DNA of 64,000 nucleotides from positions 744,001-808,000 of the forward strand of contig NZ_JAOWPS010000003.1 of the NCBI RefSeq assembly GCF_025753795.1, read 5' to 3'. Positions 1-64,000 of this stretch are shown in pieces (the first letter of the stretch is position 1; each line of letters begins with the position of its first letter). A program made the position numbers and the translations under genes. The notes beneath the pieces are model-generated. The model was given only the letters and a program-made list of their open reading frames with translations. It had not been told where the DNA came from and did not search any database. This DNA comes from Mesorhizobium sp. YC-39. GTDB lineage: Bacteria > Pseudomonadota > Alphaproteobacteria > Rhizobiales > Rhizobiaceae.

Positions 1-532
1 GGCCGCCGGGCCTGCGGAAAGCGTCGAATGTCGCGCCGTCGAAGAGATGGTCGTTCAGCCATTTGGCGAAGCCGCTGCGGTCGTTGACGCCGCCATAGTA
101 GGCGCGCACGAGATTGACCGGCGAAATCCTTTCCCTGAGGTTGGCTTCCGCGTTCTGGATCAGGAAGCGCTCGCGAAAATCGCGGTAGCCGTCCTTGCCC
201 TTGTAGCCGAAATAGGCAGCAGCCACCGCGCCACCGGACGCACCCGAGATCATCCTGACATCATCGACCAGGGTGCGCCGCCGTGGCTGCTCGTCGATGA
301 CGATATCATCCAGCGCCCGCAAGACACCGTAGGAGAAGGCCGCAGCCCTTGTACCACCGCCGGAAAAGGCGAGACCGACCACGGTCGAGCCGTCGTCGCC
401 CGCATCGGGAAGGAAGGTCGGCGACGGCTGGCCGGCTTCGGGCGTGAAGACGTTGATCGGCCCGACATCGTCGGCGACGCAGCCGGCCAGAAGCACGGAG
501 GCCACAACGACACAGACAAGGCGAAACCGCAT
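1..532 (-). CDS. Patatin-like phospholipase lipoprotein (3' end lies beyond the window)
   Basis: The gene reads leftward off the window edge, so only the first 177 codons are seen. The N-terminus is a lipoprotein signal ending in LLAGC, with Cys18 the predicted lipidation site. The patatin signatures follow: an oxyanion-hole glycine run GGGTR (about residues 58-62) and the nucleophile elbow GASGG with Ser99. The Asp of the catalytic dyad would lie outside the window. Patatin-like enzymes are acyl hydrolases acting on lipids; this one is predicted to be anchored in the cell envelope. The ATG at 532 is chosen because it starts the signal peptide. Substrate is unknown. Confidence 0.85.
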   Translation of the reverse strand, partial: MRFRLVCVVVASVLLAGCVADDVGPINVFTPEAGQPSPTFLPDAGDDGSTVVGLAFSGGGTRAAAFSYGVLRALDDIVIDEQPRRRTLVDDVRMISGASGGAVAAAYFGYKGKDGYRDFRERFLIQNAEANLRERISPVNLVRAYYGGVNDRSGFAKWLNDHLFDGATFDAFRRPGG

Positions 533-632
533 CGAACTCCCCCAGCCTGCCCTCACACGCAAGCCGGGGCAGAACCTAGCCGCATTGCCGCGTCCGGCGC
601 AACCGGTCGCCTTGTAACAGATTGCAAGGCAT

Positions 633-657
633 GGAACCGAAGTCGCACCGACCCGTT
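633..657 (+). promoter_or_regulatory. EcfG-type general-stress promoter for the CsbD gene
   Basis: GGAAC (633-637) is followed by exactly 16 bases and CGTT (654-657). This matches the known alphaproteobacterial EcfG (RpoE2) consensus GGAAC-N16/17-CGTT. It ends 47 bases before the CsbD start, and CsbD proteins are typical members of this regulon. Confidence 0.75.
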
Positions 658-703
658 TGCCCTTTGCGGACGAAATCCCCGAAAATCCCAGGAGATGCGG
701 ACA

Positions 704-883
704 ATGGTGAACAAGGATCAGGTTGCGGGCGTGGCCAAGCAGGTCAAGGGCTCGGTCAAGCAAACCGCCGGCAAGGCCACCGGCAACCGGCAGACCGAGG
801 CCGAGGGCGCAGCCGACAAGATGGCCGGCAAGGTGCAGAAGGCCTATGGCGACGTGAAGGACAAGGTGAAGAAGGCGCTCTGA
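704..883 (+). CDS. CsbD family stress-response protein
   Basis: A 59-residue, lysine- and alanine-rich hydrophilic protein with the CsbD pattern: an N-terminal MVNKDQVAG, repeated K-G-(S/A) blocks (KQVKGSVKQTAGKATG) and a C-terminal VQKAYGDVKDKVKK. CsbD proteins are small stress-induced proteins of unclear biochemical function. The ATG at 704 is preferred because an AGGAG sits about 10 bases upstream; an in-frame ATG at 695 would add three residues but overlaps that ribosome site. An EcfG promoter lies upstream and an intrinsic terminator follows, so this is a monocistronic stress gene. Confidence 0.9.
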   Translation: MVNKDQVAGVAKQVKGSVKQTAGKATGNRQTEAEGAADKMAGKVQKAYGDVKDKVKKAL

Positions 884-910
884 TTAGGTATTTGCCCCAC
901 GGCGACAACG

Positions 911-934
911 AAGGCGGCTTAGGCTGCCTTTTTT
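911..934 (+). terminator. Intrinsic terminator after the CsbD gene
   Basis: An 8-bp stem (AAGGCGGC with GCTGCCTT, one G-T pair) and a TTAG loop are followed by a T-run. It lies 27 bases after the CsbD stop. Confidence 0.8.
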
Positions 935-953
935 GTTATGCTTCTTGTTCCTG

Positions 954-1000
954 TGCATGTCGTTATCGCAAAACCGCTGTGCACTTTTGCGCGACATGCA
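954..1000. repeat. Stop-abutting palindromic element, copy 1
   Basis: A 47-base imperfect palindrome with 9-bp outer arms TGCATGTCG and CGACATGCA and an inner CAAAA/TTTTG pairing. It begins at the base immediately after the stop codon of the minus-strand metallophosphoesterase gene. A second copy at 63277-63322 has the same position relative to uvrC. It may act as a 3' hairpin or terminator; its mobility is unknown. Confidence 0.75.
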
Positions 1001-2128
1001 CTAGAAGCTCTTTGAGAAAGCGTTGGTGAAGGCGACTTCGCCGTGGTCGCCGGTTGCCTCGCCCAGCACCACATCCATGCTGTCATTGGTCACCCGCGCC
1101 AGCGCGAAGCCGCCCATATAGGCGGCTTTCGGCTTGAACAGATCGACTCCGTCGGCGCGATAGATCATAGGCACCTCATGCTGGTGGCCGTGAAAGATGG
1201 CGATGACATTATAGCCCTTCAGCGTTGCCAGCAGCGCCTGCCGGTCCGCTTCGCTCCACCAGTGCGGCGCGCCGGCGCCATCATCGTCAAAGGTCGTTTT
1301 GGCCGGATCCCACCGTTCAATGGAGAAGGTATCCCAGCCATAGTGCTGGAACAGGATGACGGGGCGGCCGTCGCCGGCATAGGTAGCCAGATCCTGCTTC
1401 AGCCATGGCAGGCTGGAGACCGCGCCGTGGCCGGTGTCGCCGGCGAAGCGGTGCGTCTGGATAAGATGCAGGCCACCCCAGTCCCAGGAATAGCAGTCGG
1501 TGTCGACATCGTATTCGGTCGCCGGCACCGGCGGCTTGAAAAACACGCCCGGGCGGTGGTTGACTTCGACATAGTCGCGCAATTCGCGCCGATACCAGTC
1601 GACATGAGGTGGCGGGCCATTCTGGTCGAGATCATGGTTGCCGAGCCCGACATAGACCGGCATATGCACGCGATCGGGGCCGACGCCTTGCTGATAGCGC
1701 TGGCTGAACTGGAGAAGCTGCGTGCCCTCGCTTGGCTCTGTGATCTGGCCGCCGCCATCGTCGGTCATGTCACCGCCGACGACGAGGCCAAGCGGCGTGG
1801 CGATGCGGCTGCCGGCCGAGCGCAAGCCGGTGGCGACGCCGCCGATTTCGGCAGGCCATTGCTTGTCGCTGATGCCGTTCAAAGCGGCGACACTGCGCAG
1901 CAAGGCAGCGTCGGTCTTGCCTTCCTGCTGGCAATTCGGGCTCAAGCCGCTGGCCATGCGACAGGCATGGACATCGGCGATGAACAGGAAAGTGGCGTCG
2001 ATGGACTGAATGCGCTGCCCGGTCTGACTGAGCGCCGGGCGCGCAACGAAGCCTGCTGCAGCAAACCCTGCCGCTTGCGCCAGGAAGCAGCGCCGGGAGA
2101 CCGATTTCGACGAGCGGCAATTCTTCAT
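1001..2128 (-). CDS. Secreted calcineurin-like metallophosphoesterase
   Basis: A 375-residue protein with a Tat-like leader (SRRCFLAQAAG, residues 11-21) and the full set of metallophosphoesterase metal-binding motifs: ADVHA (Asp52, His54), GGDMTD, GLGNHDLD and FHGHQHE near the C-terminus. The family hydrolyses phosphomono- or diesters with two metal ions; the substrate cannot be read from sequence. The start at 2128 is chosen to open with the signal peptide; an ATG 15 codons upstream is also in frame. The gene is convergent with CsbD and its TAG stop abuts a palindromic repeat. Confidence 0.85.
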   Translation of the reverse strand: MKNCRSSKSVSRRCFLAQAAGFAAAGFVARPALSQTGQRIQSIDATFLFIADVHACRMASGLSPNCQQEGKTDAALLRSVAALNGISDKQWPAEIGGVATGLRSAGSRIATPLGLVVGGDMTDDGGGQITEPSEGTQLLQFSQRYQQGVGPDRVHMPVYVGLGNHDLDQNGPPPHVDWYRRELRDYVEVNHRPGVFFKPPVPATEYDVDTDCYSWDWGGLHLIQTHRFAGDTGHGAVSSLPWLKQDLATYAGDGRPVILFQHYGWDTFSIERWDPAKTTFDDDGAGAPHWWSEADRQALLATLKGYNVIAIFHGHQHEVPMIYRADGVDLFKPKAAYMGGFALARVTNDSMDVVLGEATGDHGEVAFTNAFSKSF

Positions 2129-2260
2129 GCACTGAAATTCGCATGACCAGAGCCCTGCCGTCCAGTCTCGCACGGAATTCCCCGGCCATCGACAGCGTGG
2201 CGTCAGTCTGGCATTTCTTTCGGACTAACGCCCAAGTTGTGAAGAAGAGAGGAGGCCCTC

Positions 2261-2854
2261 ATGAGAGTTGCCGCCATCGGCATTACACTTGTCAACCTCG
2301 CTGCGGCGAGCGCCGCGCACGGCGCCGAATGCATCGACGCCAAGGCCGCCAAGGCCGGTTTCATCCTTTCGAAGCCCGGCATAAGCAGTGAGTTTCGACC
2401 CGCGGCTGGCGGAATGATGCATATCGCCAACACATACGAATCCGCCTCGCCGCAGACGCAATTCCTGTTTGGCGGTCTGATTGAGGTGTTTCGCGACAGC
2501 AATACAGGTCAGCTTGCGATGATCCCGTTTTCCGATCTCAGAAAGCTGTTTCCGCTCAAGGCAGGGGCGAAAAGCAAGACGATTTTCGTTCGCCTGGCGC
2601 CAAACAAGCAGCCGAAAGGCACGGAGACGCTGGAACTCGCCGTCAGAGGCAAGGAGACGTTCAGCCTGGGTTCCTGCAAATACAATGTGCTGGCCGTCAA
2701 GGAGACGACAAAGAACCAGGACGGCGAAACACTGGATGAATTCACCGCGCTCTACGCGCCCGACCTGCAGGCCGTTCTCGCCAAACGCTATGACGAGGGC
2801 ACAAGCGCCGAAAGCGTGGTTGGATATGAGGTGATAAAGCCGCTGGCGAAATAG
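2261..2854 (+). CDS. Secreted protein of unknown function
   Basis: A 197-residue protein that I do not recognise. It begins with a clear Sec signal (MRVAAIGITLVNLAAASAAHG, cleavage likely after AHG) and has a strong AGGAGG ribosome site eight bases before the ATG. The mature part has no membrane segment and has two cysteines (in AECID near the N-terminus and in GSCKYN near residue 138), possibly forming a disulfide. Composition suggests a soluble periplasmic protein. It is divergent from the metallophosphoesterase and tail-to-tail with the TetR gene. Confidence 0.75.
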   Translation: MRVAAIGITLVNLAAASAAHGAECIDAKAAKAGFILSKPGISSEFRPAAGGMMHIANTYESASPQTQFLFGGLIEVFRDSNTGQLAMIPFSDLRKLFPLKAGAKSKTIFVRLAPNKQPKGTETLELAVRGKETFSLGSCKYNVLAVKETTKNQDGETLDEFTALYAPDLQAVLAKRYDEGTSAESVVGYEVIKPLAK

Positions 2855-2901
2855 GGGCTTTGAAGGTGATTGGACAGAGGCAGCGTGCCGTCACCTCGGC
2901 A

Positions 2902-3588
2902 TCAAAGGGATCTTGGCGCCAGCAGCACCCGGCGACGTCGCTTCGCTCCGCTCCTGGAGGTTGGGGAAGCTCCCTGCTCCAGCGCGTTCAGGCAATCGCG
3001 CAGCACGCCGGCGTCCTGCGCTGTCTTGGCCATCGACATGGCGCCGGAATAGGTAGCCACCGCGAGTGCCGCGAAGCGCTGCGCATCGGTGCCTTGCTCC
3101 CCGCCTGCCTGCTGGTCTGCTCCGACCTTGTCGGCGATGGCCTGGCGCCATGCGGCAAAGATGCCGGCAAGGGCGATACGGAAATCCGGATCGGCGAGCG
3201 ATAATTCATGCGCCAGATTGTTGAGCTGGCAGCCGCGCACGAAACCTTGCCGTTCCAGCTCTGTCGCCACGGCCTCGAACACCGTGCGCACGCCCTCGCG
3301 GGCCGAGCCCGCCGCCTGCATCGGCGCGATCCAGGTCTCTTCGACGGCGGCCGCCACCCGCTCCTCGATCACGGCCAGTGCCAGTGCCTTCTTGGTGGGG
3401 AAATGGTGGTGCAGCGCGCCACCGGTGACGCCTGCCGCAGCCATCAGGTCGCCGATGCTTGAGGCGTGATAGCCGCGCGCCTGGAACGATGCTTCGGCGA
3501 CATCGAGCACGCGTTTGCGCATGCCTTCGGGATCGTTGGTGCGTTTTTTGTGCCGCCGTGTTGCGGGAGACTTGTTCTCTGCTGACAT
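2902..3588 (-). CDS. TetR/AcrR family transcriptional regulator
   Basis: A 228-residue protein with an N-terminal TetR helix-turn-helix: ASFQARGYHASSIGDLMAA followed by the recognition helix and ALHHHFPTKKALALAVI. The C-terminal ligand domain resembles the LmrA/YxaF type. It is transcribed away from a NIPSNAP-domain gene; two palindromes with AAAACAG arms fill the gap between them and are the likely operators. It probably represses both itself and the neighbour. AGGAG lies directly against the ATG, which is unusually tight, so the ATG of MRKRVLDVA could be an alternative start. Confidence 0.9.
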   Translation of the reverse strand: MSAENKSPATRRHKKRTNDPEGMRKRVLDVAEASFQARGYHASSIGDLMAAAGVTGGALHHHFPTKKALALAVIEERVAAAVEETWIAPMQAAGSAREGVRTVFEAVATELERQGFVRGCQLNNLAHELSLADPDFRIALAGIFAAWRQAIADKVGADQQAGGEQGTDAQRFAALAVATYSGAMSMAKTAQDAGVLRDCLNALEQGASPTSRSGAKRRRRVLLAPRSL

Positions 3589-3610
3589 CTCCTAGAGATA
3601 GCAGATTGAC

Positions 3611-3634
3611 AAAACAGGACAACCGGTCTGTTTT
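3611..3634. promoter_or_regulatory. Palindromic operator 1 for the TetR regulator
   Basis: A 24-base imperfect palindrome with arms AAAACAG and CTGTTTT. It follows a TTGACA (3606-3611) that could be a -35 element for the NIPSNAP gene, so binding here would block that promoter. Confidence 0.7.
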
Positions 3635-3635
3635 A

Positions 3636-3659
3636 AAAACAGGATGATCACCCTGTTTT
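3636..3659. promoter_or_regulatory. Palindromic operator 2 for the TetR regulator
   Basis: A second 24-base palindrome with arms AAAACAGG and CCTGTTTT around an ATGATCAC core, repeating the arms of operator 1 at a 25-base spacing. It ends 11 bases before the NIPSNAP start codon. Confidence 0.75.
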
Positions 3660-3670
3660 GGAGTCGAGCG

Positions 3671-4438
3671 ATGAACCTGCCCCTGAATGCGCCGCCGAAA
3701 TCCCGCCTCAACGCCTCGCCTGTCGTCGAACTCAGGCAATATGTGCTGAAACCCGGCCAGCGCGAGACGCTGATCGGCATCTTCGACGGCAAGCTGATCG
3801 AGGGCCAGGAGGCGGCCGGGATGACCATCATCGGCCAGTTCCGCGATCTCGACCGCCCCGATATGTTCGTCTGGCTGCGCGGCTTCGACGGCATGGTTGC
3901 GAGGAAGGACGCACTGACCGCCTTCTACGGAGGGCCGGTATGGGCTGCCTGGCGCGACGCCGCCAACGCGACGATGATCTCGTCAGACGATGTGTTGTTG
4001 CTGAAACCAGCATGGCCAGGCGCTGGCTTCGATCTGCCGGGTTCGCGACGAGCAGGTTTTCCCGGCAACGAAAAGACAAGCGGGGACAGCCGCTTGGCGG
4101 ACATTGTTGTCATCCGGATTCATCATTTGCGACCGGGCACGGAGACCGATTTTGCCAAAGACTTCGCGACCGAAGCCGTGCCGGTGCTTGATGCACTCGG
4201 TGCAAAACTGCTGGGCGCCTTCGTCAGCGAGCATGCCGAGAACAGCTTTCCGCGCCTGCCGGTTCGGGCTGGCGAAAATGTCTTCCTCGCCGTCACCGGT
4301 TTCAACAGCATCGAGGCGCATGCCCGCCATGAAGCGGCCCTTGCGGCCTCGCCCGAATGGCAGGCGCTACAAGCAGACCTGGCAAGACCGATCGAGACTT
4401 TGCGGCTGTCGCCGACCGCGCAATCGCTGCTCGGTTGA
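3671..4438 (+). CDS. NIPSNAP family protein
   Basis: A 255-residue protein. The N-terminal half carries the NIPSNAP pattern: VVELRQYVLKPGQRETLIGIF, IIGQFRDLDRPDMFVWLRGF and the FYGGPVWAAWRDAANATM block. The C-terminal half (VVIRIHHLRPGTETDFAKDF onward) looks like a second ferredoxin-like, NIPSNAP-related repeat. Family members are dimeric alpha/beta-barrel proteins without an established common reaction. It is probably controlled by the divergent TetR gene through the two operators in its promoter. Confidence 0.8.
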   Translation: MNLPLNAPPKSRLNASPVVELRQYVLKPGQRETLIGIFDGKLIEGQEAAGMTIIGQFRDLDRPDMFVWLRGFDGMVARKDALTAFYGGPVWAAWRDAANATMISSDDVLLLKPAWPGAGFDLPGSRRAGFPGNEKTSGDSRLADIVVIRIHHLRPGTETDFAKDFATEAVPVLDALGAKLLGAFVSEHAENSFPRLPVRAGENVFLAVTGFNSIEAHARHEAALAASPEWQALQADLARPIETLRLSPTAQSLLG

Positions 4439-4527
4439 AGTTCATACGCTGAGATAGGCCGACGGCTTGACCTTGGCTGCCGGCATGCGGCGCTCCAGCC
4501 GTCACGAGGCGCGACTGGGAGCTGCTT

Positions 4528-4894
4528 ATCTCCCCCCTCGAGGGGGAGATGGCCGGCAGGCCAGAGGGGGTCGCCTCGCGTAGAGCACCAGCCCCTCCTC
4601 TGTCGATAAGGAGAGTCGCGCCAAGTCGCACGGACCCCCTCTGTCGCCTTCGGCGACATCTCCCCCTCGAGGGCAGGGCCATCGCATATGGCGCTCCCCC
4701 ACTCCGTCTCGGCTTCGCCGAGCCACCTCTCCCCCACATTCGTGGGGGAAGAGGAAATGCCAACCGCCGAGGTTGCTGCCTTGAAAAGCTTGGGTTTCCT
4801 CTCCCCCATGGACATGGGGGAGAGGTGGCCGCGCAGCGGCCGGAGTGGGGGCTGGCGCTGCCATATGCGATAGCCCTGCCCTCGAGGGGGAGAT
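4528..4894. repeat. Nested intergenic palindromes (mosaic repeat region)
   Basis: Most of the 562-base gap before fumC is nested inverted repeats. Visible pairs: a palindrome centred on CCCTCGAGGG at 4528-4550; CAGAGGGGGTC at 4562-4572 with its complement at 4633-4643; a long pair at about 4657-4697 and 4850-4894, both containing the CTCGAGGGCAGGG and GCATATGGC words; and inside this, CTCTCCCCCA arms near 4728 and 4800. Such mosaic elements are common between rhizobial genes. No coding capacity is supported here. Confidence 0.75.
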
Positions 4895-5000
4895 GCCAGC
4901 GCCTTCAACCGATTTGCATCACCGGCGTCCGCAATCTCCGCTTGAAGCCTTTTGTGCAACGCGATACGCCGTTGCCGAATTCGACAGACCGGAGAGACAA

Positions 5001-6398
5001 GTGAGCGCGCCAAAGACCAGAACCGAAACCGATACATTCGGTCCCATCGAGGTCGCCGCCGACCGTTATTGGGGCGCGCAGGCGCAGCGTTCGCTTGGCA
5101 ACTTCAAGATCGGCTGGGAAAAGCAACCGGTCTCGATCGTGCGCGCGCTTGGCATCGTCAAGCGGGCGGCTGCCGAAGCCAATATGGAGCTGAAGCGGCT
5201 CGATCCGGCGATCGGCAAGGTCATCATCGAAGCCTCGCAGGAGGTCATCGACGGCAAGCTGAACGAGCACTTCCCGCTGGTCGTCTGGCAGACTGGCTCG
5301 GGTACGCAGTCCAACATGAACGCCAATGAGGTGATTTCCAACCGGGCGATCGAACTTTTGGGAGGCGTCCTGGGGTCGAAGAAGCCGGTGCACCCCAACG
5401 ACCATGTCAATATGAGCCAGTCGTCGAATGACACCTATCCGACGGCCATGCATATCGCCTGCGCGGAGCGCATCGTGCACGACCTCTTGCCAGCGCTGAA
5501 GCATCTGCACAAAGCACTCGAGGCCAAGACAAAGGCGTTCGCTCACATCATCAAGATCGGCCGCACCCACACCCAGGACGCCACGCCGCTGACGCTTGGC
5601 CAGGAATTCTCCGGCTATGCCGCGCAGGTCGCATCGTCGATCAAGCGCATCGAGTTGACGCTGCCCGGCCTGCAGGAACTGGCGCAGGGCGGCACGGCCG
5701 TCGGCACCGGGCTCAACGCCCCGGTCGGCTTCGCCGAAAGGGTGGCGGACCGTATCGCCGCCATCACCGGCATCGCTTTCGTCACCGCGCCGAACAAGTT
5801 CGAGGCGCTGGCGGCCCATGATTCCATGGTGTTTTCGCATGGCGCCATCAACGCCTGCGCCGGCGCCCTGTTCAAGATCGCCAACGACATCCGTCTGCTC
5901 GGCTCCGGCCCGCGCTCCGGCCTCGGCGAATTGTCGCTGCCGGAAAACGAGCCGGGCTCCTCGATCATGCCTGGCAAGGTCAACCCGACCCAGTGCGAGG
6001 CGTTGACGCAGGTCTGCATCCAGGTGTTCGGCAACAATGCCGCGGTGACCTTCGCCGGCAGCCAGGGCCATTTCGAGCTCAACGTATACAATCCGCTGAT
6101 GGCCTATAATTTCTTGCAGTCGGTGCAGCTTCTGGCCGACGCCTCGATCTCGTTCACCGACAATTGCGTCGTCGGCATCGAGGCGCGGGAGGACAATATC
6201 AAGGCGGCGCTCAACCGCTCGCTGATGCTGGTGACGGCGCTGGCGCCGACCATCGGCTACGACAACGCCGCCAAGATCGCCAAGACCGCGCACAAGAACG
6301 GAACCACGCTGCGCGAGGAGGCTTTGGCCACCGGGCTGGTCAGCGAGGCCGATTACGACCGGCTAGTGCGGCCGGAAGACATGACGCATCCGGGGTAA
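5001..6398 (+). CDS. fumC: Class II fumarate hydratase
   Basis: A 465-residue fumarase of usual length (Escherichia coli FumC is 467). It converts fumarate and malate in the TCA cycle without an iron-sulfur cluster. Visible hallmarks: [14 protein letters not shown], the substrate loop [24 protein letters not shown] with the catalytic His, and the superfamily signature [11 protein letters not shown]. The start is a GTG at 5001 with GGAGAGA six bases upstream; the frame stays open further upstream but that part lies in palindromic repeat sequence and is unlike the family. Confidence 0.97.
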
Positions 6399-6426
6399 GC
6401 TAGTATCGTCGATGTAACCATGTGAA

Positions 6427-6444
6427 CGATCTGTCGCCAGATCG
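6427..6444 (+). other. Hairpin downstream of fumC
   Basis: CGATCTG and CAGATCG form a perfect 7-bp stem with a TCGC loop, 28 bases after the fumC stop. It lacks a good T-run, so it may be a weak terminator or a 3' stabilising hairpin. Confidence 0.35.
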
Positions 6445-6511
6445 ACGTCTTTGGTGAACAGTCGGGCTCCTCTATCTCAGGAGGGATTGTAACCTTCCGG
6501 AGAGACCCGCC

Positions 6512-6934
6512 ATGTCCATCAACACTTCAGTTGCCGCTTCCGGCACCACATCCAACAATTCCGTCACGATCCTGCTCGGCCGCATCCTGCTGTCCGTCAT
6601 TTTCCTGCTTTCCGGTTTCGGCAAGCTCACCGCGATTGCCGGCACCGCTGGCTATTTCGGCAGCCTCGGTCTGCCGCTGCCGACCGTAACCGCCATTGTC
6701 GTCGGCCTGATCGAGCTGGTCGGCGGCCTTGCCATCCTGGTCGGCTTCCAGACGCGAATCGCAGCCTGGGTGCTGGCGATCTTCACCGTCGCCACGGGCC
6801 TGGTTGCCCATACCGGCTGGGCCGATCAAATGCAGATGATCAGCTTCATGAAGAACCTGGGGATTGCCGGCGGCTTCCTCGTGCTGGCTTCCTCGGGCGC
6901 CGGCTCGCTCTCGGTCGACGCCAAGCGCGGCTAA
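6512..6934 (+). CDS. DoxX family membrane protein (copy 1)
   Basis: A 140-residue integral membrane protein with about four transmembrane segments. DoxX features seen: LGRILLSVIFLLSGFGKL, GYFGSLGLPLP, and the helix VVGLIELVGGLAILVGFQTR. DoxX proteins are small membrane proteins whose exact roles vary, some linked to redox or sulfur metabolism. GGAGAGA lies a few bases before the ATG. A perfect terminator palindrome follows, then a second DoxX gene of the same length, so the two arose by tandem duplication. Confidence 0.88.
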   Translation: MSINTSVAASGTTSNNSVTILLGRILLSVIFLLSGFGKLTAIAGTAGYFGSLGLPLPTVTAIVVGLIELVGGLAILVGFQTRIAAWVLAIFTVATGLVAHTGWADQMQMISFMKNLGIAGGFLVLASSGAGSLSVDAKRG

Positions 6935-6957
6935 AACAGACCGGAGATTTCCACGGC

Positions 6958-6989
6958 AAAAGGGGCGCGGAATTTTCCGCGCCCCTTTT
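6958..6989 (+). terminator. Intrinsic terminator after DoxX copy 1
   Basis: A perfect 32-base palindrome: AAAAGGGGCGCGGAA pairs with its complement, ending in a T-run. The A-rich start makes it potentially bidirectional. Confidence 0.9.
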
Positions 6990-7077
6990 TCGTTGTCTGT
7001 GCATGCGCCCCGACCTGCAGTGTCTGCTAGACTGGATACCTGAACAGGCCAACCCGTCCGCCGAAACGGAGGTGACC

Positions 7078-7500
7078 ATGCCTCGTAATGTGCTGCTTCT
7101 CATGTCCCGGCTGCTGCTCGCCGCGCTGTTTGTCCCGTCCGGATTCCACGCGCTTGCCGATATTGCCGGCACCTCAGGCTATTTTGCCGGGCTCGGCCTG
7201 CCGCTGCCGACGCTTGTGGCCTGGGCGACCGGCCTGTTCGAGCTGATCGCCGGGCTCGCCATAGCAGTCGGTTTCAAGACGCCGATCGTGGCGCCGCTGC
7301 TCGCCGCCTTTTGCATTGCCGCCGGCTTCATTGGCCATTACGGCCAAGGCGGCGGCGATCCGACGCTGACGTTCCTGCATTCACAGATGCTGATGAAGGA
7401 CATTGCCATCGCTGGCGGTTTTCTGGCGCTGGCGATGGCAGGCGCCGGGGCGTACTCAATCGACGGTCGAGCGTTTGGAATCGGCGCCGACGTCACGTGA
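7078..7500 (+). CDS. DoxX family membrane protein (copy 2)
   Basis: A 140-residue DoxX protein with the same layout as the gene before it: LLMSRLLLAALFVPSGFHAL, GYFAGLGLPLPTLVAWATGLFEL and a C-terminal hydrophobic helix. GGAGGT sits a few bases before the ATG at 7078; an upstream in-frame ATG would add a non-family N-terminus. The terminator between the two copies means they are probably transcribed separately. It is convergent with ppx. Function is not assignable beyond the family. Confidence 0.87.
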   Translation: MPRNVLLLMSRLLLAALFVPSGFHALADIAGTSGYFAGLGLPLPTLVAWATGLFELIAGLAIAVGFKTPIVAPLLAAFCIAAGFIGHYGQGGGDPTLTFLHSQMLMKDIAIAGGFLALAMAGAGAYSIDGRAFGIGADVT

Positions 7501-7510
7501 CCGAAACGAC

Positions 7511-9045
7511 CTATTTCACCGAAACGCCAGCGCCACCCTCTACCGCCAGCACCAGCCGGCGGTTGGTTACTCTCGCCAGTTGCGCCAGGCGCCCGGCCGG
7601 CCGCTCACCGTAAAGGTCGGCCAGCGGCGCCGGCAGCACCAGCGCCAACGCCCCATTGGCGCGATTTTCCCATTTCAGCCGCGGCATGACGCCAGGCATC
7701 GCCGCGGTCAGCAGGTAGACGACGCGCATCGTGGCGGCCAGCACACGGGCGCGCTCGAGGTAGCGCGGGCTCGCCAACGCCTTGATTTCGGGCGCGATGG
7801 ATTCGTTGAAGATACCATCGTGGCGATAGGCATTGGTCAGCGCCAGGAAGGCGCGGCCGGGATGGTCGACGCCGATGAAGGAGGCGTGAGCGATGATGTT
7901 GAGCGACTGCCTGCCGCGATATTCGGGATGCGCGCGCCAACCGATGTCGGCAAGCAGGCAAGCCGCCTGTCGGTAGCGCGTCTCGTTCTCGGTCTCGTCC
8001 AGCCCGAAGGCGGCAAAGGTCTTGCCCGTCCATTCGACCAGCTCATGCGCATGGGTGACTGAGCGCGAGCGCAGCCGGGCGAGTTCCTCCGAGGCGGAAA
8101 TCAGCGGATCGGCCTTCTGCTCGGTCTTATCGAGCAGCGAATAGAGAAAGCCTTCGCGCACGCCGAGTGCCGAGACGATGATCCTGGACGGCTGCATCAC
8201 CGCCATGATCTCCTGCAGCACGATGGCGCCGTAAGGCAGCAGCGAGCGGCGGTTCTTCGAGACGCCCTCGATACCCTTCACCTTCTCGATCTCGCCCTTG
8301 GCCACCTGCTTGAGGAAGCTGGCAGCGCTGTCGATGCCGATCTCGTAATGGTGCATGACGGCCAGCGGATAGTTGGTCATTTCCATGTGCAGCCGGGCGA
8401 GGTTTCGCCAGGTGCCGCCGACCGCATAGAATGGCCGGCCCTGCCCGCCTTTCAGCAATTTGGCCTTGGCGAGCTCGTCGCGCGTGATCTTTGCTGCCTG
8501 AGCCAGCGAATTCTTCGCCATATCCTGCAAGCGCAGGCCGCCCAGCGGCAGCGTGATGCCGTCGCCGATCGCCTCGCCTTCGACATCGACCAGTTCGAGG
8601 CTGCCGCCGCCAAGGTCGCCGGCAATGCCGTCGGCCGGATGGAAGCCGGAAATGACGCCGAGCGCCGAATAATGGGCCTCCTGGCGCCCGCTCAGTACCT
8701 GGACTTCGGTCTTGAGCACGTCTTCGGCGCGGTGGATGAAGTCGGGACCGTTGACCGCCTCGCGGGCAGCGGCGGTCGCCAGCACATACATGCGCTCGGC
8801 GCCGGCCTGTTCGGAGAGCGCGCGGAACCGCCGGAACTCCTCCATCGAGCGGGTCACGCCCTCGGGGTCGAGCTTTCCGGTCGAAACGATGCCACGGCCA
8901 AGGCCGGCAAGCATCTTTTCGTTGAACAAGGTGGTCGGCGAGCGCGCCAGCCCCTCATAGACGACAAGACGGATCGAGTTCGACCCGATGTCGATGATGG
9001 ACAGCGGTCGGCGATCCTGAAGCCGGCCCTGGGACGTTGAAATCA

Positions 9046-9046
<1 letters not shown>
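7511..9046 (-). CDS. ppx: Exopolyphosphatase (Ppx/GppA family)
   Basis: A 511-residue cytoplasmic enzyme that removes terminal phosphates from polyphosphate (some family members also hydrolyse pppGpp). The ASKHA ATPase-fold motifs are visible: IIDIGSNSIRLVVYE at the N-terminus, ATAAAREA, the catalytic SGRQEAHYSALG and the phosphate loop GDLGGGSLELV. The C-terminal HD-like helical domain follows. Its ATG overlaps the ppk stop (TGATG), so the two genes are translationally coupled. Confidence 0.93.
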
Positions 9047-11247
<2,201 letters not shown>

Positions 11248-11280
11248 GGTTCCTGCTTTTCCCCCGCGCTCAGCCTGCTG

Positions 11281-11392
11281 AAGCGCCGCGCGTCCCTTCG
11301 GGCGCGCAAAGGCCGCTCTACCCAATATGAGGCGACGCACGATCCCCAGCGAAAACCGAAATCGGTTTTCGGAGTCATGCGTTATCCGGCTT
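11281..11392. repeat. Rhizobial intergenic repeat, GCGCCGCGCGTCC family, copy 1
   Basis: Begins GCGCCGCGCGTCC, then GCGCGCAAAGG, and ends in an AAACCGAAATCGGTTT hairpin followed by GTCATGCG. The same order of blocks recurs at 30764-30867. It lies between the divergent ppk and zinc-finger genes. Confidence 0.75.
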
Positions 11393-11494
11393 AGCTTATC
11401 CTCTGACAGGCTTTTGCGACAGTTTCATTTCATCGATCTTGCAAAGAGACCGGTTATGATCCAGATGCAATTGCACGATATGAAGGAGATGACG

Positions 11495-11740
11495 ATGGCA
11501 GGCGGTTCCATTCCCCACTTCCAGAACGATGCGGGCCATCCGGCAATCGACATCGGCGTCAAGGAATTCATGTGCACCGGCGCCAACCCGCCTTTCGACC
11601 ATCCGCATGTGTTCCTCGACATGGGCGACGACAATGAAAAAGTCTGTCCCTATTGCTCGACGCTCTATCGCTATTCACCGAAGCTGAAGGCGACGGAAAC
11701 GCAGCCGGCGGGATGCCTGTATATCGACCAGGCTGCCTGA
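11495..11740 (+). CDS. Zinc-finger protein related to complex I subunit NDUFS6
   Basis: An 81-residue protein with a CHCC-type zinc site: Cys in FMCTGANPPFDHPH, His in the same block, and the pair VCPYC near the end. This matches the small bacterial homologues of the mitochondrial complex I accessory subunit NDUFS6, found in Alphaproteobacteria. It probably helps assemble or stabilise NADH:quinone oxidoreductase. The ATG at 11495 is chosen because AAGGAG lies six bases upstream; two in-frame ATGs (11480, 11489) are also possible. Confidence 0.8.
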   Translation: MAGGSIPHFQNDAGHPAIDIGVKEFMCTGANPPFDHPHVFLDMGDDNEKVCPYCSTLYRYSPKLKATETQPAGCLYIDQAA

Positions 11741-11771
11741 AGCGCCTGCCACGCCCCCCTCTGCCACGCCC

Positions 11772-13028
11772 ATGGACGACTCGCGGTCCCGGCAGGTCCT
11801 CATCGCCGGGGCTGGCATTGCCGGACTGACCGCAGCACTGGCATTTTCCGAACGCGGCTACCTGGTGCGGCTGTTCGAACAGGCGCCGCGCCTCGAGGCG
11901 GCCGGCGCCGGCATCCAGCTTTCACCCAATGCGACACGCATTCTTCGCCAGCTCGGCGTGCTCGAGCAGCTGTTGCCGGCGGCGGTGCGGCCGGAGGCGG
12001 TCGTGCTCAGGGATGCCGCCACCTTGCGCGAGCTGGCGCGGGTGCCGCTTGGCGAAGCTGCCGAAAGGCGCTGGCAGGCGCCCTATCTCGTCGCCCACCG
12101 CGCCGACCTGCAAGGCGCGTTGATGACGCGGTTGACCGAACGGCCCGACATCAGCCTCGTCACCGATGCGCGCGTCAGCGGCGTCGTCCCGGGGCCGCAT
12201 GTAACGGCGACGGCCGAGATTGCCGGCAACACCGTCGAAGCCGGTGGCTTTCTGCTGATCGGGGCCGATGGCGTCTGGTCGAACATCCGCAATCTCAGCG
12301 CTTCGGCCAGGAGCGGGTCGGCTGGGAGCGGAGCCCAAAGCGCCTCAAGCCGGTTTTCGGGCGAGCTTGCCTGGCGCGCCACGGTTCGAGCCGACAGCGC
12401 TGCCGGAGAAGCCTTTGCGGCGGTGGGCTCCGCCAATTGCGTGACCACCTTCCTGCATCCCGGATTCCATATGGTCGCCTATCCCGTCAGCCGTGGCAGG
12501 GCGTTCAACATGGTCGCCTTCACCGCGGGTGAGATCATGGCCGAGAGCTGGTCCGGCCGCGCCGACCCGGAGATTCTCGCCGGCGCTATGCGCGGCACGG
12601 CTGCAGCGCTGGTTCGGCTTGCCGAGGATGCCGGTCCGTGGACCGCATGGCCGATCCATACCGTAGACAAGCGCCAGCCCTGGACGACACCCGGCGGGAT
12701 CGCGCTGATCGGCGACGCGGCGCATGCCATGACGCCGTTTGCGGCGCAGGGCGCGGCAATGGCGATAGAGGACGCCGCAACCCTTGCCGGTTTTGTCGCC
12801 GCCTCGCCCGCCGATCCCGCGGCCGCGCTTGCGGCCTGGGAAAAGATGCGACGGCCGCGCGTCGCCAAGGTCGCCCGCCGCGGCGCGCTCAACCGTCTCG
12901 CCTGGCACGCTTCGGGCCCGGTGGCGGTCGCCCGCAATCTGTTCCTGAGATTGCGAGGGCCGGAAAGGCTCGGGGCGGATTTGGACTGGCTTTATGGGTG
13001 GCGGGCACCGGAGGCTGGTGCGCGATGA
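11772..13028 (+). CDS. FAD-dependent monooxygenase (salicylate hydroxylase-like)
   Basis: A 418-residue class A flavoprotein monooxygenase. Visible features: the N-terminal Rossmann GAGIAGLTAALAFSERG, GAGIQLSPNATRIL, the DG motif LIGADGVWSNIR and the GD motif LIGDAAHAMTPFAAQGAAMAIED. These enzymes hydroxylate aromatic or related substrates using NAD(P)H and O2. Similarity is to the salicylate hydroxylase and UbiH-like groups; the substrate is not determinable. It lies 31 bases after the zinc-finger gene and could share its transcript. Confidence 0.88.
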   Translation: MDDSRSRQVLIAGAGIAGLTAALAFSERGYLVRLFEQAPRLEAAGAGIQLSPNATRILRQLGVLEQLLPAAVRPEAVVLRDAATLRELARVPLGEAAERRWQAPYLVAHRADLQGALMTRLTERPDISLVTDARVSGVVPGPHVTATAEIAGNTVEAGGFLLIGADGVWSNIRNLSASARSGSAGSGAQSASSRFSGELAWRATVRADSAAGEAFAAVGSANCVTTFLHPGFHMVAYPVSRGRAFNMVAFTAGEIMAESWSGRADPEILAGAMRGTAAALVRLAEDAGPWTAWPIHTVDKRQPWTTPGGIALIGDAAHAMTPFAAQGAAMAIEDAATLAGFVAASPADPAAALAAWEKMRRPRVAKVARRGALNRLAWHASGPVAVARNLFLRLRGPERLGADLDWLYGWRAPEAGAR

Positions 13029-13105
13029 TAGGCTCGATAGGGCGGACAGAGGGGGCGCGAAGGAATGAGGCGGCTCGCATTCGACAGCTGCGCCCACACC
13101 AACCG

Positions 13106-13774
13106 TCAATTATACAGCCGCATCGACAGGCCGAGCGAGGCCGGTAGCGGGTTCCACCAGCCTGTGCGCAGGCCGGCGGTGCGCAAGGCCGCCGCCGTCC
13201 AGGTGTTGCAGCCGACCAAGGCGTTGAAACGGCCGTTCGCCTCGTAGAAGCGATCGAAACGAGAATGGGCGGTATTCTCGACCACGATCGGGCCGTTTGG
13301 CCCTTGCTGGAAACTCGCCGCGATGAAATCGAGCAGTGCTGCAAAACGCTCCTCGCCGATGTCGAAACCGGCGACATCAGGATGCGGCTCCGCGATGGCG
13401 CCGGCGACATCGACATGCATCACCGAAGCGTCCGATGTTAGCGCCTTCATCACCGGCACGGCTTTGAGCTCCGACCAGGTCGGCGTCTCCAGATAGAAGG
13501 CACGGCCACCCCAGCCGAAGACGATGTAACGGACCTCCGCCGCGTCGGCCGGAATGCCGGCATCGACCAGGAAACCGAAGCGCTGGCGCACGCGGTCGTC
13601 GACAGGAATGGCGATATCGGTGTGAATCTGGTTCTTCAGCACGAGGATGTGCCGCGTCGTGGCAGGATTGGCGGCGGCCGCTTGCCATAGCGGCTGCGGC
13701 ACCAGCGTGCCCAGTGTCACGGCAAGCACGATTGCCACTGCCAATATGCCGAGAAAACGCCCGACCTTTTTCAT
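13106..13774 (-). CDS. DUF2459 (TIGR02117) family protein
   Basis: A 222-residue protein with an N-terminal hydrophobic anchor (about residues 7-24) and a predicted periplasmic domain. The pattern HILVLKNQIHTDIAIPV, the block RYIVFGWGGRAFYLETPTWSE and the C-terminal GCNTWTAAALRTAG match my recollection of the DUF2459/TIGR02117 family, sometimes found near urease genes. The conserved His and Cys could suggest a papain-like fold, but that is inference. Function is unknown. It is convergent with the monooxygenase gene. Confidence 0.75.
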   Translation of the reverse strand: MKKVGRFLGILAVAIVLAVTLGTLVPQPLWQAAAANPATTRHILVLKNQIHTDIAIPVDDRVRQRFGFLVDAGIPADAAEVRYIVFGWGGRAFYLETPTWSELKAVPVMKALTSDASVMHVDVAGAIAEPHPDVAGFDIGEERFAALLDFIAASFQQGPNGPIVVENTAHSRFDRFYEANGRFNALVGCNTWTAAALRTAGLRTGWWNPLPASLGLSMRLYN

Positions 13775-13840
13775 CCGGCGCGGCCTTGCAATCTGGCCCC
13801 GACGCAGTGGGGCGCGATCGCCGGCAGGCCATCGGGACGC

Positions 13841-13875
13841 AAAAGAACCCGGCCGGGGTCCGGCCGGGCTCTTTC
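13841..13875 (-). terminator. Terminator of the aap operon
   Basis: A GC-rich stem (GAGCCCGGCCGG with CCGGCCGGGTTC, minus-strand sense) is followed by CTTTTG. It lies 18 bases after the aapP stop. Confidence 0.8.
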
Positions 13876-13892
13876 GATCTGCATGAGACCGA

Positions 13893-14696
13893 TCAGTGCA
13901 GGATCTGCGACAGGAACAGTTTCGTGCGCTCGTGGCGCGGATGGTCGAAGAACTCGGCCGGCGTGTTCTGCTCGACGATCTGGCCCTGATCCATGAAGAT
14001 CACCCGATTGGCGACCTTGCGGGCAAAGCCCATCTCATGTGTAACGCAGAGCATGGTCATGCCCTCTTCGGCCAGCCCGACCATGGTCTCCAGCACTTCC
14101 TTGATCATTTCCGGGTCGAGTGCGGAGGTCGGCTCATCGAACAGCATGATGCGCGGGTTCATGCACAGCGAACGGGCGATGGCGACGCGCTGCTGCTGAC
14201 CACCGGAAAGCTGGCCGGGATATTTGTTGGCCTGTTCGGGGATCTTGACGCGCTTGAGGAAGTGCATGGCGATTTCGTCAGCCTGCTTCTTCGGCGTCTT
14301 GCGCACCCAGATCGGCGCCAGCGTGCAGTTCTCCAGGATAGTCAGATGCGGGAACAGATTGAAGTGCTGGAACACCATGCCGACCTCGCGACGCACCTCG
14401 TCGATCTTCTTCAGATCGTTGGTCAATTCCTTGCCGTCGACGATGATCTTGCCCTTCTGGTGCTCCTCCAGCCGGTTGATGCAGCGGATCATCGTCGATT
14501 TGCCCGAGCCCGAAGGGCCGCAGATGACGATGCGCTCACCGCGCATCACCTTCAGATTGATGTCCTTCAGCACATGGAATTCGCCATACCATTTGTGCAT
14601 GGCGATGATGTCGATGGCGACATCGGTGTCGGAGATGTGCATCTTGGCGGCGTTGACCTTGATCTCTTCCGCGCTGACGGCATTTTCGATGGCCAT
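13893..14696 (-). CDS. aapP: General L-amino acid ABC transporter, ATP-binding protein AapP
   Basis: A 267-residue ABC ATPase of the polar amino-acid (HisP/GlnQ) group that powers amino-acid import. Visible motifs: Walker [11 protein letters not shown]-loop FQHFNLFPH, signature [13 protein letters not shown], Walker [13 protein letters not shown] and the switch His in [11 protein letters not shown]. The N-terminal extension of about 25 residues is slightly longer than many family members. It is the last gene of aapJQMP and is followed by a strong terminator. Confidence 0.95.
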
Positions 14697-14720
14697 GACA
14701 GGGTTCCCTTGTTCTTTTGT

Positions 14721-15878
14721 TTAGCGTTTGTGGCCGGTGTCGAGCCGGCGTTCCGTGTACATTGAATAGCGCGACATGCCGAAGCAGAACAGCCAGAAGA
14801 CGAAGGCGGCGAACACCAGGCCTGACCTGGCCGTCTGCGGCGTTGCCCAATTGGCGTCGGAGAAGTTCTGTTTGACGATGCCGAGCAGGTCGAAGATCGA
14901 GATGATAAGGACCAGGCTGGTGTCCTTGAACATGCCGATGAAGGTGTTGACGATGCCTGGAATAACCAGCTTCACCGCCTGCGGCAGCACGATCAGGCCC
15001 ATCTTTTGCCAGTAGCCGAGGCCGAGCGAATCCGCGCCCTCATACTGGCCCTTGGGGATCGCCTGCAAGCCGCCGCGTATCACCTCGGCCATATAGGCCG
15101 CGGCGAACAACGACACGCCGATCAGCGCCCTGAGAAACTTGTCGAAGGTGACGCCGGCTGGCAGGAACAGCGGCAGCATGACGCTGGCCATGAACAGCAC
15201 GGTGATCAGCGGGATGCCGCGCACCGTCTCGATGAAGATAATGCACAGCATCTTGACGATCGGCATCTTCGAGCGCCGGCCAAGCGCCAGCACGATGCCG
15301 ACCGGCAGCGACACGGCAATGCCGACGAAAGACAGGCTGAGCGTCACCAAGAGCCCGCCCCACCGCGAGGTCTCGACATGCGGCAGGCCGAACGTGCCGC
15401 CGACCAGCAGGACGAAGGAAACGATCGGCAGCACCAGGAACAGCAGGATGGCGTTCAAACCCTTGCGCGGTATGCGCGGGATCAGCATCGGCACCAGCAG
15501 CGCCACGAACAGGATGGCGACCACGATCGGCCGCCAGCGTTCCTCGATCGGATAGGTGCCGAACATGAACTGGCCGAACTTGGCGTTGACGAAGGCCCAG
15601 CAGGCGCCGCTCCAGCCATCCGACTGGATGCCGCCCTGCGCCACCGTGGCGCAGACGGTGCGGTCCGGCCCCGTCCACTGGGCGTTGATGAAGGCCCAGT
15701 TGATGATCTGCGGCAGGATCATCGCGACCAATGCGATACCGATGATGGTCAGGATGGCGTCGCCGACCGAACCGACCAGGTTCGTGCGCACCCAGGCTCC
15801 CATACCGCGCACGCTAGCCGGCGCCGGCTGTGCCAACGCCATTTCGGTGCGCACCCAGGACATGTCGTGTTCCTGCAT
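14721..15878 (-). CDS. aapM: General L-amino acid ABC transporter, permease AapM
   Basis: A 385-residue inner-membrane permease with several transmembrane helices and the amino-acid permease EAA-type loop (about [23 protein letters not shown], quoted in part: [12 protein letters not shown]). The long N-terminal region with a periplasmic loop before the core is typical of AapM/BztC. It pairs with AapQ to form the channel. The ATG at 15878 opens MQEHDMSW with GGAGAGGTAAGG upstream and lies four bases past the aapQ stop; a start 11 codons upstream would overlap aapQ. Confidence 0.93.
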
Positions 15879-15882
15879 GGCC

Positions 15883-17070
15883 TTACCTCTCCACCAGCGC
15901 CATTCTGGCATTGACCAAGTTCATGACGGCCGAGGTCACCAGGCTGAGTACGAGATAGACGGCCATCATGATCAGCACGCCCTCGACCGCCTGGCCGGTC
16001 TGGTTGAGCACGGTACCCGCCGTGGCGGTCAGATCTGGATAGCCGATGGCGATCGCCAGAGAAGAATTCTTGGTCAGGTTAAGATACTGGCTGGTCAGCG
16101 GCGGAATGATGATGCGCATGGCCTGCGGAACGACGACCAGCCGCAGGATCGAACCCGACCGCAGCCCAACCGCGGCGGCGGCTTCGGTCTGGCCCTTGCT
16201 GACGCCCCTGATGCCAGCGCGCACGATCTCGGCAATGAAGGCGGCCGTATAACAGGATAGCGCCAGGTAAAGCGACAGGAACTCGGGGCTGACCTGGAAG
16301 CCACCCGTCAGGTTGAAGGTCGATTGCTTTGGATAATCAAAGCTCAAGGGGAAGCCGCTCAGCGCATAGGCAAGCAGCGGCAGCCCGACGATCAGCGCGG
16401 TGGAAGTCCAGAACACCGGGAATTGCTGGCCGGTCGCCATCTGCCGCTGATGCGCCTTGCGGGCGACAAACCACGCCATGGCGATGCCGACAAGCAAGGC
16501 AACGAAGATCAGCCAGGAGCCGTCGCCCCATAAGGCGCGCGGAAAGTAGAAGCCGCGCTGGTTGAGAAAAGAGCCGAACGGCAGGTGGATGCTGTCGCGT
16601 GGCGGTGGCAGCACCGCAAGCACGCCGGAATACCAGAAGAAGATGACCAGCAGTGGCGGGATGTTGCGAAACACCTCGACATAGACCGTGCAGATCTTAC
16701 GGATCAGCCAATTGTGCGAAAGCCGGCCGATGCCGATGATGAAGCCGATGATGGTCGCGGTGATGATGCCGACGACGGCAACGATCACGGTATTGATCAA
16801 GCCGACCAAAATGGCGCGGCCATAGGTCGAATCCGATGAATAAGCGATAGCGCTCTCGCTTATGTCGAAACCGGCGCGACCCTTGAGGAAGCCGAAGCCT
16901 GAAGCAATGTGCAGGCGCGTCAGATTGGCAATGACGTTTTGGGCGATCCACCAGACGCCCGCCACCAGCAAGACGACGACCAGCGCCTGAAAGAAGAGAC
17001 TGCGTACCTTCGGATCGTTGACGAAGGAACCACGGCTTGGCTCCTCGCGAAGAATTTCCTGCGATGCCAT
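15883..17070 (-). CDS. aapQ: General L-amino acid ABC transporter, permease AapQ
   Basis: A 395-residue inner-membrane permease, the partner of AapM. It has multiple hydrophobic helices, a long central periplasmic insert (typical of AapQ/BztB) and the permease loop ending [18 protein letters not shown]. In Rhizobium leguminosarum the aapJQMP system takes up a broad range of L-amino acids and matters for symbiotic nitrogen exchange; that role is inferred here by homology. AGGAGGGT lies just upstream of the ATG. Confidence 0.94.
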
Positions 17071-17106
17071 TCGACCCTCCTGGCGACCATCCCCTGGAAA
17101 GAGAAA

Positions 17107-17133
17107 CCGGAAGGCAGACGATCTGCCTTCCGG
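17107..17133 (-). promoter_or_regulatory. Intercistronic hairpin between aapJ and aapQ
   Basis: A perfect 11-bp stem, CCGGAAGGCAG with its complement around ACGAT, in the 75-base gap. There is no T-run. Such hairpins commonly stabilise the upstream binding-protein mRNA or lower readthrough, giving more AapJ than permease. Confidence 0.7.
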
Positions 17134-17145
17134 ATCACATCTCGA

Positions 17146-18174
17146 TCAGCGGATTGGCGGAGCGTATTGCAGGCCGCCCTTGGTCCACAGCGCGTTGATG
17201 CCGCGCGCGATCTTCAGCGGGCTGCCCGAACCGACATTGCGCTCGAACAGTTCGCCGTAATTGCCGACGGCCTTCACGATGTTGACGACCCAGTCGTTGG
17301 AGACGCCAAGATCGGTGCCGATCTTGGTATCCGCTTCCTGGCCGAGCACGCGCTTGATCTCGGGATTGTCCGAGGTCTTCATCTCCTCGACATTGGCCTT
17401 GGTGATGCCGAGTTCCTCTGCCTGCAACAGCGCGAAATAAGTCCACTTGACGATGTGGTACCACTGGTCGTCGCCCTGGCGCACGGCCGGTCCGAGCGGC
17501 TCCTTGGAGATGATTTCGGGCAGCACGACATGGTCGGCAGGTGCTGCGAGCGTCAGGCGGATGCCGTAGAGGCCGGACTGGTCGGTGGTGTAGACGTCGC
17601 AGCGGCCTGCGTCATAGGCGGCGTTGACCTCTTCCAGCTTTTCGAAGACGACCGGATTGTACTCCATCTTGTTCGACTTGAAATAGTCGGCAAGGTTGAG
17701 CTCGGTGGTGGTGCCGCTCTGCACGCAAACCGCCGCGCCCGAAAGCTGCAGCGCCGAATTGACGCCCGGCAGTTTCTTGGCGTTGATCATGAAGCCCTGG
17801 CCGTCATAGTAGGTGACGCCGATGAAGTTCAGGCCAAGTGCTGTGTCGCGGTTGATGGTCCAGGTAGTGTTGCGCGACAGTATGTCGATTTCGCCGGATT
17901 GCAGCGCGGTGAAGCGCTCCTTGGCGCTGAGCGGGGTGAACTTGACCTTGGAGCCGTCGCCGAAGACGGCGGCCGCGACTGCGCGGCAGAAATCCGCATC
18001 GATGCCTTGCCAGTCACCCTTGTCGTCCGGCGCCGAGAAGCCGGCCAAACCGGTCGAGACACCGCATTGGATGAAGCCCTTGGCCTTGACATCGTCGAGC
18101 GTGCTCGCCGATGCGGCCGAAGCCATCACTCCAAGCGTGGCGGCGCCGAGAATGCCGATTGCAATGTGTTTCAT
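17146..18174 (-). CDS. aapJ: General L-amino acid ABC transporter, periplasmic binding protein AapJ
   Basis: A 342-residue solute-binding protein (AapJ is normally about 341). The signal peptide is MKHIAIGILGAATLGVMASAASAS, followed by the family-3 binding-protein start TLDDVKAKGFIQCGVSTGLAGFS. Further hallmarks are GIDADFCRAVAAAVFGD, GEIDILSRNTTWT and DVYTTDQSGLYG. The start at 18174 gives the signal peptide; longer in-frame starts extend into the promoter region. It is the first gene of the operon and delivers amino acids to AapQM. Confidence 0.96.
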   Translation of the reverse strand: MKHIAIGILGAATLGVMASAASASTLDDVKAKGFIQCGVSTGLAGFSAPDDKGDWQGIDADFCRAVAAAVFGDGSKVKFTPLSAKERFTALQSGEIDILSRNTTWTINRDTALGLNFIGVTYYDGQGFMINAKKLPGVNSALQLSGAAVCVQSGTTTELNLADYFKSNKMEYNPVVFEKLEEVNAAYDAGRCDVYTTDQSGLYGIRLTLAAPADHVVLPEIISKEPLGPAVRQGDDQWYHIVKWTYFALLQAEELGITKANVEEMKTSDNPEIKRVLGQEADTKIGTDLGVSNDWVVNIVKAVGNYGELFERNVGSGSPLKIARGINALWTKGGLQYAPPIR

Positions 18175-18617
18175 GACCCACAGACCCTTTTCTGTTTTCA
18201 GGCAAAGCCCGATCTTTTTCCCGTGTGAACGCAGCTCCGGTTCCGGCCCATTTCCGAAACCCCGCATCGTAACCGACGCGATGCCTCCCATTCACAAACT
18301 GCATCGAAGGCGATTATTCCTGTGAGGTCAAGGGAAATGACCGAAAGCGAAAGAGTTTGAAAACCAATTGCCTGAAATGCCTGAATTGCAGACAAACGCA
18401 TCGGAAAGTAGCAAGCCACGCAAACAGAATTGGCAGAATCCGATCGGTGCCAATCCGGGTTTCCCCAAGGGAATTCATCCTTCGGACCTACCGCGCATTA
18501 CTGCCAATTCGCCAAGAGAGTTGGCGTATTCGAAGTCCGCTGCTTGGCCGATGCCTGGCGGTTGCACGGCCCGTGCCGCCACACTATGGCTAGCGCTTCA
18601 CCAGAGAGCGAAAAGCA
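18175..18617. other. Divergent intergenic region between aapJ and metC
   Basis: A 443-base gap that must hold the promoters of aapJ (minus) and metC (plus). No convincing gene is present. The one structure I see is a hairpin CGCCAA-GAGAG-TTGGCG at 18510-18526, about 90 bases before metC. A perfect palindrome with the same arms, CGCCAATTGGCG, lies at 19811-19822, just after metC. Confidence 0.6.
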
Positions 18618-19787
18618 ATGGCAAAAAACGGCGACGACATTGGCATCAACACGCGGCTTGCCCACTCGGGCAACAATCCGCACGACTATTTCGGCTTCAT
18701 CAATCCGCCCGTCGTGCATGCCTCGACCGTGCTCTATCCCAATGCGGCGGCGATGGCGGCGCGCAGCCAGAAATACACCTACGGCTTGCGCGGCACGCCG
18801 ACCACCGATGCGCTGGCCGCCGCCGTCGACGCGCTGGAGGGTTCGGCCGGCACGATCATGGTGCCTTCGGGCCTGGCGGCGGTGACGGTGCCGTTGCTGG
18901 CCTTCCTGTCGTCGGGCGATCATGTCCTGATCGTCGATAGCGTCTATCACCCGACCCGCAATTTCGCCGACACGATGCTGAAACGGCTGGGCGTTGACGT
19001 CGAATATTACGATCCGCATGCCGGCGCCGGCATCGCAGCATTGATCAAGCCCAACACAAGGGTGGTGTTCACCGAATCGCCGGCGTCCAATACTTTCGAG
19101 GTCCAGGACATACCGGCCATCGCCAAGGCAGCACATGCCGCGGGCGCGATCGTCATGATGGACAACACCTGGGCGACGCCGCTCTACTTCCGCCCGCTCG
19201 ACCACGGCGTCGACATCTCGATCCACGCGGCGACGAAGTATCCGGCCGGCCATTCCGACGTCCTACTGGGTACGGTTTCGGCCAATGCGGCGTGCTGGAA
19301 ACAGCTTTGCGAGACCTTCTACACGATGGGGTGCTGCGCCGGACCTGACGACGTCTACCAGGTGTTGCGCGGCCTGCGCACGATGGGCGTGCGCCTCGAC
19401 CACCATCAGCGCAGCGCACTCGCCATCGCCGGCTGGCTCGAGGGCCAGTCGGGCGTGGCACGCGTCCTGCACCCTGCCCTTCCAAGCCATCCCGACCACG
19501 GGTTGTGGAAGCGCGATTTCTGCGGCTCGAGCGGCATCTTTTCGATCGTTCTGGCAGGCGGCGGCCAGAAACAGCAGCACGCCTTCCTCGATGCGCTGAA
19601 GATATTCGGCCTCGGCTATTCCTGGGGCGGCTATGAGAGCCTTGCGGTGCCGGTCTTCCTCGGCGACCGCACCGTCGCCAAAGGTCCCTATGACGGACCA
19701 CTGATCCGCCTGCAGATCGGGCTCGAGGATGTCGACGACCTCAGGGGCGATCTGGCGCGCGGCCTGGCAGCGGCGGCTGCCGCCTGA
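18618..19787 (+). CDS. metC: Cystathionine beta-lyase
   Basis: A 389-residue PLP enzyme of the Cys/Met metabolism family, which splits cystathionine to homocysteine, pyruvate and ammonia in methionine synthesis. Seen: HSGNNPHDYFGFINPPVVHAS near the N-terminus, YGLRGTPTTDAL, MMDNTWATPLYF and the PLP-lysine block SIHAATKYPAGHSD. The MetC assignment over MetB or gamma-lyase rests on overall resemblance to rhizobial MetC and is reasonable but not proven. It stands alone downstream of the aap promoter region. Confidence 0.88.
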   Translation: MAKNGDDIGINTRLAHSGNNPHDYFGFINPPVVHASTVLYPNAAAMAARSQKYTYGLRGTPTTDALAAAVDALEGSAGTIMVPSGLAAVTVPLLAFLSSGDHVLIVDSVYHPTRNFADTMLKRLGVDVEYYDPHAGAGIAALIKPNTRVVFTESPASNTFEVQDIPAIAKAAHAAGAIVMMDNTWATPLYFRPLDHGVDISIHAATKYPAGHSDVLLGTVSANAACWKQLCETFYTMGCCAGPDDVYQVLRGLRTMGVRLDHHQRSALAIAGWLEGQSGVARVLHPALPSHPDHGLWKRDFCGSSGIFSIVLAGGGQKQQHAFLDALKIFGLGYSWGGYESLAVPVFLGDRTVAKGPYDGPLIRLQIGLEDVDDLRGDLARGLAAAAAA

Positions 19788-19845
19788 GACGCTGTTTGCC
19801 AAACCGATTCCGCCAATTGGCGTAACATCCTCAAAAGATTGGTGA

Positions 19846-20376
19846 AAGGCTCGGCGCCACCCGACCATTCGGCGGCGCCACGATGCCGCGCTCGGTGCGC
19901 TGGAGGAAACCTTCGACATCGACCGCAACGATCTCGAACGGCTGCTGCGGCAGGTCGAATTGCAGGCGATGGTGCGCTCGCACCGGACCTTGCTGTGCGA
20001 AGACATCATGTCGCGTGATGTGATTTCTGTCGATGAGCAGGCGTCAGCCGACGAGGCCCGTCATTTTCTGGTCGACCACAACATCCGCACGCTGCCGGTC
20101 GTGGATGGCGAAGCGAGGCTGGTCGGCGCCGTCGGGCTTCGGGAACTGACGCGAGCGGCGGAGGCTGTGAAAAGCGTGACATCGACGGCGGCGACCGCTT
20201 CGGCAAGCGCGCCGGTGATGAGCCTGCTGCCCGTGCTCACTGACGGGCGCAGCCACGCTGTCGTTATCGTCGACGACGACCGGCGCATCCTGGGCCTGAT
20301 CACGCAGACCGATCTCCTGGCGGCGACGGCGCGCACGCAGGCCGCAGACAAGCCGCCAGCGGAAGCGCTACAATAA
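19846..20376 (+). pseudogene. Truncated HPP-CBS gene (only the CBS half remains)
   Basis: An open frame of about 176 codons. The first part, without an early ATG, reads RRHDAALGALEET, DIDRNDLERLLRQVELQAM; this is like the linker that precedes the CBS domains in HPP-family membrane proteins. Two CBS motifs follow (CEDIMSRDVISVDE..NIRTLPVVDGEARLVG and the copy ending AVVIVDDDRRILGLITQTDLL). A stop lies just before 19846 and metC ends at 19787, so the N-terminal HPP membrane domain is missing. A shorter CBS protein could still be made from TTG 19960 or ATG 19969. Confidence 0.7.
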
Positions 20377-20464
20377 TCACTGGCGGTAAAGATGTTCGGG
20401 AACCTTTTCCCGGCAAGGCCATCCAATGTTTCGATCGGGGTTCCGTTCAGGAGATTGGGTCGCG

Positions 20465-21148
20465 ATGAGGAAACTGGCCATGCCAGCTGTTTTGGCGGCA
20501 GCGCCTGCCGCGGCGCCCGGCGACATGCAGCTTGTCTGCCGCGCGCTGGCGCGCGAAGGCGATGCCTTCCGCTCGATCATGAAGGCCCACAACCAACGGC
20601 TCTACCGCATCGCGCGTGGCGTGGTACGCAATGACAGCGAGGCCGAGGATATCGTCCAGGAGGCCTATGTCAGGGCCTTTGCCAATCTCGATGCCTTTCG
20701 CGGCGATGCGTCGCTTGCCACGTGGCTGTCGCGCATCGTCATCAACGAGGCACTCGGCCGTCTGCGCAAGAAGCGGCGAACGGTGGCGCTGCCCGAGAAC
20801 CGGCAAGCCGAGATCATCCGGTTTCCCCTCAGCGACGATCCGGAGCGGACAATGGCGCAACGGCAGATCCTCCAACTGGTCGAACGGGCAACCGACAGCC
20901 TGCCCGATATCTACCGCACCGTGTTCGTGGCGCGCGTTATCGAGGGACTGAGCATGGAAGAGACCGCCGACCTGCTCAGCGTCAAACCGGAGACGGTCAA
21001 GACCAGGCTGCATCGGGCGCGTGCCCTGGTGCGCAAGGCGCTGGACGACCAGATTGGCCCGGTGCTGCTCGACGCCTTTCCCTTCGCCGGTCGGCGCTGC
21101 GAAAGGCTGACCGAGGCGGTGTTGAAGCGCCTGGGCTTCGAGGACTGA
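20465..21148 (+). CDS. ECF-type RNA polymerase sigma factor
   Basis: A 227-residue sigma-70 family factor with only regions 2 and 4. Region 2 holds RIARGVVRNDSEAEDIVQEA and DASLATWLSRIVINEALGRL; region 4 holds LPDIYRTVFVARVIEGLSMEE and VKPETVKTRLHRARALVRKAL. The C-terminus has about 30 extra residues. The ATG at 20465 follows CAGGAG at a longish spacing; an ATG at 20426 is also in frame. No anti-sigma gene is adjacent. The next genes encode DUF4142 and cupredoxin proteins, which may be its targets. Confidence 0.88.
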   Translation: MRKLAMPAVLAAAPAAAPGDMQLVCRALAREGDAFRSIMKAHNQRLYRIARGVVRNDSEAEDIVQEAYVRAFANLDAFRGDASLATWLSRIVINEALGRLRKKRRTVALPENRQAEIIRFPLSDDPERTMAQRQILQLVERATDSLPDIYRTVFVARVIEGLSMEETADLLSVKPETVKTRLHRARALVRKALDDQIGPVLLDAFPFAGRRCERLTEAVLKRLGFED

Positions 21149-21239
21149 TTTTCCCAGGAACGTTTCGCCCCTCCCCGCATCCAATGCGCGTCAACCCAGA
21201 TGAAGCCCGGCGCGTTCGCGACCGGGCGAAGGAGATGCC

Positions 21240-21764
21240 ATGTTTACCCGATCGACCGTAGCCGTTGCTACCCTGCTCCTCATGGGCGCGGCCCCGCTGG
21301 CACAAGCCGCCGACAAGCCGACCGACCCGCAGATCGCCCATATCGCCTACACCGCCGGCGTGATCGACGTCGAGGCGGCCAAGCTGGCGATCGAGAAGTC
21401 CAGGAACAAGGAGGTCGTCGACTTCGCCAACGACATGGTGCGCGACCACGAAGCCGTAAATGTCCAGGCGCTCGACCTGGTCAAAAAGCTCAAAGTCACG
21501 CCGGAAGACAACGCCACCAGCCAGGCGCTGAGCAAGGCTGCCGCCGACGAGCGGGTCAAGCTCGCCAAGCTCGACGGTGCCGCTTTCGACAAGGCCTATG
21601 TCGACAACGAGGTTGCCTACCACAAGCAGGTCAATGGAGCGCTGGAAACCGTGCTGATCCCGTCGGCCGAGAACGCCGAGCTGAAGAGCCTGCTGGAAAC
21701 CGGGCTGAAGATATTCCAGGGCCATCAACAGCATGCCGAACATGTCGCTGGCATGCTGAAATGA
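21240..21764 (+). CDS. DUF4142 family periplasmic protein
   Basis: A 174-residue secreted protein with a signal peptide ending AQAA and a ferritin-like four-helix DUF4142 domain: DPQIAHIAYTAGVIDVEAAKLAIEKS, EVVDFANDMVRDHEAVNVQAL and the C-terminal FQGHQQHAEHVAG (quoted in pieces). Family members are often linked to stress and envelope functions; no enzyme activity is established. AAGGAG precedes the ATG. Its stop overlaps the start of the cupredoxin gene (ATGA), so the two are translated together. Confidence 0.88.
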   Translation: MFTRSTVAVATLLLMGAAPLAQAADKPTDPQIAHIAYTAGVIDVEAAKLAIEKSRNKEVVDFANDMVRDHEAVNVQALDLVKKLKVTPEDNATSQALSKAAADERVKLAKLDGAAFDKAYVDNEVAYHKQVNGALETVLIPSAENAELKSLLETGLKIFQGHQQHAEHVAGMLK

Positions 21765-22087
21765 GAACAGCATTGCCGGTGCCGAAACGGTGTCTGTGGA
21801 TTGCGCTGGCGCTGACGATCGTCGCCGCGCCAGTCCAGGCCGAAACGATCGAGGTGACGATCGACAAGCTTGTCTTCTCGCCAGCCAGCATCGAAGCAAA
21901 GGTCGGCGACACGATCGAGTGGGTGAACAAGGACGCGTTCGCCCACACGGCGACCGTCAAGGGCGGCTGGGAGGTGATGATCCCGCCGAAGGCATCGGCG
22001 AGCCTGACGCTGAAGACAGCGGAAGCGGTCGACTATTTCTGCCGCTTCCATCCCAACATGAAGGGCCGTCTCGTGGTCTGGCCCTGA
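21761..22087 (+). CDS. Cupredoxin (plastocyanin/amicyanin-like) copper protein
   Basis: A 108-residue periplasmic blue-copper protein: a signal peptide ending VQAE, then a beta-sandwich with DKLVFSPASIEAKVGDTIEW and the four type-1 copper ligands, His in DAFAHTATV and Cys, His, Met in YFCRFHPNMKG. It probably shuttles electrons or handles copper in the periplasm. The ATG at 21761 overlaps the DUF4142 stop. The last 55 bases overlap the 3' end of the convergent enoyl-CoA hydratase gene. Confidence 0.9.
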   Translation: MRTALPVPKRCLWIALALTIVAAPVQAETIEVTIDKLVFSPASIEAKVGDTIEWVNKDAFAHTATVKGGWEVMIPPKASASLTLKTAEAVDYFCRFHPNMKGRLVVWP

Positions 22088-22947
22088 TCCTGCTCCGCTG
22101 CCCCGTCCAGTGCCAGTGAGGCGCGCCTGGCTTCGTCAGGCCGCGTGACATGCGTCCACGAGCCGTCATAGCTCGGCGGGCGCCGCGCGATCCAGGCGTC
22201 CAGGCCTTCGCGCAGGTCGGCGGTCGGGGCCATGCGGGCGAACTGCTCGGCCTCGACCAGCAAGCCCTCGGCGATGCTGAGGTTGATGCCGCGCGCTACT
22301 GCCGTGAGGATGCTCGCGACTGCCGCCTGCGAGTGGCGGCCGATGCGACGGGCGAGATCGATCGCGGCCGGCATCAGATCCTCATGCGGCACCACCTGGT
22401 TGACGAGGCCGAGCTCCAATGCGCGCTGCGGCGAGAATGCCTCACCCGTCAGCAGCAATTCGAGCGCGCGCTTGCGCCCGGCCAGCCGCGGCAAGCGCTG
22501 TGTTCCGCCGAAGGTCGGCGGCATGGCAAGATTGATCTCGGGCTTGGCGAAGGAGGCGCGCTCGCTGGCGATGGCGAGTGGCACCGCCTCGGTGATCTCG
22601 CAGCCGCCACCAAAGGCGAGGCCATTGACCGCCGCGACGACGGGTTTGCGGAAGGCCTCCAGCCGCGCCGTCAGCCGCTGGCCTCGCGTGACGAAGTCGC
22701 GCAGCGCGATATCGGCGCCGCCGGCAATGCTGGCCGAGAATTCGGGAATGTCGCCGCCGGCGGAGAAGGCGCGCTCGCCCGCGCCGGTGAGGACGACCGC
22801 ATGGACGGCATCGTCGACTTCAATGTCGTCGAGAACCGCAAGCAGCCGGTCGATCAGGGCATAGTTCAAGGCGTTGAGTTTTTCGGGGCGATTGAGGGTG
22901 AGCACCGCGATCCCGTCGCAGCTTTCGCTCAGTACAAGGTCGGTCAT
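22033..22947 (-). CDS. Enoyl-CoA hydratase/isomerase family protein
   Basis: A 304-residue crotonase-fold protein. Seen: LTLNRPEKLNALN, the CoA oxyanion loop AFSAGGDIPEF, AAVNGLAFGGGCEI and FAKPEINLAMPPTFGGTQRL. The family hydrates enoyl-CoA thioesters or does related chemistry; the substrate is unknown. The domain normally ends near residue 262 (ARRPPSYDG); a 42-residue tail continues into the convergent cupredoxin gene. AAGGAAAG lies before ATG 22947. A divergent TetR gene and a shared palindrome suggest fatty- or aromatic-acid control. Confidence 0.88.
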   Translation of the reverse strand: MTDLVLSESCDGIAVLTLNRPEKLNALNYALIDRLLAVLDDIEVDDAVHAVVLTGAGERAFSAGGDIPEFSASIAGGADIALRDFVTRGQRLTARLEAFRKPVVAAVNGLAFGGGCEITEAVPLAIASERASFAKPEINLAMPPTFGGTQRLPRLAGRKRALELLLTGEAFSPQRALELGLVNQVVPHEDLMPAAIDLARRIGRHSQAAVASILTAVARGINLSIAEGLLVEAEQFARMAPTADLREGLDAWIARRPPSYDGSWTHVTRPDEARRASLALDGAAEQDQGQTTRRPFMLGWKRQK

Positions 22948-22998
22948 GTCTTTCCTTTCCGGCATGCGATGGCCGCAAGGGATCAGGTTCCTCATTGT

Positions 22999-23024
22999 AT
23001 GTATATTCACTAGTCGGTATACAT
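22999..23024. promoter_or_regulatory. Palindromic operator between the enoyl-CoA hydratase and TetR genes
   Basis: Arms ATGTATAT (22999-23006) and GTATACAT (23017-23024) match in seven of eight bases around a 10-base centre. It ends six bases before the TetR start, a normal place for a TetR autoregulatory site. Confidence 0.65.
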
Positions 23025-23030
23025 GGCGGC

Positions 23031-23612
23031 ATGCCTGAAGCCACAAGCCCTACCCGCAAGCGCATTGTCGACGCCGCGACGAAGCTCTTCTATGGCGAAG
23101 GCATCGGCCGCGTCAGCGTCGATGCGGTGGCCGAAAAGGCAGGCCTGACCAAACGCACGCTTTACTATCACTTCAAGAGCAAGGACGAGCTGATCGCCGC
23201 CTATCTCGATGGCCGCGATCAGCCCAATCTGAAACAGATGGCCGGCTGGTTCGACGACGCCGAAGGCGGCGCGGACAAGAAGGTGGAAGCGATCTTCACC
23301 AATCTGGCGCGCGCGGCCCGCCATCCCAAATGGAAAGGCTGCGGCTTCCTGCGCACGGCGGCGGAACTGGCCTCAATGCCTGGACATCCCGCGGTCAAGG
23401 CCGGGGCGCGGCACAAGACCAGGTTCGAGACATGGCTGGCCGGCGAATTGTCGACCCAAGGCATCGGTGAGCCGCAAATACTGGCGCGCGAGATCGTGCT
23501 GCTCATGGACGGGGCCTTCTCGATCATGCTTATCCACCGCAATCCCGACTATGTCGAAGCGGCCGGACGCGCGGCCGGTGTGTTGGTCAAGGTGAGGATG
23601 GGGGCGGCTTAG
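23031..23612 (+). CDS. TetR/AcrR family transcriptional regulator
   Basis: A 193-residue regulator with an N-terminal helix-turn-helix: ATKLFYGEGIGRVSVDAVA and TKRTLYYHFKSKDELIAAYL. The C-terminal ligand domain contains GCGFLRTAAEL, a pattern common in this group. It is divergent from the enoyl-CoA hydratase gene, and the palindrome between them is its likely site, so it probably represses both. The ATG at 23031 matches the family N-terminus; upstream codons lie in the operator. Confidence 0.9.
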   Translation: MPEATSPTRKRIVDAATKLFYGEGIGRVSVDAVAEKAGLTKRTLYYHFKSKDELIAAYLDGRDQPNLKQMAGWFDDAEGGADKKVEAIFTNLARAARHPKWKGCGFLRTAAELASMPGHPAVKAGARHKTRFETWLAGELSTQGIGEPQILAREIVLLMDGAFSIMLIHRNPDYVEAAGRAAGVLVKVRMGAA

Positions 23613-24109
23613 ATATCGGCCTCCAACGCCTCGGTCTCAATGAACTGCCGGTGAGCGCCATACCTTCTCGAACGTGGCCATGACGGAGGCGCTCCCCTGG
23701 CCGCTCGTCTTCGCCTGTTGCTGGACAAAGTCCTCGCAATGCGCGAGCATGCAAGGCCTTCGAGCAAGAGCGGTCATTGATGCCTTCGCCATGGCGGATG
23801 CGATATCCGAAATCGACTGTGGCCTTGGTGGCGTGGATGGGCGGGCTCGGCGCAGACGGGTAGTTTTAGCGCCTAGGCTGGAAAATTTCAGGGGTAAGCG
23901 GAATCCCTGGTGAAAGCGCCTTGTTCAGGCCAGACAGGCGCCCTATCTGTCGCCGGCCGTCGGGCAAGAGACGGCCTTTGCGGAACAGTTATGTGCCCTG
24001 TTCAGCAGTTGGATGGTGCCACAGCAGTGCCTCAAGGTCTGCATCTGGGAGACGTCAGATGAAAGATGCCGAAGAACGCGCCCGCGACCTCTTCAAGATC
24101 GCATGACGG
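23613..24109. other. Intergenic region before cyoA without a recognised gene
   Basis: A 497-base gap. Short open frames on both strands (for example 23674-23913 plus) have no recognisable domain and no good ribosome site, and I do not support them as genes. A hairpin GGCCGTC-GGGCAAGA-GACGGCC at 23955-23976 followed by TTTG may be a weak terminator. The cyo promoter should lie near the 3' end of this gap. It may be decayed coding sequence. Confidence 0.5.
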
Positions 24110-25072
24110 ATGCCAGTGTTGCCCTGTAAATCCAGGCCGGCACGCTCGTTTTTCTGGGTGCTTGCGGCTGCAAGCCTGTCCGGCTGCGCGGGCGGGGTGC
24201 TTGATCCGCAAGGCCCGATCGGTGCAGGCAACCGCACGATCCTGCTCAACTCGCTGGCCGTGATGCTGGTCATCGTCATTCCAACGCTGGTGGCGCTGCT
24301 TGCCTTTGCCTGGAGGTTCCGCGCCTCCAACAGCAAGGCCCGCTACGACCCGGAATTCACCTATTCCGGCCGCATCGAGCTGATCGTCTGGTCGATCCCC
24401 ACGCTCACCATCCTCTTTCTTGGCGGCCTGATCTATTACGGATCCTATCATCTCGATCCGCGCAGGCCGATCGCCTCCAGCCAGCCGCCCCTCGAGATCC
24501 AGGTGGTGGCGCTCGACTGGAAGTGGCTGTTCCTCTACCCGGAGCAGGGCGTCGGAACGGTCAACCAGCTGGTCATCCCGGCCGGCGTGCCGGTGCATTT
24601 CAAGCTGACTTCGGCCAGCGTGATGAACACGTTCTTCGTGCCCCAGCTCGGCAGCATGATCTATGTCATGAACGGCATGCAGACCGAACTGCATCTGCAG
24701 GCCGACCGCGAGGGCGATTATTTCGGCCAGTCGGCGCATTTCAGCGGCGACGGTTTTTCGGACATGAATTTCCGCGTGCGGGCGGTCTCGGCCGACGCCT
24801 TCTCCAGCTGGATCTCGACCGTGCGTGGCGGTGGTGGCGTGCTGAACGCCAGCGCCTATCGCGACCTTGCCCGGCAGAGCATCAAAGTGCCACCGGCGTC
24901 GTTCGGCCATGTGCAGCCCGGCCTGTTCGAGGCGGTGGTGCGCCAGACGCTGCCGCCGGGTCCGGGTCCGACTGAGACCGCCGCCGGCGAGCCGCATGTA
25001 AGCCTGAAAGCGCAACCGGCGGCGGGCGCGCCAGCCATGGCCCACCAGCCGCAGTCTGAAGAGGGAGAATGA
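24110..25072 (+). CDS. cyoA: Cytochrome o ubiquinol oxidase subunit II
   Basis: A 320-residue lipoprotein subunit: a signal with lipobox LSGC (about residue 22), two transmembrane helices, then a periplasmic cupredoxin-fold domain ([38 protein letters not shown]). The Cys-rich CuA ligands of cytochrome c oxidases are absent, which marks it as a quinol oxidase subunit. A Pro- and Ala-rich tail of about 40 residues is at the C-terminus. Its stop overlaps the cyoB start (ATGA). Confidence 0.94.
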
Positions 25073-27078
25073 CGATGCTCGGCAAGCTCGACTGGTCGGC
25101 CATTCCCTTCGATCAGCCCATCCCGCTCGGCGCCGCACTCATCGTCTTCCTGGCGGCCGCCGCGGTACTGGGCTGGATAACGGTGAAGGGATACTGGCCC
25201 TATCTCTGGCACGAGTGGATAACGTCCGTCGACCACAAGCGCATCGGCGTGATGTATATCGTGCTGGCGATGCTGATGCTGCTGCGCGGTTTCGTCGACG
25301 CCATTATGATGCGCACCCAGCAAGTGCTGGCCATTCACGGGCCGGGCTATCTGCCGCCGGAGCATTACGACCAGATCTTTTCGGCTCACGGCACGATCAT
25401 GATCTTCTTCGCGGCGATGCCCTTCGTGATCGGGCTGATGAATTTCGTCGTGCCGCTGCAGCTCGGCATCCGCGATGTCGCCTTCCCGACGCTCAATTCG
25501 GTCAGCTTCTGGCTGACGGCGACCGGCGCCCTTTTGGTCAACATCTCGCTCGTCGTCGGCGAGTTCGCGCGCACCGGCTGGCTGCCCTACGCTCCGCTGT
25601 CGGAGACGACCTATTCGCCGGGCGTCGGCGTCGACTACTATCTATGGTCGATCCAGATCTCCGGCGTCGGCACGCTGCTGACCGGCGTCAACCTGGTGAC
25701 GACCATTCTCAAGATGCGCGCACCGGGCATGGGGTACCTGCGCATGCCGATGTTCTGCTGGACCTCGCTTGCCTCCAACCTGCTCATCGTCGCGGCGTTC
25801 CCGATCCTGACCGCGACGCTCGCCATGCTGACGCTCGACCGCTATCTCGGCTTCCACTTCTTCACCAACGAAGCCGGCGGCAACCAGATGATGTTCGTGA
25901 ACCTCATCTGGGCGTGGGGTCATCCGGAGGTCTATATCCTCGTGCTCCCCGCTTTCGGGCTGTATTCCGAAATCTTCTCGACCTTCTCCTCGAAGCCACT
26001 GTTCGGTTACCGCTCTATGGTGGCGGCGACGTTGTTCATCTGCGTCGTCTCCTTCATGGTCTGGCTGCACCACTTCTTCACCATGGGCGCGGGAGCCGAC
26101 GTCAACGCGGCCTTCGGCATCGCCACCTCGGTCATCGCCGTCGGCACCGGCGTCAAGGTCTACAACTGGCTCTTCACCATGTATGGCGGGCGCGTCCGTT
26201 TCGACACGCCGATGCTGTGGGCGCTGGGCTTCGTGACCACCTTCACCATCGGCGGCATGACGGGCGTTCTGCTCGCCGTCCCGCCGGCCGACTTCATGCT
26301 GCACAATTCGCTCTTCCTGGTCGCGCATTTCCACAACGTCATCATCTCGGGCGTGCTGTTCGGCGCCTTCGCCGGCTTCACCTACTGGTTCCCCAAGGCC
26401 TTCGGCTTCCGGCTGCATGAGGGCTGGGGAAAGGCGGCGTTCTGGTTCACCCTTGCCGGCTACATGCTGGTCTTCGTGCCGCTCTACATCGTCGGCCTCT
26501 TGGGCATGACGCGCCGGCTCCAGCACATCGACATGGACATGTGGGCGCCGTATCTAGTCGTGGCGGCGTTCGGCATATTGGTGATGATCGTCGGCGCGGC
26601 ATGCCAGATTACCCAACTTGTCGTCTCGATCCGGCGCCGCGACGAGCTGCGCGACGAGACGGGCGACCCCTGGGACGGACGTTCGCTGGAATGGTCGACC
26701 TCCTCCCCGCCGCCTGTCTTCAACTATGCGCGGCTGCCGCAGGTCGAGAACGAGGAGCCCTACTGGACTATCAAGCAGCGGGCTCTCGAGGAGCAGAGCC
26801 CGGACGACGAAGAGAGCTACGAGCCGATCGAGATGCCTCGAAACAGCCCGACAGGCTTCGTCACCGCCTTCTTCAGCACGCTGGTCGGCTTCGCGCTGAT
26901 CTGGCACATCTGGTGGCTGGCGATCGTCGGCTTCATCGGCGCCTACGCCACCTTCGTCGTCTTCGCCTGGCGAGACCATGGCGACTATGAGATCCCCGCG
27001 GACGAGGTCGCGCGCATCGACGGCGACCGCAAGGCGGCGCAGCTTGCCTGGCTGCGCAGACGGGAGCGCGTGGCATGA
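25069..27078 (+). CDS. cyoB: Cytochrome o ubiquinol oxidase subunit I
   Basis: A 669-residue heme-copper oxidase core subunit that reduces O2 to water with quinol and pumps protons. The CuB and heme ligands are visible: [16 protein letters not shown] (His and the cross-linked Tyr), WLHHFFTMG, and [11 protein letters not shown]. The length matches E. coli CyoB (663). It is translationally coupled to cyoA and cyoC by ATGA overlaps. Confidence 0.97.
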
Positions 27079-27767
27079 GCGACGCGACGGGCGCCTTTAC
27101 CAGCGACATCGCCGCCGGCGGCGCGACGCGCGATGTGTATCGGCCGGGCCATGGCCACGGAAGCGCGCATGGCTGGGCGACCGGCCACGGCCAGGGTGGC
27201 CCGGCCTCGAAATTCGTCACCGTGGCCTACGGCTTCTGGATCTTCCTGTTGTCCGACATCATCATGTTCTCGGCCTTCTTCGCCGCTTACGCCGTGCTCG
27301 CCAGGGCGACGGCCGGCGGACCGACCGGCAGGGAGCTGTTCGACCTTACGCGCGTTGCGGTGCAGACCGGGCTTCTGCTTACCTCGAGCTTCACCGGGGG
27401 GCTCGCGACGCTCGCGATCCACCGCCGTTCGATGGCGGGCACCCAGTTCTGGCTTCTCGTCACCGGCCTGCTCGGAGCGGCCTTCCTGTTCCTGGAGGTG
27501 CAGGAATTCGCGGCGATGGCCGCCGAGCAGGCCGGCCCCTCGCGCAGCGCCTTCCTGTCCGCCTTCTTCGCTCTCGTCGGCTGCCACGGCACCCATGTCA
27601 GCCTTGGCCTGCTCTGGCTCGGCACCATGATGGCGCAGCTTTGGGTCAAGGGCTTCCGGCCGGAAATATTGCGGCGGCTGCACTGCTTCGGCCTGTTCTG
27701 GCACGCGCTCGACATCATCTGGGTCGCCATCTTCACCCTGGTCTATCTGCTCGGAGCATCGCCATGA
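27075..27767 (+). CDS. cyoC: Cytochrome o ubiquinol oxidase subunit III
   Basis: A 230-residue membrane subunit with five hydrophobic helices and the subunit III motif [20 protein letters not shown]. The N-terminus carries a His- and Gly-rich segment ([18 protein letters not shown]), longer than in E. coli CyoC and possibly metal-binding; this is an observation only. Start and stop overlap cyoB and cyoD by ATGA, so the four subunits come from one transcript. Confidence 0.94.
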
Positions 27768-28174
27768 CCGACATCGACAGCCGGATCGACGAAGACCTCG
27801 ATCGCCGCGATTCGGCGCCGGGAGAGGAGACCATCACCGAGCACGAGCCGGCGGGAGGGCTTACGGGCTACCTGCTCGGCTTCGGCCTGGCGATCCTTTT
27901 GACCATCGCATCCTTCCTCGCGGCGCAAACCGACCTCATCTACCAGCCGGCGGTGATCTCGGCCCTGGTGGTGCTGGCGATAGCGCAGATGGGCGTGCAC
28001 CTCGTGTTCTTCCTCCATTTGACCACGGGATCGGACAACACCAACAACGTGCTGGCGCTCGCCTTCGGCGTGCTGATCGTCGCGCTGGTCGTTCTGGGGT
28101 CGATATGGATCATGGGTCATCTCAACCAGAACATGGCTCCGATGAGCGCTCATCAGGCGGAGATGATGCCTTAG
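27764..28174 (+). CDS. cyoD: Cytochrome o ubiquinol oxidase subunit IV
   Basis: A 136-residue small membrane subunit with three transmembrane helices; the block ALVVLAIAQMGVHLVFFLHL is the usual CyoD signature. It helps assemble the CuB site in CyoB. It is the last cyo gene here. A heme O synthase gene (cyoE) does not follow and must be elsewhere. It converges on the permease gene with only six bases between them. Confidence 0.92.
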   Translation: MTDIDSRIDEDLDRRDSAPGEETITEHEPAGGLTGYLLGFGLAILLTIASFLAAQTDLIYQPAVISALVVLAIAQMGVHLVFFLHLTTGSDNTNNVLALAFGVLIVALVVLGSIWIMGHLNQNMAPMSAHQAEMMP

Positions 28175-28180
28175 CGACAA

Positions 28181-29407
28181 TCAAGGCATCGAGGCCAGCC
28201 ACGCCGTCCCGGCCAGCAGCGTCACCAGCGTCAGCGGCAGGCCGACCTTGAAGAAGGCGCCGAAGGAGAGCTGCGTGCCTGCCGCCCGCGCCTGCTCGGC
28301 GACGATCAGATTGGCGACGGAACCGAGCAGCGTGAAATTGCCGGCCAATGTCGAGCTCATGGCCACCACCAGCCAGGCGCGCTCGGGGTTTTCCAGGCCG
28401 GGAATGAACGGACGCAGCGCCAGCACCGCCGGAACATTGCTCATGATGTTGGACAGCACCGCGGTGAAGCCGGACAGCCGCCAGACATCACCCAGCCCGA
28501 GGTCTTTTGCCGAGGCGATGATGTCGGGCGTGAGCAGCGTCTTCTCGGCGCCGGCAACGACGATGAACAGGCCGGCGAACATGAACAGCAGCGGCCCATC
28601 GATCTCGCGATAGATGCGCGACGGCTTGATGGCGCGGGTGACCAGAAGGATGGCGCCACCGATCAATGCCGCCTTGGCGACCGGAACCCCAGCAAAGAAG
28701 GCGATCGCCAGTCCGATGCAGACGACCACGGCTTTCAGCACCTGACCCGGCAGCATGCGGCCGCGATAGACTTCGAGGCTGAGCTCGGTCTGGCGCGCGA
28801 ATTCGGCCCGGTAGACGATGCGCACGATGGCGATGACGGCGACAAGGCCGAACAGAGCCACCGGTGCAAGCGCCGCCGAAAAGGCCGGATAGGAAATTCC
28901 CGACAGCGCACCGATGACCATGTTCTGCGGGTTGCCGGTGATGGTGGCGACGCTGCCGCAATTCGACGCGGTGGCAGTGGCGATCAGGTAGGGAACCGGG
29001 TTGCGGTTGATGACGCGGGTGACATGGACGACGATCGGCGCCATGACCAGGCAGATCGCGTCGTTGACCAGGAAGGCGGACAAGACACCGGTCAGCACCG
29101 TCACCATGATCAGCAGCATGAAAGGCGCATGCGCATGCTCGATGGCAATGGCGCCGAGCGCGCGAAAGGCTCCGGAGACCTTCAGATGCGCGACCACGAT
29201 CATCATGCCGAGCAGCAGCGTGATGGTGTCGAAACTGATGGCGCGGTAGGCGTCCTCCATGCCGAGCGCGCCGATGGCGATCATCGTAGCACCCCCGAGC
29301 AGCGCAATGCCTGCCCGGTCGAGGCGCAGCCCGGGGATCCTGCCGATGGCGACGCCGGCATAGGTCAGGATCAGGATCAGCAGTGCCGCCGCGCCCATCA
29401 GTGTCAT
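28181..29407 (-). CDS. ArsB/NhaD-type (ion transporter superfamily) permease
   Basis: A 408-residue integral membrane protein with about 10-12 hydrophobic helices. Seen: LLGGATMIAIGALGMEDAYRAI, VLSAFLVNDAICLVMAPIV and TATASNCGSVATITGNPQNMVIG, the paired re-entrant motifs of the ArsB/NhaD/DASS superfamily. It resembles the YbiR-like anion permeases. The transported ion is not determinable; arsenite, sodium or a dicarboxylate would all fit. The ATG at 29407 is chosen because it opens the first membrane helix. Confidence 0.82.
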   Translation of the reverse strand: MTLMGAAALLILILTYAGVAIGRIPGLRLDRAGIALLGGATMIAIGALGMEDAYRAISFDTITLLLGMMIVVAHLKVSGAFRALGAIAIEHAHAPFMLLIMVTVLTGVLSAFLVNDAICLVMAPIVVHVTRVINRNPVPYLIATATASNCGSVATITGNPQNMVIGALSGISYPAFSAALAPVALFGLVAVIAIVRIVYRAEFARQTELSLEVYRGRMLPGQVLKAVVVCIGLAIAFFAGVPVAKAALIGGAILLVTRAIKPSRIYREIDGPLLFMFAGLFIVVAGAEKTLLTPDIIASAKDLGLGDVWRLSGFTAVLSNIMSNVPAVLALRPFIPGLENPERAWLVVAMSSTLAGNFTLLGSVANLIVAEQARAAGTQLSFGAFFKVGLPLTLVTLLAGTAWLASMP

Positions 29408-29559
29408 TCGCAGAAAAGCCCCATTCAGATCGGCCCGGACCCGCCATTGGTGAATACGGTCCACCCCTCTTCGACTGCGGACAGGAATGAACGCAAGCAC
29501 ATGAGGTGTCCGCGACGCCGGCGAATCCTGCCCGCCAACCGGACGATTAGCGATATCCG

Positions 29560-29586
29560 AAAAAAGACAGGCTTTGCCAGCCTTTC
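29560..29586 (-). terminator. Intrinsic terminator downstream of the chimeric tRNA
   Basis: On the minus strand AGGCT-GGCAA-AGCCT is followed by GTC and six T residues. It is placed about 45 bases after the tRNA-like gene. Confidence 0.6.
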
Positions 29587-29631
29587 CGATGCAAACTGGA
29601 ACACATGTGTCCAGAATGGACCGTTCGGAAG

Positions 29632-29708
29632 TGGCGCACCCGACAGGATTCGAACCTGTGACCTCTGCCTTCAGAGGGCAGCGCTCTATCCAGCTGGGCT
29701 ACGGGACC
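29632..29708 (-). tRNA. Chimeric tRNA-like gene with CUG anticodon (probable pseudo-tRNA)
   Basis: A 77-base tRNA shape with an encoded CCA. The anticodon loop is CTCTGAA, giving CUG, which would read CAG (Gln), yet the body is arginine-type. The 5' acceptor strand GGTCCCG cannot pair with the 3' strand CGGGTGC at two positions, and position 12 is C opposite A23. The 5' half matches tRNA-Arg(UCU) at 30279-30355 except for that C. The 3' half looks like tRNA-Arg(CCG) with one anticodon change (from memory). It is probably a recombination product and non-functional. Confidence 0.65.
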
Positions 29709-29809
29709 GCTGCACCGACCGCTGGATTATCAGCCATTGCCGAGCTGCGGATAGAAATGCGGGCGCGTCTTCCTTCGTTTGCATGCTTCGGCGATATTAG
29801 CGATGGTGC

Positions 29810-30142
29810 ATGTATCTGAAGCCGGAGCCCCCCACCCCCAACCGGCGAGGCCCGGTGCCGAAATCTGTCCGCACCGGAGCGGGCACCGGGCCGCTGCCCT
29901 CGCCCTTGCCAACGGTCGTGATGCCAGCACCAAGTCAATTTCTTGACGCCGAAGATAGGGCACTCTGCCAACGGGTGGCCGATCAAGTAACCGCCGATGC
30001 AAAATGGTACAGCACATCAATCGACAAGCATGTTCTAGCTTCGACCATACTGAGCCTCTTTCAGCATGGCGTCGTCAACGAAGCGAATTTGCTCGCACAT
30101 GTTCGCGCGCGTCGCCACGACTTCACAAAGCAAACCGGCTAG
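29810..30142 (+). CDS. Hypothetical protein between two tRNA genes
   Basis: A 110-residue open frame of unknown function. The N-terminal third is Pro- and Arg-rich and looks non-coding; an internal ATG near 29921 would give a more protein-like product ([19 protein letters not shown], then an alpha-helical stretch with [16 protein letters not shown]). No domain is recognised and neither start has a good ribosome site. It is the only candidate gene in the 570 bases between the two tRNA-like genes and may be a gene remnant. Confidence 0.35.
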
Positions 30143-30278
30143 GGCCACTGATTGGCCCGCCATGGGCGCCGCGCGCATAAGCTGAAGCATCTGCGAAATT
30201 GTCGAAGCTCTTGACCTGAATGTGGCGTCCCGCAAAAGCGCCGCTTTCGTGTGGGTCCACATAAACCATTGAAAAAAT

Positions 30279-30355
30279 TGGCGATCCCGACAGGATTCGA
30301 ACCTGTGACCATCGGCTTAGAAGGCCGGTGCTCTATCCAGCTGAGCTACGGGACC
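30279..30355 (-). tRNA. tRNA-Arg (anticodon UCU)
   Basis: A 77-base tRNA with an encoded CCA, anticodon loop CTTCTAA (UCU), T-loop TTCGAAT and an acceptor stem of seven pairs including one G-U. The 27-43 pair of the anticodon stem is C-A. A T-run follows the CCA at once and is its likely terminator. Confidence 0.92.
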
Positions 30356-30417
30356 GCTGCGCCGACCCCAGGGGCCAGCTGAAATTATGCGCTGGAATCA
30401 ACTCCCGGCGTTGCCGG

Positions 30418-30723
30418 TCAATGCGTCCAGGGCGTCCTGCGGTCATAGCGAAAATTCTCCGCATAGGAAATCTGCCGGCGCTTGGTTTCCTTCGGCTCCT
30501 CGACGCGGAAGGCCAGCCCCTCCTTTTCCGCGTAGGCGACCGCTTCTTCCCTGGTGTCGAAGGTAAGCCTGATCTGGCTGCGCATGTCGCCCGACGTGGT
30601 GTAACCCATCAGCGGATCGATCTTCTTGCGCTGCTCTGGATCGAATTCGAGCACCCAATGGCCGGTCTTGGCCTTGCCGGATTGCATCGCGGTTTTGGCT
30701 GGGCTGAAAATGCGCGCGGACAT
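30418..30723 (-). CDS. ETC complex I subunit (NDUFS4-like)
   Basis: A 101-residue protein related to the mitochondrial complex I accessory subunit NDUFS4 (18 kDa). Seen: ARIFSPAKTAMQSGK, WVLEFDPEQRKKIDPLMGYT and the C-terminal block ENFRYDRRTPWTH, which is typical of the family. It is found in Alphaproteobacteria and associates with the NADH dehydrogenase module. The ATG at 30723 has GAGG upstream and gives the family N-terminus. With the zinc-finger gene at 11495 it is the second complex I accessory subunit in this window. Confidence 0.92.
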   Translation of the reverse strand: MSARIFSPAKTAMQSGKAKTGHWVLEFDPEQRKKIDPLMGYTTSGDMRSQIRLTFDTREEAVAYAEKEGLAFRVEEPKETKRRQISYAENFRYDRRTPWTH

Positions 30724-30763
30724 GGCCACCTCGTTCTAACGTGCAAGCGGCACCGCCGCCACC

Positions 30764-30867
30764 AGAGCGCCGCGCGTCCTTTGGACGCGCAAAGGACGCT
30801 CTGGCACTTTTGAATCGACGCATGATCCTTTCCGAAACCCGATTTCGGGTTTCGGGGTCATGCGTAA
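30764..30867. repeat. Rhizobial intergenic repeat, GCGCCGCGCGTCC family, copy 2
   Basis: Same block order as 11281-11392: GAGCGCCGCGCGTCC, GACGCGCAAAGGACGCTC, then CGACGCATGATCC and a hairpin AAACCCGATTTCGGGTTT ending GTCATGCGT. It lies upstream of the NDUFS4-like gene. Confidence 0.75.
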
Positions 30868-30974
30868 GCCCCGTCATTACTGCGCAATGCTGCCTGCGGC
30901 AAGGTGGATGGTTTTTGTGTCGACGGTTTTTGGACTTGCGTTGCCGGGCCGAAATCACTAGGCAACAGACCGTT

Positions 30975-31051
<77 letters not shown>

Positions 31052-31283
31052 TCCAATCTCGAATGTCCCCGGAATCGAACTGTCTGAAGGCAAGCTCGCC
31101 GGGCGAGGACCCCAACCGCCTCCCACTCCCGGCGAGCCTACTACCTGATCAGGAACGCGATCAGGACCGGGATTAGCCGGCAAGCTGGTATTGCAAGACG
31201 AATGCCAGTTATATTTTCCCAAAATGGGACAGCAGCTGCTGGCCCTTTTTCTCTCCCAGGGAAGAAGAGGGTTCTTCCGCCAC

Positions 31284-31988
31284 CTAAATATCTAACTCGG
31301 CCTGCCCCTCATCCATGGCGCTGACGGTCTCGGCGGCGAGCGCGCGGGTGATCGGCGTCTTGCGTTCGAGTGCGGTGCGGTCGAGCCGTTCGACGACCCG
31401 CATGGCGGTCGCCAGCGAGCGCTCGATGCGGCGCACCAGATATTGCACGACATGCGGCTCGACCTCGACCTGGCGGTCGGCGAACAGCTTGGTGATGACG
31501 CCGGCCAGCAAAAGATCGTCGGGTTCGTCGATCTCGATTGTCGCCGCCGCCTTCAGCCGCGAGACAAGGTCGGGCAGCCGGACACCCCAGGCGGATGGGA
31601 AGCGCCGCGCGGTCAACAGCAGGGTCGAATGGGCGCCGCGCACCGCATTGATCAGATGGAACAGCCCCTCTTCATCGACGGGGCGGGCATCGACATCATC
31701 GATCAGAGCCGGGCGAGCGCCGAGCTCGGCGATGCAGCCGCCGATGCGGCCGGCATCGACCGTCACCGCGCCGGCACGAGCCTGCCAGATGGAGACCAGA
31801 TGCGTCTTGCCCGAGCCGGCAGGTCCGGCCAGCACCACCACCGGCGAGGGCCAGTCCGGCCAGCGGTCGACCAGCGCCACCGCCTGGCTGTTGGTGCCGG
31901 AGACGACGAGATCATCGCGCGAATAGCCGGTGCCGTGGCCGAGATCGAGCGGCAACTGGCGTGGCGGATCGCTCTTGTTGTCGGTCAT
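31284..31988 (-). CDS. hdaA: DnaA-related regulatory inactivator Hda
   Basis: A 234-residue AAA+ protein related to DnaA domain III but without its DNA-binding domain. Seen: RDDLVVSGTNSQAVALVDRW, Walker A GPAGSGKTHLV, Walker B ALIDDVDA and the arginine-finger region TARRFPSAWGVRLPDLVSRL. The N-terminal PLPLDL-like RQLPLDLG is the sliding-clamp binding motif of Hda. Hda with the clamp stimulates ATP hydrolysis by DnaA and prevents re-initiation. It is the third gene of a pgsA-like/perM/hda operon; its start lies five bases past the permease stop. Confidence 0.92.
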   Translation of the reverse strand: MTDNKSDPPRQLPLDLGHGTGYSRDDLVVSGTNSQAVALVDRWPDWPSPVVVLAGPAGSGKTHLVSIWQARAGAVTVDAGRIGGCIAELGARPALIDDVDARPVDEEGLFHLINAVRGAHSTLLLTARRFPSAWGVRLPDLVSRLKAAATIEIDEPDDLLLAGVITKLFADRQVEVEPHVVQYLVRRIERSLATAMRVVERLDRTALERKTPITRALAAETVSAMDEGQAELDI

Positions 31989-31993
31989 CCCTG

Positions 31994-33181
31994 TCAGCCG
32001 CGCGGCGCCCCCCTGCGGCGGCTGGGCGGCAGCGGCGGAACAGGCTCGGTGCTGCGCCCCTTGTAGAGCGGCGATTCGAGATAACGGGCAATCGCAAAGC
32101 GCACCAGAACGGCGACCGCCGCAGAAGCCGGCACCGCGATCAGCAGGCCGACAAAGCCGAACAATGCGCCAAAGGCAAATAGCGCAAACATCAGCCACAC
32201 CGGATGCAGGCCGACGCTTTTGCCGACCAGCCGCGGCTGCAGGATGTTGCCCTCGATGAACTGGCCGACGAAGAACACGCCGGCCACCGCCGCCACCATA
32301 GTCCAGTCGGGCCAGAACTGGACGAAGGCGACGCCAACGGCCAGCACCAGCCCGGTCAGCGAGCCGACATAGGGGATGAAGGAGATCAGCCCGGCAAACA
32401 GGCCGATGAGGATGGCGAAATTCAGTCCGGTCAGCGTCAGTCCGGTGGCGTACATGGCACCCAGCACCAGGCAGAGCGTGCCCTGGCCGCGCACGAAACC
32501 AGCGGTCGCGGTGTTGATGTCGTTGGCGATCGTCCTGACCGTCTTGACATAGTCACGCGGCACCCAGCTGTCGACGATTGCCACCATGCGGTCCCAGTCG
32601 AGCAGCATGTAGAAGGCGACGACAGGCGTGACCACGAACAGGCTGACCACCGACACCAGCGCCACGCCGGAGCTCCAGATCGACGTGAACACCGTCGTCA
32701 GCAGGCCGAAACCGGAGGTGAGCAAGGAGTTCAGCCCATCGCGCAGGCTATTGGCGTCGACGCCGAATCTCTGCTCCAGCCATTGCGGATCGAAGCTGGT
32801 GATCAGCGACTGCAGCCGGGTCAGATATTCCGGCAACTTGCTGGCGAAATCGGCCATCTGCGAGGCCAGCACCGGAACCAGGATGACGAAAGCCAGCACC
32901 AGAACGACGATGAAGGCAATAAGGATGACCACCGTTGCCATGAGGCGCGACAGGCCGAGCCGCTGCAGCCGGTCGGCGACCGGATCCAGGAAATAGGCCA
33001 GCACCATGCCGGCGACGAACGGCAACAGGATGCCGCTGAAGACATAGAGGAACAGCGCCAGCAGGACGGCGGTCGCCAGCCAGAAGAAGATCTGCCGGCG
33101 CAATACGGCAGACGCCGCATAGTCGGCCGCCGCCGCCGCGGCGGCTTCCTCGTCAGGTGCCCGGTGTGGAGCCTTCGCCAT
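31994..33181 (-). CDS. AI-2E family transporter (PerM-like permease)
   Basis: A 395-residue membrane protein of the AI-2E/PerM family: an N-terminal pair of helices, then paired motifs such as GMVLAYFLDPVADRLQRLGLSR and the late VLGAMYATGLTLTGLNFAILIG and ISFIPYVGSLTGLVLAVGVA. The family is named for autoinducer-2 export in E. coli but most members have unknown substrates. It overlaps the upstream phosphatidyltransferase by 29 bases. The C-terminal tail is Pro- and Arg-rich (PPSRRRGAPRG). Confidence 0.9.
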   Translation of the reverse strand: MAKAPHRAPDEEAAAAAAADYAASAVLRRQIFFWLATAVLLALFLYVFSGILLPFVAGMVLAYFLDPVADRLQRLGLSRLMATVVILIAFIVVLVLAFVILVPVLASQMADFASKLPEYLTRLQSLITSFDPQWLEQRFGVDANSLRDGLNSLLTSGFGLLTTVFTSIWSSGVALVSVVSLFVVTPVVAFYMLLDWDRMVAIVDSWVPRDYVKTVRTIANDINTATAGFVRGQGTLCLVLGAMYATGLTLTGLNFAILIGLFAGLISFIPYVGSLTGLVLAVGVAFVQFWPDWTMVAAVAGVFFVGQFIEGNILQPRLVGKSVGLHPVWLMFALFAFGALFGFVGLLIAVPASAAVAVLVRFAIARYLESPLYKGRSTEPVPPLPPSRRRGAPRG

Positions 33182-33710
33182 AGCCGCTCATATGCCTCAG
33201 CCAAGCCACGAGATAGGCCGCGGCCGAAGCTACGGTCAAGACCCCGGACAGGATTATGAGCGCCGGCCTCAGCGGGTCGAGCTGAATGCCGAAGGCGAGC
33301 TCGCCCAGCACCACGGCCGCCAGCACGATCTGGATGGCGGTGTTGGCCTTCGACACGAACAGCGGCTTCATCTCGACCGGATGGCTCATGACGCTGGACA
33401 ACAGCACGGCGAAAACGATCAACGCGTCGCGCGACACCATCATCACCACCAGCCACAGCGGCAGTTCGCCGATGAAGCCCATGACGACGAACACCGAGAC
33501 CAGAAGCAATTTGTCGGCCATCGGGTCGAGATAGGCGCCGAGCTGCGACTGCTGGTTGAAATGGCGGGCAATGAAGCCGTCGACGCCGTCGGAAATGCCG
33601 GCGATGAGAAAGCCGGCAAAGGCCCAGTCCCAGCGCATGTTCAGCATCGCCAGCACCACGGCCGGCACCAGCACCAAGCGCATGATCGTGATCAGGTTGG
33701 GGATGGTCAA
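33153..33710 (-). CDS. CDP-alcohol phosphatidyltransferase family protein
   Basis: A 185-residue membrane enzyme with the complete CDP-alcohol phosphotransferase signature D-G-x2-A-R-x8-G-x3-D-x3-D (DGVDGFIARHFN and GAYLDPMADK). It is shorter than and distinct from the PgsA at 62568. It is most like a PgsA- or cardiolipin-synthase-like paralogue that transfers a phosphatidyl group to an alcohol; the acceptor is unknown. It is the first gene of the operon with the permease and hda. Confidence 0.88.
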   Translation of the reverse strand: MTIPNLITIMRLVLVPAVVLAMLNMRWDWAFAGFLIAGISDGVDGFIARHFNQQSQLGAYLDPMADKLLLVSVFVVMGFIGELPLWLVVMMVSRDALIVFAVLLSSVMSHPVEMKPLFVSKANTAIQIVLAAVVLGELAFGIQLDPLRPALIILSGVLTVASAAAYLVAWLRHMSGYGEGSTPGT

Positions 33711-33888
33711 GGCGATGTCCCGTCGCTTTTATTGGCTGATACATGATGGAGATGGCGGGTGGGCGCAAGAACCAAGAGCGAAAGGCAAGCTGCCCATGGT
33801 TTTGCCTAGCCGGGAAAAGTAGGTATTTTCCAGCAGTGCTCGGGCATTGTTTGGTCGCAGCAATCCGGCATGGGAGAACAAAGCGAAG

Positions 33889-34311
33889 ATGAGGATGGCA
33901 CAAAGAATCACCATTATCCTGCGTGTCACGCTCTGCTATCTGGCCGGAGTGATCGAAAGTCTGCTGACTTTCGCACTTTTCGCATCATTCGCAACTCCCC
34001 AGCGCTACGCCGCCTTGACTGACCATTTGGCCGGTTTCGCTCTTGTGCTGGCCGCTGGCCTTCTGGTGTCTTGGCCCCTCTGGTTGACGGCCGTCGTCGT
34101 GGCCTTTGTTTTCGCGCGGTCAGTTGCCGCGAGGCCGGGTCTTTGGACGGCGGCGGCAACCTTGATCGTCGCCGGTTTCTCGTATGGGGCCCTGCCGTTT
34201 GATGGAGAAATCAGATCGGTGGCGACCGTCGGTACCCTCGCCGCCGCGCTGGCAGGCATTTCTTTCTACTGCTGGAGTGTATCGAGCCCGGTTCGCCCAG
34301 TTTCCAACTGA
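33889..34311 (+). CDS. Small membrane protein of unknown function
   Basis: About 140 residues with roughly four hydrophobic segments (for example [39 protein letters not shown] and [19 protein letters not shown]). I do not recognise a family. The start at 33889 follows AAGCGAAG and begins MRMAQRITI; an upstream ATG at 33847 is also in frame. It lies 85 bases before purM and may be co-transcribed with it. Confidence 0.6.
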
Positions 34312-34396
34312 AACACCAGCATCGCCTGCTTGCCTTGCGGGGCAAAACCGTTCATGCGAAGAGCCCGCAGGGAACAGCGATGGGCAAGCGCAACAG

Positions 34397-35479
34397 ATGA
34401 GCAAAGCGCCAGACATGAACAAGCGCAAGAACGGGCTCACCTATGCCGAGGCGGGCGTCGATATCGACGCCGGCAATCTGATGGTCGAGAAGATCAAGCC
34501 GCTGGTGCGCGCGACGCGCCGGCCCGGCGCCGATGGCGAGATCGGCGGCTTCGGCGGCCTGTTCGACCTCAAGGCGGCCGGCTTCACCGACCCGGTGCTG
34601 GTCGCCGCCAATGACGGCGTCGGCACCAAGCTGAAGATCGCCATCGATGCCGGCAAGCATGACACGATCGGCATCGACCTCGTCGCCATGTGCGTCAACG
34701 ACATTGTCGTGCAGGGCGCCGAGCCGCTGTTCTTCCTCGACTATTTCGCCACCGGCAAGCTCGACCCCGACCAGGGCGCTGCGATCGTCGGCGGCATTGC
34801 CGCAGGTTGCCGGCAGGCCGGCTGCGCGCTGATCGGCGGCGAGACGGCCGAGATGCCGGGCATGTATCACGGCAAGGACTATGACCTTGCCGGTTTCGCC
34901 GTGGGCGCGGCCGAACGCGGCCAGCTTCTGCCCACGGACGACATCGTCGAGGGCGACGTGCTCCTGGGCCTAGCCTCGTCGGGCCTGCATTCGAACGGCT
35001 TTTCGCTGGTCCGCCGCATCGTTGCCACCAGCGGCCTTTCATGGAGCGATCCAGCACCCTTTAATGACGAGGCGACATTGGCGGAAGCGCTGCTCGAGCC
35101 GACCCGCATCTATGTCAAGTCGATCCTCAAGGCGATCCGCAACACGCATGGCATCAAGGCGCTGGCTCACATCACCGGCGGCGGCTTTCCCGAGAATATC
35201 CCACGCGTCCTGCCGAAGGATTTTTCGGCTGAACTCGACCTCAACGCGATCGAGGTGCCGCCGGTGTTCTCTTGGCTGGCGAAGACCGGCGGCGTGGCAC
35301 CTGAAGAGATGATGCGCACTTTCAACTGCGGCGTCGGCATGATCCTCGCCGTTGCCTCCGGCCAGGCGGCGCAGGTCGCCGCCGTCCTGCAGGAGGCCGG
35401 CGAGACGGTAACGCCGATCGGCCGCATCGTACCGCGCCGCGACGCCGGCGTGATCTATCGGGGCTCGATCGACCTATGA
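34397..35479 (+). CDS. purM: Phosphoribosylformylglycinamidine cyclo-ligase
   Basis: A 360-residue AIR synthetase that closes the imidazole ring of AIR using ATP in purine synthesis. Family blocks are all present: [71 protein letters not shown] and [17 protein letters not shown]. The ATG at 34397 or the second at 34415 could be the true start. It overlaps purN by four bases (ATGA). Confidence 0.96.
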
Positions 35480-36186
35480 ACGCGCGCAAACGCACCGTGG
35501 TGCTGATTTCGGGACGTGGTTCCAACATGACCGCGCTGATCGCTGCCGCCAGCGATCCGGCCTATCCGGCCGAGATCGTCGGCGTCATTTCCGACCGGGC
35601 CAATGCGGCCGGCCTCGGCATCGCCGCGGCGCGCGGCATTCCCACCAAGGTGATTTCGCGATCCGACTATGCCAGCAAGGAAGCGCATGACGGCGCGATC
35701 GATGCCGCGCTGGCCGCCTTCGGCGCCGAGATCGTCGCGCTGGCCGGCTACATGCGCATCCTCGGCGCGCGCTTCGTCGAGAAGTGGCAGGGGCGGATGG
35801 TCAACATCCACCCTGCCCTGCTGCCGGCCTTCAAGGGGCTGGACACGCATGCGCGCGCGTTGCGCGCCGGCATGCGCATCCATGGCTGCACGGTGCATTT
35901 CGTGACGCTGGACATGGATGACGGCCCGATCATTGCCCAGGCGGCGGTGCCGGTGATGGTGGGCGACAATGAGGATACGCTGGCAGCGCGCGTGCTCAAG
36001 GCCGAGCACCGGCTGTATGCGCTGGCGCTAGGCCTGGTCGCCGAGGGCAAAGCGCGCATGGAAGGCGGCCGCACGGTGCTTGCGCATTTCGCCGACGATG
36101 CCGACAACGGCACGTCGGTGGTGATGGCGCCCGACCCGCTGCGCGAGGAGACCGACCTGGAACATCTGGCGCGCATCACGCCCTGA
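35476..36186 (+). CDS. purN: Phosphoribosylglycinamide formyltransferase
   Basis: A 236-residue GAR transformylase that transfers a formyl group from 10-formyl-THF to GAR. Seen: the phosphate loop [21 protein letters not shown], the catalytic Asn-His in [12 protein letters not shown], and the Asp in [10 protein letters not shown] ([10 protein letters not shown]). The family is usually about 210 residues; here there is a C-terminal extension of about 25. It is translationally coupled to purM. Confidence 0.95.
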
Positions 36187-36202
36187 GCAGATGGAGGCCG
36201 GC

Positions 36203-36727
36203 ATGGCGACAACGAAGCAACTTCTGCTCCTGCGCCACGCCAAGTCGAGCTGGGATGATCCGGCACTTGCCGATTTCGACCGGCCGCTCGGCCCGCGCGG
36301 GCTGAAGGCGGCGCCGCTGGTTGGACGCGCGCTGGCCAAGCGCGGCTGGTTGCCGGACCTGGCGCTGGTGTCGCCAGCGCTGCGCACGCGCGACACATGG
36401 CGGCTGGTTTCGGCGGAATGGAAGGCGAAAACGCCAGCCGAATTCGTCCTGGCGCTCTACGAGGCCACGGCTGCCGATATCCTCGCCAAGGTGCGGCAGG
36501 CAGATGCTGCCGCCGGCACCCTTCTGGTGGTCGGCCATAATCCCGGGCTGGAGGAGTTTGCGCGCCGGCTTGCGGGCGTTGGATCGGATGCCACGGCGCT
36601 GAGGAAACTCGAGGAAAAATTCCCGACCGCAGCGCTTGCCCGTTTCGTCGTCGACAGCAACTGGGCCGGCCTCGCTTTTGGCGCTGCCCGGCTGACGCAT
36701 TGCCTGCGGGCGAAGGAGCTGGGTTGA
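36203..36727 (+). CDS. Histidine phosphatase superfamily protein (SixA-like)
   Basis: A 174-residue member of the phosphoglycerate-mutase-like superfamily with the catalytic start LLLLRHAKSSWDDPAL and a later His in LVVGHNPGLEEFAR. It resembles SixA phosphohistidine phosphatases, which dephosphorylate His-containing phosphotransfer domains, but substrate specificity cannot be read. GGAGG nine bases upstream supports ATG 36203. It is 16 bases after purN. Confidence 0.85.
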   Translation: MATTKQLLLLRHAKSSWDDPALADFDRPLGPRGLKAAPLVGRALAKRGWLPDLALVSPALRTRDTWRLVSAEWKAKTPAEFVLALYEATAADILAKVRQADAAAGTLLVVGHNPGLEEFARRLAGVGSDATALRKLEEKFPTAALARFVVDSNWAGLAFGAARLTHCLRAKELG

Positions 36728-36888
36728 ATTCGCTTCGGCCGGCCGCAATTTGAAAAGCTCATACAGAACAATGAATTGGCTCAGGCTGCTGCCGATCTGA
36801 TTCAAGTTCCGCCCGCTATAGCTGGCCCACGAAGACAGAGCGGCGGGACAAGCCCGCCACTTTGAGGTCTCGAGAACCGGTGACCGTT

Positions 36889-36995
36889 CACCGGTTGCCG
36901 AACAGGTCGCGGTCGCTGCCCTGGGTCACAGGCTTCTGGACAGTCGTATCCGACTTCTTGATCGAAGCGGTGAACGAGTTGTCGACCTTGGGTAA
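36889..36995 (-). pseudogene. DUF680 gene remnant (C-terminal part only)
   Basis: On the minus strand an open segment of 35 codons reads KVDNSFTASIKKSDTTVQKP then VTQGSDRDLFGNR before a TGA. It matches the C-terminal half of the DUF680 protein just upstream (IDNSYTASIRKP; GRGIWGR). A stop codon lies right before it and there is no start or signal peptide, so it is a truncated tandem copy. Its end overlaps a hairpin (AACCGGTGA/TCACCGGTT, 36876-36897). Confidence 0.75.
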
Positions 36996-37007
36996 TCAGG
37001 TCCGCGC

Positions 37008-37244
37008 TTAGCGGCCCCAGATGCCCCGGCCGGATTCCGGCTGGACGACATCGGACGTCGACTTGGCACCGTTGTGCTCGACCGGCTTGCGGATCGAAGC
37101 CGTGTACGAATTGTCGATGTTGGCAGGCGCGGTAACAGCGGCAGCCGGCTGGTTGACGTTATCCGAACCATAGTGGTCGCTGCCAGCGAAAGCGCTACCC
37201 GTGGCAACGAGGATGACGGCGGCGGTAAGAGCGATCTTGGTCAT
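37008..37244 (-). CDS. DUF680 family small secreted protein
   Basis: A 78-residue exported protein with a Sec signal (MTKIALTAAVILVATGSAFAG) and a short polar mature chain: DHYGSDNVNQPAAA, NIDNSYTASIRKP and a C-terminal GRGIWGR. This pattern fits DUF680, a family I recall mainly from Mesorhizobium. Function is unknown. TGGAG eight bases upstream supports ATG 37244. A truncated tandem copy follows immediately downstream. Confidence 0.8.
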   Translation of the reverse strand: MTKIALTAAVILVATGSAFAGSDHYGSDNVNQPAAAVTAPANIDNSYTASIRKPVEHNGAKSTSDVVQPESGRGIWGR

Positions 37245-37609
37245 TTCAATTACTCCAGTATTCTTATGTTCTGTCCGTCTAGTGGCGTACCTTGGGAGGA
37301 ATTCGCGTCGCTCGGACCACCCCGAGATGGGTCGGCAGTGCTGAAGTTTCCAGTCACGAAGTTGTGCCTGAAAACCTCCAGAACGGCGCTTGAAATCCGG
37401 CGAGGAGCTCCTCCGCCACAATCTTTCCATGCAATATCAGATGGCTAGGAGAACATTCCCGGCGCTGACGCCAAAATTTACCAAGCCGGCGTTCACAGCC
37501 TGTTGCACAGTGCGTCAACATAAATCGAACCGAACGGTTCGGTTTCATGTCAAATCATTACCGATGGGGAGGATCTGCGAAGCGCGGATGACTCGGCAGG
37601 GCTTATTGT
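37245..37609. other. Intergenic region between dapB and the DUF680 gene
   Basis: A 365-base gap on the minus strand, downstream of dapB and upstream of DUF680. No gene is supported. It holds the DUF680 promoter and a perfect odd palindrome at 37529-37543 listed separately. Confidence 0.6.
37529..37543. promoter_or_regulatory. Perfect palindrome ACCGAAC-G-GTTCGGT, possible TetR-type site
   Basis: Perfect 7-base arms around a central G, flanked by A- and T-rich sequence. The form is like TetR-family operators, but no TetR gene is adjacent. Confidence 0.5.
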
Positions 37610-38395
37610 TCAGCCAAACCCCAGCACATCGCGCATATCGTATTCACCAGGCCGACGCCCGGCTACCCACAACGCGGCGGCGATGGCGCCGCGCGCGAAC
37701 ATCGAGCGGTCCTGCGCCGCATGCGCGAGCGTCACGATCTCACTTTCGGCGCAGAAGGAGACACTGTGCTCGCCGACAATGCCGCCGCCGCGCAGCACCG
37801 CAAAGCCGATCTCGCCTTGCGGGCGGGCGCCGGTGATACCATCGCGCCTTGTGACTGCGTCCAGTTCGACGCCGCGTCCCCTGGCGGCGGCCTCGCCCAG
37901 CATCAGCGCCGTGCCGGACGGCGCATCGACTTTGTGACGATGGTGCGCCTCCAAGATTTCGATATCGCAGTCGCCGGGGCCAAGTACCCTCGCCGCTTGC
38001 TCGACCAGGCCGACCAGCATGTTGAGGCCGAGCGAATAACTGCCGGCGCGCACGATAGCGATCGTTTTCGACGCAGTTGCGATGGTGGCAAGCGCGGCGG
38101 CGTCGAAGCCGGTCGAGCCGATGACCAGCGCCGGACCGCCACGCGCGGCGCAGCTCTGCGCCAACGCAGCCGAGGCGGCAGGCGTGGTGAAGTCGATAAC
38201 CACATCGGCGGCAGCCAGCGCCTCGTCTCGGCTGACCAGTCCGTCGCCGGCAACATCGGGCCGATGGAAGCAGGCGGCAAGCGTCAGCCGCCGGTCGGCC
38301 TCGACGGCCTCGATCATCTGCCGGCCCATGCGGCCGCGAGCGCCTGCGATGGCGATCCTGATCGGCGGTTGGTACAAGGCAGGCGATCCCGTCAA
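37610..38395 (-). CDS. dapB: 4-hydroxy-tetrahydrodipicolinate reductase
   Basis: A 261-residue DapB, which reduces the dapA product on the lysine and diaminopimelate pathway with NAD(P)H. Seen: [36 protein letters not shown] and the substrate motif [16 protein letters not shown]. The start overlaps the stop of the molybdopterin oxidoreductase gene (ATGA), which is an unexpected partner. It may be a second DapB copy with another substrate; I cannot see whether a canonical dapB exists elsewhere. Confidence 0.9.
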
Positions 38396-40497
38396 AGCGC
38401 CCGCAGCCAGACCTTGTTGTCGTGCACAGCAGCACCACCATAGGGCGCCGGCGCGTCGGCGCCAGTCAACACGTTGATGCCCTCGCCGCGCTCATGGGCG
38501 CTGTTCGGCCAGATGCCTTCTGCCACCACCACGCCGCGCTTGATGCCGTCGAACAGTTTTGCGTGCAACACGATTTCGCCGCGCTGATTGCCGACCTCGA
38601 CGCGGCCGCCCTCGGCGAGCCCGAGGGCGGCCGCGTCGTCCGGATGCAGCAGGAGTTCCGGCCGCCTTTCCCTGGCTTTGGACACCGGCGTCTCGGCAAA
38701 GGTCGAGTTGAGGAAATTGCGGGCCGGCGAGGTCGTCAACCGGAAGGGATGCGCCTCGTCCGCGACTTCGATCAGGTCGACATGATCGGGAAATTCCGGC
38801 AACTGCTCCACAGGCCCGAACAGGCCCATGCTTTTCGGCGGCCGGTTGGGCGCCGCCTGCCCGGTCCAGTTGGCGCGGAAATGGAACTTCCTGTCGGCGT
38901 GGCCGAAACCGGTGATGAAATGCGCGTCCTCGAAATCCGGCTGCAGGTCGACCCATTTGTCTTCCTTCAGACTGTCGAAACTGCCCAGCCCACGCTTACC
39001 CAGGATGATGTCGATATGCTGCTGCTCGGTCAGGCCAAAGCCCGGCATGTCGGCGACGTCGAGGCGCTTGCCCAGCTCCTCGATGACGAAATGGTTGGTG
39101 CGCGGCCCTTCCGGCGGCTCGATCAGCTTCGGCCCCAGCGTGATGTGCTGGTTGCCGCCGCCCTTGTAGATGTCGTCATGCTCCAGGAACATCGTCGCCG
39201 GCAGCACGACATCGGCGAACTTCGCCGTATCGGTCATGAACTGCTCATGCACGCAGGTGAAAAGATCGTCGCGCAGGAAGCCTTGCTTCACCAGCCGCTG
39301 TTCCGGCGCGACATTGGCCGGATTGGTGTTCTGGATCAGCAGCGCCGTCACCGGCGGGCCGCCATAGAGCGCATCCTTTGCGCCGGTCAGCACTGGTCCG
39401 ATGCGCGAATGGTCGAGGTGGCGGATCGACGGATCGCGCATCTTCGTGCCTTCCAGCACCTCCTGGTTAAGCTTGAAGATACCCGAATTGGAATGGAAGG
39501 CGCCGCCGCCCTCATACTGCCAGCAGCCGGTGACCGCCGCGATAGAGGCCGCGGCATGCATGTTGACCGAGCCGTTGCGCTGGCGCGAAAAGCCGTAGCC
39601 CAGGCGGAAATAGGTCTTCTTCGTCGTACCGACGAGGCGGGCAAAGGCTTCGATCTCGGCGACTGAAAGCCCGGTGATCGCGGCTGCCCATTCCGGCGTT
39701 TTTGTCCGCAGATGCGCTTCCAGCCCCTTGGGATCGTCCGTGTACCTTTCCAGATAGGCGCGGTCGGCAAGATCCTCGCGGAACAGCACATGCATCACCG
39801 CGCAGGCCAGCGCGCCATCGGTGCCTGGCTTCAGTACCAGGCCCAGATCGGCCTGCTTCATCGTCGCGTTTTGATAGACGTCGATGACGACGATCTTGGC
39901 GCCGCGTTCCTTGCGCGCCTTGATGGCATGAGTCATGACATTGACTTGAGTGACCACGGCATTGGTGCCCCAGATCACCACGCAGTCGGATTTGCCCATC
40001 TCGCGCGGATCGGGGCCGCGTAGGGCGCCTGCCCCCATCATCCAGCCGGTCCAGGCCAGATTGGTGCAGATCGATCCGAAGAAACCAGAATATCTTTTCG
40101 CATGGCGCAACCGTTCGATGCCGTCGCGCTGCACCAGCCCCATCGTGCCGGCATAGTAGTATGGCCAGACCGTCTCCGAGCCGTACTTCGCCTCGGCGGC
40201 AATCAACTTCTCGGCGACGAGGTCGAGCGCCGCCTCCCAGCTCGATTCCTTCCAGGCGCCGTCGCCCTTGGCTCCGGCCCGCACCAGCGGCTTCAGCAGG
40301 CGGTCGGGGTGATGGATGCGGTCGGCATAGCGGGCGACCTTGGCGCAGATGACGCCTGATGTGTAGCTGTTGGCCTTGGCGCCATGGATGCGGCCGATGC
40401 GCCTTGCATCGAGCAACTCGACTTCGAGCGCGCAGGTCGACGGGCAATCATGCGGACAGGCCGAATGGCCGATCCTGAGCTTGGCATGCTGATTCAT
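38392..40497 (-). CDS. Molybdopterin-dependent oxidoreductase with 4Fe-4S cluster
   Basis: A 701-residue cytoplasmic enzyme of the bis-MGD (DMSO reductase/formate dehydrogenase) family. The N-terminal iron-sulfur motif is [15 protein letters not shown] with the fourth Cys in [13 protein letters not shown]. The cofactor domain contains [38 protein letters not shown] and the C-terminal dinucleotide-binding domain ends at NKVWLRAL. No signal peptide is present. Substrate is unknown. It is the first gene of an overlapping pair with dapB. Confidence 0.9.
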
Positions 40498-40618
40498 GAT
40501 TCCACGTTTAGCGACTTTGGCAGGGCACGTGTAGGGCCAGTTTTGCTCAACAGTCCGCCTTTGAAGATGAGTTTTCTACCTCACAATCGTGCCACGCCCT
40601 TGCGGGGACAAGGACCTC

Positions 40619-42496
40619 CTACTCCGCCGTGCCTTCCTCGTACTCGGCCGACATCGACAGCCATTTCTCCTCGTGGCCAGCCAGTTGTTGCGCGAGCTGC
40701 GAACGTTCCTTGGCCAGCCGCGTCGCCGTCGACGGATCCTTTTCATAGACCGCCGGATTGGCGAGCTCGTCCTCGATCAGGTCGATGCGCTTGCGGATGC
40801 GGTCCATCAGCGCTTCGGTGGCGCGGATTTCCTTGGCCAGCGGCTCGAAGGCAGCACGGCGCGCTGCCGCATCGCGGCGACGGTCGGCCTTCGAGGCCTT
40901 TTCCGCCTCGCGCTTGCCGCGGCGGTCGCCGGATACGCCTGTCACCAGCGTCTTATAGTCCTCGAGGTCGCCGTCATAGGGATTGACCGCACCGTCCTTG
41001 ACCAGCCACAGGCGGTCTGCGGTCGCCTCAAGCAGATGGCGATCGTGCGAGATCAGGATGACGGCGCCGGGAAACTCGTTCAGCGCATGGATCAGCGATT
41101 CACGGCTGTCGATGTCGAGATGGTTGGTCGGTTCGTCGAGGATGAACAGGTTCGGCCCCTCGAAGGCCGAGAGGCCCATCAAGAGCCGCGCCTTTTCGCC
41201 ACCGGAGAGGTCCTTGGCGGCGGTGTTCATCTTTTCGGTGGTGAGGCCGAACTGGGCGACGCGGCCACGCACCTTCGATTCCGGCGCCTCCGGCATCAAC
41301 CGGCGGACATGCTCATAGGCGTTTTCCTCCGGCCGGAGATCGTCGAGCTGGTGCTGGGCGAAGATCGCCACTTTCAAGCCTGGCGCCACCGTCATGGTGC
41401 CGGTCTCCTGCTTCAGACGGCCCGACAAAAGCTTGGCGAAGGTCGACTTGCCGTTGCCATTGGCGCCGAGCAGCGCGATGCGGTCGTCGGCGTCGATGCG
41501 CAGTGTCATCTTCTTCAGGATCGGCTGACCCTCGGTGTAGCCGACATTGACACCGTTCAGCGCAATGATCGGCGAGGCCACTGTCTTCACCGGCTCGGGA
41601 AAGGAGAACGGCCGCACCGTGTCGTTCACGATCGCGGCGATCGGCTTCATCTTCTCCAGCGCCTTGATGCGCGACTGTGCCTGCCTTGCCTTCGAAGCCT
41701 TGGCGCGGAAGCGCTCGACGAAGGATTCCATATGCTTGCGCGCCGCTTCCTGCTTGACGCGGCCCTTCTCCTGCAACTCGCGCTGCTCGGTGTATTGCCG
41801 CTCGAACTGGTCGTAGCCGCCACGCCAGAAGGTCAGCTTCTTCTGGTCAAGATGGACGATCGAGTTGACGGCGCGGTTGAGCAGATCGCGATCATGCGAG
41901 ATCAGGAGCACGGTATGCGGATATTTCGAGACGTAGTTCTCCAGCCACAGCGTGCCTTCGAGGTCGAGATAGTTGGTCGGCTCGTCGAGCAACAGCAGAT
42001 CCGGCTCGGAAAACAGCACCGCGGCGAGCGCCACACGCATGCGCCAGCCGCCGGAAAAGGACGAGGCCGGGCGACGCTGCGCCGCGTCGTCGAAGCCGAG
42101 GCCAGCAAGGATGGTGGCCGCGCGCGATTCGGCGGAATGCGCGTCGATGTCGGCCAGCCGCATGTGGATGTCGGCGATGCGGTGCGGATCGGTCGCCGTT
42201 TTTTCCTCTTCGAGCAGCGCCGTGCGCTCGACATCGGCCTTGAGCACGATCTCGATCAGCGGCTCTTCGGTGCCCGGCGCTTCCTGCGCGACCTGGCCGA
42301 TGCGGGTGTTCTTCGGCAGGCTGATCGAACCGGTCTCGGACGGAAAATCGCCGGTGATCGCCTTGAACAAAGTCGTCTTGCCGGTGCCGTTGCGGCCGAC
42401 AAGCCCGGCCTTGGTGCCGGCCGGCAAGGTCAGCGAGGCATGGTCGAGAAGCAGGCGTCCGGCCATGCGCAGCGAAAGGTCATTGATGATCAGCAT
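40619..42496 (-). CDS. ABC-F family ATPase
   Basis: A 625-residue soluble protein with two ABC cassettes and no membrane domain. First cassette: GRNGTGKTT, FSGGWRMRVALA, LLLDEPTNYLD. Second: GANGNGKST, LSGGEKARLLMG, FILDEPTNHLD. The linker between them is helical and basic (KQEAARKHMESFVERFRA), as in the ribosome-binding ABC-F proteins; a coiled-coil tail of about 90 residues is at the C-terminus. Close to the Uup/YheS group. ABC-F proteins act at the ribosome in translation or antibiotic protection. Confidence 0.92.
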   Translation of the reverse strand: MLIINDLSLRMAGRLLLDHASLTLPAGTKAGLVGRNGTGKTTLFKAITGDFPSETGSISLPKNTRIGQVAQEAPGTEEPLIEIVLKADVERTALLEEEKTATDPHRIADIHMRLADIDAHSAESRAATILAGLGFDDAAQRRPASSFSGGWRMRVALAAVLFSEPDLLLLDEPTNYLDLEGTLWLENYVSKYPHTVLLISHDRDLLNRAVNSIVHLDQKKLTFWRGGYDQFERQYTEQRELQEKGRVKQEAARKHMESFVERFRAKASKARQAQSRIKALEKMKPIAAIVNDTVRPFSFPEPVKTVASPIIALNGVNVGYTEGQPILKKMTLRIDADDRIALLGANGNGKSTFAKLLSGRLKQETGTMTVAPGLKVAIFAQHQLDDLRPEENAYEHVRRLMPEAPESKVRGRVAQFGLTTEKMNTAAKDLSGGEKARLLMGLSAFEGPNLFILDEPTNHLDIDSRESLIHALNEFPGAVILISHDRHLLEATADRLWLVKDGAVNPYDGDLEDYKTLVTGVSGDRRGKREAEKASKADRRRDAAARRAAFEPLAKEIRATEALMDRIRKRIDLIEDELANPAVYEKDPSTATRLAKERSQLAQQLAGHEEKWLSMSAEYEEGTAE

Positions 42497-42680
42497 GGCC
42501 GCGCTTTCGCACAGGACGTCGGCGCTTCGCAAGGCCTTGCGCGCCGGTTCGGTCGCATAGTGCGTGAAAACGACCGACGCAGACTGTTCGACGCCGTCGG
42601 ATTCCCATCTCCGAAGCTTGTTACCGGTGGAAGGCGGCTGGTCTTCCGCGATCACGCCATGACGCAGGGGCAAGACTCAG

Positions 42681-42932
42681 CTATCTCTGCTGTGCGGCGG
42701 ATCTGATACCCGCCTGGCCGGCGCCATCCATCCCCTCCCAAGCGGCGCCGGCCATCGTTCTCACTGTAGTCACTGTGCCGGTGGCGTCACCGCCGGTTGT
42801 CGACTTGGGCACCGGGTTCTTGTCAACTTGCGGGTTTTGATCGACGGGGGCCTTGGTCGGCGGAATGTTATTGTCGCAAGCCGCGACAGCCAGCGCAGCC
42901 GTCAAAGCCAGCGGGATTGAGAACTTCATCAT
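42681..42932 (-). CDS. Small lipoprotein of unknown function
   Basis: An 83-residue predicted lipoprotein: signal MMKFSIPLALTAALAVAAC with a clear lipobox (AVAAC, Cys at residue 19), then a polar mature chain with repeated (V)DKNP and NP-x-V-D motifs (PVDQNPQVDKNPVPKSTTGG). No enzyme domain. AGGAGG six bases before ATG 42932 supports the start. Function is unknown. Confidence 0.8.
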   Translation of the reverse strand: MMKFSIPLALTAALAVAACDNNIPPTKAPVDQNPQVDKNPVPKSTTGGDATGTVTTVRTMAGAAWEGMDGAGQAGIRSAAQQR

Positions 42933-43037
42933 CGCAACCTCCTCTCGCCCAACCTCTTCCTTTGGGGGCAAACGAGACGGTACCGATTTGGTTGCGTCGC
43001 CTTGTTTGGAGAAACCTGGCCTCGTTTGGAGAAACAG

Positions 43038-43062
43038 GGAACAAAACGCCGCCTCTCCGGTT
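43038..43062 (+). promoter_or_regulatory. Near-match EcfG promoter before a small membrane protein
   Basis: GGAAC (43038-43042) is followed by 16 bases and GGTT (43059-43062), one base from the CGTT consensus. It ends 27 bases before the start of the 56-residue gene. Confidence 0.45.
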
Positions 43063-43089
43063 GGTTCATACCAATGGAGGAGTGCGATC

Positions 43090-43260
43090 ATGATCCGCCT
43101 GCTCATAGCCGGAGCTATCGCCTACGCGGCCTACCGCATCACCAAAAAGGTGATTGACGAGGTGCCCGACGATTTCGATCCGTTCCTGCCGCCGCCGCAG
43201 GATGATCGCGAGGCGCTGCGGCGCCAGTCGGCGGCGATGGGGGTAGAACCCCAGCGATAG
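43090..43260 (+). CDS. Small membrane-anchored protein of unknown function
   Basis: A 56-residue protein with one N-terminal hydrophobic helix (MIRLLIAGAIAYAAYRI) and an acidic, Pro-rich tail (DEVPDDFDPFLPPPQDD). GGAGG eight bases before the ATG is a good ribosome site. No family recognised. A near-match EcfG promoter upstream suggests a stress role. The reading frame also extends upstream but that part overlaps the promoter and the divergent lipoprotein region. Confidence 0.7.
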   Translation: MIRLLIAGAIAYAAYRITKKVIDEVPDDFDPFLPPPQDDREALRRQSAAMGVEPQR

Positions 43261-43402
43261 GAGCGATGCTCGCGCAGCCATAGATTCTCTCCGCCAAGAG
43301 CTTCCTTCGGTGAATGCAAGTCGTGTGCCTCCTACCGAAAAACCGATGGGTTGCTGCAGCGCGCCCATTGAAAGGCTCATTGGCGTCGCTGCATATAGGC
43401 TG

Positions 43403-44206
43403 ATGGCTCAACGCGGCGTGTTATCATTCATCGTTGGAACTGGCGTTGGTTCGCTCGGCGGGCTGATCGGACTTGGCGGTGCCGAGTTTCGCCTGCCGTT
43501 CCTGATCGGCCTGTTTCGCTTCGCCGCGCTTGAAGCGGTGATCTTGAACAAGGCAACCAGTCTTGTTGTCGTCGCAACGGCGCTGCCGTTCCGGGCCGCC
43601 ACGGTGCCGCTAGGCGCTGTTGCGGGACAATGGCCCATCATCGTCAACCTGTTGGCCGGCAGCCTTCTAGGTGCATGGTTCGGGGCAGGATGGGCAACGC
43701 AATTGAAGTCTGAAACGCTCTACAAGGTGATTGCCGGCCTGCTGATGTTGATCGCTGTCGTTCTGGTCTTTGGTCACGATCCGGGCGCGACAGGATCGCC
43801 ACTATTCAATGGCGCGACACTGGTCGTTGCCGGCATCATCGCAGGCTTTGCAATCGGCGTGGTCGCGTCACTCTTGGGCGTGGCTGGCGGCGAATTGTTC
43901 ATTCCGACGCTGGTCCTTCTGTTTGGTGCCGATATCAAGCTGGCGGGCTCACTGTCGCTCGCCGTGAGCCTGCCGACGATGCTGGTAGGCTTCACTCGCT
44001 ACAGCCGAGATCAAAGCTTTTCTGTCATCGGCAGAAACAAGGTGTTTCTGGTTGTCATGGCAGCCGGTTCAATTGTCGGAACATTCATCGGGGGCTTGCT
44101 GCTTGGCATGGCGCCCGAGCAAGTCCTGTTGCCAGCCTTGGCCGCAATCCTGGTCGTTTCGGCATATAAGGTTTGGCGGCACAATAGTTCGCAGATTTCA
44201 AACTGA
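43403..44206 (+). CDS. TauE/SafE family exporter (sulfite exporter-like)
   Basis: A 267-residue membrane protein of the TauE/SafE family with about eight hydrophobic helices in two related halves: GVGSLGGLIGLGGAEFRLPFL, LNKATSLVVVATALPFRAA, and later GVVASLLGVAGGELFIPTLVLL. Family members export organosulfonates, sulfite or similar anions; the substrate here is unknown. The start at 43403 gives a family-like N-terminus; an upstream ATG at 43310 would add 31 residues. Confidence 0.85.
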   Translation: MAQRGVLSFIVGTGVGSLGGLIGLGGAEFRLPFLIGLFRFAALEAVILNKATSLVVVATALPFRAATVPLGAVAGQWPIIVNLLAGSLLGAWFGAGWATQLKSETLYKVIAGLLMLIAVVLVFGHDPGATGSPLFNGATLVVAGIIAGFAIGVVASLLGVAGGELFIPTLVLLFGADIKLAGSLSLAVSLPTMLVGFTRYSRDQSFSVIGRNKVFLVVMAAGSIVGTFIGGLLLGMAPEQVLLPALAAILVVSAYKVWRHNSSQISN

Positions 44207-44260
44207 ACCCGCTACCGCTGAAACCGTTGCGAACAAAGCAGAAACGATGCTTGATGGGCA

Positions 44261-46342
44261 ATGAACCTCGCTGCCCGTGATTCGACCTTCATGCCTGCCT
44301 ATCTTGCCAAGCTGAACGCCGAGCAGCGGCTGGCGGTCGAATATGGCGACGGCATGGTGGCCGGGCCGCTGCTGGTGATTGCCGGCGCCGGTTCCGGCAA
44401 GACCAGCACGCTGGCGCATCGCGTCGCGCATCTGATCGTTAGGGGTGCCGACCCGCGCCGCATCCTTTTGATGACGTTTTCGCGCCGTGCCGCTTCCGAA
44501 ATGGCCAAGCGCGTCGAGCGCATCGCCGGCGAGGTACTGGGCCGCGATGCCGCAGTCATCACCGACGCGCTGAGCTGGGCCGGGACGTTCCACGGCATCG
44601 GCGCCAGGCTGTTGCGCGACTATGCTTTGGAGATCGGCCTTGACCCGGCCTTCACCATCCATGACCGCGAGGATTCAGCCGACCTGATGAACCTTGTCAG
44701 GCACGAACTCGGCTTCTCCAAGACCGAAGCCCGTTTCCCGACAAAGGGCACGTGCCTGGCGATCTATTCGCGCGCCGTCAACGCCCAGGCGCCACTTGGC
44801 GAGATTCTGGGTTCGGTGTTTCCGTGGTGTGCGGGCTGGGCCGATCAGCTGAAGACGCTGTTTGCTCGCTATGTCGAGGCCAAGCAGGCGCAGAACGTGC
44901 TCGATTACGACGATCTGCTGCTCTATTGGGCGCAGATGGCCAGTGAGCCTGAGATCGCAGCACATCTCGGCAGGCGTTTCGATCATGTGCTGGTCGACGA
45001 ATACCAGGACACAAACCGGCTGCAAGCCTCGATCCTGACGGCGCTCAAGCCCGACGGGTCGGGCCTGACGGTGGTCGGCGACGACGCGCAGTCGATCTAT
45101 TCGTTTCGCGCGGCGGAAGTGCGCAACATCCTCGATTTCCCCAAGCAGTTCGCGCGGGCCGCCGAGATCGTCATGCTGGAGCGCAACTACCGCTCCACCG
45201 TGACCATTCTGGCCGCCGCCAACGCGGTCATCGGCGAGGCGTCGGAGCGTTTTACGAAGAACCTGTGGTCGGAGCGCAAATCGGCGGAAAAGCCGAAACT
45301 GGTCAATGTCCGCGACGAGACCGAGCAGGCGAGTTACGTCTGCCAGGCGATCCTGGCCGAACGCGAGGCCGGCACGGCGTTGAAGGCGCAAGCCGTGCTG
45401 TTCCGCGCCTCGCACCACAGCGGGCCGCTGGAGATCGAGCTGACGCGCCGCAACATCCCGTTCGTCAAGTTCGGCGGCCTCAAGTTCCTCGATGCCGCCC
45501 ATGTCAAGGATATGCTGGCCGTGTTGCGCTTCGCTGAGAACCCGCGCGACCGCGTCGCCGGTTTTCGCGTGCTGCAACTTCTGCCCGGCATCGGGCCTTC
45601 GGCGGCCAATGCCATCGTCGAGACGATGGCAACCTCGCTCGACGAAGCAATGGGGCTTGCCCGCTATCGGCCACCACAAAGGGCCGCCGACGACTGGCCG
45701 GGTTTCGTCGCGCTGTTCTCGCAACTTCGGGCCGGGTCGAAGAAATGGCCGGCCGACCTCGAACAGATCAGGCTCTGGTACGAACCGCATCTGGAACGCA
45801 TCCACGAGGATGCAACGATGCGCCGGGCCGACCTTTTGCAGCTCGAACAGATCGCCGCGGGCTATGCCTCGCGCGAGCGCTTCCTCACCGAGCTGACGCT
45901 CGATCCGCCGGACGCGACCAGCGACGAGGCCGGCCAGCCGCATCGCGACGAGGATTATCTGATCCTGTCGACCATTCATTCGGCCAAGGGCCAGGAGTGG
46001 AAGAATGTCTTCGTGCTCAATACCGTCGACGGCTGCATTCCGATCGACCTCGGCGTCGGCTCGAAGGAAGAAATCGACGAGGAGCGTCGCCTGCTCTACG
46101 TGGCGATGACGCGGGCCAAGGACAGCCTGCACCTGGTCATGCCGCAGCGTTTTTTCGTGCATGGCCAGGCGGCGCGCGGCGACCGCCATGTCTTTGCCGC
46201 GCGCAGCCGCTTCATCCCAGCCTCGATCCTCGGCGCCTTCGAGCAGACGGCGTGGGCAAGTGTCCAGGCAAAAGACGATCCGCGCCGCCAGCCGCAGGTT
46301 CGCATCGATCTCGGCGCCCGCATGCGCGGCATGTGGAAGTAG
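44261..46342 (+). CDS. UvrD/Rep-type ATP-dependent DNA helicase
   Basis: A 693-residue superfamily 1 helicase. Motifs in order: AGAGSGKTSTLAHRVAHLI (Walker A), LLMTFSRRAASEM, VDEYQDTNRLQ (Walker B), GDDAQSIYSFRAAEV, ERNYRSTVTIL, LSTIHSAKGQEWKNVFVLN and LLYVAMTRAKDSLHLVMPQ. It unwinds DNA 3' to 5' and probably serves repair or replication restart. It is a second, shorter UvrD-like helicase type, not obviously UvrD itself. It converges on the LysR gene across a hairpin. Confidence 0.93.
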   Translation: MNLAARDSTFMPAYLAKLNAEQRLAVEYGDGMVAGPLLVIAGAGSGKTSTLAHRVAHLIVRGADPRRILLMTFSRRAASEMAKRVERIAGEVLGRDAAVITDALSWAGTFHGIGARLLRDYALEIGLDPAFTIHDREDSADLMNLVRHELGFSKTEARFPTKGTCLAIYSRAVNAQAPLGEILGSVFPWCAGWADQLKTLFARYVEAKQAQNVLDYDDLLLYWAQMASEPEIAAHLGRRFDHVLVDEYQDTNRLQASILTALKPDGSGLTVVGDDAQSIYSFRAAEVRNILDFPKQFARAAEIVMLERNYRSTVTILAAANAVIGEASERFTKNLWSERKSAEKPKLVNVRDETEQASYVCQAILAEREAGTALKAQAVLFRASHHSGPLEIELTRRNIPFVKFGGLKFLDAAHVKDMLAVLRFAENPRDRVAGFRVLQLLPGIGPSAANAIVETMATSLDEAMGLARYRPPQRAADDWPGFVALFSQLRAGSKKWPADLEQIRLWYEPHLERIHEDATMRRADLLQLEQIAAGYASRERFLTELTLDPPDATSDEAGQPHRDEDYLILSTIHSAKGQEWKNVFVLNTVDGCIPIDLGVGSKEEIDEERRLLYVAMTRAKDSLHLVMPQRFFVHGQAARGDRHVFAARSRFIPASILGAFEQTAWASVQAKDDPRRQPQVRIDLGARMRGMWK

Positions 46343-46346
46343 AGGT

Positions 46347-46382
46347 GAGTAGTGAGTAAGATCCGATAACTATTCACTACTC
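46347..46382. terminator. Shared hairpin between convergent helicase and LysR genes
   Basis: Arms GAGTAGTGAGTA (46347-46358) and TATTCACTACTC (46371-46382), 11 of 12 paired. It starts five bases after the helicase stop, and its right arm contains the LysR stop codon. It is one of three hairpins of the (GTAGGCA)-like family placed after stop codons. Confidence 0.65.
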
Positions 46383-47276
46383 CCCTCCCCGATACCGCAA
46401 TGCATCGACCAGCACGGCGAAGGCCGGCGACTGCTGCCTGCGGCTCGGGTAATAGAGATGGCAGCCTGAAAAAGGCGGACACCAGTCGGCGAGCACGTGA
46501 ACAAGCCGCCCTTCCGCGATGTGAGCCCGCACCTGATCCTCGGGCAGGTAGGCCAGACCGAACCCGGCCAGCACCGCGTTCAGCCTGAGCGCAGAGGTGT
46601 TGAAGACTAGCTGCCCTTCCACCCGCACCTTGATCTCGCGCCCGTTCTTCTCGAACTCCCAGGCATAGAGCCCGCCATGGGTCGGTAGCCGCAGATTGAT
46701 GCAGGTGTGCGCTGTCAGGTCCTGCGGCGTCTTTGGTGGCTTGCGCCTGGAGAAATAGGCGGGTGCGCCGACGACCGCCATGCGCATGTCCGGTCCGATG
46801 CGCACGGCGATCATGTCCTTTGCCACCTGCTCGCCAAGACGGACGCCGGCGTCATAGCGCTCGGCGACGATATCGGTGAGGCCGTAGTCGACAATGATCT
46901 CGACCTTGATATCGGGATAGTCAGGCAAAAGTCTCGCCAGAGCAGGCCAGAGCACCGTGTCGGCGGCATGTTCGCCGGCCGTTATGCGGATGGTGCCGGC
47001 AGGCTTGTCGCGCAGCTCGCTCAGCGCGGCGAGCTCCGTCTCGATCTCCTCAAACCGCGGGCCAACGGTTTTAAGCAGGCGCTCGCCGGCTTCAGTCGGC
47101 GAGACGCTGCGTGTGGTGCGGGTCAGCAACCGGAGCCCGAGCCGCTCTTCCAGCCCTCGAACCGTGTGGCTGAGCGCGGACTGCGAAACGCCGAGCTGCG
47201 CTGCCGCCCTGGTGAAACTCCGCTCCTTCGCGACAGCCAGGAAGGCGATGAGATCGTTGACGGTCCGGCGCGGCAT
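46377..47276 (-). CDS. LysR family transcriptional regulator
   Basis: A 299-residue regulator with the LysR helix-turn-helix (LIAFLAVAKERSFTRAAAQL, SQSALSHTVRGLEERLG) and a periplasmic-binding-like effector domain. It is divergent from paoABC, so it probably controls that operon. The recognition region reads TPTEAG-like SVSPTEAGERLL. The effector is unknown. Confidence 0.92.
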   Translation of the reverse strand: MPRRTVNDLIAFLAVAKERSFTRAAAQLGVSQSALSHTVRGLEERLGLRLLTRTTRSVSPTEAGERLLKTVGPRFEEIETELAALSELRDKPAGTIRITAGEHAADTVLWPALARLLPDYPDIKVEIIVDYGLTDIVAERYDAGVRLGEQVAKDMIAVRIGPDMRMAVVGAPAYFSRRKPPKTPQDLTAHTCINLRLPTHGGLYAWEFEKNGREIKVRVEGQLVFNTSALRLNAVLAGFGLAYLPEDQVRAHIAEGRLVHVLADWCPPFSGCHLYYPSRRQQSPAFAVLVDALRYRGGE

Positions 47277-47632
47277 ATATGAAGCATCCTCATGAGTGTG
47301 TACGCATTATACCACCTCACCCCTTCGCCGCCGCAGCCGTTAAATCCGGCCATGGGTCACGAGACAAGGTCGCCGCAAGCCGGACGAAGGTATGCCTCCA
47401 TTATCTAAGGGGCATCGGCCCAGTCTTTCATGAGCCAGATTCATAAGACCTATCGCTGATCGACCACTAATCAAAAGTGGAGGAGAACCTAAGTGAATGA
47501 ACGTCCGGTGCAATGACCTCCCGGCGCGCGAAAACCGGCTTTGCCGGCAGGATCAGAACCAACCTGCTGTAACGGCCTGTCCCAACGACGATATCGAGCA
47601 GCTCGACGATATCCAAACGCAGGGAACACAAT
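47277..47632. other. Divergent promoter region of the LysR gene and paoABC
   Basis: A 356-base gap. A possible LysR site is ATGA-N7-TCAT at 47430-47444. Just before paoA, AGTGGAGGAG is followed by a GTG and only seven codons (VNERPVQ, stop), which could be a tiny leader peptide or a gene remnant. No other gene is supported. Confidence 0.45.
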
Positions 47633-48280
47633 ATGCCCGAGAAACTCGAAATAACCCGACGCGACCTGTTGATTGTCGGAGCCGCGACAGCGGCTTTGAC
47701 AGCGACGCCATCCGTGGCCAATGCACAGGCTGCCGCTGACAAAGTGCCGTCGTCCGCCGGAGCGCCTGCGATGTCAAAGGTGACCTTCACCGTGAATGGG
47801 GCGGACCGGGAACTTGCGCTCGACACGCGCACCACTCTGCTCGATGCGCTGCGCGAGCATTTGCACCTTACCGGCACCAAGAAGGGCTGCGATCACGGCC
47901 AGTGCGGTGCATGCACGGTGATGGTCGACGGACAGCGGATCAATTCGTGCCTGACGCTGGCGGTGATGCACGAGGGCGACACTATCACCACCATAGAAGG
48001 GTTGGGCACGCCCGAGAACCTGCACCCGATGCAGGCCGCCTTCGTGAAGCATGACGGCTATCAATGCGGCTATTGCACGCCCGGGCAGATCTGCTCGGCC
48101 GTGGCCGTCCTCAACGAGATCAAGGCCGGTATACCGAGCCATGCAAGTGTCGACTTGACTGCCCCGCAGCAGACGACGGCCGCCGAACTGCGCGAGCGCA
48201 TGAGCGGCAACATCTGCCGTTGCGGCGCCTATTCCAACATCGTCGATGCAATCACCGAAGTCGCCAGGAGCGAGGCATGA
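47633..48280 (+). CDS. paoA: Periplasmic aldehyde oxidoreductase, 2Fe-2S subunit
   Basis: A 215-residue exported iron-sulfur subunit. A twin-arginine leader is present ([17 protein letters not shown]). Two 2Fe-2S clusters are marked by [11 protein letters not shown] plus an earlier C, and by GYCTPGQIC with [16 protein letters not shown]. Together with PaoB and PaoC it forms a molybdenum enzyme that oxidises aromatic aldehydes in the periplasm. Its stop overlaps the paoB start (ATGA). Confidence 0.95.
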
Positions 48281-49227
48281 AACCCTTCACCTATGAACGC
48301 GCGCACTCGCCTGCCGAGGCCGCGGCGGCCGCGGCGCGCACTGAAGGCGCCAAGTTCATTGCCGGCGGCACCAACCTGCTCGATTTGATGAAGCTCGAGA
48401 TCGAGACGCCGATGCATCTGATCGACGTGAACGGCCTTGCGCTCGACACGATCGAGACCACGCCCGAGGGCGGCTTGCGCATAGGCGCGCTGGTACGCAA
48501 CACGGCCCTTGCCGCCGATGAGCGCGTGCGGCGCGACTACGGCCTGCTCTCGCGCGCGCTGCTCGCGGGCGCCTCCGGCCAGCTTCGCAACAAGGCGACG
48601 ACCGCTGGCAATCTGCTGCAGCGGACCCGTTGCCCCTATTTCTACGACACCAACCAGCCGTGCAACAAACGCCAGCCCGGCAGCGGCTGCGCCGCCATTG
48701 GCGGGTTCAGCCGCCCGCTGGCGGTGATCGGCGCCAGCGATGCCTGCATCGCGACCCACCCCAGCGACATGGCGGTGGCAATGCGGGCGCTCGACGCGAC
48801 GGTGGAAACGGTGCGCTCCGACGGCACGACGCGCGGCATCGCGATCGCCGACTTCCACCGCCTGCCCGGTGACACGCCGGACATCGAGACGACGCTGGTA
48901 CCCGGCGAGCTCATCACCGCGGTCACGCTGCCCAAGCCGGTCGGCGGCAAGCACATCTATCGCAAGGTCCGCGACCGAGCCTCCTACGCCTTCGCGCTGG
49001 TCTCGGTTGGCGCGATCGTGCAGCGCGACGGGACCGGGCGTGTGGCGCTCGGCGGCGTGGCGCACAGGCCCTGGCGCGTCGAGGCGGCGGAGGCCGAGAT
49101 GCCGCGCGGCGCCAAGGCCGTCACCGGGCGGCTGCTCGCCGAGGCCAGGCCAACCCAAGAGAACGCATTCAAATTGCCTCTGGTCGAGCGCACGCTCGGC
49201 GCGGTGCTGGCTGAAGCGAAAGGCTGA
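48277..49227 (+). CDS. paoB: Periplasmic aldehyde oxidoreductase, FAD subunit
   Basis: A 316-residue FAD-binding subunit of the CO dehydrogenase/xanthine dehydrogenase type: [19 protein letters not shown] and [20 protein letters not shown]-like text (quoted: [14 protein letters not shown]), with the extra Cys pattern CPYF..PCNKR..GSGC that binds a 4Fe-4S cluster in PaoB. The C-terminal half has the AxGG-type [11 protein letters not shown]. It overlaps paoA and is four bases from paoC. Confidence 0.94.
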
Positions 49228-49231
49228 AGCG

Positions 49232-52643
<3,412 letters not shown>

Positions 52644-52671
52644 GCAAACCGAAGTTCAGAAAGAAAAGATC

Positions 52672-53430
52672 ATGACACAAGGGATTGAAAACAAGGTGGG
52701 GATTGAAAACAAGGTGGTCGTCATCACCGGCGCCAGTAGCGGGCTCGGCGAAGCCACGGCGCGCCTGCTTGCCAGTCAAGGCGCCAAGCTGGTGCTCGGT
52801 GCCCGGCGGCTGGACAGGCTGCGGGCACTCGCAGCGGAGCTGTCGCTCGGCGAGGATGCCGTCGTGCAGACGGACGTAACGCAGCGCGACCAGGTCCAGC
52901 ATCTCGTCGACACAACGGTGAAGGCGCATAGCCGCATCGACGTCATCATCAACAATGCCGGCCTGATGCCGCATTCGCCGCTGGAGCGCGGCAAGGTCGA
53001 AGACTGGGACCGCATGATCGACGTGAACCTGAAGGGCGTGCTTTACGGCATCGCCGCGGCACTCCCGCACATGAAGGCACAAAAGAGTGGCCACATCATC
53101 AACGTGTCGTCGGTCGCCGGCCATAAGGTCGGCCCGGGCGGCGCGGTCTATGCCGCGACCAAGCATGCGGTACGCGTCATCTCGGAAGGGCTGCGGCAGG
53201 AGGTGAAACCCTACAACATCCGCTCCACTATCATTTCGCCAGGTGCGGTCGCGACAGAGCTGCCCGACAGCATCACCGAAGCCGACGTCGCCAAGGATGT
53301 TCGCGAGCGGTATGAGCGGTGGGCCATTCCAGCCAGTTCCTTTGCCAGCATGGTGGCCTTCGCGATGAGCCAGCCGGAGGAGGTCGACGTCAACGAGATC
53401 CTGTTTAGGCCAACAAGGCAGGATTATTGA
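52672..53430 (+). CDS. Short-chain dehydrogenase/reductase
   Basis: A 252-residue classical [23 protein letters not shown] (cofactor loop), INNAG, catalytic Ser in NVSSVAG, and YAATK for Tyr and Lys. It is likely co-transcribed with the aldo/keto reductase. The N-terminus contains a perfect 18-base tandem duplication (52681-52716), so GIENKV appears twice ([20 protein letters not shown]). One copy is enough for the fold. Substrate unknown. Confidence 0.9.
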
Positions 53431-53434
53431 GTAA

Positions 53435-53492
53435 GGGAGTAGGCAGTAGGCAACGGGGAATAGGAGCCACTGCCCTACTACTGCCTACTCCC
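53435..53492 (+). terminator. Heptamer-type hairpin after the SDR gene
   Basis: A perfect 15-bp stem: GGGAGTAGGCAGTAG (53435-53449) with its complement at 53478-53492. It starts five bases after the SDR stop. Not followed by a clear T-run, so termination would be weak or of another kind. Belongs to the same family as the hairpins at 46347 and 57518. Confidence 0.6.
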
Positions 53493-53503
53493 TCATATTC
53501 CAT

Positions 53504-53528
53504 GGAACCTCCCGGCCCCTTTCGCGTT
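53504..53528 (+). promoter_or_regulatory. EcfG-type general-stress promoter for the DUF982 gene
   Basis: GGAAC (53504-53508), exactly 16 bases, then CGTT (53525-53528): a perfect match to the EcfG consensus. It ends about 70 bases before the DUF982 start. Confidence 0.75.
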
Positions 53529-53597
53529 TCCTCGCGTCCGATCCCCAGCCCGAAGAAAGGCGTCCGCCTTCTTCTTCGCCCAAATCGAGAGGCCCGT

Positions 53598-53900
53598 ATG
53601 CACGACAGGATGTTCTTCACCCCGGTTGCCGTCAGCGTCGGCGCCGGTCACAAGCGTATGATCGCGTCGCTGTTCGACATGCACGAATTCCTGACCGAAT
53701 TTCCACCGTCGCGGCGGCGGCTGAGCTATGGCGCGGCGGTGAGGGCCTGCGAAGCGGCTCGCGCCGGCGAAATCTCGATCGAGGCGGCGCGCGATGCGCT
53801 GATCACCTTTGCAGTGACGGCAGGCATCCTGTGGCCGGGCGCCCAGCCCGCCGTCTCGGTCAAGCCGGTCGCGCGCGGCTTCGGCGGCTACGCCGCCTGA
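53598..53900 (+). CDS. DUF982 family protein
   Basis: A 100-residue cytoplasmic protein with the DUF982 pattern: FFTPVAVSVGAGHKRMIASL, then RRRLSYGAAVRACEAARAG and an alpha-helical end (ARDALITFAVTAGI). DUF982 is largely restricted to rhizobia and has no known function. An exact EcfG promoter upstream suggests induction in the general stress response. Start ATG 53598 matches the usual DUF982 N-terminus. Confidence 0.85.
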   Translation: MHDRMFFTPVAVSVGAGHKRMIASLFDMHEFLTEFPPSRRRLSYGAAVRACEAARAGEISIEAARDALITFAVTAGILWPGAQPAVSVKPVARGFGGYAA

Positions 53901-53948
53901 CATCAGGCAATCAAGTCTCTGGGCTCAGCCGCGGTTCGGCGCGGAAGA

Positions 53949-54761
53949 TCACTTCGCCTCGCCGGCGGGCAAGGGATCGGCCACCGGCGCCAGCGGCTCG
54001 GCACTGCCAACGAATGGATAGGCAAGCTGTTGATGATAGAGCGACGGCACCGGATCGTCGGTGCCATATTTCTCCGGCATCCGGTCGGGCATGAATAAGG
54101 TGCCGCCCAGCATGTCGAGCAAGGGCAGCTGGCCGGCGAAATTCTTGTCATAGGCCTGGCGCTCGTTGGCATGATGCCAATGATGGAATTGCGGCGAGGC
54201 CAGCAGCCATTTCAGCGGGCCGAATTTGATGCGCGTGTTCGAATGGATGAACAGCGACTGCCACTGATAAAGCAGCGTGAAGATCAGGATTGCCGGGCTG
54301 GAGAAGCCGAGCGCGAAGACCGGCAGGAACGAGGCCGACTTGGTCAGGATCTGGTCGATGGGATGAACGCGGTGGGCGGCCAGCCAGTCCATCTCCTCGA
54401 TGCTGTGGTGGATGGAATGGAACCGCCACAGGAACGGCACGGCGTGAAAGGCGCGATGCGCCAGGTAAAAACCAGTGTCGGCCAGGATCACCACCTCGAT
54501 CGCCTGCAGCCAGATCGGCTGCGACTGCACCGCCTGCGTAAGCTCCGTGGGAATAAACCGGCGCAGCACCAGCATGGCAGTGCCGACCACCACGAGCAGG
54601 CCGATCTTGATCACGATGCCGTTCACCAGGAGATAGACAAGGTCGTTCAGCCAATGCCGCCGCGTCAGCGGTTGCTCTTCGTGGAGGGGCAAGAGCCTCT
54701 CCAACGGAATGAAGATAAGGGCGATGATGAGTATCGCCTTGAGATCGATCAGGTCGGACAT
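53949..54761 (-). CDS. Sterol desaturase/fatty acid hydroxylase family protein
   Basis: A 270-residue membrane di-iron enzyme with several hydrophobic helices and the three histidine clusters: HRAFH, HSIHH and, further on, HHWHH (in FHHWHHANE), with an extra HSNTR. Family members hydroxylate or desaturate sterols, lipids or carotenoids; substrate unknown. It is divergent from no close neighbour and converges with DUF982. Confidence 0.88.
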   Translation of the reverse strand: MSDLIDLKAILIIALIFIPLERLLPLHEEQPLTRRHWLNDLVYLLVNGIVIKIGLLVVVGTAMLVLRRFIPTELTQAVQSQPIWLQAIEVVILADTGFYLAHRAFHAVPFLWRFHSIHHSIEEMDWLAAHRVHPIDQILTKSASFLPVFALGFSSPAILIFTLLYQWQSLFIHSNTRIKFGPLKWLLASPQFHHWHHANERQAYDKNFAGQLPLLDMLGGTLFMPDRMPEKYGTDDPVPSLYHQQLAYPFVGSAEPLAPVADPLPAGEAK

Positions 54762-54924
54762 CGTTGCTCGCTTTGTCTGATGCCTGCCAATGCGTTCGAT
54801 CGGCCTGCCTTAGATTAATGACCAAGGGATGAATGGATCGTTGATGGGCCAGGGCGAGCTGACCCGCCGATCCCAGCGGGCTTTCGGTCGGACGCAGCAC
54901 TACGCCCAAAGCCTAGGGAAGAGC

Positions 54925-55713
54925 TCAATGGACCGTCATCAGGTCGCCGACCGGCAAACCGCTCGACCCTGCCGCTTCGAAGCTGACCTGGTCGCGGCCG
55001 TTCGATTTGGCCTTGTAGAGATGTCTGTCCGCCACCACGAACATTTCGGCATAAGTGGTCGGCCCGCTGAAGGCGACGCCGCCGATGCTCACCGAGAGCG
55101 GACAAGGCTGCCCGTCGGGGGAAAATTCAGCTTCCCGGATTCGCCGTCGTATTCCCTCCGCGACGAGCTGGGATTGTGACGGGTCGGCTCCGGGAAGGAA
55201 TACCGCGAATTCCTCGCCGCCAATGCGGCCGACGATGTCGGCGCCGCGAAGCTGTCCCTGGATCGTCCTGGCGATCAGCTTCAGCGCCTGATCACCGCAG
55301 TCGTGACCGAGGCGATCGTTGATGGTCTTGAAATGGTCGGCGTCGACGATCAACAACGCGCCGGCGTCGACGACGGAATGGGCACGGGCCTGTTCAAGAT
55401 AAGCTTCGACGAGCATTGAAAACGCACCACGGTTGAACACCGCCGTCAGGCTGTCGGTCGCCGCGACGATGGTAAGCTCCTTTTTGGCAATGGCCAGTTG
55501 CCGCATCTTCCACATCAGGAAAGACAGGAACGACCCGGCCAGAACCAGGGGCAGAAGAAGGTCGGTAAGTTGTGCCCTGAGCAACGCTTCGGGCGACAGA
55601 TACGGGAAATTGAAGGAGTCGACGAAGAAGGCGGCGGCAATGCAGACAGCCGTGCCGGCAACGGTCACCGCCACCACCCTGCCCCAACTCGTGGGAGACA
55701 AATCGATCCGCAT
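54925..55713 (-). CDS. Diguanylate cyclase (GGDEF domain, membrane-anchored)
   Basis: A 262-residue protein with two N-terminal membrane helices and a cytoplasmic GGDEF domain: ATDSLTAVFNRGAFSMLVEA, DADHFKTINDRLGHDCGDQAL and the active site RIGGEEFAVFL. An RGAD ahead of the active site is a plausible c-di-GMP inhibitory (I-) site. It makes c-di-GMP and probably senses a membrane or periplasmic cue; no extra sensor domain is seen. Confidence 0.92.
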   Translation of the reverse strand: MRIDLSPTSWGRVVAVTVAGTAVCIAAAFFVDSFNFPYLSPEALLRAQLTDLLLPLVLAGSFLSFLMWKMRQLAIAKKELTIVAATDSLTAVFNRGAFSMLVEAYLEQARAHSVVDAGALLIVDADHFKTINDRLGHDCGDQALKLIARTIQGQLRGADIVGRIGGEEFAVFLPGADPSQSQLVAEGIRRRIREAEFSPDGQPCPLSVSIGGVAFSGPTTYAEMFVVADRHLYKAKSNGRDQVSFEAAGSSGLPVGDLMTVH

Positions 55714-55737
55714 GCCGTTGCTCCGGCTTCACCCAGC

Positions 55738-55832
55738 TTAGAGCAGGATGAAATTCAAATTGAGTCGGTCATCCTGCTCTAAGTCTTTGTTTTTCGCGCA
55801 TGATCTTGTCCGAAAAGTCTGCAACTTTTCGG
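55738..55832. repeat. Rhizobial intergenic repeat with two hairpins
   Basis: A perfect 14-bp stem, TTAGAGCAGGATGA (55738-55751) with its complement (55769-55782), then a second hairpin CCGAAAAGT-CTGCA-ACTTTTCGG at 55810-55832. The blocks GCATGATCTTGTCCGAAAAG resemble part of the element at 30764. It fills the 228-base gap between the diguanylate cyclase gene and the small membrane gene. Confidence 0.7.
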
Positions 55833-55941
55833 GACCTTGCTCTATTGTGAAGCGGGAGCGCAAACGAAGTCCTAAGACTTTGCCTTCAATTCGATCATGA
55901 TCAGCCTGGACGATGCGGGCCTGTTGGGTGCTGATGCCAGG

Positions 55942-56112
55942 CTAGATCAGGCGCTTGCTGACGCTAAGCCAGGTCACCGCCGTCACGAGAATGGCGCCGA
56001 CCATGAAATACAGGGTCGCGATCATGTCGCCCTGGTGGAAGTGGTATCCGGAATTGAGAAGCGCCAAAACAACGGCAAGGAATGCCACGAGGCGCAAGGG
56101 TTCATTGGTCAT
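55942..56112 (-). CDS. Small two-helix membrane protein of unknown function
   Basis: A 56-codon frame on the minus strand: MTNEPLRLVAFLAVVLALLN, then SGYHFHQGDMIATLYFMVGA and ILVTAVTWLSVSKRLI. It has two hydrophobic helices with a short His-containing loop and a basic end. No good ribosome site is seen and no family is recognised. It is supported by its clean membrane-protein composition and its fit in an otherwise empty gap. Confidence 0.55.
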   Translation of the reverse strand: MTNEPLRLVAFLAVVLALLNSGYHFHQGDMIATLYFMVGAILVTAVTWLSVSKRLI

Positions 56113-56241
56113 GCGTGCCAACTTTCGCTGTTGCTGCAGGCGGCCACCCTCAAGGCCGCGCGCTGAATATGATGTTTTGGCGCGTTTTGCAATCGCCAGA
56201 CGACCCCGTCCCCTGGAGCACTGGCGCGTTCCGGCGCAGAA

Positions 56242-56754
56242 TTATGCGAAGGCCCTGCCCTCCTCGGTGCGCTGGAACAGCATCAAGTCCAATCCCAGGC
56301 TTGGGCGGCCCAGAATGGTCAGGATCGCATGCGCCTGGCCGCGGTGATGGGTCTGGTGGTTGAAGACATGACCCAGCGCCGGCGCCAGCCGCTGCGAAAC
56401 CGTGCGCATGTCGGAGACGGTCATGTAGGTGAAGCGGCCGGCCAACGCCTTCTCGCTCAAGGCCCCGACCCAGTCGATGATCCTCTTGTCTTCGGCCTCG
56501 CGCGCCATGCGCAACACGGGCAAGGCTCGGTGCAGGATGGCGTCGAGACTGGTCGGCGCGTCGCCCTCGCCGGTGAAGCGTTTCATCCAGATGCGGTCGG
56601 CAGTAAGCAGATGGTTGAGCGTTCGCATCATCGATCCGAAGAACGCGCCGACATCGCGATTGAACTCCTCGTCGGTTAGGTCGTCGGCAGCATCGTAGAT
56701 GCGGCCATTGGCCCATTGATTGTAGGCCGCAAACATCATGAAATGCTGCTTCAT
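56242..56754 (-). CDS. DinB family protein
   Basis: A 170-residue DinB-like four-helix protein. The metal-binding His set is visible: one in TLNHLLTADRIW and two in FNHQTHHRGQAHAIL. Family members include DNA damage-induced and thiol (bacillithiol/mycothiol)-linked enzymes; activity here is unknown. It is divergent from the GST gene with 67 bases between. Confidence 0.9.
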   Translation of the reverse strand: MKQHFMMFAAYNQWANGRIYDAADDLTDEEFNRDVGAFFGSMMRTLNHLLTADRIWMKRFTGEGDAPTSLDAILHRALPVLRMAREAEDKRIIDWVGALSEKALAGRFTYMTVSDMRTVSQRLAPALGHVFNHQTHHRGQAHAILTILGRPSLGLDLMLFQRTEEGRAFA

Positions 56755-56821
56755 CTATTTCTCTCGACCCCACGAAATCCCGTTTCGGGTGCTTAACTAG
56801 ACCGCAAGGACGCTGCCGCCA

Positions 56822-57601
<780 letters not shown>

Positions 57602-57621
57602 TTAGCGAAGGCAGCGACGCG

Positions 57622-58257
57622 ATGACGCCAGGTCCGCAATTCCCCGACGATTTTCGCGCCGCGCTCGTCAATCTCTTCCTGTGGCGCCGGGATGTCAGGC
57701 GGTTCAAACCGACGCCGCTTCCGGAAGGCGCGCTGGAGCGGCTGCTCGGCATCGCCAGCATTGCGCCCTCCGTCGGGCTGAGCCAGCCCTGGCGCTTTGT
57801 CGTGGTCGAGAGCCCGCAACGCCGTGAGGCCGTCAAGGCCTGCTTTGAACGCTGCAATGCGGAGGCGTTGACAGCGTTCTGCGGCGAACGTGCCGCGCTC
57901 TATGCCCGCCTGAAGCTCGCCGGCCTGAATGAGGCGCCTTGTCAGTTCGCGGTTTTCGCCGACCACGCCACCGAGCAAGGGCACCGGCTTGGCCGCATGA
58001 CGATGCCCGCCACCATCGAGTACTCGGCCGTGATGGCGGTCCACACGCTGTGGCTGGCGGCGCGCGCCGAGGACATAGGCATGGGCTGGGTCTCGATCCT
58101 CGATCCGGCCGAGATGGCAGCGATCCTCGACACGCCGCCGCAATGGACATTGATCGGCTACTTCTGCCTCGGTTACCCCTCGCAGGAGCACAGCGTACCC
58201 GAACTGGAACGAGAGGGCTGGGAGGTCCGGCGACCTCCGACCATCATAGTGCGCTGA
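57622..58257 (+). CDS. bluB: 5,6-dimethylbenzimidazole synthase
   Basis: A 211-residue nitroreductase-fold enzyme, which cannibalises FMNH2 with O2 to make the lower ligand of vitamin B12. Seen: [48 protein letters not shown] and the C-terminal [12 protein letters not shown]. The assignment over a plain nitroreductase rests on this family pattern. No cobalamin riboswitch is visible upstream. Confidence 0.88.
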
Positions 58258-58348
58258 TCCGCAAGCGGTCCTCCCCTTGGCAATGGGCCGGGCGGCTTGT
58301 ATAGAGCCCGCCACCTCAAGTTCAATTTCTCATCACAAGGACCATCGC

Positions 58349-58771
58349 ATGGCGCTCGAACGCACCTTTTCCATGATCAAGCCGGACGCGACGCGGCGCA
58401 ATCTTACCGGCGCCATCACCAAGATGCTGGAAGATGCTGGCTTGCGCGTCATCGCCTCGCGCCGGGTATGGATGAGCCGCCGCGAGGCGGAAGGCTTCTA
58501 TGCCGTCCACAAAGACCGTCCGTTCTTCGGCGAACTGGTGGAGTTCATGTCGTCGGCACCAACCATCGTTCAGGTGCTGGAAGGCGAGAACGCCATCGCC
58601 AAAAACCGTGAAGTGATGGGCGCCACCAACCCGGCGAACGCCGCCGAAGGTACCATCCGCAAGGTGCATGCTTTGTCGATCGGCGAGAATTCCGTGCACG
58701 GTTCCGACGCTCCGGAGACCGCCGCGCAGGAGATCAAATACTGGTTCTCGGACACCGAGATCGTCGGCTGA
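58349..58771 (+). CDS. ndk: Nucleoside diphosphate kinase
   Basis: A 140-residue NDK, which balances nucleoside triphosphate pools. Seen: [14 protein letters not shown] at the N-terminus, the active site [11 protein letters not shown], and the catalytic His in [21 protein letters not shown] is before ATG 58349; the terminator at 58795 follows. Length and motifs are standard. Confidence 0.97.
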
Positions 58772-58794
58772 GCCGACACCGTCAAATCTGATCG

Positions 58795-58822
58795 AAAAGG
58801 CCGGCATTTCGCCGGCCTTTTC
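58795..58822 (+). terminator. Intrinsic terminator after ndk
   Basis: AAAAGGCCGGC pairs perfectly with GCCGGCCTTTT around ATTTC. It lies 24 bases after the ndk stop and could also serve the convergent gene. Confidence 0.9.
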
Positions 58823-58844
58823 ATTGGCTCTAGCTTTTTCGCGA

Positions 58845-59225
58845 TCATGGTCTGGCCGGGAAGAACTGGTAGTCGACGAGGATGCGTCCCTCGCCGTCGA
58901 CCGACAAATATTCGAGCCCGGTCGCCGGCACCGTGTCGCCGTCTGCAGGCAGCATCTCCCAATAGAAGGTGACAACGTCGTGCAGCAGCCGGGCATTCGA
59001 GGCCGCGCGGAACCGGTTGCCATCGTCGCGGACATTCTTTTCGTGCGAGCCGCGAATTCGCTCTTCGAGCGCCTCATAGCCTCGCGCCTCGCGGGCTCCG
59101 ACATAATGCTGGCCATCCGGCACCCACAGGGCCGCAATGGCCTCGCGCCGGCGCTCCTCGTCCGTTTCGTTCCACACGGCGACATAGCGGTCGGCCAGTG
59201 CCTGGGCGTCTATGGTCTTCTTCAT
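58845..59225 (-). CDS. SnoaL-like (nuclear transport factor 2 fold) protein
   Basis: A 126-residue protein of the SnoaL/NTF2-like fold: ALADRYVAVWNETDEERRRE, IAALWVPDGQHYVGAREARG and VTFYWEMLP. Family members bind or isomerise small hydrophobic molecules; function unknown. CAAGGACC precedes ATG 59225. It faces an XRE/MmyB regulator gene across a 183-base gap with two palindromes, so it is a likely target. Confidence 0.85.
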   Translation of the reverse strand: MKKTIDAQALADRYVAVWNETDEERRREAIAALWVPDGQHYVGAREARGYEALEERIRGSHEKNVRDDGNRFRAASNARLLHDVVTFYWEMLPADGDTVPATGLEYLSVDGEGRILVDYQFFPARP

Positions 59226-59314
59226 GGTCCTTGCTCCATCCGAACTCGTAGACTTGAGCGGCACAGCGCCGTCCCAAGGCCTTGAGAATTCGGCTGGAAG
59301 GCAGCCAAAATCCA

Positions 59315-59329
59315 TGACCTCGGAGGTCA
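59315..59329. promoter_or_regulatory. Palindromic operator A between SnoaL-like and XRE genes
   Basis: TGACCTC-G-GAGGTCA, a perfect 15-base palindrome. A second, near-perfect copy lies 43 bases away at 59358-59372. Confidence 0.75.
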
Positions 59330-59357
59330 AAAAGCGACGGCCCGGTCACGGCGAATT

Positions 59358-59372
59358 TGACCTCGGGGGTCA
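59358..59372. promoter_or_regulatory. Palindromic operator B between SnoaL-like and XRE genes
   Basis: TGACCTC-G-GGGGTCA, one base from operator A, centred 43 bases away (about four helical turns). It ends 36 bases before the regulator start. Confidence 0.7.
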
Positions 59373-59408
59373 TTGAACCGATGTGACGCCAAGGATTAGG
59401 CTCGTTGA

Positions 59409-60209
59409 ATGACAGTGCATCAGATCCCTTTCGGCGTGCTGCTTCGCCGCTGGCGCGAGCAACGCAGGATGACGCAGACCGATCTCGCCCTGGCAGCGCA
59501 AAGCTCGACCAGGCATCTGTCGTATCTCGAGACCGGACGCTCGCAGCCGAGCCGCGACATGATCGCCCGGCTGGCCGAATGCCTCGCCGTGCCGCTGCGC
59601 GACCAGAACACGCTGCTGCTCGCCGCCGGCTTTGCGCCTGGCTTCCAGGAGCGCCCGTTGGCGGAGTTGGAGGTGGCCGTTAAGGCCATCGACAGCGTAT
59701 TGCAGGCGCACAAGCCCTACCCGGCCTTCGCGGTCGATCGCCATTGGAACGTGGTTCTGTCGAATTCCGCCCTGCCCCAGCTCTATGAGGGCTGTTCGGC
59801 CGATCTCATGCGCAGCCCAGTCAACGCCGTGCGTCTCACCCTGCATCCGGCCGGAATGGGTCCGCGAATCCTGAACTTCGCGGCCTGGCGCGCCCACACG
59901 GTGCATATCCTGCGCCAGCAGATCGAGACGCGCGCCGATCCGGTCATTCGCAGCCTGCTGGCCGAGGTGATGGCCTATCCCTTGCCCGTCAATTCCGAAG
60001 CGATGGACGGTCTCGACCCGGGGCATCGCCTGGCCACGCCGCTGCGCATCGCGACGCGGCTGGGCAATGTCTCTTTCCTCAACACCACAACCGTTTTCGG
60101 AACGCCCAACGACGTGACCTTGGCGGAGCTTGCCCTGGAAATGCTGTTCCCGGCTGATGAGCGCACAGTCGAGATCGTCGAGACCATGGTCCGGGAGGCG
60201 CCGTCCTGA
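59409..60209 (+). CDS. XRE-family regulator with MmyB-like ligand domain
   Basis: A 266-residue regulator: N-terminal helix-turn-helix (QTDLALAAQSSTRHLSYLET, GRSQPSRDMIARLAECL) followed by an MmyB-type PAS-like ligand domain (AFAVDRHWNVVLSN...LTLHPAG quoted in part). Such proteins often regulate a divergent oxidoreductase or isomerase gene and may bind a fatty acid-like ligand. The two palindromes upstream are its probable binding sites. Confidence 0.9.
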   Translation: MTVHQIPFGVLLRRWREQRRMTQTDLALAAQSSTRHLSYLETGRSQPSRDMIARLAECLAVPLRDQNTLLLAAGFAPGFQERPLAELEVAVKAIDSVLQAHKPYPAFAVDRHWNVVLSNSALPQLYEGCSADLMRSPVNAVRLTLHPAGMGPRILNFAAWRAHTVHILRQQIETRADPVIRSLLAEVMAYPLPVNSEAMDGLDPGHRLATPLRIATRLGNVSFLNTTTVFGTPNDVTLAELALEMLFPADERTVEIVETMVREAPS

Positions 60210-60302
60210 CGTTATGCGATTGAAGGGCGAACGAATTGCGCACTCCCCGACGGCCAGTGGCTGCGTTAAGGTCGGGTCACAGCACAGTGGAATCGACATG
60301 AC

Positions 60303-60911
60303 ATGACCAGCGCCATTCCTGGCTTCTTCCAGGGCACGGAGATGCCAAACAGCGGCTGGTGGGAAGCGCTGTGGCCCGACCCCGCTGGCGTGCTCGCTGC
60401 AACCGGGTTGAAGCCCGGCATGGATGTGGTCGACCTCTGCTGCGGTGACGGCTGGTTCACCCTGCCGATCGCCAGGGCGGCCCGCTGCGTCATCGCCATC
60501 GATATCGACACCGGTCTGCTCGAGGTCACCCGGCGCCGGCTGATCGACGCCGGCGTGACCAATTGCGAATTCATCGCGGGCGACGCCTACCAACTCGCCA
60601 GCCTGGTATCCCGACCGGTCGACTTCGTCTTCATGGCCAATGCCTTCCACGGAGTGCCTGACCGGCCGCGACTGGCGCGCGCGGTGGCCGCGACGCTTGG
60701 CCCGGCCGGGCGCTTTGCCATCGTCAACTGGCACCAGCAGCCACGCGAGACAACCACGGTGCTGGACGAGCCGCGCGGACCGAGGACCGAATTGAGGCTG
60801 TCACCGGAACAGACCATCGCGGAAGCCGAAGCAGGCGGCCTGCGATTTGCCGAACTGGTCGACGTGCCGCCCTATCACTATGGCGCGTTGTTCGAAAAAA
60901 CGACGGCTTGA
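60303..60911 (+). CDS. Class I SAM-dependent methyltransferase
   Basis: A 202-residue methyltransferase with the SAM motif VVDLCCGDGWFTLPIA, motif II IAIDIDTGLL and a middle block FIAGDAYQLA. It resembles small rhizobial methyltransferases of unknown substrate. It lies 93 bases after the regulator. Confidence 0.85.
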   Translation: MTSAIPGFFQGTEMPNSGWWEALWPDPAGVLAATGLKPGMDVVDLCCGDGWFTLPIARAARCVIAIDIDTGLLEVTRRRLIDAGVTNCEFIAGDAYQLASLVSRPVDFVFMANAFHGVPDRPRLARAVAATLGPAGRFAIVNWHQQPRETTTVLDEPRGPRTELRLSPEQTIAEAEAGGLRFAELVDVPPYHYGALFEKTTA

Positions 60912-60983
60912 GTGCTGCTGAAAACCGATTTTCGGTCTGACGCCGGGATGTGTTGAGATTTAGGTCAGGCCGTGCCGCACATC

Positions 60984-61742
60984 CTAGCTCGCCGCGTTGA
61001 ACCGCAAAATATCTCGGCCGTCCTTGTCGGCGATGGTGAGCTTGCCGGCATCGACATGGTAGGACGCCGCCTTGGCCAGCGCCTCGAACAGCGCTTTCTC
61101 TTCGGCCATGACATCAGGTGCGCAGGCCTTGAAGGTCGAACCGATGCCGCTGATGGCGATCGTCGAACCATCGAGCTTGGCGGTGGCGAAATAGACGTTG
61201 CAGGGGCCACTGCCGCCGGCCTTGCCGGCCTCGCTGATCCTGAACGTCGCCTGCGGCTCTGAAATCACGCCGATGCCGTCGATATATTCGACAAGCCAGC
61301 TCTGTCCGAACACCGCGGCCGGTTTGTCGCTCGGCGTCACCATCTTCAGCATGACGGTCTGCGGCGCGTCGCTGAGCGGGTCGACCTGATGGCGCGTGTC
61401 GGTGACGAACAGCAGCCGGTCGTCGGCTGTAATGCGCGCCTGCAGCGCATAGGTCATATTGGGCTGGATCACCTGCGGATCGAAGCTGATCTCGAACTTG
61501 ATCGGTACCTGGCCGGCCGGCACCTTGCGCTCGCCGAGGATTGCGGCCGGTGCATCGGTCAGCGACACGTCGGCAAGCTGGACCGAGAGCACGGCGTTGG
61601 GCGGCAAGGCGATGCGCTCGCGGTACAGCACTTCGCCCTTCAAGACTTTCTCGGCGGCCACGGACAACTCCGGAACGGCCAGCATGCCGACGACCAGCGG
61701 CACAAAACCGAAGATGAAGAACTCGGCGATCCTGTCCAGCAT
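60984..61742 (-). CDS. YbaY-like and META-domain secreted protein
   Basis: A 252-residue envelope protein: N-terminal signal or anchor (IFGFVPLVVGMLAVPELSVAA), then a YbaY-like beta domain (ALPPNAVLSVQLADVSLTDAPA, quoted in part) and a C-terminal META/HslJ-like domain (FGQSWLVEYIDG... AISGIGSTFKAC, quoted in part). The Cys in ACAPDV may pair with CNVYF. GGGGAGCAGG precedes ATG 61742. Such proteins are linked to envelope stress; no activity is known. Confidence 0.75.
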   Translation of the reverse strand: MLDRIAEFFIFGFVPLVVGMLAVPELSVAAEKVLKGEVLYRERIALPPNAVLSVQLADVSLTDAPAAILGERKVPAGQVPIKFEISFDPQVIQPNMTYALQARITADDRLLFVTDTRHQVDPLSDAPQTVMLKMVTPSDKPAAVFGQSWLVEYIDGIGVISEPQATFRISEAGKAGGSGPCNVYFATAKLDGSTIAISGIGSTFKACAPDVMAEEKALFEALAKAASYHVDAGKLTIADKDGRDILRFNAAS

Positions 61743-61820
61743 GATCCTGCTCCCCTTGCCATGCCTAACCGGCCAGAAGGTCTCGCAGGATTGCGGTGGT
61801 TCCGTGACCACCGCAGAGCA

Positions 61821-62303
61821 TTATTCTTGCGGCGGCGCCTTCCAGCGGCTGGCTGCCTTGTCGTCGCTCTCCTTGGCCTCAACCCAGCCGCCTTCGGAGC
61901 CGTCGCCATGGTGTTCCTTCTTCCAGAAGGGCGCACGCGATTTCAGATAATCCATCAGGAAATTCGCCGCCTCGAACGCGGCCTGCCGGTGCGCGGATGC
62001 CGCCACCACCAGCACGATGTTCTCGCCTGGCCGGACCTTGCCATGGCGGTGGATGACGGTCAGCCCCTGCAGCGGCCAGCGTTCGGTTGCCTCGCCAGCA
62101 ATACGGGCGATCTCGGCCTCGGCCATGCCGGGATAATGTTCGAGTTCAAGCGCCGAAAGCCTGCCCGCCTCGTCGCGGCAAAGGCCGGAGAACGTCACCA
62201 CGGCGCCGATATCGGCGCGGCTCCCGGTCAGCCGCGCGATCTCACCGGCGACATCGAAATCCCCGGCCTGGATGCGCACGACAGGCACGACCGCGGCCGG
62301 CAT
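61821..62303 (-). CDS. moaE: Molybdopterin synthase catalytic subunit MoaE
   Basis: A 160-residue subunit that converts precursor Z to molybdopterin with MoaD. Seen: GAVVTFSGLCRD, LELEHYPGMAEAEI, HRHGKVRPGENIVLV and the catalytic Lys region FLMDYLKSRAPFWKKE. It follows moaD by five bases, with the C-terminal tail (about 25 residues) longer than usual. Confidence 0.95.
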   Translation of the reverse strand: MPAAVVPVVRIQAGDFDVAGEIARLTGSRADIGAVVTFSGLCRDEAGRLSALELEHYPGMAEAEIARIAGEATERWPLQGLTVIHRHGKVRPGENIVLVVAASAHRQAAFEAANFLMDYLKSRAPFWKKEHHGDGSEGGWVEAKESDDKAASRWKAPPQE

Positions 62304-62308
62304 CGGGT

Positions 62309-62566
62309 TCAGCCTCCGGTCATCGGCGGGAACAGAGCTATCTCGCGCGCGCCTGATATCTTCTCGCGATGCTCGACATGTTCCTGGTTGATGGCGACAC
62401 GGATTACATCAGGATATTGCAGCGCATGCTCATATTCCTCGCCGCGCGATTTCAGCCAGCGAAGCAAGTCGGCGACCGTCTCGATGCCATCAGGCAGTTC
62501 GACATCCTCCTCCGGCTTGCCGATCCGCTCGCGCACCCAGGCGAAATAGATGAGACGCGTCGACAT
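62309..62566 (-). CDS. moaD: Molybdopterin synthase sulfur carrier subunit MoaD
   Basis: An 85-residue ubiquitin-fold sulfur carrier ending in the required Gly-Gly (PPMTGG), where a thiocarboxylate forms. Seen: LIYFAWVRERIGK and VRVAINQEHV-like VIRVAINQEHV. The start at 62566 lies one base after the pgsA stop, so pgsA-moaD-moaE are one operon. Confidence 0.95.
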   Translation of the reverse strand: MSTRLIYFAWVRERIGKPEEDVELPDGIETVADLLRWLKSRGEEYEHALQYPDVIRVAINQEHVEHREKISGAREIALFPPMTGG

Positions 62567-62567
62567 G

Positions 62568-63164
62568 CTACTCGTCCATGATGTGCTTGAGGCCGGCACG
62601 GAAATAATCATAGCCGGTGTAGAGCGTGACCAGCGCCGCGATCCACAGCAGCACCAGCCCCGTCTGGGTGGTGAGCGGGAAGATCTTGTCGCCGGCCGGC
62701 CCGGCAAGCAGGAAGGCGATAGCGACCATCTGGATGGTGGTCTTCCATTTTGCCAGTTGCGTCACCGGCACCGAGACCTTCAGTGCCGCCAGATATTCAC
62801 GCAGGCCCGAGACCAGGATCTCGCGGCACAGGATGATGATCGCCGCCCACAGCGACCAGCCGGCGATGCCGGCGTGGCGGTCGGTGTCGGCGGCAAGCAG
62901 CAGCAGGCAGGTGGCGACCAGCAATTTGTCGGCGATCGGGTCGAGCATCTTGCCGATATTGGAGGTCTGTTGCCAGGCGCGCGCCAGATAGCCGTCGAAA
63001 TAATCGGTGATGGACGCCAGCAGGAAAATGATCAGCGCCGACCAGCGGGCGAAGTCACTCGACTTCAGATGCCCCTCGAGAAAGAAGCACAGCACAACCA
63101 GCGGCACCGCGATAATGCGGGCGTAGGTGAGCATATTGGGCAGGTTGAACGCGCGCTGGGCCAT
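62568..63164 (-). CDS. pgsA: CDP-diacylglycerol-glycerol-3-phosphate 3-phosphatidyltransferase
   Basis: A 198-residue membrane enzyme that makes phosphatidylglycerol phosphate from CDP-diacylglycerol and G3P. It has the signature DYFDGYLARAWQQ and GKMLDPIADKLLV, and the N-terminal NLPNMLTYARII that is typical of PgsA. The uvrC-pgsA-moaDE order is common in Rhizobiales. A second CDP-alcohol phosphatidyltransferase lies at 33153. Confidence 0.95.
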   Translation of the reverse strand: MAQRAFNLPNMLTYARIIAVPLVVLCFFLEGHLKSSDFARWSALIIFLLASITDYFDGYLARAWQQTSNIGKMLDPIADKLLVATCLLLLAADTDRHAGIAGWSLWAAIIILCREILVSGLREYLAALKVSVPVTQLAKWKTTIQMVAIAFLLAGPAGDKIFPLTTQTGLVLLWIAALVTLYTGYDYFRAGLKHIMDE

Positions 63165-63276
63165 ATTTTTGGGACTCTTTCTGCCTGCGTACTCAAATCA
63201 GAAGCGAATGTGGGGGGTCAACTGGCGATAGTCGATGGGCCAGCCGAAAATAGCTGGCAAACGCCTTAAAGTGCGA

Positions 63277-63322
63277 TGCATGTCGTTGTCCCAAAACCGC
63301 TGCCCACTTTTGGCGACATGCA
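63277..63322. repeat. Stop-abutting palindromic element, copy 2
   Basis: Outer arms TGCATGTCG and CGACATGCA, inner CCAAAA/TTTTGG. It ends at the base next to the uvrC stop (63323-63325), the same arrangement as copy 1 at 954-1000 relative to the metallophosphoesterase stop. Confidence 0.75.
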
Positions 63323-64000
63323 TCAACTCTCGTGAAAATGATTGTACACCAGCTTCGCGACCTGTTCGGAAATACCGTCGACCTTGACCAGATCCTCAAC
63401 CGCGGCCCGGCTGACCGCCTTGGCGGTGCCAAAATGCAGGAGCAGCGCGCGCTTGCGGCCGGGACCGATGCCGCTGATCTCGTCGAGCGGGCTCTTGACC
63501 ATCTCCTTCTTGCGGCGCGCGCGATGCGAACCGATCGCAAAGCGGTGGACCTCGTCGCGCAGCCGCTGGACGAAGTAGAGGACGGGATCGCGCACGGGCA
63601 GTGAAAACGAATCCCTGCCCTTGACGAAGAAGCGCTCGCGGCCGGCATCGCGGTCCTGGCCCTTGGCGATGCCGATCGCCACGACCCGATCCTCAATGCT
63701 GAGATCGGCGAGGATCTTGCGCACCGCCGTCATCTGGCCCTGGCCGCCGTCGATGAGGATAACGTCGGGCCAGGCCGGGAAACCGCTGACGCCCTCGATG
63801 TCGTCCTCCGCCTCGCCCTCGGTTTCGGCGCTTCGCGGTGTATCGCCATGTTCCTTCAGCAGCCTGGAGAAGCGCCGCTCCATCACCTCGCGCATCATGC
63901 CGAAATCATCGCCCGGCGTGATCTCGGTCGAGCGGATGTTGAATTTCCGATACTGGTTCTTGACGAAGCCTTCCGGTCCGGCAACGACCATGGCGCCGAC
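63323..64000 (-). CDS. uvrC: UvrC excinuclease subunit C, C-terminal part (5' end beyond the window)
   Basis: About 225 codons of UvrC, running off the right edge. Visible: the catalytic Endonuclease V-like domain with [18 protein letters not shown], the block [18 protein letters not shown] and the C-terminal tandem helix-hairpin-helix [21 protein letters not shown] and [16 protein letters not shown]. UvrC makes both incisions in nucleotide excision repair. The stop codon abuts a palindromic repeat. Confidence 0.95.

Follow-up and report, generated by a model that had tools for sequence, protein, structure and literature searches.

Gene conversion between tRNA paralogues is a known process. 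The locus described here resembles it in that one resident paralogue appears to have passed a short tract to another in one direction while itself staying intact, and differs from it in that the anticodons of donor and recipient are not the same and that the partial tract ruined the acceptor pairing. According to the available part of PMC8627217, integration sites of islands and ICEs leave tRNA remnants, in Mesorhizobium also at tRNA-Arg genes. The present locus shares with the remnants in that part of the source a surplus tRNA copy next to an intact tRNA that is used as integration site in a relative, whereas the copy here is nearly full length with its 5' flank and is not a short 3' end. It would also have been overwritten later by another isoacceptor, and no recognised integrase was found beside it or in the neighbouring 558-bp insert within the window, which means the whole stretch of 64,000 nucleotides analysed. 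In the anticodon shifts (alloacceptor changes) of yeast, as far as the accessible text of PMC3868979 goes, one anticodon base moves a tRNA body to another codon box; the same is seen here, whereas the chimera is without sign of selection or function. None of the titles listed by the literature search deals with this locus or with a bacterial tRNA-Arg chimera that carries a Gln anticodon.

The tRNA genes of the window were called with ARAGORN and scored with the Rfam tRNA model, and tRNA positions are given in Sprinzl numbering (C35 = raw base 36). Three genes were called, tRNA-Gln(ctg), tRNA-Arg(tct) and tRNA-Pro(tgg), and their positions and those of the neighbouring features are listed in Table 1. 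The first of these, with 52.8 bits (the scores of the other two stand in Table 1), is the gene under study. A sequence-only reading had described it as a tRNA-like gene with a CUG anticodon which annotation software might label tRNA-Gln, and ARAGORN gave exactly this label. The same reading had raised the question of a normal tRNA-Arg(CCG) elsewhere, and an intact one (71.6 bits) is present in the same genome at G000:C1:414261-414337 (L031/L043), together with the intact tRNA-Arg(UCU) and a standard tRNA-Gln(CUG) with U1-A72.

Table 1. Features at and around the chimeric tRNA gene (positions in the window)
Feature	Positions	Strand	Basis
Chimeric tRNA, CUG anticodon, CCA end encoded	29632..29708	-	ARAGORN, Rfam, alignment
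5' flank, 12 bp, in common with intact tRNA-Arg(UCU), 11/12 identical	29709..29720	-	alignment
3' flank, 9 bp, CTTCCGAAC, equal to the flank of resident tRNA-Arg(CCG); putative 3' end of converted tract	29623..29631	-	flank comparison
Intact tRNA-Arg(UCU), 68.2 bits	30279..30355	-	ARAGORN, Rfam
tRNA-Pro(tgg), 66.2 bits	30975-31051	+	ARAGORN, Rfam
Ion transporter gene (CitMHS/ArsB type), site marker in relatives	28181..29500	-	family search
NDUS4-type complex I subunit gene, other side of tRNA-Arg(UCU)	30418..30729	-	family search
Insert, 558 bp, between both tRNA copies; absent in G101, G135, G166 and G120	29721..30278	.	
110-aa ORF inside insert	29810..30142	+	
Terminator-like hairpin downstream of chimera	29569..29583	-	scan: 1 found, 1.4 expected by chance

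In the alignment the chimera was identical to the resident tRNA-Arg(CCG) at 73 of 77 bases and to tRNA-Arg(UCU) at 64 of 77, which agrees with the earlier proposal that its 3' part came from a second Arg tRNA. Bases 1-3 are of the Arg(UCU) type and bases 27-77 of the Arg(CCG) type, while bases 4-26 are common to both parents. Four differences separate the chimera from tRNA-Arg(CCG). Two of them, at bases 2 and 3, are of the Arg(UCU) type; the other two, U12->C and C35->U, gave bases that are private to the chimera and occur in neither parent, and C35->U turns the anticodon CCG into CUG. The origin of the 5' end from tRNA-Arg(UCU) had been claimed from about 30 matching bases. The origin holds and this basis does not: within the first 26 bases the two parents can be separated at positions 2 and 3 only, and the assignment rests on these two bases together with the shared 12-bp flank. 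It is more than a chance likeness because at this very position two relatives, G073 and G088, have an Arg(UCU) copy in decay.

The Arg(CCG) sequence starts somewhere between bases 4 and 27 and ends 9 bp past the tRNA 3' end, so the converted tract would measure 60 to 83 bp. It is bounded by recipient sequence at both sides, the flank on either side being ancestral when aligned to the G073 and G088 pseudo-tRNA loci, and the donor gene is intact. The 9-mer CTTCCGAAC was looked for in 41 distinct 3' flanks of tRNA-Arg(CCG), taken from this and other genomes and covering part of the 146 genus genomes; it was found in the resident flank only, the next best match being 7/9. By these comparisons the resident tRNA-Arg(CCG) gene is the apparent donor and the duplicated Arg(UCU) copy the apparent recipient; non-allelic gene conversion, already suggested by the sequence-only reading, appears to be the simplest and best-fitting process. 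At the 5' end of the tract bases 4-25 are identical in donor and recipient. At the 3' end there is little or no clear homology in comparison with G073 or G088, and this is a point against conversion, for which such weak homology is unusual.

A search of 146 genus genomes, with three candidates scored per genome, used the region from the transporter gene to tRNA-Arg(UCU) as query, and among the matches listed there are at least six relatives whose similarity covers the transporter side and continues across the tRNA. In G101, G135, G166 and G120 the transporter gene is accompanied by one tRNA-Arg(UCU), which is intact, and the insert is missing. G073 and G088 have a pseudo-tRNA-Arg(UCU) exactly at the place of the chimera, with the same 22-nt deletion in both, and ARAGORN called no tRNA in either of these loci; the insert then follows, complete in G073 and matched in G088 as far as base 701 of the 837-base query. 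An intact tRNA-Arg(UCU) was not found in G088, whose contig ends nearby. Since the first four genomes have a single gene and the latter two a pseudo-tRNA followed by the insert, the place of the chimera corresponds to the Arg(UCU) place of the relatives, and tRNA-Arg(UCU) with its 12-bp 5' flank was duplicated around 558 bp (647 bp from tRNA-Arg(UCU) to chimera, start to start). A tree of the site, built from the transporter region of seven species, has bootstrap values of only 44-64 at the key nodes and does not fix the order of deletion and conversion for this reason.

For the 110-aa ORF of the insert, searches of Pfam, NCBIfam and PHROGs gave no family at E 0.01. Several genus genomes have sequences about 75-81% identical to its 3' part (29915-30142), and another copy of this part is located at G000:C3:488400-488606 in the chimera's own genome. 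The motif GGTCCATTCTGGACACA (window 29605-29622; L002, L003, L083) was seen in different genomes immediately after tRNA genes of both kinds, Arg(UCU)-type and Arg(CCG), and it may be a repeat or mark where a mobile element ends.

Taken together, the locus is probably a non-functional chimera that was formed stepwise. The Arg(UCU) locus was duplicated first, giving two direct copies (tRNA and 12 bp of 5' flank) around the 558-bp insert, as the comparison with relatives indicates, perhaps by an integrating element. The copy on the transporter side would then have been redundant and have decayed, a decay visible in G073 and G088 as the loss of 22 nt. Part of this copy was replaced, presumably by conversion, with 60 to 83 bp of sequence from the resident tRNA-Arg(CCG) locus. 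Because the 5' acceptor strand stayed of the Arg(UCU) type, pairs 2:71 and 3:70 are mismatched, and of the two further substitutions U12->C broke another pair and C35->U changed the anticodon from CCG to CUG. Any transcript would be misfolded and poorly charged and would decode little or nothing.

Another process to be weighed is site-specific recombination, in which an element with an attachment site like the 3' part of tRNA-Arg(CCG) entered the Arg(UCU) copy and later left the hybrid behind. In G073 a tyrosine recombinase gene (PF00589, E 4.7e-20; PHROG integrase, E 5e-36) starts 20 bp behind the intact tRNA-Arg(UCU), and the 3' end of the tRNA recurs as a 15-nt copy at a distance of about 14.3 kb, with the insert after it; from the adjoining recombinase and the distant 15-nt copy, tRNA-Arg(UCU) is an integration site in G073, which favours such a process. 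The window itself has a direct repeat and the 558-bp insert at tRNA-Arg(UCU), and no integrase was recognised in that insert. The Arg(CCG) 3' flanks also vary strongly among genomes, as they do at integration sites. However, a single crossover leaves foreign sequence on one side and here the flank is ancestral on both, the 9-mer is that of the Arg(CCG) flank resident in the chromosome, and inspection by eye showed no integrase-like large ORF beside the resident tRNA-Arg(CCG), so this process is considered improbable. The element in G073 (L106 3993-18284), of about 14.3 kb and located at the Arg(UCU) 3' end, carries a tyrosine recombinase and an MT-A70 protein.

A chimera that works as a CAG-decoding tRNA, either inserting Arg (mistranslation) or acting as an extra tRNA-Gln, was judged against its identity elements, pairing and distribution. 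In the part of PMC9976931 available, the determinants of bacterial tRNA-Arg are A20, C35, U/G36 and A/G73, with A20 and C35 as the main ones, and those of bacterial tRNA-Gln, found for GlnRS, are U1-A72, G2-C71 and G3-C70. The chimera keeps A20, G36 and G73 and has lost C35 (U35). Its anticodon is of the Gln type and its acceptor end is without the Gln determinants (G1-C72, G2-G71, U3-U70). In the genome GlnRS is below its cut-off (67.3 vs 425.8 bits) and GatB is above its own, so charging with Gln would need glutamylation and amidation. The mismatches at positions 2 and 3 had been noticed from the sequence, and the alignment showed G-G at 2:71 and U-U at 3:70 and added a third broken pair, C-A at 12:23; the intact tRNA-Arg(UCU) itself has a C-A mismatch in the anticodon stem. 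The cloverleaf of the chimera was computed at -17.8 kcal/mol vs -33.0 kcal/mol for the best fold, with a mean cloverleaf pair probability of 0.00 compared with 0.53-0.93 for the four other Arg tRNAs of the genome. This folding was done in silico on unmodified RNA and is rough, because the best fold of tRNA-Arg(ACG) of the same genome is likewise no cloverleaf. The Rfam score of 52.8 bits, vs 71.6 bits for the donor, is the third lowest among the genome's 45 matches (E 0.001), an incomplete tRNA set from which tRNA-Ile(GAU), Ala(UGC) and Ser(GCU) are missing, and below it are two 82-nt long-arm tRNA-Leu genes only.

Two signs of a pseudogene were thus seen, helix pairing lost relative to the parent and no conservation in relatives, and the product is probably non-functional, as far as can be judged from the DNA. 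Against a dead gene speak an Rfam score above the gathering score of 29, the ARAGORN call, the intact anticodon arm, T arm, A20, G36, G73 and CCA, and a weak -10-like sequence seen upstream by eye. A consensus promoter scan found 0 with 0.4 expected, which carries little or no weight against a working gene at so low an expected count, and the hairpin in Table 1 is equally uninformative. The chimera would be redundant beside the intact tRNA-Arg(CCG), tRNA-Arg(UCU) and tRNA-Gln(CUG) genes, and the last of these also counts against a working extra tRNA. Charging by ArgRS with consequent mistranslation, which had been proposed, is unsupported because C35 is lost, three helix pairs are broken and the predicted fold is no cloverleaf; mistranslation by the chimera appears unlikely.

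Besides these genes, the genome has another tRNA-Gln(UUG), marked by U1-A72, A73 and a D arm like that of tRNA-Glu (G000:C4:444299-444369(-); L098/L170). A 54-nt stretch of it occurs in 115 of 146 genus genomes with at most 3 mismatches, often identical, and a comparison of 7 loci by eye showed differing flanks for most. A divergent second tRNA-Cys(GCA) stands beside the standard one in the gene set (G000:C1:885449-885519(-); L101/L171).

The distribution of the CUG form was determined with 26-mer patterns that require an otherwise exact anticodon arm and cover changes of the first and second anticodon base. The exact CUG 26-mer occurred in 1 of 146 genus genomes, the chimera's own, and on this count a conserved functional variant was rejected; a non-C first base, with second and third base free, occurred in 0 of 146. 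Order-wide, 2 of 397 genomes, own included, had a non-C second base, both CTG, and the other one (G300), judging by contig number and coordinates, is probably the Rhodobiaceae MAG with a CUG tRNA. This MAG has an intact extra tRNA (72.1 bits, L069 2156-2232(-)) whose body is Arg(CCG)-like and whose anticodon is CUG; this favours a working tRNA, and the MAG also has a normal tRNA-Arg(CCG) and tRNA-Gln(CUG), as seen in the 30 of 37 matched tRNA loci examined. The gene lies about 100 bp from the contig end, and no integrase-like ORF was seen by eye among those beside it on the contig. In a Paracoccus MAG an Arg(CCG)-like tRNA with CTG is represented by a 5' fragment of 47 nt (L068 5072-5118(+)), which ends 244 bp before an intact tRNA-Arg(CCG). 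Taken with the lost C35, the broken pairs and the standard tRNA-Gln(CUG) gene, the absence of the chimera from the other genomes of the 146-genome genus set leaves a working CAG-decoding tRNA very little probability.

A virus or plasmid source of the chimera was also considered. The exact CUG 26-mer was absent from the IMG/VR contigs, and the CCG 26-mer was present in 41 IMG/VR stretches. Similar Arg-type tRNAs were found in 162 plasmid and 256 phage records; among the best 15 of the 162 the top rows reached 93.2% over bases 4-77, and among the best 15 of the 256 one unannotated 4.5-kb record reached 95.7% over bases 9-77.

That surplus Arg(CCG)-type genes repeatedly take the change CCG->CUG, as the chimera, the Rhodobiaceae MAG and the Paracoccus fragment might suggest, is highly doubtful. 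The loss of C35 could disarm a decaying arginine tRNA. The bolder option is that the intact Rhodobiaceae CUG tRNA could be a low-level decoder of CAG as arginine.

An assembly or sequencing artefact fusing two similar tRNA genes, conceivable in a draft of 42 contigs where both genes share long identical stretches, is the least credible explanation, as both outer flanks match the same site in G073 and G088, the site is inside a 927-kb contig, and C12 and U35 are in neither parent.

In conclusion, the chimera is probably a relic of conversion, ordinary though instructive, and no new decoding system; the decoding picture of the organism stays unchanged unless expression of the chimera is shown. 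If the anticodon alone decides the name, a probably dead arginine chimera is listed as 'tRNA-Gln', with consequences for tRNA counts. Because comparison with relatives reveals the donor and recipient of a putative tRNA conversion, the ends of its tract and the mutations that followed, the locus illustrates cleanly how remnants of tRNAs close to integration sites may be remade.
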